From positions 1-26,209 of IMG/VR virus record IMGVR_UViG_3300031578_008840: a stretch of 26,209 bases of DNA; one strand, written 5' to 3'. This DNA is from a virus. Of this stretch, positions 1-26,209 are shown piece after piece; position 1 is the stretch's first letter, and every line of letters starts with the position of its first letter. The position numbers and the translations under genes were made by a program. The notes under the pieces were generated by a model, which searched no databases, was not told where the DNA came from, and saw only the letters and a list, made by a program, of their open reading frames with translations.

Positions 1-215
1 GCCTCTTGTAAAAACTTCGTAAATTCTCTCGATGAGCATGATCCTAGACGGAGAAATTGGGAGTGTGTTTTTGAGATTTCCCCCCGCGTTTTACTCGTCC
101 ACATATGGCAAAGGAGGTTCATCCAAATACCCTTAGAGCAAGGGCTTGCACTTTGAAGTTCGGTGTCACCTAACCAGTCTTTAAAATACCATTGATCCGC
201 AGGCGCCTTCCCCAT
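1..215 (-). CDS. Replication-like phage protein, N-terminal part (runs off left edge)
   Basis: An ATG at 215 opens a frame with no stop down to base 1, giving 71 codons of an incomplete gene. The product begins MGKAPADQWYFKDWLGD and continues with KGIWMNLLCHMWTS. This resembles the N-terminus of DUF1376-like or phage replisome-organizer proteins, whose members often start M-x-R/K-A-P-A followed by F/Y-x-K-D-W-L and then L-L-C-x-M-W. That family is usually a DNA-binding helix-turn-helix replication protein. The start lies 3 nt from the upstream gene's stop (TAGTAATG), so it is probably translationally coupled. The family call rests on pattern memory only; the C-terminal half is not visible. 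Confidence 0.7.
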   Translation of the reverse strand, partial: MGKAPADQWYFKDWLGDTELQSASPCSKGIWMNLLCHMWTSKTRGEISKTHSQFLRLGSCSSREFTKFLQE

Positions 216-217
216 TA

Positions 218-490
218 CTATTTCCCCTTCCCGATTATGTGATTCATCGAACCATCGTAATTGTCTGATAAGTCACAGGTAGGGCAGCCGTCCTTGATTC
301 CCAAACGTGTCTCATCACCATCCATACCAACCAATGCCCAACATCCCATGGTGCCTATTAGTTCCTTTGGATAGTGGCACCAACTCGGCTGTTTAAAGCG
401 CTTCATCGCATATCCCCATGTACGTTTCTCGCCTATAAGAACCCGTACTTCTTCCTTGGATAACTCATGGTAAAAGCGTTTATCAGCCAT
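218..490 (-). CDS. Conserved-looking small phage protein, function unknown (90 aa)
   Basis: The 90-aa product begins MADKRFYHELSKEEV. It carries four cysteines in two groups, C38 and C50 (SWCHYPK, MGCWALVG) and C69/C72 (a CPTC pair), which could bind a metal or only be structural. I do not recognise a family. The ATG is preceded by AGGAGG four bases upstream; that ribosome-binding site is made of the last codons (Arg-Arg-Ile-Asp-Gly) of the ASCH gene, which overlaps this one by 8 nt. Translation is therefore almost certainly coupled to the upstream gene. Confidence 0.75.
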   Translation of the reverse strand: MADKRFYHELSKEEVRVLIGEKRTWGYAMKRFKQPSWCHYPKELIGTMGCWALVGMDGDETRLGIKDGCPTCDLSDNYDGSMNHIIGKGK

Positions 491-1055
491 CTATCCTCCT
501 AAGCTCGTACACCCATGCCCACAGGCTGCTCTCCCAGGGGTGTTTTTTTGCGTAGATTGAGTCCCAAAACTCAGCATAAACTTTCCATGGGTCAGGATAT
601 TCTTTTACGCTGTCAGGATTCCATCTAGGCACCACAACCCCTTCTGCCCTTATATCTTCCTCACTTATTTCTTGAAGCTGTTCTACCCTCACCCCCGTCA
701 CTTCTAGCCATAGCCGTGCTATACATTTTGGCATATGGATTGATGCGCGCCATTTATACCCGTCTGCTGGTTTTCCCGATCCATCAGCCTTATAAACCAC
801 ACTACCCATTACACCGACACTCACAGCCCATGTCTCCTTCACCCATAGACGATCACCTACTTGGTAGGGAGATCTTGCCTCAAACCGGCACCCATCGTTA
901 TCCTGCCATACGGCACAAGACCCGATTAAGATAGGCTGTATTTCATCTAGGTGATCTGGAGGCTGCGGATTAATCGGCCTTCTCGTCTGTGTCTTTCTGC
1001 TATCAAGGGTAGCCCTCACCATTTCACCGTTAAATATCATCCCTTTGTCAGCCAT
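483..1055 (-). CDS. ASCH/PUA-like domain phage protein
   Basis: This 190-aa protein has the layout of a phage family often labelled 'morphogenetic protein' or ASCH-domain protein. The N-terminus reads MIFNGEMVRATLDSRKTQTRR, followed by YQVGDRLWVKETWAV at about 64-78, the IARLWLEVTGVRVEQLQ strand at about 112-128, and a C-terminus ending in WDSIYAKKHPWESSLWAWV and ELRRIDG. ASCH domains adopt a PUA-like beta barrel and are thought to bind RNA or modified nucleotides; no function is proven for this phage family. The gene follows the DUF5131 radical SAM gene with a 5-nt gap. Its last codons, AGG AGG ATA GAT GG, also serve as the ribosome-binding site and start of the next gene. G+C content is visibly higher than in the replication genes. 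A C-terminal fragment of a second copy occurs at 8787-8894. Confidence 0.8.
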   Translation of the reverse strand: MADKGMIFNGEMVRATLDSRKTQTRRPINPQPPDHLDEIQPILIGSCAVWQDNDGCRFEARSPYQVGDRLWVKETWAVSVGVMGSVVYKADGSGKPADGYKWRASIHMPKCIARLWLEVTGVRVEQLQEISEEDIRAEGVVVPRWNPDSVKEYPDPWKVYAEFWDSIYAKKHPWESSLWAWVYELRRIDG

Positions 1056-1059
1056 CTAT

Positions 1060-1731
1060 TCACCCCCATTGGTATAAACGTTTCAAATTGGGTTTTAGCC
1101 GCACGTCCATAAATGTTTGCAGTGTTGTCACTAGGTCGTGGATTTTCTCTGGTGATGGCTCGGGAAGTCTTGTTTTTTTACTGTCTGCTCCGATAGTCAC
1201 AAAGTCGGGCGAAATATGTGTGATGATCTCTATAAGGGTGTTTATGTCAAAATCAAGGATTGGCTCGATACTAATAAAAATCTGTGGCTTGCCAAGACAG
1301 TGACCACATAAATGGCGAAGGTCTGAAACGCGGACGGCAATGCAAGGGGCTTGTGATATCTCATAATCTCGATTTGATTCTAACGTCACACCCAATACAT
1401 AGTCACCCTCGTGGACCCATCCGGTAAATCCGTATGGATTTTTTGTTTGAAATACATAGTGGTTCCCGCTGTTCTCGACAATGCGCATCATTACCTCGTT
1501 TATCCATATCCTCGGTACTTCATCCGCCCACATATCCGTGCTACTCCCAACAAATATCGTTCGGTCACTACCCAGGTCGTCATTCAGGGCTTTTCCATCA
1601 AGCCTTAACTCTCCCACCGGCTTATGCCGCATGTAACAATACGTGCATTGGTGCGGGCACCTACCTTTAATTGGATTCCAGGTGTGCGTTATCCACGGGT
1701 ACATATTGCCCTTGCTTTTATTTAGTGCCAT
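1060..1731 (-). CDS. DUF5131 (phage Gp37/Gp68-type) radical SAM protein
   Basis: The 223-aa product has the radical SAM signature C-x3-C-x2-C at residues 25, 29 and 32 (CPHQCTYCY), preceded by THTWNPIKGR. This 'TWNP' context is typical of the DUF5131 or phage Gp37/Gp68 family. Other family-like stretches are TIFVGSSTDMWAD, HYVFQTKNP and IFISIEPILDF, the last close to the SIEPLL motif of that family. Such proteins should bind a [4Fe-4S] cluster and cleave S-adenosylmethionine; the substrate is unknown. The ATG is followed downstream by the ASCH gene after 4 nt. A 29-aa membrane peptide gene sits just upstream. The pairing with an ASCH protein hints at a nucleotide or RNA substrate, but that is inference. 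Confidence 0.85.
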   Translation of the reverse strand: MALNKSKGNMYPWITHTWNPIKGRCPHQCTYCYMRHKPVGELRLDGKALNDDLGSDRTIFVGSSTDMWADEVPRIWINEVMMRIVENSGNHYVFQTKNPYGFTGWVHEGDYVLGVTLESNRDYEISQAPCIAVRVSDLRHLCGHCLGKPQIFISIEPILDFDINTLIEIITHISPDFVTIGADSKKTRLPEPSPEKIHDLVTTLQTFMDVRLKPNLKRLYQWG

Positions 1732-1744
1732 CTATTCTCTCCCC

Positions 1745-1834
1745 TCATGGCCCTATCATCTGATGGTAGAATACCGCCCCGAGCACAGCCAGTGCCCATA
1801 GCGCGAGGATTATTATGCGGACGATGTGTTTCAT
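1745..1834 (-). CDS. 29-aa single-pass membrane peptide
   Basis: A short frame from ATG at 1834 to TGA at 1745 encodes MKHIVRIIILALWALAVLG followed by AVFYHQMIGP. Lys/Arg/His residues at the N-terminus and then about 18 uninterrupted hydrophobic residues fit one membrane helix with an N-in, C-out topology. The start codon directly abuts the upstream stop (TAGATG), and the gene fills what would otherwise be the only gap in this run, so it is probably a real, coupled gene. No function can be assigned. Small membrane peptides in phages include lysis or superinfection-exclusion factors, but nothing here decides between those. Confidence 0.55.
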   Translation of the reverse strand: MKHIVRIIILALWALAVLGAVFYHQMIGP

Positions 1835-2101
1835 CTATTGCCACCGATATGGTATTTGGGGGCGCTTCTCTGTATAAAAGACATGCAAGCCGTCTTTGTC
1901 CGCCTTCAAAACTGTGTCATACCCAAGCTTTCCCCCGGCCTGCACATGGTAATAAAGATCGAGCAGGGCATAACCATCCCCGTTTTCGAGAACTTTTTTA
2001 GAATAAAACCACCCAATATCTATCGTTTTTGGATGTTGTACCTTCAAACAAAATTTCTTTACATCATCTAACAGCCGTTGGTATGGATTGATTGTTTTCA
2101 T
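1835..2101 (-). CDS. Hypothetical phage protein (88 aa)
   Basis: The 88-aa product begins MKTINPYQRLLDDVKKF and ends KRPQIPYRWQ. It is mixed alpha/beta in appearance, with aromatic residues spread through it and a single cysteine. I do not recognise the family. The ATG has a modest AGGA-type ribosome-binding site and the stop is fused to the start of the membrane peptide gene. A 65-nt stretch upstream (2102-2166) contains no convincing gene, promoter or hairpin. Confidence 0.6.
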   Translation of the reverse strand: MKTINPYQRLLDDVKKFCLKVQHPKTIDIGWFYSKKVLENGDGYALLDLYYHVQAGGKLGYDTVLKADKDGLHVFYTEKRPQIPYRWQ

Positions 2102-2166
2102 CTACGTCATCCTGTATTTTTATCGTTTTGGCCCCTAAATATGACTACTGCTCCGCCACTCCCCGC

Positions 2167-3207
2167 TCAATATTTTGGCTTTCTTTCCTTTACAAATTGT
2201 GCCTCAACCTCTCTCCATAAAGCAATAGTTTCTCTTTTTAATTTTCGTATCATCAAATTTTCGTATTCAACCATGCTGATTGCATCATCAATGGATCTTC
2301 CTAATTTCAAATCACCAATAACAAATTCAGAATGCTTTCTTATCTGCTTAATGAACTTTAGATTTTGTCGTATATCATCAATTCCATAATCAAAAATAAT
2401 TGATATAGGGGCAGAATGGTATGGTACCCACACAGATGATTTGTAAACATGCACGAATACGTCTATACCAATAACCCTTTTTAGTTCTTTCCCCCCAATC
2501 ATTCTTGTTCTTTTTATTTTTGTAGGGTTGCTGCACTGAAGACGTAAAGAGGAATAGAAACCAATCCCAAGTCCCCCAGGACTACCTTGTTTTTGTTCAT
2601 ATCGACCAGCATCAATTATTGTTCGAACTTGGTTTGAGCATACCATCAAAAAGTTTTTCTTAGTAATGGCCCGACAAGTTTTCCGTAATTCTTCACTGAA
2701 TTCTTTTGCCCTTCTCATCCCATATTGGTCTTTATCATCCAACTCCATTTCAGTGGATAGTGCAGCAAGGGAATCGGTAAAAATACCATGTACCTTATCT
2801 TCTGGTTTTGGGTTCCATGCTCGTACTGGTTTAAATACTTCTGGCACTGTATTTGGATTTTCATATTCAATCGTATCTACATCCAGATTAAATAACCTTG
2901 CAAATTGTTTATTAAGACGAGCCTCTGGATCCTTAAACATTATTTGTCCGCCCTGTTTTTGGACTCGGCCTGCAATTTCACTTAGGAGAACAGTTTTTCC
3001 TGATCCACTGGGGCCAAATATCTCTACCAAAATCCCACTAGGAATCCCTCCATGTCTAAAACGTCCCCCAGAAATTGCTAAATCAAGCAAGGTAGAGCCT
3101 GTGCTAATAGTGATAGTACCACCATCATATTCCAAGGTGGGTTTTACTTTTAGCTTCACATGGTTTTTAACTTGAGTACTTAATTTACTGTTTTTAGTCC
3201 TCTTCAT
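2167..3207 (-). CDS. RecA-family recombinase
   Basis: The 346-aa protein has the RecA core. It shows GGIPSGILVEIFGPSGSGKT, with Walker A GPSGSGKT at 65-72, then a glycine-rich strand ending in DPEA at 93-96 and a Walker B-like strand GIFTDSLAAL at 141-150. The L2-like DNA-binding segment SNQVRT at about 191-196 is followed by QGSPGGLG. Phage RecA/UvsX/Sak4 proteins coat single-stranded DNA and catalyse strand exchange in recombination-dependent replication and repair. The ssDNA-binding protein and a possible mediator lie upstream in the same run of genes. Its length and GPSGSGKT loop fit the RecA/UvsX type better than the shorter Sak4 type. The first eight residues nearly repeat those of the preceding methyltransferase (MKRTK-x-SK). 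Confidence 0.88.
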   Translation of the reverse strand: MKRTKNSKLSTQVKNHVKLKVKPTLEYDGGTITISTGSTLLDLAISGGRFRHGGIPSGILVEIFGPSGSGKTVLLSEIAGRVQKQGGQIMFKDPEARLNKQFARLFNLDVDTIEYENPNTVPEVFKPVRAWNPKPEDKVHGIFTDSLAALSTEMELDDKDQYGMRRAKEFSEELRKTCRAITKKNFLMVCSNQVRTIIDAGRYEQKQGSPGGLGIGFYSSLRLQCSNPTKIKRTRMIGGKELKRVIGIDVFVHVYKSSVWVPYHSAPISIIFDYGIDDIRQNLKFIKQIRKHSEFVIGDLKLGRSIDDAISMVEYENLMIRKLKRETIALWREVEAQFVKERKPKY

Positions 3208-3236
3208 ATTTTATCTCTATGATTTATGTAAATAAT

Positions 3237-3995
3237 CTATATATCCATTGATACCAATACAGCATTAACTCCTGTTCCTGATTCTTTAAAACAGCCTTCT
3301 GGTAGACGTTCTGTGTAACCATTATGCTGATGTATTAAATCCCTAAATTCTACTGTTTTTTTATTTTTTCTAAACAGAATACTGGCCGACATAATTGCAA
3401 CCAATCTTCCCCCAGGCATGAGAAAATTAAGGGCATGGGAAACATGATCAATATCTTGTTGACGTTCGAATGGAGGGTTCATTACCACACGATGGTATAT
3501 AGGGGATGGTTCTACTGCAAGAAAATTCGCCTGCTGTGCCTGGTAGCCTTTTTTCTCAAGTATTGCCACGTTGTCTGATAAAAGTTCTATACAATCAATT
3601 CTACAATCTTTTGGGATAAGATCTGCAATCCCACCTTGTCCAGCAGATGGTTCTAATACCGACATATCACGTTCTATTTTTGCCAATTCGATCAGTTTTA
3701 TTGATATAGTTGCCGGTGTCGGGAAATACCCATATTTTTTAGGCAATGTAATTTTCCCCGTAAGCAAGACATATTCTAGTTTTTCTGTTGGATCTTCGGT
3801 AAAGATATGGCTTTTGCTTTTTCTGTCCCATTTTCCTCCCATATTTTCGAGTACTTCATTAACAGCTAGGTATTGTTTTCTATCCAATTGTTTACAGGAA
3901 AGAAAGATTTTGTTTTCTTTAATTTCTACATTACTTAAAATTGCTAAAATTGCTTCATCAATGGTTTTCCGTTTACTGCTTTTGGTCCTCTTCAT
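3237..3995 (-). CDS. NPPF-type adenine-N6 DNA methyltransferase
   Basis: The 252-aa protein has an N-terminal region of about 85 residues with GGKWDRKSKSHIF. The methylase fold follows: YFPTPATISIKLIELA at 90-105, SAM-binding motif I VLEPSAGQGG at 113-122, an acidic IELL at 136-139 and catalytic motif IV NPPF at 173-176. NPPF/NPPY marks amino-methyltransferases, mostly adenine-N6. The family is common in phages and plasmids without a partner nuclease, where it may protect the genome from host restriction. The start overlaps the upstream gene by 23 nt. The target sequence cannot be read from the protein, and no specificity subunit or nuclease is present nearby. Confidence 0.85.
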   Translation of the reverse strand: MKRTKSSKRKTIDEAILAILSNVEIKENKIFLSCKQLDRKQYLAVNEVLENMGGKWDRKSKSHIFTEDPTEKLEYVLLTGKITLPKKYGYFPTPATISIKLIELAKIERDMSVLEPSAGQGGIADLIPKDCRIDCIELLSDNVAILEKKGYQAQQANFLAVEPSPIYHRVVMNPPFERQQDIDHVSHALNFLMPGGRLVAIMSASILFRKNKKTVEFRDLIHQHNGYTERLPEGCFKESGTGVNAVLVSMDI

Positions 3996-4365
3996 GTTTT
4001 TCCTCTATGGTTTTGATAATTAATGAAATTGTTGTAGACAAAAGTCCCCTTCGTAAAAGAAATTCTTTAATCCCTTCCAGATACTTTTCAAATTTCAAAT
4101 TGGTCTTTTTGCTTTTTTGTGGAAGAAGGTTACTTTTCCATTCTAGCAAAGCTCTTTCTGCAAGTGAGTCTATTATGAATTCAACGTCTTCCTCTTTGGA
4201 TATTTCTTTGCGGATTAAATCCGTCACCATTTTCGTTTTTGTTTTCCCATAGAACAAGGAAAGTAAAGTGAATCGTTCTACCAAGTCCATAGGGACATAG
4301 GCCCCTATGAACTGGTAGTTTTTTTCTCCTTTCTTTTCTGATGGAATACTGAATGGGTTTTTCAT
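3973..4365 (-). CDS. Unknown protein with possible ribbon-helix-helix N-terminus (130 aa)
   Basis: The 130-aa product has a segment YQFIGAYVPMDLVERFTLL followed by YGKTKTKMVTDLIRKEI at about residues 17-54. A short strand followed by two helices, with the pattern 'V-P-x-x-L-x-x-x-F ... K-T-K-T-x-M-V-T-D-L-I', resembles ribbon-helix-helix DNA-binding domains. The rest is helical and charged, ending in EEKHEEDQKQ. It lies between the ssDNA-binding protein gene (12-nt gap) and the methyltransferase gene (23-nt overlap). A DNA-binding or regulatory role is plausible but unproven. Confidence 0.6.
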   Translation of the reverse strand: MKNPFSIPSEKKGEKNYQFIGAYVPMDLVERFTLLSLFYGKTKTKMVTDLIRKEISKEEDVEFIIDSLAERALLEWKSNLLPQKSKKTNLKFEKYLEGIKEFLLRRGLLSTTISLIIKTIEEKHEEDQKQ

Positions 4366-4377
4366 AAGGATTTTTCC

Positions 4378-5355
4378 CTAATCATCTTCTTTTTTAATGA
4401 TACATGCATCCCACAATTCACAATCGTCACATTCATCATATTCTTCTGTATCTATTCCGAATTTGTGTCCATGCGGACATTTTGATTCTTTATTTTCCCG
4501 TTTAGTACGACGGGTGATCCCTGGTTCTTTTTCCTCCTCTTTGTTTTCTGTTCCTTTCACTTCTTTTTCTTCTCTTTGTTCCAGTTCTCCCTTCTCCTCT
4601 CCCCCTTCCTCGCCTTCAAGCTCAAAGAAAATCGTTTCGAGTTCTTTATAGCTCAAAACTTTGAGGGCTTCATCCAAATTAGGAACATCGTCCAGAATCC
4701 CTTCTTCATATCCATTGTCTCTTTCTACAAAATCGATCCTTTTCGCTTCGGCAAACTCCGGTCCCTTCCCAATACGCTTTGTGTCAAACCTGATTTTGAG
4801 AGTTAGCCCTTCTTCAAGATCCGGGAATACTTCATACTCTTCGTTTTCCTCCAGCTCTTCTGTTAAGAGGTTTTGAAAAAGCCATTCACTCATATCCCAA
4901 ATGTGGGGCTCTTCTTTGAATTCACGATGGTTTTTAGGTACTACTACATACAGAACTCGGTATGATGCTTTCGTTTGTGCCAATTCATCTTTATTGGCTC
5001 CTTCCTTTATCTGCTTTGCTCGATAATCACATATGGGACACTTCTTCCCAATTGATGTGGGACAAACATAAGCGTCATTATTGATTCCAACATTTCTATG
5101 GATTTTGAAGGGTCGTTTGTACCAAAGATCTCCCACACGGGCAATTTCTCTTTCATCATCATGATCCATATGTTTTGGGTCAGTGACTTCATACGGCAAG
5201 ATGTCCAGACTTACCCTTTTTCCTGGTTCTTCTTGGAATTCGAGTACTCCCTTGGGAAGTATTAAATACCCGAATTGTGCCATCCTCTTCTTCTTTGTTT
5301 GGGCGTTGTAGTTTACCTTACCTTTGAATCTACTTCTCTTTCTTTCTCTTGGCAT
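4378..5355 (-). CDS. gp32-like single-stranded DNA-binding protein
   Basis: This 325-aa protein looks like a relative of T4 gp32. A basic N-terminus is followed by a core with a zinc site H86-x11-C98-x7-C106-x2-C109 (IHRNVG ... VCPTSIGKKCPICDYR) and then KASYRVLYVVV, matching the order and spacing style of the gp32 Zn subdomain. A long Glu/Lys-rich linker at about 245-285 and an acidic C-terminal tail are typical of SSBs that recruit replication partners. Unlike T4 gp32 it carries a second Cys/His cluster near the end (C293, H295, H297, C309, C312, C318; KCPHGHKFG ... DECDDCELWDAC). It would coat ssDNA during replication and recombination. The start overlaps the 53-aa membrane peptide gene by 26 nt. 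Confidence 0.8.
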   Translation of the reverse strand: MPRERKRSRFKGKVNYNAQTKKKRMAQFGYLILPKGVLEFQEEPGKRVSLDILPYEVTDPKHMDHDDEREIARVGDLWYKRPFKIHRNVGINNDAYVCPTSIGKKCPICDYRAKQIKEGANKDELAQTKASYRVLYVVVPKNHREFKEEPHIWDMSEWLFQNLLTEELEENEEYEVFPDLEEGLTLKIRFDTKRIGKGPEFAEAKRIDFVERDNGYEEGILDDVPNLDEALKVLSYKELETIFFELEGEEGGEEKGELEQREEKEVKGTENKEEEKEPGITRRTKRENKESKCPHGHKFGIDTEEYDECDDCELWDACIIKKEDD

Positions 5356-5491
5356 TGTGATCTCCTTCTTCGTTTATTAACTGTTTAAGTGCAGTTATCC
5401 ATCCTAACATTTGTGCCTTACTAACCACAAATACTAAATATGGGACTATGATTACTACTATGATGATTATTATAATAATCATCGATTGCAT
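5330..5491 (-). CDS. 53-aa membrane peptide with poly-Ile helix
   Basis: An ATG at 5491, three bases after the stop of the upstream gene (TAAACTATG), opens a 53-codon frame. The product starts MQSM, followed by seven isoleucines and a Val/Ile-rich run up to about residue 23, then a hydrophilic tail KQLINEEGDHNAKRKKEK. This is one strong transmembrane helix with a charged cytoplasmic tail. The end overlaps the start of the ssDNA-binding protein gene by 26 nt, and the AAGGAG ribosome-binding site of that gene lies inside it. The upstream ribosome-binding site is weak, so translation may depend on coupling. No function is known to me. Confidence 0.5.
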   Translation of the reverse strand: MQSMIIIIIIIVVIIVPYLVFVVSKAQMLGWITALKQLINEEGDHNAKRKKEK

Positions 5492-5494
5492 AGT

Positions 5495-6016
5495 TTACTC
5501 AGATCTTTTCTTTCGTGACATTGTGTTGGATAAAGCTGAAGCAACGCCGGTATCTACTTTTCTTTGTCTTTCTTCTCGTTTTTCACGTTCTTGTGGAAGA
5601 TTCCTGGGCATGCTGGGGCCGGAAAAATATTGTTGTCCATGAAGGATCACAAGGTTTTCAAGGGCTTGTCTGCGGGTGAATACAATTTCATTTTTGGCAA
5701 GTTCGGCAAATTCTGATTCATATTGTACTTCGATCAATTCATCAGCGATTTTTTTGTGCCTTTCGTGGTTCCGATAATACGCTTCAATATCGGCGGCGTT
5801 TGGTTTTTCTTTTCCACAAGACTCCTCTGGAAATTGATTTGCTTCAAGAATCAATTCTGAACGCATCGTTTTTTTACGCTCTTCCAGTTTAGCAACTTGT
5901 TTGTGTAAATCAGCAAGATGCTTTCCATATTTTAAAGCAAGGGCTCCTTGATCAAGCCATTCAACATCTAACGCCGTTTCATCTATTCTCATATCTTCTT
6001 CATAGTCTAATTTCAT
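5495..6016 (-). CDS. Conserved phage coiled-coil protein, possible recombination mediator
   Basis: The 173-aa product is mostly helical. It has RIDETALDVEWLDQGALALKY near the start, a long charged helix at about 30-55, and QALENLVILHGQQYFSGPSM with PRNLPQE near 115-142. I recognise this as a conserved phage protein, usually placed beside an ssDNA-binding protein and a RecA-like gene, as here. That position and the coiled-coil character are compatible with a UvsY-like loader of the recombinase onto SSB-coated DNA. This is inference from context; I see no diagnostic catalytic motif. The start has a good ribosome-binding site (AGGAGAG). Confidence 0.7.
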   Translation of the reverse strand: MKLDYEEDMRIDETALDVEWLDQGALALKYGKHLADLHKQVAKLEERKKTMRSELILEANQFPEESCGKEKPNAADIEAYYRNHERHKKIADELIEVQYESEFAELAKNEIVFTRRQALENLVILHGQQYFSGPSMPRNLPQEREKREERQRKVDTGVASALSNTMSRKKRSE

Positions 6017-6064
6017 TTTTCTCTCCTAGCATGATTTTAGAAGTTATGTCCCCCATATTAGGAT

Positions 6065-6340
6065 TCAGCCATGCTTTTTCCCCTCCGCTGCTGCGACTAT
6101 TTGTTTGGCAATGCGGGTGACGTAGGCAAGGCCGAATTGGCCACAGGGGCAACAGTAATCGTTGCAGAGGTTGTTGGTTATTGGTTCTTTACTCTTATAT
6201 GGTTTGAGTTTTGGGAATAATGCCTTACATTTACGACCGTTGTGGTGGTCTCCATAGAATGGGCAACCACCATTGTTGTGAATCCACGGTTTAATCCGCC
6301 CCAACACTTCCTCATCCACCACCGACAAATCGCGCTTCAT
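6065..6340 (-). CDS. Cysteine-rich phage protein, function unknown (91 aa)
   Basis: The start is placed at 6340 rather than the in-frame ATG 30 nt earlier. GGAGGA sits six bases upstream of 6340, and this ATG overlaps the previous stop as ATGA. The 91-aa product has GGCPFYGDHHNGRKCKAL and LCNDYCCPCGQFGLAY, giving six cysteines and two adjacent histidines that could hold a zinc or Fe-S site. The C-terminus is a helix ending in KKHG. It belongs to a small group of three overlapping, relatively G+C-rich genes. No family was recognised. Confidence 0.65.
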   Translation of the reverse strand: MKRDLSVVDEEVLGRIKPWIHNNGGCPFYGDHHNGRKCKALFPKLKPYKSKEPITNNLCNDYCCPCGQFGLAYVTRIAKQIVAAAEGKKHG

Positions 6341-6465
6341 TTCACTTCCTCCATCTTCCCCCCGCAGCACGGGCAGGGGCTGTCATACCGCCCAAAACGA
6401 GGGCAGCGGCAAACCCCGCACTTGACGCAACAGAAAAGATTCTTTTCCTCGGCAGGTTTTTTCAT
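6337..6465 (-). CDS. 42-aa zinc-ribbon-like protein
   Basis: The frame runs from ATG 6465 to TGA 6337. The product has eight cysteines in 42 residues, arranged NLFCCVKCGVCRCPRFGRY followed by SPCPCCGGKM. C-x2-C pairs on both sides of a short loop are the pattern of a zinc ribbon. Both ends are ATGA overlaps with neighbouring genes (6462-6465 and 6337-6340), and a GGGGTGGAG ribosome-binding site precedes the start, so this short gene is well supported. Such ribbons in phages often bind nucleic acid or a host protein; nothing more specific can be said. Confidence 0.65.
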   Translation of the reverse strand: MKKPAEEKNLFCCVKCGVCRCPRFGRYDSPCPCCGGKMEEVK

Positions 6466-7031
6466 GACTCCACCCCTAGACTTATTTCTTTTAGGTCTTT
6501 CTCCCCAACGATCTTACATTTAGACACCCGGAACTTACCGTCGGTTGCCGTGGGTATTGCTGCGATATCTTTCGCGGTAAACTCTGCAATCAAAATCCGA
6601 TAGCCCTTTTGCCAATTATTCATGCACCAATCCATCGTAGCCAGATTAATACCGGCCCCGCACTTTACGTCAATTTGCATGTCAGCATCGGATACAGTGT
6701 AGGTTCCGCCGATTTTATAGATAATGCCGCCGTTGTATGGTCCCTCGCTGTTCCCGTTGACTAATTTATAAGCGCGTATTTTCCCCGGTTGATCCAACAA
6801 CACAAGCAGGGGGGTGCATCTATATGGATTAACCCCACTGGCTTCGTACAGGTCGGCTCTGAACAGGTAGGCTCTGAACAGGTTGGCTCTGAACAGGTTG
6901 GCTCCGTACAGGTTGGCTCCGTACAGGTTGGCTCCGGACCTAACCGCTGCCTCCACACACAGTTTCATGTTTTCTGTTTCTAGCGAAAACAGCACGTCAC
7001 CGGAAAGTCTATGCTTTATTTCAAACTTCAT
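6462..7031 (-). CDS. Pentapeptide-repeat protein with DUF5758-like C-terminal domain
   Basis: The 189-aa product has, at about residues 32-65, consecutive five-residue units of A-[N/D]-L-[Y/F]-x (GANLYGANLYGANLFRANLF and on), the hallmark of the right-handed quadrilateral beta-helix of pentapeptide proteins. The remainder (about 85-189), with YNGGIIYKIG, CGAGINLATMDWC, YRILIAEFTAKDIAAIP and FRVSKCKIVGEKDL, matches my memory of the DUF5758 type of phage domain. Some pentapeptide proteins mimic DNA and inhibit gyrase, but seven or so repeats form a short helix and that role is not shown. A good AAGGAG site precedes the start. The repeats are almost perfect at the DNA level (6847-6936). Confidence 0.8.
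   Translation of the reverse strand: MKFEIKHRLSGDVLFSLETENMKLCVEAAVRSGANLYGANLYGANLFRANLFRAYLFRADLYEASGVNPYRCTPLLVLLDQPGKIRAYKLVNGNSEGPYNGGIIYKIGGTYTVSDADMQIDVKCGAGINLATMDWCMNNWQKGYRILIAEFTAKDIAAIPTATDGKFRVSKCKIVGEKDLKEISLGVES
6847..6936 (-). repeat. Six tandem 15-bp repeats coding pentapeptides
   Basis: Six consecutive 15-bp units at 6847, 6862, 6877, 6892, 6907 and 6922 have the plus-strand consensus [t/a]acaggt[t/a/c]ggctc[t/c]g. Each encodes one pentapeptide of the protein above. Units 5 and 6 are identical and units 3 and 4 differ by one base. Such identity suggests recent expansion by slippage or unequal recombination, and the copy number may vary between relatives. Confidence 0.9.
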
Positions 7032-7057
7032 AACTCCTTCCTACAAAATTAAAAACG

Positions 7058-7111
7058 TTAAGTAGATGATCCGGGAACGCCTTTTTTGGGGTTCGACAAT
7101 TCGCGTTTCAT
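7058..7111 (-). CDS. 17-codon leader ORF (tentative)
   Basis: This is the first ATG after the promoter at 7134-7163. The frame encodes MKRELSNPKKGVPGSST and stops 26 nt before the pentapeptide gene. A perfect AGGAGG lies ten bases upstream of the ATG, so ribosomes should load here. It could be a leader peptide, a remnant gene start (compare MKRDLS at the start of the gene at 6340), or simply the landing site that feeds translation into the next gene. No rare-codon run or attenuator hairpin was seen. Confidence 0.35.
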   Translation of the reverse strand: MKRELSNPKKGVPGSST

Positions 7112-7133
7112 GATTGCTTCTTCCTCCTATTAT

Positions 7134-7163
7134 ATTATACTAGACAAGACCTGTTTTATTTAA
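7134..7163 (-). promoter_or_regulatory. Middle-type promoter A (TTAAAT-N18-TATAAT)
   Basis: On the minus strand TTAAATAAA (7163 downward) is followed, exactly 18 nt after its TTAAAT, by TATAAT at 7139-7134. A TAGGAGGA ribosome-binding site follows within a few bases. The same element and the same spacing occur at 14953-14982 and 19085-19114. It lies in the gap after the clamp-loader gene and would drive the accessory block and the genes beyond. Confidence 0.7.
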
Positions 7164-7171
7164 GGGCACTT

Positions 7172-8086
7172 TTATTCACCCTCTTTAATTACTGAATAGC
7201 AAGCGAAAATCAAGCCAGGTATCCCAGAATTATAAAAAGGATTGATAAACTCCTCCATTACCATTGCTGCATAATCATTTTCACCTTTCAATAAAATTGC
7301 TTGACAATATCCAAGGACCGCACGACGTATTTTTTCTGGGTCTTCCCCTTTCAATTCGTTTAAAAGAAAAGCCGTTTTTTTCCAGGAAGCCTTCCCTAAT
7401 AAAGCTCTGCAAAGTTCAATTGATTTGGTTTGTTTTTCCGTTAGTTCTTTTGATATCACCATTTGCTTTTCAGGATCTATAAATAAGAGCTGGTCAAGTA
7501 TTTGTATAGCGTCCCTGGGTCTTCCAAGACTGTTTTCTATTATTTGGTCATACATCGATTTTCTTAACTGTCCCCCTTCAGCCTTCACTATTTTTCGTAA
7601 TAACAACATCATTTGATCTTCATTAAGGGGAGTAACTGGGTATTGGCTACATCTTCCCTTAATTGTTGATAGAAGCTTTTCTGGATCTGTAGTACATAGT
7701 ATAAAATGGACATGGGTAGGAGGATCTTCTAAGGCTTTTAATAAAGCGTTTTGGGCGTCATTCGTGAGCTTGTGACACTCATCAAGCAACCATATTTGTG
7801 TGTCTCCTTCCAATGGTTTAAATTGAATGTATTCTCGTATTTCTCGAATTGTATCAATGCCTCGGAAATCAGCAGAATCAATTTCACGAAAATCCCATCC
7901 TTTACAGGATAATTCTGAAGCAATGATTCTTCCCAATGTCGTTTTTCCACATCCCGTAGGACCATAAAAGAGAAAGGCGCAAGGAGGGTGTTCCTTTTTT
8001 AGATCAGCCTTTAGCATTTCTAAAGTACTTTCATTCCCAAATACTTCATCGAATGTTTTTGGACGGTATTTATGATATAAGGCCAT
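7172..8086 (-). CDS. DnaX-like clamp-loader ATPase (gamma/tau type)
   Basis: The 304-aa product opens YHKYRPKTFDEVFGNE, the classic start of DnaX and RFC proteins. Walker A is GPTGCGKT at 42-49, Walker B with DECH is WLLDECH at 99-105, sensor 1 is the TT at 132-133, and the SRC-like arginine-finger region is GRCSQYP at 144-150. The bacterial DnaX four-cysteine zinc module is absent and the protein is much shorter than full tau, lacking the domains that bind DnaB and polymerase alpha. It would load the phage beta-type clamp (11646-12650) in an ATP-dependent way, perhaps as a homo-oligomer since no delta subunit is seen. It is preceded by an AGGA ribosome-binding site, with a 12-nt gap after the methyltransferase stop. 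Confidence 0.87.
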   Translation of the reverse strand: MALYHKYRPKTFDEVFGNESTLEMLKADLKKEHPPCAFLFYGPTGCGKTTLGRIIASELSCKGWDFREIDSADFRGIDTIREIREYIQFKPLEGDTQIWLLDECHKLTNDAQNALLKALEDPPTHVHFILCTTDPEKLLSTIKGRCSQYPVTPLNEDQMMLLLRKIVKAEGGQLRKSMYDQIIENSLGRPRDAIQILDQLLFIDPEKQMVISKELTEKQTKSIELCRALLGKASWKKTAFLLNELKGEDPEKIRRAVLGYCQAILLKGENDYAAMVMEEFINPFYNSGIPGLIFACYSVIKEGE

Positions 8087-8098
8087 TTCGTTTTCCTT

Positions 8099-8794
8099 TC
8101 ATGGAAAGAAACCCCTCTTCGGTTTCTTCTCTGGATGTTGTTCAATAAAAGTAGCAAGGCTCAATCTTTTTGCAGCTATCTCGCAGTATTTTTCTTCTAT
8201 CTCTATGCCGATGGCCTTGCGGCCCAGATCTTTGGCAGCTCGCAAGGTGGTGCCGGAACCCATGAAGGGGTCGAGAACTGATGCAGTTGACAGCAACCTT
8301 ATTGCTCGTGCCATTATTCTGTATGGCGTATATCCTGGGTGGCCATAAGTTTCTTCACGAAAAAAATAGCCCTCTCCCTTTAACCGAATATCTTCCCACA
8401 AATCTTTTTCACAGTAATTTGGCTTTCCTACGGCCCATGCCACCTCAAACTGGTCGCTCCACCCTCCTCTAAAGGGGCCCCTAGCACCACGACGGATGGT
8501 TATTAAATGCCCATCTGTGAATAACGACGACCAAAATTGCATTTGGTATCGAGGGGCAACCCAAAACTGATTTTTTGCAACAACACGCGATAAAGACACA
8601 ATTCTTGTCATAGAATCTTGGTACTTGTTTGTTGGGAGATTATCTTTATATGCACCATAATCTTTGCCAGCATTATACGGCGGATCCGTCAGTACCAGGT
8701 CGATCTTCGGCAGGTGTGGTAGGATGTCTCGACAATCCCCGTGGTAGATCGTGCAGTAGTCGTCTTGATAGTATGGTGCCGGTGCTTTACCCAT
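8099..8794 (-). CDS. DPPY-type DNA methyltransferase
   Basis: The protein (231 aa from the chosen start) has DYCTIYHGDCRDIL then LVLTDPPYN, with catalytic DPPY at 37-40 and the SAM-binding FxGxG motif DPFMGSGTT at 175-183. Motif IV comes before motif I, which is the order of beta-class amino-methyltransferases (adenine-N6 or cytosine-N4). The end GRKAIGIEIEEKYCEIAAKR is typical of the family. The start at 8794 was chosen over ATG 8812 because AGGAGG stands four bases before it and because the 8-nt overlap with the ASCH fragment matches the arrangement at 483-490. No restriction nuclease is nearby, so this is probably an orphan enzyme for antirestriction or regulation. Confidence 0.87.
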   Translation of the reverse strand: MGKAPAPYYQDDYCTIYHGDCRDILPHLPKIDLVLTDPPYNAGKDYGAYKDNLPTNKYQDSMTRIVSLSRVVAKNQFWVAPRYQMQFWSSLFTDGHLITIRRGARGPFRGGWSDQFEVAWAVGKPNYCEKDLWEDIRLKGEGYFFREETYGHPGYTPYRIMARAIRLLSTASVLDPFMGSGTTLRAAKDLGRKAIGIEIEEKYCEIAAKRLSLATFIEQHPEKKPKRGFFP

Positions 8795-8894
8795 CAATCC
8801 TCCTAAATTCATCTACCTCTACCCAGGGGTTGCTATCCCAGGGGTATTTTTTGCCGTAGAGGGATTGCCAAATTTTTTCGTAAGCTTCTAGCAT
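8787..8894 (-). pseudogene. C-terminal fragment of a second ASCH-type gene
   Basis: A 35-codon frame from ATG 8894 to TAA 8787 encodes MLEAYEKIWQSLYGKKYPWD then SNPWVEVDEFRRIDG. It aligns with the last ~32 residues of the full ASCH protein at 483-1055 (VYAEFWDSIYAKKHPWESSLW then AWVYELRRIDG), with an in-frame TAA just upstream and no N-terminal part. It may be translated as a short peptide. Its final codons AGG AGG ATT GAT GG supply the ribosome-binding site and overlapping ATG of the methyltransferase, exactly as the intact gene does for its neighbour. Confidence 0.75.
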
Positions 8895-8969
8895 TTCTTA
8901 TGCCCTCTTGTATTTCTTTAGTCAAAATTTTATTCCCTCTATAGGTTTATATTGCTTTTGTAGTGATCG

Positions 8970-8999
8970 TTTATTCTCAGTCTTATTTTACCCTGTCAA
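8970..8999 (-). promoter_or_regulatory. Candidate sigma-70-like promoter upstream of methyltransferase
   Basis: In the 113-nt gap between the polymerase stop and the ASCH fragment, the minus strand has a perfect TTGACA (8999-8994), an 18-nt spacer and AATAAA (8975-8970), a four-of-six match to TATAAT. No terminator hairpin was seen in the same gap. The -10 is weak, so this is only a candidate. Confidence 0.4.
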
Positions 9000-9007
9000 T
9001 AACCTGT

Positions 9008-10402
9008 TTAGCCTAAATTATATGCTTCCTTTGTTGACCACGGTTGGTCAACCCCACAAACATCTGCTTCAACTTCTAATGGGACAATAATCCAAGGCCA
9101 CGCTTTAGGTAATGCTTCGCACATAATCCTTTGTGCTGTTTCTAAAGTATAATCGAATTCTTTTGGTAAAACATCTAATAAAATGGCATCGTGAATTTGC
9201 CCAACTAATCGACTACCCCAGTCTTCTTTTAAACTCAGTTCATCTATTTCAATAAAGGACCATAATAGGCAATGGAAGGCAGAGCCTTGTATTGGTCGGT
9301 TTATGGCTTCGTTTTTTCGCATAACCCCACCGCAACGGAAGCCTGTTAACATATCTAAGCACCCTGTTTTTTGGTACAATTCCCACCACTCTTCCTTCCA
9401 ATCTCGGTATACAGGAAAACGGACGTTCCAAAATTTTTCCTCTACCTTTCGTACATGCTCTTCAAATTCAGCATATGAATTGATACCATTCATGATAAAA
9501 TGATCAGACAAATACCCTAATGGCATTTTAAGCCCTTCACCCCTTCTCCATTTTTTCTTTGATAGCCCTCCCCATTGGCAGGCCAATCCATCAGCACAGT
9601 GAACGTAGTAATCACCATAAAATTGCGGAAAAACAAACCCACTCTTTGCAGCATTTCGTAGTGTTTTATGTATGGGATCCTTTTTGTTTATAGATTGTAG
9701 TAGGAATAGCTCTTTTGCCATATCCAAATGCATGTCCAAACTTGGGTCTTTCATTTCTGCAATCATATTTGGATCTTTGTGATAGCAGGAGGCTACCTTA
9801 ACTTCAATTCTTGAATAATCAAGCTCGACTAATTGATGTCCTGGTCTCGGGAAAACCGCTCTTCTACAAATCTTCATTGCTTCTTCATCTCGAATAGGGA
9901 TGTTTTGGAAGTTTGGATGATCAACGCTTGAGCGGTATGTAACAGTAGTATGTAAATTAGAAAAAGGATGAATGTACCCCCCTATCTGTTCCCTAGCGAA
10001 AGCTTCTAGATACGTATCTCGTATTTTTTTCAATTGTTTTATTTTCAATAGATCTTGAATTTCAGGAATTCCTAACTGCGATAATGTTTTTTCATCTGTT
10101 GATCCTTGCTTTTCAGAAGAAGTGAGTTTTGGAGGAACAACCCCCCTTAAATCATAAAGTAGATGTGCAAGTTGGGTGCCGGAATTAAAATTAGTAGAAG
10201 CACCATATGCTTTTCTCCATTCTTTAAATAATTCAGAATCAGATAATTGCTTTTCTAGTCGATCAATTTTACGAGTTAAATGGGCTTTTTTTCTTTTACA
10301 ATACTCTACATCAATCCGTATCCCCATAACACCCGCCCGCCCAAAGGATAACACTCCTTTATGGAGGAGTTCATAGGCTTCTTTTGTAGTGGCTTGCATC
10401 AT
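9008..10402 (-). CDS. Family A DNA polymerase, polymerase domain only
   Basis: The start is set at ATG 10402, which overlaps the upstream stop as ATGA. The frame extends further only to a TTG at 10465. The 464-aa product carries the three family A motifs: A, LVELDYSRIE at about 191-200; B, RNAAKSGFVFPQFYG at about 249-263; and C, VGQIHDAILLDV with the catalytic HD at about 404-405. The residue after HD is Ala where Pol I has Glu. There is no 3'-5' or 5'-3' exonuclease domain in this chain; the proofreading domain is encoded by the adjacent upstream gene. It would be the replicative polymerase, working with the phage clamp and loader. Confidence 0.9.
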   Translation of the reverse strand: MMQATTKEAYELLHKGVLSFGRAGVMGIRIDVEYCKRKKAHLTRKIDRLEKQLSDSELFKEWRKAYGASTNFNSGTQLAHLLYDLRGVVPPKLTSSEKQGSTDEKTLSQLGIPEIQDLLKIKQLKKIRDTYLEAFAREQIGGYIHPFSNLHTTVTYRSSVDHPNFQNIPIRDEEAMKICRRAVFPRPGHQLVELDYSRIEVKVASCYHKDPNMIAEMKDPSLDMHLDMAKELFLLQSINKKDPIHKTLRNAAKSGFVFPQFYGDYYVHCADGLACQWGGLSKKKWRRGEGLKMPLGYLSDHFIMNGINSYAEFEEHVRKVEEKFWNVRFPVYRDWKEEWWELYQKTGCLDMLTGFRCGGVMRKNEAINRPIQGSAFHCLLWSFIEIDELSLKEDWGSRLVGQIHDAILLDVLPKEFDYTLETAQRIMCEALPKAWPWIIVPLEVEADVCGVDQPWSTKEAYNLG

Positions 10403-11646
10403 CCGTAAATCTCTTTCTTCTGTTTGATCACCAATTTGTGGTGGAATATATTGTCCAATCCACAATAGGTTAACAATTGGGTCCTCTTTTCTTTTGTCTT
10501 TAATAATTCTGTAATTCGGTTTATTGAATTGGCGTTTTTTGGGTCTATTCCTTGTAGATACCCTTCAATTTCACTACTATAATCAACGACACCAAAATTT
10601 ACATATGTTTGAAATTTTAGCCCGGTGATGTCTGGTCGGTTATCTAGTACATGAGCGGCAATCATTGAGTCCCAATACCATACTTGTATATCATATCCAA
10701 GAAAATGGTGAATCCACGTATGTTCAAAACTCATATTGTGGGCACTTTTTCTCATCTTCGATTGTAGAACGGTCTTTAACAAAGCCAAGTTTTCTTTTTG
10801 TTTTGGTAACATAAATACATATGCTTGGTCTTTGCGGTGGGAAAGGGATAAGCAAATAATTCGGTGTCCCTCTGCGTGTGGTTTAAGCCCCGTTGTTTCT
10901 ATATCTAAAGAAAGCAACCCACTACGATGTTGGTGAGTGGTTGCTTCAATTTCTACAAGGATTTTTGTTAGCTCATTAGGGGATTCTATTATTTGTACTT
11001 GCTCTCCTTCATTGCAATAATCTGGTAAGGGAATATTTACCATTCCAAGAGCCCGTTCAAGATCCTGTAACCAAATAGTGGTTACATGTTCTTCTTCTCT
11101 GGCAACGTAACTTGGATGGAAGATGGGACATACCCAAGCATTAAAATCTCGGTCGGGAATAGTCCAACCCCGCCATTTAAATATCCCACCCAAGTCCTTT
11201 TTCCATCGATGTCCTAGAAAAGAAAAAACAGCAGATCCACCAAGTAAAATGATTACTTTGGGGTGGTATTCTTCTATTGTTTTCATTACTCGACTTCTAC
11301 AACAAGCTATTTCCTGGGGGGTGGGGGTCCTGTTATTCCCATTCTTGGTAGTTGGCCGACAATTGACTGAATTGATATTAAGACAATCTTCGAACAAATC
11401 GATACCCAATCTTCTATATGTTTTTTTGAGTAATCTGCCAACCGTGCCTTGCCATTGTTTTCCCCTTTCGTCTTCTGTAGCTCCTGGGGCTTCTCCTATA
11501 TTAAGGATTCCTTTTCTGAAATTACCAAAAGGCTCCATTCGAGGGGAGATTACTTCACGATATAAACCACAGGAAGCACAGGAAAGGATCTTTCCATTCG
11601 GCCTAGAAATTGATTCCGTTTCTTTTTTGGTAAAAAAGCCTTCCAT
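10399..11646 (-). CDS. Family 4 uracil-DNA glycosylase fused to a 3'-5' exonuclease
   Basis: ATG 11646 is preferred over TTG 11679 because it forms a TAATG junction with the clamp stop. The 415-aa product has two domains. Residues 20-200 are a family 4/5 UDG: cysteines C23 and C26 plus C96 and C116 for the [4Fe-4S] cluster, GEAPGATEDE at 51-60, NINSVNCRPT at 91-99 and FHPSY at 177-181. Residues 243-410 are a DnaQ/Pol I-type exonuclease: DIET at 248-251 (Exo I), AHNMSFEH at 302-309 (Exo II, with Glu where Asp is usual) and YCGLD at 394-398 (Exo III). SPO1-like phages carry UDG-like, exonuclease and polymerase domains in one chain; here the chain is split before the polymerase. Confidence 0.87.
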   Translation of the reverse strand: MEGFFTKKETESISRPNGKILSCASCGLYREVISPRMEPFGNFRKGILNIGEAPGATEDERGKQWQGTVGRLLKKTYRRLGIDLFEDCLNINSVNCRPTTKNGNNRTPTPQEIACCRSRVMKTIEEYHPKVIILLGGSAVFSFLGHRWKKDLGGIFKWRGWTIPDRDFNAWVCPIFHPSYVAREEEHVTTIWLQDLERALGMVNIPLPDYCNEGEQVQIIESPNELTKILVEIEATTHQHRSGLLSLDIETTGLKPHAEGHRIICLSLSHRKDQAYVFMLPKQKENLALLKTVLQSKMRKSAHNMSFEHTWIHHFLGYDIQVWYWDSMIAAHVLDNRPDITGLKFQTYVNFGVVDYSSEIEGYLQGIDPKNANSINRITELLKTKEKRTQLLTYCGLDNIFHHKLVIKQKKEIYG

Positions 11647-12650
11647 TAATTTCTCTGTAAAGCTATAACATGTTCCCAATTATTGCCAGTAAATTTCACT
11701 TGGTTTTCTCCAAGAATACAAGTACCAGCTTGCTCAACAATTTCCTTTAAAAAAGTTGGGTTGATGGAAAATGTAATTGGATCTTCCCTATACTTGATAT
11801 GAGATGTTTCTTCAAACCACGCACCATCCATTTTTGCACAAATTTTCATTTGTTCATCACTAAGCGTTATTTTAATTGATTCATTCAAAAACTGTTCTTG
11901 CTTTGAGAAAACGCTAGCACGATCCAACGATTCTCCAATAGATTTTGGTAGGACAATCTCTTTTCCTTTGACTTCGAGGATAGGGGAAGTGTCTGGAAAA
12001 CGATCCTCAAATATTCTACATGAAAATAGGGTTTTTTCCTCTGTTTTGAAGTGAACCCATCCCCGTCCTTCTGCTATTTTGACTATCGGATATTTTACAA
12101 GTTCCCTTATGGATGATACAGGTGTGAGAAAGGTATTGGTTGGCATTGCTTCTTTTTGTTGATACCTGGTCACGCGAAAATTATCTGTGGATTCTACAAT
12201 TCCATCCTTTCTGACATTCACACAGGTCAATACCGGTCTACTCATATCCTTTGAGCAACTGAACATGCAAAATTTAAGTGCTTTTATAAATCCATCAGGA
12301 AGCGTCTTCCATTTCTCGTGTTCTCCGATTTCTTCAAGAGGTAGTTTTATTTCGGATTGAAGGGTGAGTCCGGCAGATACTTTCCCTGATTTAAGAATGA
12401 TTTCGGATTCACTGCATTCCAGTTCAACTTCATCTTGTTCAAGCTTAGATAGGAGTTTATAAAGTTCTTCTGCTCTGATTGCCCCTTCAATTTTAAGTTC
12501 TGGGACTGGATGGGAAATGCTTACTTCATTATTATATGTAAGAACACGCCCCTTTATGAAAGCAAAAGAAGTTGATTGAGAAATAAGTTCCTTGTTTGCA
12601 AGTCCTGGTTTTACTATCTCAAGTGCTTTTAAAAGAGATTGTCTTTTCAT
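11646..12650 (-). CDS. Beta-type DNA sliding clamp (DnaN-like)
   Basis: The 334-aa protein has the length and internal repeat style of a bacterial beta clamp. The clearest stretch is CSKDMSRPVLTCVNVRKDGI then ESTDNFRVTRY at about 130-162, corresponding to the conserved 'S-x-D-x-x-R-P-x-L' and 'T-D-x-x-R' motifs at the start of the second domain. A later FEDRFPDTS resembles the 'x-G-x-F-P-D' region. It should form a ring dimer that tethers the phage polymerase. The start overlaps the radical SAM gene's stop as ATGA, and its stop overlaps the UDG-exo start, so three genes are coupled. Confidence 0.8.
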   Translation of the reverse strand: MKRQSLLKALEIVKPGLANKELISQSTSFAFIKGRVLTYNNEVSISHPVPELKIEGAIRAEELYKLLSKLEQDEVELECSESEIILKSGKVSAGLTLQSEIKLPLEEIGEHEKWKTLPDGFIKALKFCMFSCSKDMSRPVLTCVNVRKDGIVESTDNFRVTRYQQKEAMPTNTFLTPVSSIRELVKYPIVKIAEGRGWVHFKTEEKTLFSCRIFEDRFPDTSPILEVKGKEIVLPKSIGESLDRASVFSKQEQFLNESIKITLSDEQMKICAKMDGAWFEETSHIKYREDPITFSINPTFLKEIVEQAGTCILGENQVKFTGNNWEHVIALQRN

Positions 12651-13609
12651 TTTGTTTCTCCTTCATAGAGTTTCTTACGCTCCATTTTATATTTATCATA
12701 AAATCCAAAACCACAATCTTCCTGCCGCAGTTGTTTTGATGGATCAAACTCTTCAAATTTCATTTTATGGAATTCTCTATGCATCCAATACGCCCGAAAC
12801 CGATTTAACTCATAATTAGTCCAGCCATTATTTGTTGCTATGTACATATTTTTCTTAACAGCATTTAAAGGTTGATATCGCATTGGATATATTAGCACTT
12901 TCAATGATTGTAGTATTTTTGCTCTATATAATGCATCGCTTGGGGTGTCTTTAAATCCAAACAACAAATAACATCCTATATTCTTAAATCCTTTTGTTTG
13001 TGCTAATTTTATAGCGTCAACCACAGCATTTTCCATACTAATATGATCAAATGCAAATCTTAATTGAACCTGTTTTAATTCACATAATCTGTTAGCAACG
13101 TGCTTTTTGAATAACCGGGCATCTAATCCTTGATTAAAGTCTATAAATGGTAGTGGCTTTAGTTTATCTATGACCTTATTAAAATGACTTTTACTAGAAG
13201 CCAGAAAATTATTATCACATACGATTGGTCTGGGAGAAAAGTCTTTAATTTCTTTAAAGCCCCCTTCTATTATGGGAACGGCACAAAATGGACATTTATT
13301 AATGCACCCTCTTGTTGTAAACGTGGCAAGGGGATTATGAAACAAAACGGGTTCTAATGGGTTTAAATTATTTTTTATTTCTGCAATCCCATCAAATTTT
13401 TCTTTCATTAACATAGCACCCGGTCCTCCAACAATCACCTTAAATTTATTTTTCCGTACACCATTTGTAATGGTTCCGTAGGGAGTCCCCAGCTCATTTT
13501 GACGTTTGTTAATCATCTCAATGGCGGGGTTTACATCCCATGTGAATACGACGGAGCAATATAGAGTTTTATGTAGTTGCCAGAGGACCGGACCACTATG
13601 CCATTTCAT
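12647..13609 (-). CDS. Radical SAM protein of unknown substrate
   Basis: The 320-aa product has the signature C-x3-C-x2-C at 102, 106 and 109 (FTTRGCINKCPFCAVP). An N-terminal 90-residue segment with VFTWDVNPAIEMI and KFKVIVGGPGAM resembles a reduced cobalamin-binding-like Rossmann fold. Downstream stretches DFNQGLDARL, LRFAFDH and GCYLLFGFKDTPSDALYRA fit the TIM-barrel strands of radical SAM enzymes. The gene ends ATGA-coupled to the sliding clamp and follows the charged 376-aa gene. Radical SAM proteins of this general type recur in phage genomes, but I know no proven function. An N-terminal B12 site lacks the usual D-x-H-x-x-G motif. Confidence 0.82.
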   Translation of the reverse strand: MKWHSGPVLWQLHKTLYCSVVFTWDVNPAIEMINKRQNELGTPYGTITNGVRKNKFKVIVGGPGAMLMKEKFDGIAEIKNNLNPLEPVLFHNPLATFTTRGCINKCPFCAVPIIEGGFKEIKDFSPRPIVCDNNFLASSKSHFNKVIDKLKPLPFIDFNQGLDARLFKKHVANRLCELKQVQLRFAFDHISMENAVVDAIKLAQTKGFKNIGCYLLFGFKDTPSDALYRAKILQSLKVLIYPMRYQPLNAVKKNMYIATNNGWTNYELNRFRAYWMHREFHKMKFEEFDPSKQLRQEDCGFGFYDKYKMERKKLYEGETK

Positions 13610-13611
13610 TT

Positions 13612-14742
13612 TTATGTTTCCTCGCTGAGTAATGTATACTTTCCATCTTCGGTGGTTGAAATGATCCCAAGCAATTCAAGAGATGGTAGAACGTATTGAA
13701 GTAACGCTTTTGCAACTTGTTCTTTGTCTGCTCCATTATGTTCTACATAAAGCTTGTTGGCTACACCAATCATCTCTTCTTTGGTTCCGCCCACTTTTAA
13801 AGCGTCTACAAGGGCGTGTGAACGGGTGTATTTTTCGTGCTTTTCTTTTACTACAATTGGTTTTTTCTCTTCATTTTTCTGATCTTTCTTAGTGGTCTGT
13901 TCTGTTTCTTTTTTCTTTTCCTTTGGTTTTTCCTCCTTCTTTCCTTTTTCTGATGCTTGATTTTCTTTCTCTTCCTGCTCTTCCTTCTCCTCCTCTTTTT
14001 CCTCTTCCTCCTCGTTTTGCGGTTTCAAGGCCTCTAAAGTTTTCATGATTTCCGGAGTGATGTATGCTTCGTCTTCATCTTCGCTTGGTTTCAAATCTGC
14101 GGGTTCGATCATCCCTTTAGCCAAGAGAAGGAGTCTTATCAATTCCTCCTCTTCCAGATCTTCTGTTTTGATTACCGGATCGAGGCCCAATACCTCGTTT
14201 AAAACCTCTGCTGCGTTAATCATTTCTTTTACTGTTGGTTCTGCCATGGTTGGTACTCCTTTTTCTTTTAATGTTTGTCCTACAATATCTCTTGTAAGGC
14301 GTCTTTCTGGATTTACCAATGAACCAGCTACCCCAAAACCTCTCAAGAGGCCGAGCCCTTCCTGGGCTAATACCTGGTTGTAGATTTTTTGTAGAAGGGC
14401 ACTCTTTTTTTTTGGAACAAAATTGCACTGCTTTTCCATAGAGGTTGCAAACCTGGTTAATTGTGCCTTTGTCACTCCTTTCTTTGTTTTCCTTTCTTCT
14501 AAAGATCTTTCAATGATCATTCCAATAATGCTTTTATACCAAGTTTGTATTGCCTCCTTCGATCGATATACTAAATCAGGGGTAAAATCAAGGGCGGTTG
14601 TCAAAAAAGACTTTACGTTGGATGGGATTTGAATACCATCTACGGTCCAATAAAGCTCTTCCTCTATCGTTTTATCCATTGTCCTTATCATTGTCTTTTC
14701 CTGGCTTCTTTTTAATGCGCGTTTGACATGCTTCTTTCCCAT
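13612..14742 (-). CDS. Charged phage protein with Glu/Lys-rich linker (376 aa)
   Basis: Three parts are visible: a mainly helical N-terminal region (about 1-240), a Glu/Lys-rich low-complexity linker (about 240-305) and a compact C-terminal region (about 310-372). The C-terminal region (HALVDALKVGGTKEEMI ... LLGIISTTEDGKYTL) looks like a winged-helix fold. I do not recognise the family. It begins directly at the stop of the tail-anchored protein gene (TAAATG) and sits upstream of the radical SAM and clamp genes, so a replication-associated scaffold role is possible. An in-frame ATG at codon 166 (MAEPTVKEMINAAEV) could give a shorter form, but no strong ribosome-binding site distinguishes it. 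Confidence 0.6.
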   Translation of the reverse strand: MGKKHVKRALKRSQEKTMIRTMDKTIEEELYWTVDGIQIPSNVKSFLTTALDFTPDLVYRSKEAIQTWYKSIIGMIIERSLEERKTKKGVTKAQLTRFATSMEKQCNFVPKKKSALLQKIYNQVLAQEGLGLLRGFGVAGSLVNPERRLTRDIVGQTLKEKGVPTMAEPTVKEMINAAEVLNEVLGLDPVIKTEDLEEEELIRLLLLAKGMIEPADLKPSEDEDEAYITPEIMKTLEALKPQNEEEEEKEEEKEEQEEKENQASEKGKKEEKPKEKKKETEQTTKKDQKNEEKKPIVVKEKHEKYTRSHALVDALKVGGTKEEMIGVANKLYVEHNGADKEQVAKALLQYVLPSLELLGIISTTEDGKYTLLSEET

Positions 14743-14931
14743 TTATCTGAAACCCGCAAGAAGCATTAAAACAATAATGATTGCTCCAATACCTAGTCCA
14801 GTAATAAAGATCCATCTATCCTCGGAATATTGTTTTTCCTTTTTCTTTTTTGCTACATAACGTGTTGCTGAGAGAATTTCTTTTTGCCGTTGTTCTGGAT
14901 CTGCCTTGGTTATTATCCCTCGTATTTCCAT
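14743..14931 (-). CDS. 62-aa tail-anchored membrane protein
   Basis: The start at 14931 is preferred because GAGGAGG lies seven bases upstream; the longer frame reaches back into the promoter. The product begins MEIRGIITKADPEQRQKEI, has a Lys-rich middle (AKKKKEKQYSEDRW) and ends with one hydrophobic helix IFITGLGIGAIIIVLMLLAG and two residues. That is the pattern of a C-terminal anchor with the bulk in the cytoplasm. It is the first gene after promoter B. Function unknown; it might tether replication or a regulator to the membrane. Confidence 0.65.
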   Translation of the reverse strand: MEIRGIITKADPEQRQKEILSATRYVAKKKKEKQYSEDRWIFITGLGIGAIIIVLMLLAGFR

Positions 14932-14952
14932 CGTTTTTCCTCCTCTTATTAT

Positions 14953-14982
14953 ATTATACAAGAAACCACGCATTTCATTTAA
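14953..14982 (-). promoter_or_regulatory. Middle-type promoter B (TTAAAT-N18-TATAAT)
   Basis: On the minus strand TTAAATGAA overlaps the helicase stop codon (TTT AAA TGA). After exactly 18 nt comes TATAAT at 14958-14953, directly followed by a second overlapping TATAAT, and then GAGGAGG. The leader of the transcript would be only about 20 nt long. It heads the membrane protein, charged protein, radical SAM, clamp, UDG-exo and polymerase genes. Confidence 0.72.
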
Positions 14983-16504
14983 AGCTGCCTAAAAAAGGAC
15001 GTCCTATTTGTAGTCGTTGAAGGACTTTTATGGTTTGTTTACTATCAAAATCAGCATCTCTAACAACCATTTCATTGAGTCGCATAATTCCAATCTTTTT
15101 TTCTTCTGATGTTTGGTTTAGTCCATACATTGCTGTTACATGGGCAAATTTTCTTTTGTCTTCTGAAAAGTCAGACAATCGCAGAAGATTATGATCATAA
15201 CTGCTTGCTGCTGCTTGGGTGGCAGTAACAACCAGGCATTTTTGCTCCTGTGATAAATTACGGAGACGCTGCCAAATTTTATTTGTCTGATTCCTAAACT
15301 CCAACCGGGTACAATCAGGATCCGGAGCCATTATATCTGCATAGTCAATTATGATTAAATCTGGTACAAACCCTTCTTCTTTTTCCCAGATTCGGAGAAG
15401 GGATTTTATTTCAGATATGCGCAGTGTTTCGTTTGCGTGTGTGGATAGTTTGAATCTTGCATTGTGTTTTTTTTGGAATTCTCGAAATGCACGGTACGCT
15501 TCGGTCCACTTAAGAACAGGGACCTCCTCTCTCCATTTGAGCCAAGGAACCCCACTTATTTTGTCACAATTATGGCACGCAACATAGTCTTTATTTTCTC
15601 GGTATAAGTTGGATAATATTTCTAATCCCGCACCTTTTACATCATCTTCTGGTTTAAATATACCAAAATCACATTCTCGCATTTCCTCATTACACGTGTC
15701 TATTTGATTGTATAGGCAGTCTATTGTAGGAAGGAACATGCCTTTACAATAGCGTGGTTGGTCAGATCTTTTTGTCAGGTACACCCCGAGCCTTCGTATT
15801 TGTTGCTCTTCTGTCATATCTCCTGCTTGGAAGAACACAACATTACATTTTGATTTAATTGCCCGTATTGCAATTTCAATAAGAACAAAAGTTTTTCCTT
15901 TCTTTTCCATCCCCAATATAGCCACAAAAGCACCTCGCACAAACTCAGATCCCCAAAAATCCCCTAAAACTTTTGGAAAATATATTAGGGGGGTTTCCCG
16001 TTCTTTGAAAGCTTTTTTAACTATGGGTCGGGCCTCTTTAGAAAAAGGGTTAATTGACGCTTGTTCTTCTTTCAATATAGATGAATATGAATATGCCTCC
16101 TTTTCAGCTTCTATCAATTCATTGTTCTCTAAAGCCCCTTTTATAGTATCGATATAATCCCATAGGCTTCGTTCTTGAAAATATTTTCTGGTTTGATCTA
16201 TAAGGTAGGGGGTATTAAAATTATCTCTTTCATATTCTTTGCTCAGGTTGTCTAAAATCCCTTCAATCCACTCCGCCTCCTCTTGGGACAATCCTTCCTT
16301 TAATTTGGTATTATATATGGATTGAATGTCTTTGTTTGGGGCCTTGTGGTATTGGTCAAAGTAATCTATACACCACCCCGCAATTGTTCTTGCCGTGCCG
16401 GCTTCTAAAAGTTTTGAATCCCAAATACCCCGTATCTTTTGAATATACTCGGTAGAAATGATAAGCCCGATTACAATCCTTCTTTCTATAAATTCCTCTG
16501 TCAT
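14975..16504 (-). CDS. DnaB-type replicative helicase
   Basis: The 509-aa protein has an all-helical N-terminal region (1-170) and a RecA-like C-terminal motor. Motifs are Walker A GMEKKGKT at 198-205, in a strand AFVAILGMEKKGKTF, the post-Walker strand NVVFFQAGDMTEEQ, Walker B LIIIDYAD at 383-390, and a sensor strand VVTATQAA at about 425-432. A segment of about 65 residues after Walker A carries six cysteines (253, 263, 271, 278, 310, 313; ACHNCDK) that ordinary DnaB lacks and may bind metal. It should form the hexameric fork helicase. The start overlaps the initiator stop by 4 nt (ATGA). Its C-terminus ends GRPFLGSFK inside promoter B. Confidence 0.85.
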   Translation of the reverse strand: MTEEFIERRIVIGLIISTEYIQKIRGIWDSKLLEAGTARTIAGWCIDYFDQYHKAPNKDIQSIYNTKLKEGLSQEEAEWIEGILDNLSKEYERDNFNTPYLIDQTRKYFQERSLWDYIDTIKGALENNELIEAEKEAYSYSSILKEEQASINPFSKEARPIVKKAFKERETPLIYFPKVLGDFWGSEFVRGAFVAILGMEKKGKTFVLIEIAIRAIKSKCNVVFFQAGDMTEEQQIRRLGVYLTKRSDQPRYCKGMFLPTIDCLYNQIDTCNEEMRECDFGIFKPEDDVKGAGLEILSNLYRENKDYVACHNCDKISGVPWLKWREEVPVLKWTEAYRAFREFQKKHNARFKLSTHANETLRISEIKSLLRIWEKEEGFVPDLIIIDYADIMAPDPDCTRLEFRNQTNKIWQRLRNLSQEQKCLVVTATQAAASSYDHNLLRLSDFSEDKRKFAHVTAMYGLNQTSEEKKIGIMRLNEMVVRDADFDSKQTIKVLQRLQIGRPFLGSFK

Positions 16505-17793
16505 TTAGTTATGTCCTTTCCAGTAAAAAAATTAACGTCCAGACGCTTTTGCTCGAGATCTAGGAACTGCTTGAAGATTTTATGCTCTGGTTTTATCATA
16601 TCTGCGGAATATGTGGTAATCCACAATTGGTCTTGTAACCAGCTTACATATCTTGTTAATAAAGCAGAGGCCGTTGGTATTACATTAACCCACCTAGCAA
16701 ATATGCCTTGTTCGAATAGTTGATTTGATAAATGATATTTTTTTAATTCTTCGTCGGTTGGCTTCTTTTGTTTTTGAACATACCAAGAAGCCAAAGCAAT
16801 TATATTCTGTGCTAATTTTCTTTCTACTCCATTATTATCTTCCTCGGTTGGTAATGCATTGAGGAGAGGTTGGAAGCAATCATAAATAATCTTTGCAGAA
16901 TTAAATTCTTTTATTAAGATTGTTTGAGGAGATTCCCCTCCTTTTTTTGGAACCCCCTTTTCAATTGATGCACAAATATTAGTGAACTTCGTTTCCCCAT
17001 TCCTTGCTAAAGTCCTTAGCTTGGAAAAAGAAAGTACTTGTCTACTCCAAAACGTGTGATTTGGAACTTGTTCTAAAATAGGCTTAACTTCTTCCTCAAA
17101 ATCATAACCATCAATCCGGCACAGTTTTTCAATGGTATCTAGGCTTGATAAAACTCTTGGATGATTTGGGGTAATGACTCCTGTAATAAGTTTTGGGTAA
17201 TTCTTTTGTTGTTCTTTGAGAAACCATTTGGTGAATTGTACTTGAGTGGATCCATATTTTTGGAGTAACTCTTTCCAAGAAAAAACAGTAGTGCGGTATA
17301 GTCTTTCTTCTTTAACATCTTCTTTAACATCTTTACTTGTGAAAAAACAATAGGGGTCTTGTGATTTATCAATAGGGGTCTTGTGATTTTTCAATAGGGG
17401 TATAGAAAATGTATTATACCATTCTTCTACTGCTTTACGATATATTATGGGGTACCTTGGGTTAATGTAGATTCGTCGTATTTGTATTCCATTTTGTTTC
17501 TGTTCATATCTGGTGGTAATGTATTCATTGTTAGTCAGATTGGTGATTGCTTGTGATATTGTCCATCCTTTTTTGTATAGTAATTTACCAAGGTATTTGT
17601 TACTGGCCCAGCAACCATCTTTAGTTTGTGATAAGTTACGCAGGAACCCAAAAAGCATTTTTTCTGTTTCTGTTAACTTTGGATTAAATAATACTTCTGC
17701 TGGTATTCCTATGTCAGGAATTCCAAACTGTATCTCTTCTTTTTCTTTTATTGCTTTTATTGGTGGAAGTGTTCGTATCATTTGTTTCTCCAT
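16501..17793 (-). CDS. Replication initiator with winged-helix N-terminus
   Basis: The 430-aa protein has an N-terminal region (about 25-115: GIPAEVLFNPKLTETEKMLF, CWASNKYLGKLL, ISQAITNLTNNEYI, IQIRRIYIN) typical of winged-helix phage and plasmid initiators that bind iterons. A linker follows at about 130-165, then a larger C-terminal region with no motif I can name. The linker's coding DNA holds direct repeats (17348-17401), recalling lambda O, whose gene contains the origin. It lies between primase (TAAATG junction) and helicase (ATGA junction), as expected for an initiator/loader. The start at 17793 is adopted; an ATG four codons later is also possible. Confidence 0.78.
   Translation of the reverse strand: MEKQMIRTLPPIKAIKEKEEIQFGIPDIGIPAEVLFNPKLTETEKMLFGFLRNLSQTKDGCWASNKYLGKLLYKKGWTISQAITNLTNNEYITTRYEQKQNGIQIRRIYINPRYPIIYRKAVEEWYNTFSIPLLKNHKTPIDKSQDPYCFFTSKDVKEDVKEERLYRTTVFSWKELLQKYGSTQVQFTKWFLKEQQKNYPKLITGVITPNHPRVLSSLDTIEKLCRIDGYDFEEEVKPILEQVPNHTFWSRQVLSFSKLRTLARNGETKFTNICASIEKGVPKKGGESPQTILIKEFNSAKIIYDCFQPLLNALPTEEDNNGVERKLAQNIIALASWYVQKQKKPTDEELKKYHLSNQLFEQGIFARWVNVIPTASALLTRYVSWLQDQLWITTYSADMIKPEHKIFKQFLDLEQKRLDVNFFTGKDITK
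17308..17331 (-). repeat. Two tandem 12-bp repeats in the initiator gene
   Basis: The plus strand reads ttctttaacatc twice without a gap, encoding KDVKEDVKEE in the initiator. It lies 16 nt from the 22-bp repeats and may be part of the same putative origin, or only a low-complexity duplication. Confidence 0.7.
17348..17401 (-). repeat. Iteron-like 22-bp direct repeats, candidate replication origin
   Basis: Two complete 22-bp units (17348-17369 and 17370-17391) differ at one base, and a third begins at 17392 with caataggggta before diverging. Each contains CAATAGGGGTC and TTGTGATTT. A spacing of 22 bp, about two helical turns, places each unit on the same face of the DNA. They lie in the A+T-rich linker part of the initiator gene, just after its DNA-binding domain, as in lambdoid origins. 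The origin role is inference. Confidence 0.55.
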
Positions 17794-18711
17794 TTAACTC
17801 TTGCCGATGATGGTTTTGACTAAATAATCCGCTTCTTTTTGTTTCATTGCTCCTGGGTCTCCTGAAATTAGAATTTGAAAGGATTCAACTCCATAAAATT
17901 TCAGGTCCGTTACTAGTTTTTTGGCTTTGAGTTGTGCTTGTGGTTCATCATCAAAAACTACGGCAACCCTCTTAAACGTTTTCATGATTACATTTCTTTG
18001 TATACGGGTATAGTCAATGCCGAAGGTGGCAAAGGCATTAAAGCCAAACCTCCATACATCAAAAATCCCTTCTACACAAATACCAGTATTTCCCCATTTT
18101 TCCTGCTTGCCGTAAAGTATGTGTTTATGGTGAATGGACTCCCTGATTTTTGGGCATGCTTTATATTTTAATTGGGCGTTTTTTGCTATTGCCCGTGCTT
18201 GGAAGGAGACTGGTTTTCCTTCCCAATAAATTGGTATAATTACTCTATGTTTGTAATCTTGTATATTAGATCCCGTTCCTAAGATGCTTATAGGTCCTGT
18301 GCCTAATATTCCCCAGTCAACCACTAGTTTATCGGGATCAAACCCCCTATTTGTGAGGTATTGTTTGTGGTTATCTGTTAGGGGGTTTGCGTTGCTGGGG
18401 AACTTAAAGGGGAAGAGCTTTATGGCCGGTTCCCTCTGTTGTATAAATCTCCTATGCCCCTCGTATTGTTTAATGATAGAAGGTAGTTGATTTAAGGGTA
18501 AAAGGGTAAGTTTTGAAAGGGTGGGAAGCGTTTTCTGGAAGCCACATCTCCAGCAACGGAAGTAATTACCAGCTAAAGAATACCCTAAGTGCAATCCTGG
18601 GTTTCCTGTACAGAAGGGGCATGGGGTATTTACCCATCCAGGGCGACAGTGTTTGTGCCCCTCTGTTTGGAAGGGAATGTTATAATCTTGGTAAAGACGG
18701 ATGATGTCCAT
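17794..18711 (-). CDS. DnaG-like primase (zinc + TOPRIM)
   Basis: The 305-aa product starts with a zinc-binding domain: C31 and C34 (TPCPFCTG) with C53 and C56 (FRCWRCGF). A catalytic core follows, with TNRGFDPDKL and FQARAI stretches, TOPRIM glutamate motif ICVEGIFD at 211-218, and acidic motif VVFDDEPQAQ at 251-260 in place of the usual D-x-D. It is about half the length of bacterial DnaG and has no helicase-binding domain of the usual size, as in small phage primases. It would make RNA primers for lagging-strand synthesis together with the DnaB-type helicase two genes downstream. The start follows the 116-aa gene after 2 nt. Confidence 0.85.
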   Translation of the reverse strand: MDIIRLYQDYNIPFQTEGHKHCRPGWVNTPCPFCTGNPGLHLGYSLAGNYFRCWRCGFQKTLPTLSKLTLLPLNQLPSIIKQYEGHRRFIQQREPAIKLFPFKFPSNANPLTDNHKQYLTNRGFDPDKLVVDWGILGTGPISILGTGSNIQDYKHRVIIPIYWEGKPVSFQARAIAKNAQLKYKACPKIRESIHHKHILYGKQEKWGNTGICVEGIFDVWRFGFNAFATFGIDYTRIQRNVIMKTFKRVAVVFDDEPQAQLKAKKLVTDLKFYGVESFQILISGDPGAMKQKEADYLVKTIIGKS

Positions 18712-18713
18712 CT

Positions 18714-19064
18714 TTACCGTTTTGTCGTCACGACAATAACATTTGACGATATTGGCTTAATCACAAGCCTAGTTGTACCCGTTGCTGAAATTCGCAGTTC
18801 GCTAGGATCGTCTATAGCTGAATTGCTGAACAAACTGATACCATCGCGTTTTTCGCAGTTAATCCAAAAGACTACATCGCTATTGTTGGGGAGATTGTAT
18901 TCCTCGGAAATATCAACGGTAACATTTGAACCAGCCTTTCCCTTGCCGATCATTTCTGCGACTTGGTTCTTGTAATATTTCTTGTTAGCTTCTAAAGTTG
19001 TGATTCTCTGCTGCGCCCATTTAGGCAGCTTTGCCAGTTCTTCCTCTGTAAAATACTCATTCAT
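18714..19064 (-). CDS. Conserved-looking phage protein, function unknown (116 aa)
   Basis: The 116-aa product begins MNEYFTEEELAKLPKWAQQR, followed by a helix ITTLEANKKYYKNQVAEMIG. The rest is beta-rich (NVTVDISEEYNLP, DVVFWINCEKRDG, TRLVIKPISSNVIVVTTK). The 'L-P-K-W-A-Q-x-R-I' start recalls small phage proteins of unknown function (DUF7239-like, from memory, low certainty). It is the first gene after promoter C, with an AGGAGG site, and precedes primase by 2 nt, so it likely belongs to the replication transcript. Confidence 0.65.
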   Translation of the reverse strand: MNEYFTEEELAKLPKWAQQRITTLEANKKYYKNQVAEMIGKGKAGSNVTVDISEEYNLPNNSDVVFWINCEKRDGISLFSNSAIDDPSELRISATGTTRLVIKPISSNVIVVTTKR

Positions 19065-19084
19065 TTTTGTTTCCTCCTTTTATT

Positions 19085-19114
19085 ATTATACGACTACATA
19101 ACAAGTTCATTTAA
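19085..19114 (-). promoter_or_regulatory. Middle-type promoter C (TTAAAT-N18-TATAAT)
   Basis: TTAAATGAA lies inside the last codons of the sigma-like gene (ATC TTA AAT GAA). Exactly 18 nt after TTAAAT comes TATAAT at 19090-19085, then AAAGGAGGAA and the ATG at 19064. It is the same module as promoters A and B and would start the primase-initiator-helicase transcript. Confidence 0.72.
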
Positions 19115-19603
19115 GATTTGTTTTATTTCGTTAAAACTAGACCAGATTCTAGGCCAGCTCCATCCTTGTTTTCGTAATAGTCTGTACAATTCTCCTCGAA
19201 CGAGTTTCGGGGGACCCACTTCTAAAAAGTCAATGGGGCTTGTAAAAATAAGTTTGCAGATACTTTGAGAATCCAAGGACATTTTTTGTAGGGCTTCTTT
19301 AAAAATCAAGGATTTGTCTGGAGGGGGTTCGTTTCCTTCTATTCCTTCAAGTTGGCCCTCTCCTAGAGAAGGAAAGCATTTTTTGTATCTTTGTGTGGCA
19401 GAAAGATATGTGATTAGATGATTTTTCATAATAGTAACAGCCCATGTACTGAGTTTTCCTTTTTCTGGATCATGCGTTTCCAGGGATTTTATATACCCAA
19501 GGTACGCTTCGTTGAACAGCTCTCTTATATCAATCCCGGTGGATTTATGAAAACCCCAAGCAATTTTTAGGATTAGTTTTATGTCTTTTTTTACGTGGTT
19601 CAT
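19094..19603 (-). CDS. Sigma-70-like factor (region 2 present)
   Basis: Residues 22-68 of this 169-aa protein, with GIDIRELFNEAYLGYIKSLE, then THDPEKGKLSTWAVTIMKNH and LITYL, match sigma region 2: the 'D-L-x-x-E-A-x-L-G-x-x-K-A' helix, 'F-D-P-x-x-G-x-x-F-S-T-W-A' and the -10-binding helix. The C-terminal part ends GELYRLLRKQGWSWPRIW followed by SSFNEIKQIL, a pattern I associate with small phage sigma-like proteins; a standard region 4 helix-turn-helix is not evident. It should bind core RNA polymerase and redirect it to phage promoters. The gene overlaps the SNF2 helicase stop as ATGA and contains promoter C at its end. Confidence 0.78.
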   Translation of the reverse strand: MNHVKKDIKLILKIAWGFHKSTGIDIRELFNEAYLGYIKSLETHDPEKGKLSTWAVTIMKNHLITYLSATQRYKKCFPSLGEGQLEGIEGNEPPPDKSLIFKEALQKMSLDSQSICKLIFTSPIDFLEVGPPKLVRGELYRLLRKQGWSWPRIWSSFNEIKQILNELVM

Positions 19604-21504
19604 TTGTTTTCCTTTTTTGAAGTAAGAGAGTCCATTAGTTCAGAAAAGAGGGAGGCGGTTTCTGTCTTCTTTCCATCTAATACCACGTCGATTACTTTTC
19701 GTTTTTTATCAATTAACCGTATAATTTTCTCTTCAATTGTGTTTGCCGCTATTAGGTAATATGCGTTTATGCTTGTAGCTGTTTGTCCTATACGGTGGAT
19801 TCGGTCTTCTGCTTGATCGTGCTCTCCTGGGGTCCACCCCAACTCTAAAAAAGCAACATTCGAGGCTGCCGTTAATGTAATTCCAATTCCGGCAGCCTTA
19901 ATATTACCTATGAATAGGCGGGTGGAATCTTCATTTTGGAAACGATCAATTGCTATCTGTCTTTCTGGTAAGGGTACGGAGCCATCAATTTTTACAGCCA
20001 CGTTCCCAAACTCTTGCATTAGTTTGTCTATTGTGGTTTTATGGACTCCAAACAACACCAATTTTCCATTCGTTTCTAGAAAATTACGGATCCATTCAAT
20101 TGCTTGTTTCATCTTTCCTTTGACAGCAAGTTGTTTAAGAACTTCAATTTCTACTAGGGCTTCTGCGGTGGAGGCGTTTTCACTAGCGGTTTGCCCCATG
20201 TGCTTATTAACCCATGTGATTAGATCCTTACTTGCCTTTGCGTATTCTTTTTTATTATCTAATTCTATGGGGATCACGGTTCTGGTTTTTGGTGGAAGTT
20301 CTTGCAGCACGTCTTTCTTTAGGCGTCTCAGCATTACAGTTTGGGTAAGTATTTGATGCAGTTCTTCAGTATTAGTAGCTCCCGAGAAGTCCCATCCAAA
20401 TGCTCCTTGATATGCTCCACAATACCGTTTAGCATATTCGAAGAAATTTCCAACAACGGTGTCGTCAATGAGTTTTAGAATGTTGTATAGTTCTATGGGT
20501 CGATTGATGAATGGGGTTCCTGATAAGCCAATTATATGGGGGGTTCGTTTTCCTAGACGTTTACAGGTTTTTGTTCTAAGCGCACTATTGTTTTTGATGT
20601 AGTGGCATTCATCAATGATGAGCACGCTCGGGCGTAATTCCTCTAGTTTTTTACCCCATTTGTGGAGGATGTCATAATTGATAATTATGATGTCCTCTGT
20701 TATTGTTTCATTAGAAGGGGTTCCAAAAAGAATACGAACTTTGGGTTTGGGCATCCACATTGCAATTTCATTGGCCCAGTTAAGTTTTACGTTTGCCGGG
20801 CAAATAATTATGGCTGGGCGTTTGTTGGGGTGGAGTTGGAGCCATGCAAGGGCTTGTGCCGTTTTACCAAGACCCATTTCATCTCCAAGCAAGGCCCGCC
20901 CTTTTCTTGATTCAATGAACGAAACACCGTGCTTTTGGAATGGAAACAGCCTCATTTTCAGCCCAGGGATTTTTATTGGGGGTGTGTTTTGTGGGTCTAA
21001 CTGCTTTTTCCCTTTTTGTAGAAATTCTGTTAGGAAAGAATCTAAAGGAAACCCCCAAAATTGTAGGGCTTCAATTGTTTGTGTATTGCATGGGCATGTC
21101 CAATAACGGATGATTTCATTTCCATGATAGATTCTATTTGGAAGTGTTTTTATATTGGTAATATCTTTTTGATTGAATGGAAAAGTGATTTTGATTAGGG
21201 GACGCCCAGTTTCTGGACAATCAATGTAAATGGCTTGACGGGGAGGGGCTATGCTGGTTTTCTTTATATGTTCTTCTGGTATGTGTATTTCTTCTTCACT
21301 ATCGGAGATTTTCCTAATACACATTTTTGGGAACCAATTATCAACAATCGTTGCAGCTGTTGAGCATTTACCATATATATAAACAGCTTTTGTGGTCTCG
21401 ATAAGAATTTTGCCTATAAAATTGTTGGTTATGTTATGGCGCTGTGCAAATCCATTGGATATCTGAAAATGTTTTGTTGTTCTTGGCAGCTCCATGTTTT
21501 CCAT
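19600..21504 (-). CDS. SNF2-family helicase, SMARCAL1/HARP-like
   Basis: The 634-aa protein has the full SNF2 motor: Q-motif region LFPFQKHGVSF, Walker A GDEMGLGKT at 207-215, Walker B DECH at 298-301, SGTPF near 327, and in lobe 2 GSVPLPERQIAIDRFQNE and motif VI QAEDRIHRIGQT. The segment ahead of the motor (about 105-152, FPFNQKDITNIKTLPNRI ... YWTCPCNTQTIEALQFWGF) resembles the HARP domain of SMARCAL1-type annealing helicases, which rewind RPA/SSB-coated DNA and remodel forks. AGGAGG precedes the start by nine bases. It is the first large gene of the leftward transcript. A DNA-repair or anti-host role is also possible. Confidence 0.87.
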   Translation of the reverse strand: MENMELPRTTKHFQISNGFAQRHNITNNFIGKILIETTKAVYIYGKCSTAATIVDNWFPKMCIRKISDSEEEIHIPEEHIKKTSIAPPRQAIYIDCPETGRPLIKITFPFNQKDITNIKTLPNRIYHGNEIIRYWTCPCNTQTIEALQFWGFPLDSFLTEFLQKGKKQLDPQNTPPIKIPGLKMRLFPFQKHGVSFIESRKGRALLGDEMGLGKTAQALAWLQLHPNKRPAIIICPANVKLNWANEIAMWMPKPKVRILFGTPSNETITEDIIIINYDILHKWGKKLEELRPSVLIIDECHYIKNNSALRTKTCKRLGKRTPHIIGLSGTPFINRPIELYNILKLIDDTVVGNFFEYAKRYCGAYQGAFGWDFSGATNTEELHQILTQTVMLRRLKKDVLQELPPKTRTVIPIELDNKKEYAKASKDLITWVNKHMGQTASENASTAEALVEIEVLKQLAVKGKMKQAIEWIRNFLETNGKLVLFGVHKTTIDKLMQEFGNVAVKIDGSVPLPERQIAIDRFQNEDSTRLFIGNIKAAGIGITLTAASNVAFLELGWTPGEHDQAEDRIHRIGQTATSINAYYLIAANTIEEKIIRLIDKKRKVIDVVLDGKKTETASLFSELMDSLTSKKENK

Positions 21505-21533
21505 GGTATTATGCCTCCTGTGTTTTTGGTGTA

Positions 21534-21758
21534 CTAGAATTTTGTCCGTTTAAGGATGGGGGCCTTTTTGTTGTTCCCCGGATAAAACGGCCACGCAATA
21601 AATTCCCCCACCACGTTGTCGAAGTGAGAAGTACATACATAGCCATCCTCTTTAAACTCCTTCTGATATGTTTCTAACAGTGTGGGAGTAAATCGAGATT
21701 TTTTATAATACCTTTCCAGGTAGTCCTTGACTGATTTTGCTTCAACTATTCTTACCAT
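21534..21758 (-). CDS. Early small protein, unknown (74 aa)
   Basis: The 74-aa product begins MVRIVEAKSVKDYLERYYKK and ends KKAPILKRTKF. It is basic and aromatic-rich with one cysteine. No family was recognised. A purine-rich site (GAGGGGGGAAG) precedes the ATG. It is the third gene of the first leftward transcript, where host-takeover proteins are often encoded. Confidence 0.6.
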   Translation of the reverse strand: MVRIVEAKSVKDYLERYYKKSRFTPTLLETYQKEFKEDGYVCTSHFDNVVGEFIAWPFYPGNNKKAPILKRTKF

Positions 21759-21784
21759 TATGTTGCTTCCCCCCTCTTTCTTTT

Positions 21785-21973
21785 TTACCCATACAATAAT
21801 TCATCAAGATAATCTGGTTCAAGACCAAACCACTCTGCACAGATATCAAAGGGCATTTCATCATCTGATAGTCTTTCATGAAGATTTGTTCTAGCCTGTG
21901 TTATTAAAGCATCTGCTTTTTCTTCGGTCATTCCATCACGTCTCATTAATATTGTTTTTATTGGTTCTATCAT
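21785..21973 (-). CDS. Conserved small phage protein (62 aa)
   Basis: The start at 21973 is chosen because AAGGGGG lies just upstream; a longer frame to 22087 would run back through the previous gene. The product begins MIEPIKTILMRRDGMTEEKA, then DALITQARTNLHERL, and ends CAEWFGLEPDYLDELLYG. I recognise this 'M-x-R-D-G-M-T-x-E-E-A-D ... F-G-L-E-P-D-Y' pattern as a widespread small phage protein of unknown function. It is acidic and helical. Confidence 0.7.
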   Translation of the reverse strand: MIEPIKTILMRRDGMTEEKADALITQARTNLHERLSDDEMPFDICAEWFGLEPDYLDELLYG

Positions 21974-22004
21974 GTTGCCCCCTTTCTTGTTTTTATGGAT
22001 CGTA

Positions 22005-22316
22005 TTACTTTCTGGCCAAACAGCGATCACAAACAAACGCGCCCCCTTCTGATCCATCATGAGGGAAAATATTACCACAAATATCACACATTAGACTTTC
22101 CCCCTTATGTTGCTCTTTTCGTAGGTGAGTTTCTATTAGGGTGATGATGTCGCTCGGGGCCTTGTATATGGTTTCGGTGTATTTAACTAGCCGTCGTTTT
22201 AAAATGTCTAGGTGATAGGGAACAAGAAAGAACTTTGTTCCATAGTCAAGTATGGGTATTTCATAGTTAACGATTGTTCCCTTGCTGTTATACCCTCGTA
22301 ATGTAATTGCTTTCAT
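22005..22316 (-). CDS. First leftward early gene, C-terminal zinc finger (103 aa)
   Basis: The 103-aa product has a beta-rich N-terminal half (MKAITLRGYNSKGTIVNYEI) and ends with a four-cysteine knuckle LMCDICGNIFPHD ... FVCDRCLARK (C-x2-C, 17 residues, C-x2-C). Such an end is typical of small nucleic-acid or protein-binding zinc fingers. An ideal AGGAGGAAGAAATG leads the gene. It follows the sigma-70-like promoter at 22363-22391 with a leader of about 40 nt. Function unknown. Confidence 0.7.
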   Translation of the reverse strand: MKAITLRGYNSKGTIVNYEIPILDYGTKFFLVPYHLDILKRRLVKYTETIYKAPSDIITLIETHLRKEQHKGESLMCDICGNIFPHDGSEGGAFVCDRCLARK

Positions 22317-22362
22317 TTCTTCCTCCTATCTATGTTTTCCATTTCTTTTCTCTTCTATCTAT

Positions 22363-22391
22363 ATTATATGTTTATTTTTTTTAAAAGGCAA
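22363..22391 (-). promoter_or_regulatory. Leftward early promoter, host sigma-70 type
   Basis: On the minus strand TTGCCT (22391-22386), a 17-nt A-rich spacer and a perfect TATAAT (22368-22363) stand upstream of the first leftward gene. The -35 keeps TTG and C of TTGACA. Unlike promoters A-C it lacks the TTAAAT element at 18 nt. It should be read by host RNA polymerase early in infection. Confidence 0.65.
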
Positions 22392-22393
22392 GC

Positions 22394-22421
22394 TTTTTTT
22401 AAAGATTTTTTAAATTTTTTT
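22394..22421. promoter_or_regulatory. Phased T-tracts between divergent promoters
   Basis: T-tracts at 22394-22400, 22406-22411 and 22415-22421 have centres about 11.5 and 9.5 bp apart, close to one helical turn, so the DNA is predicted to be bent. They sit directly upstream of the leftward -35 and may act as an UP element or bind a regulator. The inverted pair AAGCTTTTTT (22390-22399) and AAAAAAGCTT (22456-22465) flanks the area. The rest of 22317-22564 holds the two promoters and no gene. Confidence 0.45.
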
Positions 22422-22482
22422 ATTCAATGATATTAAGGTGTTAAAAAGTAACTAGAAAAAAGCTTCATAAATTTTAGTTTAC

Positions 22483-22512
22483 TTGGTCTTTATACCCCAT
22501 CTATTTTATAAT
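22483..22512 (+). promoter_or_regulatory. Rightward promoter for packaging genes
   Basis: TTGGTC (22483-22488), an 18-nt spacer and a perfect TATAAT (22507-22512) precede the small terminase by about 50 nt. The -35 is a weak match to sigma-70. It is the only promoter-like signal seen for the plus-strand operon; late timing might need an activator. Confidence 0.5.
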
Positions 22513-22564
22513 GACAATACTAATATTTTCAACGAAGAGAAGTTTGTAAAAATGAGGGTGTTGG

Positions 22565-23137
22565 GTGGAAAGAACAAAAGTAAATGGTAATGGTAATAAA
22601 GGGGGTAGGCCGTCAATCTATAATGATAGTATACCAGATAGGGCCTACCGCCTTTGTCTATTAGGATTAATAGATACAGAGCTTGCAATCGCTTTTGATG
22701 TAGATGTTAGTACGATTGATAATTGGAAGAAAGTTCATCCTGAATTTTCAAAGGCCTTAAAAAAAGGGAAAAAGGATGCAGATGCAAAAGTGGCGGTTTC
22801 TTTATTTCAGAGAGCTAATGGTTATTCTCACCCTAGCGAGCATATTACTACTCGTAAAGTTGTGAATGATGGTATGGAAGAGATAGAGATTATTAAAACA
22901 CCAATTATTAAACACTACGCCCCAGACACTACAGCATGTATCTTTTGGTTAAAGAATCGGCAAAAGGAATTATGGAGGGATGTAAACCGAAATGAGATCA
23001 CTGGAGCAGACGGTGCCCCTCTTGTATTAGAGCATAAGGCTGACTTGTCAGAATTTAGCGATGATGAACTGAAGTTGGCTGTGAAATTGGGTTTTAGAAA
23101 GAAAGCATTGGCTGGTAAAAAGAAGGAAGAGGATTGA
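22565..23137 (+). CDS. Terminase small subunit
   Basis: The GTG-initiated 190-aa product begins MERTKVNGNGNKGGRPSIYN. A helix-turn-helix with AYRLCLLGLIDTELAIAFDV and STIDNWKKVHPEFSKALKKG fits residues 26-70. KVAVSLFQRANGYSHP and the C-terminal FWLKNRQKELWRDVNR are common in this small-terminase family. It would recognise the packaging site on the genome and recruit the large subunit. Its stop overlaps the next start (TGATG). The GTG is favoured by GAGG upstream and by the family-typical N-terminus. Confidence 0.88.
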   Translation: MERTKVNGNGNKGGRPSIYNDSIPDRAYRLCLLGLIDTELAIAFDVDVSTIDNWKKVHPEFSKALKKGKKDADAKVAVSLFQRANGYSHPSEHITTRKVVNDGMEEIEIIKTPIIKHYAPDTTACIFWLKNRQKELWRDVNRNEITGADGAPLVLEHKADLSEFSDDELKLAVKLGFRKKALAGKKKEED

Positions 23138-24684
23138 TGCAAGGGAATTTAGCCATTGACTTAATTAGAACTCGTAGTAAGGGGAAGACCGAGCGGTTTC
23201 AGGAAGCTGTTAATTCCCCTAGACAAGCCATGGCTGAATTATGTCGGCGTAATTTCTTCTACTTCATGAATGTCTTTTGGGATGTTGTTTCCCCGGAAGA
23301 GCCAAAATGGAATTGGCATATTGAGTATCTTACCAAAGAATTGGAAATTGTGGCTCGTAGGGTAGCTGCCGGTTTGCCTAGAGAATATGACCTTATTATT
23401 AACATTCCACCTGGCACAACCAAATCAATTACCTGTTCAATAATGTTTCCGGTATGGTGTTGGATTAACTGGGCTTGGATGCGGTTTATTGTTGCAAGTT
23501 ATTCGGGGGCCTTGTCCTTAGAGCATGCAGAATATAGCAGGGACCTTGTGCGTTCAGATAAATTTAAATGGCTTTTCCCAGAACTTGAAATTAAGCAGGA
23601 TAAAGATACCAAGTCGAATTTTCGAATACAGACAAAAGCTTTTGATAAGTATGGAAGAATTATTCAGCGGATCCCTGGGGGAAATCGTTTTAGTACTTCT
23701 GTGGGAGGGACCCTTACTGGATTTCACGCTCATATTGCATTAGTAGATGATGCCCTAGATCCAAACAGGGCCGTTAGCGATACTGAGTTAAAATCCACTA
23801 ATAGATGGATTGATCAAACCCTTAGTACCCGTAAAATTGATAAAGCAGTAACGGTTACTGTATTAATCATGCAACGATTGCATCAGAATGATCCTGTAGG
23901 ACACATCCTTGATAAGAAGAAAGCCAATGTTAAACATATTTGTCTTCCTGGAGAAATTAAGAATTATGAAAAAGAAGTAAAGCCCCCAGAGCTGATAGAA
24001 AATTATGTAGAGCAATTACTCGATCCAGTGCGTATGGATTGGACAGTAATGAAGGATTTAGAAGCAGATCTTGGTCAGTATGGGTATGCTGGCCAAGTGG
24101 GGCAGTTGCCTACTCCTCCTGGTGGGGGTATGTTTAAGGTTGATCATTTTCATAATATAGATATGATGCCTGCCCCTATAAATATTATCCAAACAGTACG
24201 GTATTGGGATAAAGCAGGAACGGATGATGGTGGGGCTTATACAGTAGGTACCAAGATGCATAAATTGAGGAACGGCAAATTCCTTATCTCTGATGTTAAG
24301 CGTTTTCGTAAATCGAGTGAAGAGCGGGAAGCACTAATCAAAGAAACAGCAGAAGCCGATGGACGGGAAGTGGTAATATATATGGAGCAGGAGCCCGGGT
24401 CAAGTGGGAAAGACTCGGTTAATGCTTCAATACGGAATCTATCAGGCTTTGCGGCATACCCAGATAGTCCTACAGGGGATAAAGTGTATCGAGCAGACCC
24501 ATTTAGTGTGCAGGTGAATGGAGGAAGCGTGTTGTTATTGACGGCTGATTGGAATAGGGATTTTCTGGACGAGTATCGTTTCTTTCCTTTTTCTACTTAT
24601 AAGGATCAGGTGGATTCAGGGGCAGGGGCTTTTAATAAGTTGGCTGGTAAAAGAGAGGTACGAGTGCTAACCAAAAGGGGATGA
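23137..24684 (+). CDS. Terminase large subunit
   Basis: The start is the ATG at 23137 (515 aa), not the TTG three bases earlier, because AGGAAGAGGA precedes it and TGATG couples it to the small subunit. The ATPase part has a variant Walker A, IPPGTTKS at 90-97, and Walker B ALVDDAL at 201-207. The nuclease part shows RYWDKAGTDDGGAYTVG, YMEQEPGSSGKDSV and KDQVDSGAGAFNKL, with the acidic residues expected of an RNase H-like nuclease. The order and motifs match Terminase_6/XtmB-type proteins. It powers DNA packaging into the capsid and cuts the concatemer. The stop overlaps the transporter start as ATGA. Confidence 0.92.
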   Translation: MQGNLAIDLIRTRSKGKTERFQEAVNSPRQAMAELCRRNFFYFMNVFWDVVSPEEPKWNWHIEYLTKELEIVARRVAAGLPREYDLIINIPPGTTKSITCSIMFPVWCWINWAWMRFIVASYSGALSLEHAEYSRDLVRSDKFKWLFPELEIKQDKDTKSNFRIQTKAFDKYGRIIQRIPGGNRFSTSVGGTLTGFHAHIALVDDALDPNRAVSDTELKSTNRWIDQTLSTRKIDKAVTVTVLIMQRLHQNDPVGHILDKKKANVKHICLPGEIKNYEKEVKPPELIENYVEQLLDPVRMDWTVMKDLEADLGQYGYAGQVGQLPTPPGGGMFKVDHFHNIDMMPAPINIIQTVRYWDKAGTDDGGAYTVGTKMHKLRNGKFLISDVKRFRKSSEEREALIKETAEADGREVVIYMEQEPGSSGKDSVNASIRNLSGFAAYPDSPTGDKVYRADPFSVQVNGGSVLLLTADWNRDFLDEYRFFPFSTYKDQVDSGAGAFNKLAGKREVRVLTKRG

Positions 24685-25565
24685 GGAAAAATATTGTGAC
24701 TCGTATTTTAATGGCCATTTGGATTACTTGTCTTATTATAGGGGGGATTGGTCTTTTGTACTTAACATTCTCTCCAGCTACAATTCCAACAAATCAAACC
24801 ATTGGAGGAGTGTTGCTTTGCTTTCTACTTTTTGGTATGGCCTTGTTGGCAGAATATATTGACTCTTCTTTAGGTATGGGATATGGGACGGTGCTTTGTC
24901 CGGTGCTTCTTATATTTGGGTATACTCCATTACAGATCGTTCCGGCCTTGCTGTTTTCTGAGTTTTTGTCCGGTGTTGCCGCAGGAGGGTACCATCATCG
25001 GGTAGGTAACGTAGATCTCCGAATAGGTACGTTGACTGGGAAAACGGCTTTGATAATCGCGGCTTGTTCTTTAGTAGGTACCGTTATGGCTGTTTTTGTT
25101 GCAATCTCGATTCCAACACTATTTGTAAAGGTTTATATTGGCTCCATGATTTTATGTATTGGCCTATTTATTATTTTAAGTAAAAGCTCCCTTTTAAAGT
25201 TTTCATGGAGCAAAATTGTAGGACTGGGTTTAGTGGCTGCATTTAATAAAGGGGTTTCGGGGGGAGGATATGGGCCTTTGGTAACTGGTGGGCAAGTGAT
25301 GTTAGGGGTCCCGAGCAAAAGCGCGGTTGGGATTACATCATTAGCAGAAGGACTATCCTGCTTTGTTGGATTGGTTTTGTATGTGATCTTCCGGGGGGCT
25401 TTGGATTGGACCCTCGCGGTTCCCCTAGCTCTTGGGGCATTCCTTTCTATACCTGTGGCAGTATGGACGGTTAAGTTAGTTCCTGAGCATCGGATAAGGG
25501 GATTGATTGGATATGTAACAGTATTTTTAGGGGCCTTAACGTTGATTAAGATTATAGGAGCGTAA
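24681..25565 (+). CDS. TSUP (TauE/SafE, DUF81) family membrane transporter
   Basis: The 294-aa product is very hydrophobic, with about eight membrane helices. It has the two related TSUP signatures: DSSLGMGYGTVLCPVLL at 61-77 followed by VPALLFSEFLSG, and KGVSGGGYGPLVTGGQV at 190-206 followed by AVGITSLAEGLSC. HHRVGNVDLR at 105-114 is also typical. Known TSUP members move sulfite, sulfonates, sulfoacetate or other small anions across the membrane; the substrate here is unknown. The reading frame is intact and ATGA-coupled to the large terminase gene, with the portal start 1 nt after its stop. This is not a packaging protein, so it is probably an auxiliary metabolic gene. Confidence 0.9.
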   Translation: MRKNIVTRILMAIWITCLIIGGIGLLYLTFSPATIPTNQTIGGVLLCFLLFGMALLAEYIDSSLGMGYGTVLCPVLLIFGYTPLQIVPALLFSEFLSGVAAGGYHHRVGNVDLRIGTLTGKTALIIAACSLVGTVMAVFVAISIPTLFVKVYIGSMILCIGLFIILSKSSLLKFSWSKIVGLGLVAAFNKGVSGGGYGPLVTGGQVMLGVPSKSAVGITSLAEGLSCFVGLVLYVIFRGALDWTLAVPLALGAFLSIPVAVWTVKLVPEHRIRGLIGYVTVFLGALTLIKIIGA

Positions 25566-25566
25566 A

Positions 25567-26209
25567 GTGGCTGCATCTAAAAAAGAAAGGATACATCCAA
25601 GACTTCAAGCATTAGGGGCGTTAATATCCAGGGCCAGCTTGATGTCAAAACTTGGGTTCTCTTATAATGATGAGCGGAATTTGTATCAAGCCCTGGGATG
25701 GCCTACTGTTCTTACCTACAATGATTATGCAGCTCATTTTGCACGGCAAGATATAGCCAAAGCCATAATAGATAGACCAGTAAACGCAACATGGCGCGGG
25801 AAGGTGGATTTACTGGAATCAGATGATGACGATGAAACGGCATTGGAAAAGGCATGGAAGGATCTTTATACAGATTTAGATCTCAAGTCAAGATTTATTC
25901 GCTTGGACCGATTGGTTGGTTTAGGCAAGTATGGTGTTTTGTTCTTGGGTTTTAATGATACTTCAGAGCGAGAAGGGCTTGCTTTACCGGTGTCTTCAGG
26001 GAGGCATAAGTTAATGTATGTAAAACCGTTAGGAGAAGAGAGTGCACAGATCTCAACTTGGGTGACCAATCCATCTGATGAGCGTTATGGTAAACCATTA
26101 CTATATGACTGTTCTATACAAAACCTTTCGGGAGGTGAGACTGCTGTTCAATTGAAGGTGCATTATACTAGGGTTTTGCATGTAGCTGATGGATTGATGG
26201 AATCAGAAA
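25567..26209 (+). CDS. Portal protein, N-terminal part (runs off right edge)
   Basis: A GTG at 25567, with ATAGGAG seven bases upstream and 1 nt after the transporter stop, opens a frame that stays open to the end of the window (214 codons). The sequence YNDYAAHFARQDIAKAIIDR then PVNATWRGKVDLL, and RFIRLDRLVGLGKYGVLFLG matches the start of DUF1073-like phage portal proteins ('Y-x-x-Y ... R-x-x-I-A-x-x-I-I-D-x-P ... W-R', then 'G-x-A-x-L-x-x-G'). Portal is also the expected gene after the large terminase. It would form the dodecameric ring at one capsid vertex. Some DUF1073 portals are annotated as Acb1-family in databases; the part seen here is portal-like. Confidence 0.85.
   Translation, partial: MAASKKERIHPRLQALGALISRASLMSKLGFSYNDERNLYQALGWPTVLTYNDYAAHFARQDIAKAIIDRPVNATWRGKVDLLESDDDDETALEKAWKDLYTDLDLKSRFIRLDRLVGLGKYGVLFLGFNDTSEREGLALPVSSGRHKLMYVKPLGEESAQISTWVTNPSDERYGKPLLYDCSIQNLSGGETAVQLKVHYTRVLHVADGLMESE

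Follow-up and report, generated by a model that had tools for sequence, protein, structure and literature searches.

Why a phage should carry a membrane transporter gene inside its packaging operon, and what such a transporter would do during infection, are the questions raised by this locus. The window, by which we mean the whole analysed stretch of 26,209 bases from a virus record, ends at position 26209 inside the portal gene. Its right end carries the small and large terminase genes (terS and terL), a TSUP (TauE/SafE-type) transporter gene and the portal fragment, all on the + strand:

22565..23137, + strand, terminase small subunit, terS (phrog_309, E = 5.3e-48)
23134..24684, + strand, terminase large subunit, terL (phrog_38, E = 6.9e-73; PF17289, Terminase_6C)
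24681..24684, + strand, ATGA overlap of the terL stop codon and the TSUP start codon (read in the sequence)
24681..25565, + strand, TSUP (TauE/SafE-type) transporter gene, 294 aa, probable sulfate importer as judged from sequence (PF01925 match)
24861..24890, + strand, first TSUP signature, DSSLGMGYGT, residues 61-70 (alignment A2)
25245..25295, + strand, second TSUP signature, NKGVSGGGYGPLVTGGQ, residues 189-205 (alignment A2)
25567..26208, + strand, portal gene, first 214 codons (PF06381, E = 1.8e-13; phrog_146, E = 2.6e-24)

Two start codons are candidates for terL (TTG at 23134 or ATG at 23137). The TSUP reading frame begins with ATG, has no internal stops, and is separated by a single base (25566) from the portal GTG at 25567. 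The initial annotation had described a complete gene between terL and portal, with an ATGA overlap, a 1-nt gap, an intact frame and both TSUP signatures; direct reading of the sequence bears out this description and its coordinates, the signatures being the paired motifs listed above.

PF01925 (TauE) matched the protein with E = 6.9e-27 and 95.1 bits against a cut-off of 32.6, with residues 50-285 aligned to profile positions 1-235 of 237. Across 53 relatives (alignment A2), D61, G65-G67, G69 and T70 of the first signature are invariant, as are K190, G191 and S193-P199 of the second, whose conserved part is NKGVSGGGYGP. In this 53-member subfamily alignment 61 positions reach at least 90% conservation, and the phage protein keeps all 61. 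The AlphaFold2 model (pLDDT 88.8, pTM 0.87) is all-helical, with short helices at both glycine-rich signatures (68-78 and 197-207), and the two halves of the protein align weakly to one another. The phage TSUP thereby resembles TauE/SafE proteins in its full-length profile match, two glycine-rich signatures and all-helical model, but differs in being phage-encoded between terL and portal and in belonging to a subfamily that appears tied to sulfate activation, not sulfonate breakdown. Sequence search returned no credible solved homologous structure. BacA/UppP was the best fold match (E about 0.01, TM 0.56) and was read as common architecture, not function; the only match in a viral fold library, a pandoravirus membrane transporter, was weak (E = 0.003).

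The arrangement would be an artefact if the terL-portal junction came from a chimeric assembly or from contaminating host DNA. Protein search found one close relative with the terminase-TSUP-portal order that the initial annotation had proposed to look for, on IMG/VR contig L001 (sample 3300014613). This contig has the order terS-terL-TSUP-portal, the same ATGA overlap at 2152-2155, and a full-length portal homolog at 3038-4453. The two TSUP genes share 87.8% DNA identity and 94.2% protein identity, and they differ at 17, 7 and 84 sites in codon positions 1, 2 and 3, respectively. With dN of 0.032 and dS of 0.545 (dN/dS about 0.06), set beside terL (dN 0.015, dS 0.235) and the portal part (dN 0.061, dS 0.583), TSUP is under purifying selection and is as constrained as the terminase. 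Since L001 has the same order, the TSUP junction is not chimeric, unless the two records go back to a single misassembled source. The exact order is known from two contigs only, and yet both junctions recur in an independent contig that is 88% identical in the gene, the dN/dS is as low as that of terL, and the G+C of TSUP (0.427) matches that of terL (0.420) and the portal part (0.421); an artefact is therefore hardly credible. In the same comparison, TSUP and portal have dS values of 0.55-0.58, well above the 0.20-0.24 of terS and terL. This step suggests that recombination had a breakpoint close to where terL meets TSUP.

The gene is also placed where phages of this kind accept cargo. Both terL and portal were found in 67 terL-related records that lack TSUP. 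The two genes abut (gap of at most 60 bp) in 42 of these, are 61-400 bp apart in 14, and are more than 400 bp apart in the remaining 11. The statement that terminase and portal are normally adjacent thus holds for the 42 but fails for the 11 with cargo of more than 400 bp. The terL-portal junction is a recurrent insertion point, and a foreign gene could therefore settle there. Other junction cargo, identified by eye, includes cold-shock-like and tail-fibre-like ORFs. TSUP was absent from 50 related records except L001, which rules it out as a general trait of the phage clade. Two further junctions are recorded as observations. L009 has a CMP-sugar cytidylyltransferase (PF02348, E = 2e-43) in the terL-portal slot at 7503-8201. 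A related 82 kb phage (L044) has methyltransferase-, sulfotransferase- and glycosyltransferase-like ORFs at 8238-11219, with identities assigned partly by eye and about 5 kb from terL to the next large ORF.

Genome contigs yielded nothing to a single-protein query and 355 confirmed matches to a six-sequence alignment (A1). The best 80 of the 355 come mostly from uncultured bacteria and archaea, with identity up to 59% and lineages including Eisenbacteria, Planctomycetota, Victivallaceae, Aminicenantes, Omnitrophota and DPANN archaea. The window gene and its L001 counterpart form a clade in the tree (support 100) that is nested with ten bacterial genes in a group of twelve (SH-aLRT 95); members of this group all align from near the N-terminus, and other relatives are shorter. 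A smaller tree gave similar nearest rows, with the group of twelve not starred. Nested as it is with bacterial genes, the phage TSUP is by phylogeny of cellular origin. It stands on a branch of its own, unlike the recent single-host contaminant against which the initial annotation had cautioned. A related-prophage search for the host, in which terL was sought in 50 genomes carrying the subfamily, found none and was run without a positive control.

The subfamily also occurs in four further phage lineages (L168, L169/L170, L171 and L172), whose TSUPs are placed elsewhere in the tree. Genes for terL, portal, head or virion proteins are present in L169, L171 and L172, and L168 is a phage-classed contig from a 115 kb record. 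L169 likewise has its transporter in the terL-portal interval, amid about 10 kb of cargo, and its terL belongs to another PHROG. A single origin of all viral TSUPs was weakly rejected (AU p = 0.027, with long branches present), which makes more than one viral acquisition likely on phylogenetic grounds.

The finding of viral surroundings in two contigs, a position nested among bacterial genes and maintenance by selection is best explained if the phage TSUP is a host-derived auxiliary metabolic gene with a predicted metabolic effect. The initial annotation had suggested such a gene at a late-gene position, and its suggestion fits the shared order in L001, the low dN/dS and the cellular origin. 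Its alternative term, moron, suits the locus poorly. In the strict sense a moron has its own promoter and terminator, and the 4-base overlap and 1-base gap leave zero intergenic space; consensus scans for promoters and terminators gave hits inside genes, which were not counted as evidence. Nor does the base composition deviate from that of the neighbours. A further suggestion, that the protein acts as an exclusion factor in a lysogen, finds nothing to build on, as a non-exhaustive scan of the window proteins identified no lysogeny gene. A transporter of some other oxyanion, or a moron-like membrane protein for exclusion or lysogenic fitness, is improbable on balance. TSUP is a diverse family whose substrates are little known (PMC5840216), and a late membrane protein could change the cell surface; against this stand the absence of an independent transcription unit and of a recognised lysogeny gene in the scan, and the gene neighbours of cellular relatives, which point to sulfate.

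These neighbours were clustered for the best 80 of the 355 cellular matches. Rrf2 regulators occur near 22 of the 80 loci and are adjacent in 19. CysN lies near 14, in seven cases on the same strand and no more than 200 bp away, and CysD near 11; both were assigned from GTP_EFTU-type and PAPS_reduct matches plus tandem order. ATP sulfurylase (Sat) was found near three loci by clustering, and APS kinase (CysC) is also present. By rough judgement, with one cysN to a genome of several megabases, a placement within 5 kb would be rare by chance. Rrf2 regulators have iron-sulfur functions too. Within the group of twelve, L093 and L095 show TSUP, a PF00685 sulfotransferase, CysD and then CysN, with CysN fused to an APS kinase domain in L093, and an Rrf2 gene is adjacent in L088, L089 and L091 (the last by clustering). 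No sulfonate-breakdown cluster emerged among the neighbours of the 80 loci, which were surveyed by clustering and not gene by gene.

Functional work on the family is consistent with uptake. The Pseudomonas fluorescens TauE homolog TK06_RS10770 enables an E. coli cysA mutant to grow again and is by experiment a sulfate importer, and transposon data tie Acidovorax Ac3H11_578 to sulfate adenylyltransferase (PMC11535334). Both of these sulfate uptake transporters are chromosomal, and their comparison with the phage TSUP is at the level of the shared Pfam family. Taken together, the sulfate-activation and Rrf2 neighbours and the complementation by a TauE homolog favour sulfate import over sulfite export, and the phage TSUP probably imports sulfate, with both substrate and direction predicted from sequence context. 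The initial annotation had instead favoured export of sulfite, sulfonates or related anions. That reading has in its favour that TauE and SafE, which gave the family its name, are exporters (PMC11535334) and that the phage protein belongs to PF01925. The conserved neighbours of its subfamily are nevertheless genes of sulfate activation, with no sulfonate-breakdown cluster emerging among the 80 loci, and we consider an exporter unlikely. The automatic label "sulfite exporter TauE/SafE" would be misleading for the phage gene.

It is hypothesized that a host-derived TSUP gene inserted at the variable terL-portal junction and that late transcription of the packaging operon would yield the transporter together with terL and portal. 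The protein would enter the host inner membrane and import sulfate or a close oxyanion, and the imported sulfate would raise APS and PAPS through host or phage enzymes. PAPS would then be used by sulfotransferase-like enzymes whose genes lie farther down the late operon, in many cases close to genes for glycan modification. We give this reading as a whole, in which a sulfate importer made late in infection supplies PAPS-dependent sulfation, a probability of roughly 0.4. Because the window ends inside the portal gene and the sink would lie outside the contig, we infer the use in sulfation. Late expression is likewise predicted, and so is a sulfotransferase of the window phage itself, encoded in the late region past the contig end. 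No other sulfur genes were recognised among the window proteins scanned.

The case for a sulfotransferase sink comes from related and other phages. Sulfotransferase-like genes occur in all four of the other TSUP phage lineages, with best E-values between 2e-17 and 4e-6; in three lineages they pass a Pfam cut-off. APS kinase is encoded in L171 (E = 2e-47) and L172 (E = 3e-33), and was over cut-off in none of 44 terL relatives that lack TSUP; L171 also encodes NeuB and a CMP-sugar transferase close to TSUP. Among TSUP-less terL relatives with at least 20 kb past terL, eight of nine have late-strand sulfotransferase-like genes, five over the PF13469 cut-off, and half of the 14 with 10-20 kb past terL have such genes as well. 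None of 30 arbitrary viral records (a 15-mer pick; 18 over 20 kb) had a match, although this sample is small and unmatched in habitat. Most of the sulfotransferase-like proteins encoded by terL relatives keep a P-loop-like RSG[ST] motif, and some matches fall below the Pfam cut-off. A sulfotransferase family name is no proof of PAPS use.

Sulfate import could instead serve general assimilation (cysteine, methionine, thiolation) during infection. The linkage to CysND, ATP sulfurylase and Rrf2 fits this too, and phage cysC and cysH are usually so read (PMC10914622). Sulfotransferase-like genes are, however, present in all four TSUP phage lineages, a sulfotransferase adjoins the transporter in L093 and L095, and genes for sulfite reductase or cysteine synthesis were lacking beside those viral TSUPs that were inspected by eye. 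If sulfate is imported, we therefore lean towards sulfation as its sink, and an importer for general assimilation is a secondary possibility to be kept in mind, though a rather unlikely one.

Reported phage sulfur auxiliary genes include cysC and cysH (PMC10914622) and dsrA, dsrC, soxC and soxD (PMC8190135). Like TSUP these are host-derived sulfur genes in phage genomes, and one of them, cysC (APS kinase), co-occurs with the TSUP subfamily in L171 and L172; they encode enzymes, whereas TSUP is a membrane transporter. A text search of PMC8190135 found no mention of a transporter. Phages also carry PF13469 sulfotransferase-family genes, for example the OM43 phages, in a role stated as unclear (PMC10580990). 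This family is frequent among the late genes of terL relatives and recurs in all the other TSUP phage lineages found, and a transporter would be an extra, upstream step. No TSUP relative was found in 50,697 phage records (INPHARED), the phage TSUP has no PHROG or NCBIfam assignment, and full-text literature searches on TauE among phage auxiliary genes returned no phage TSUP; these sources may still miss phage genes of this family. Given that the known phage sulfur genes in the literature searched are enzymes, a sulfate-type importer would add a transport step. The repeated co-occurrence of sulfotransferase, TSUP, APS kinase and glycan genes leads to a testable proposal of late-infection sulfation. 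More speculatively, and with some doubt, several unrelated tailed-phage lineages may run a late-gene sulfation pathway in which a sulfate importer, PAPS synthesis and sulfotransferases would decorate virion or host-surface glycans, with the terL-portal junction as one cargo site.

Several minor observations were made in passing. Right after TSUP, L168 encodes an isopropylmalate/isocitrate dehydrogenase, a homocitrate-synthase-like HMGL protein and an aconitase-type swivel domain (6741-9373), a trio from a 2-oxoacid elongation pathway like that for leucine or lysine. In L173 (1429-2777) and L174 (1447-2778), on the minus strand, a late sulfotransferase-like gene is accompanied by another conserved gene (MAW.IP..W.GGT.WIIG.GTS), similar on visual inspection to DUF115/MptE-like proteins; the two are possibly a glycan-modification pair. 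The window itself encodes a sigma-70 region 2 protein (PF04542, E = 1e-11) at 19094-19603 on the minus strand, which may be a sigma factor for the phage's middle or late transcription. At 10399-11679, also on the minus strand, a uracil-DNA-glycosylase domain and a DNA polymerase A 3'-5' exonuclease domain share a single ORF, and a separate polymerase A ORF (9008-10465) adjoins it.
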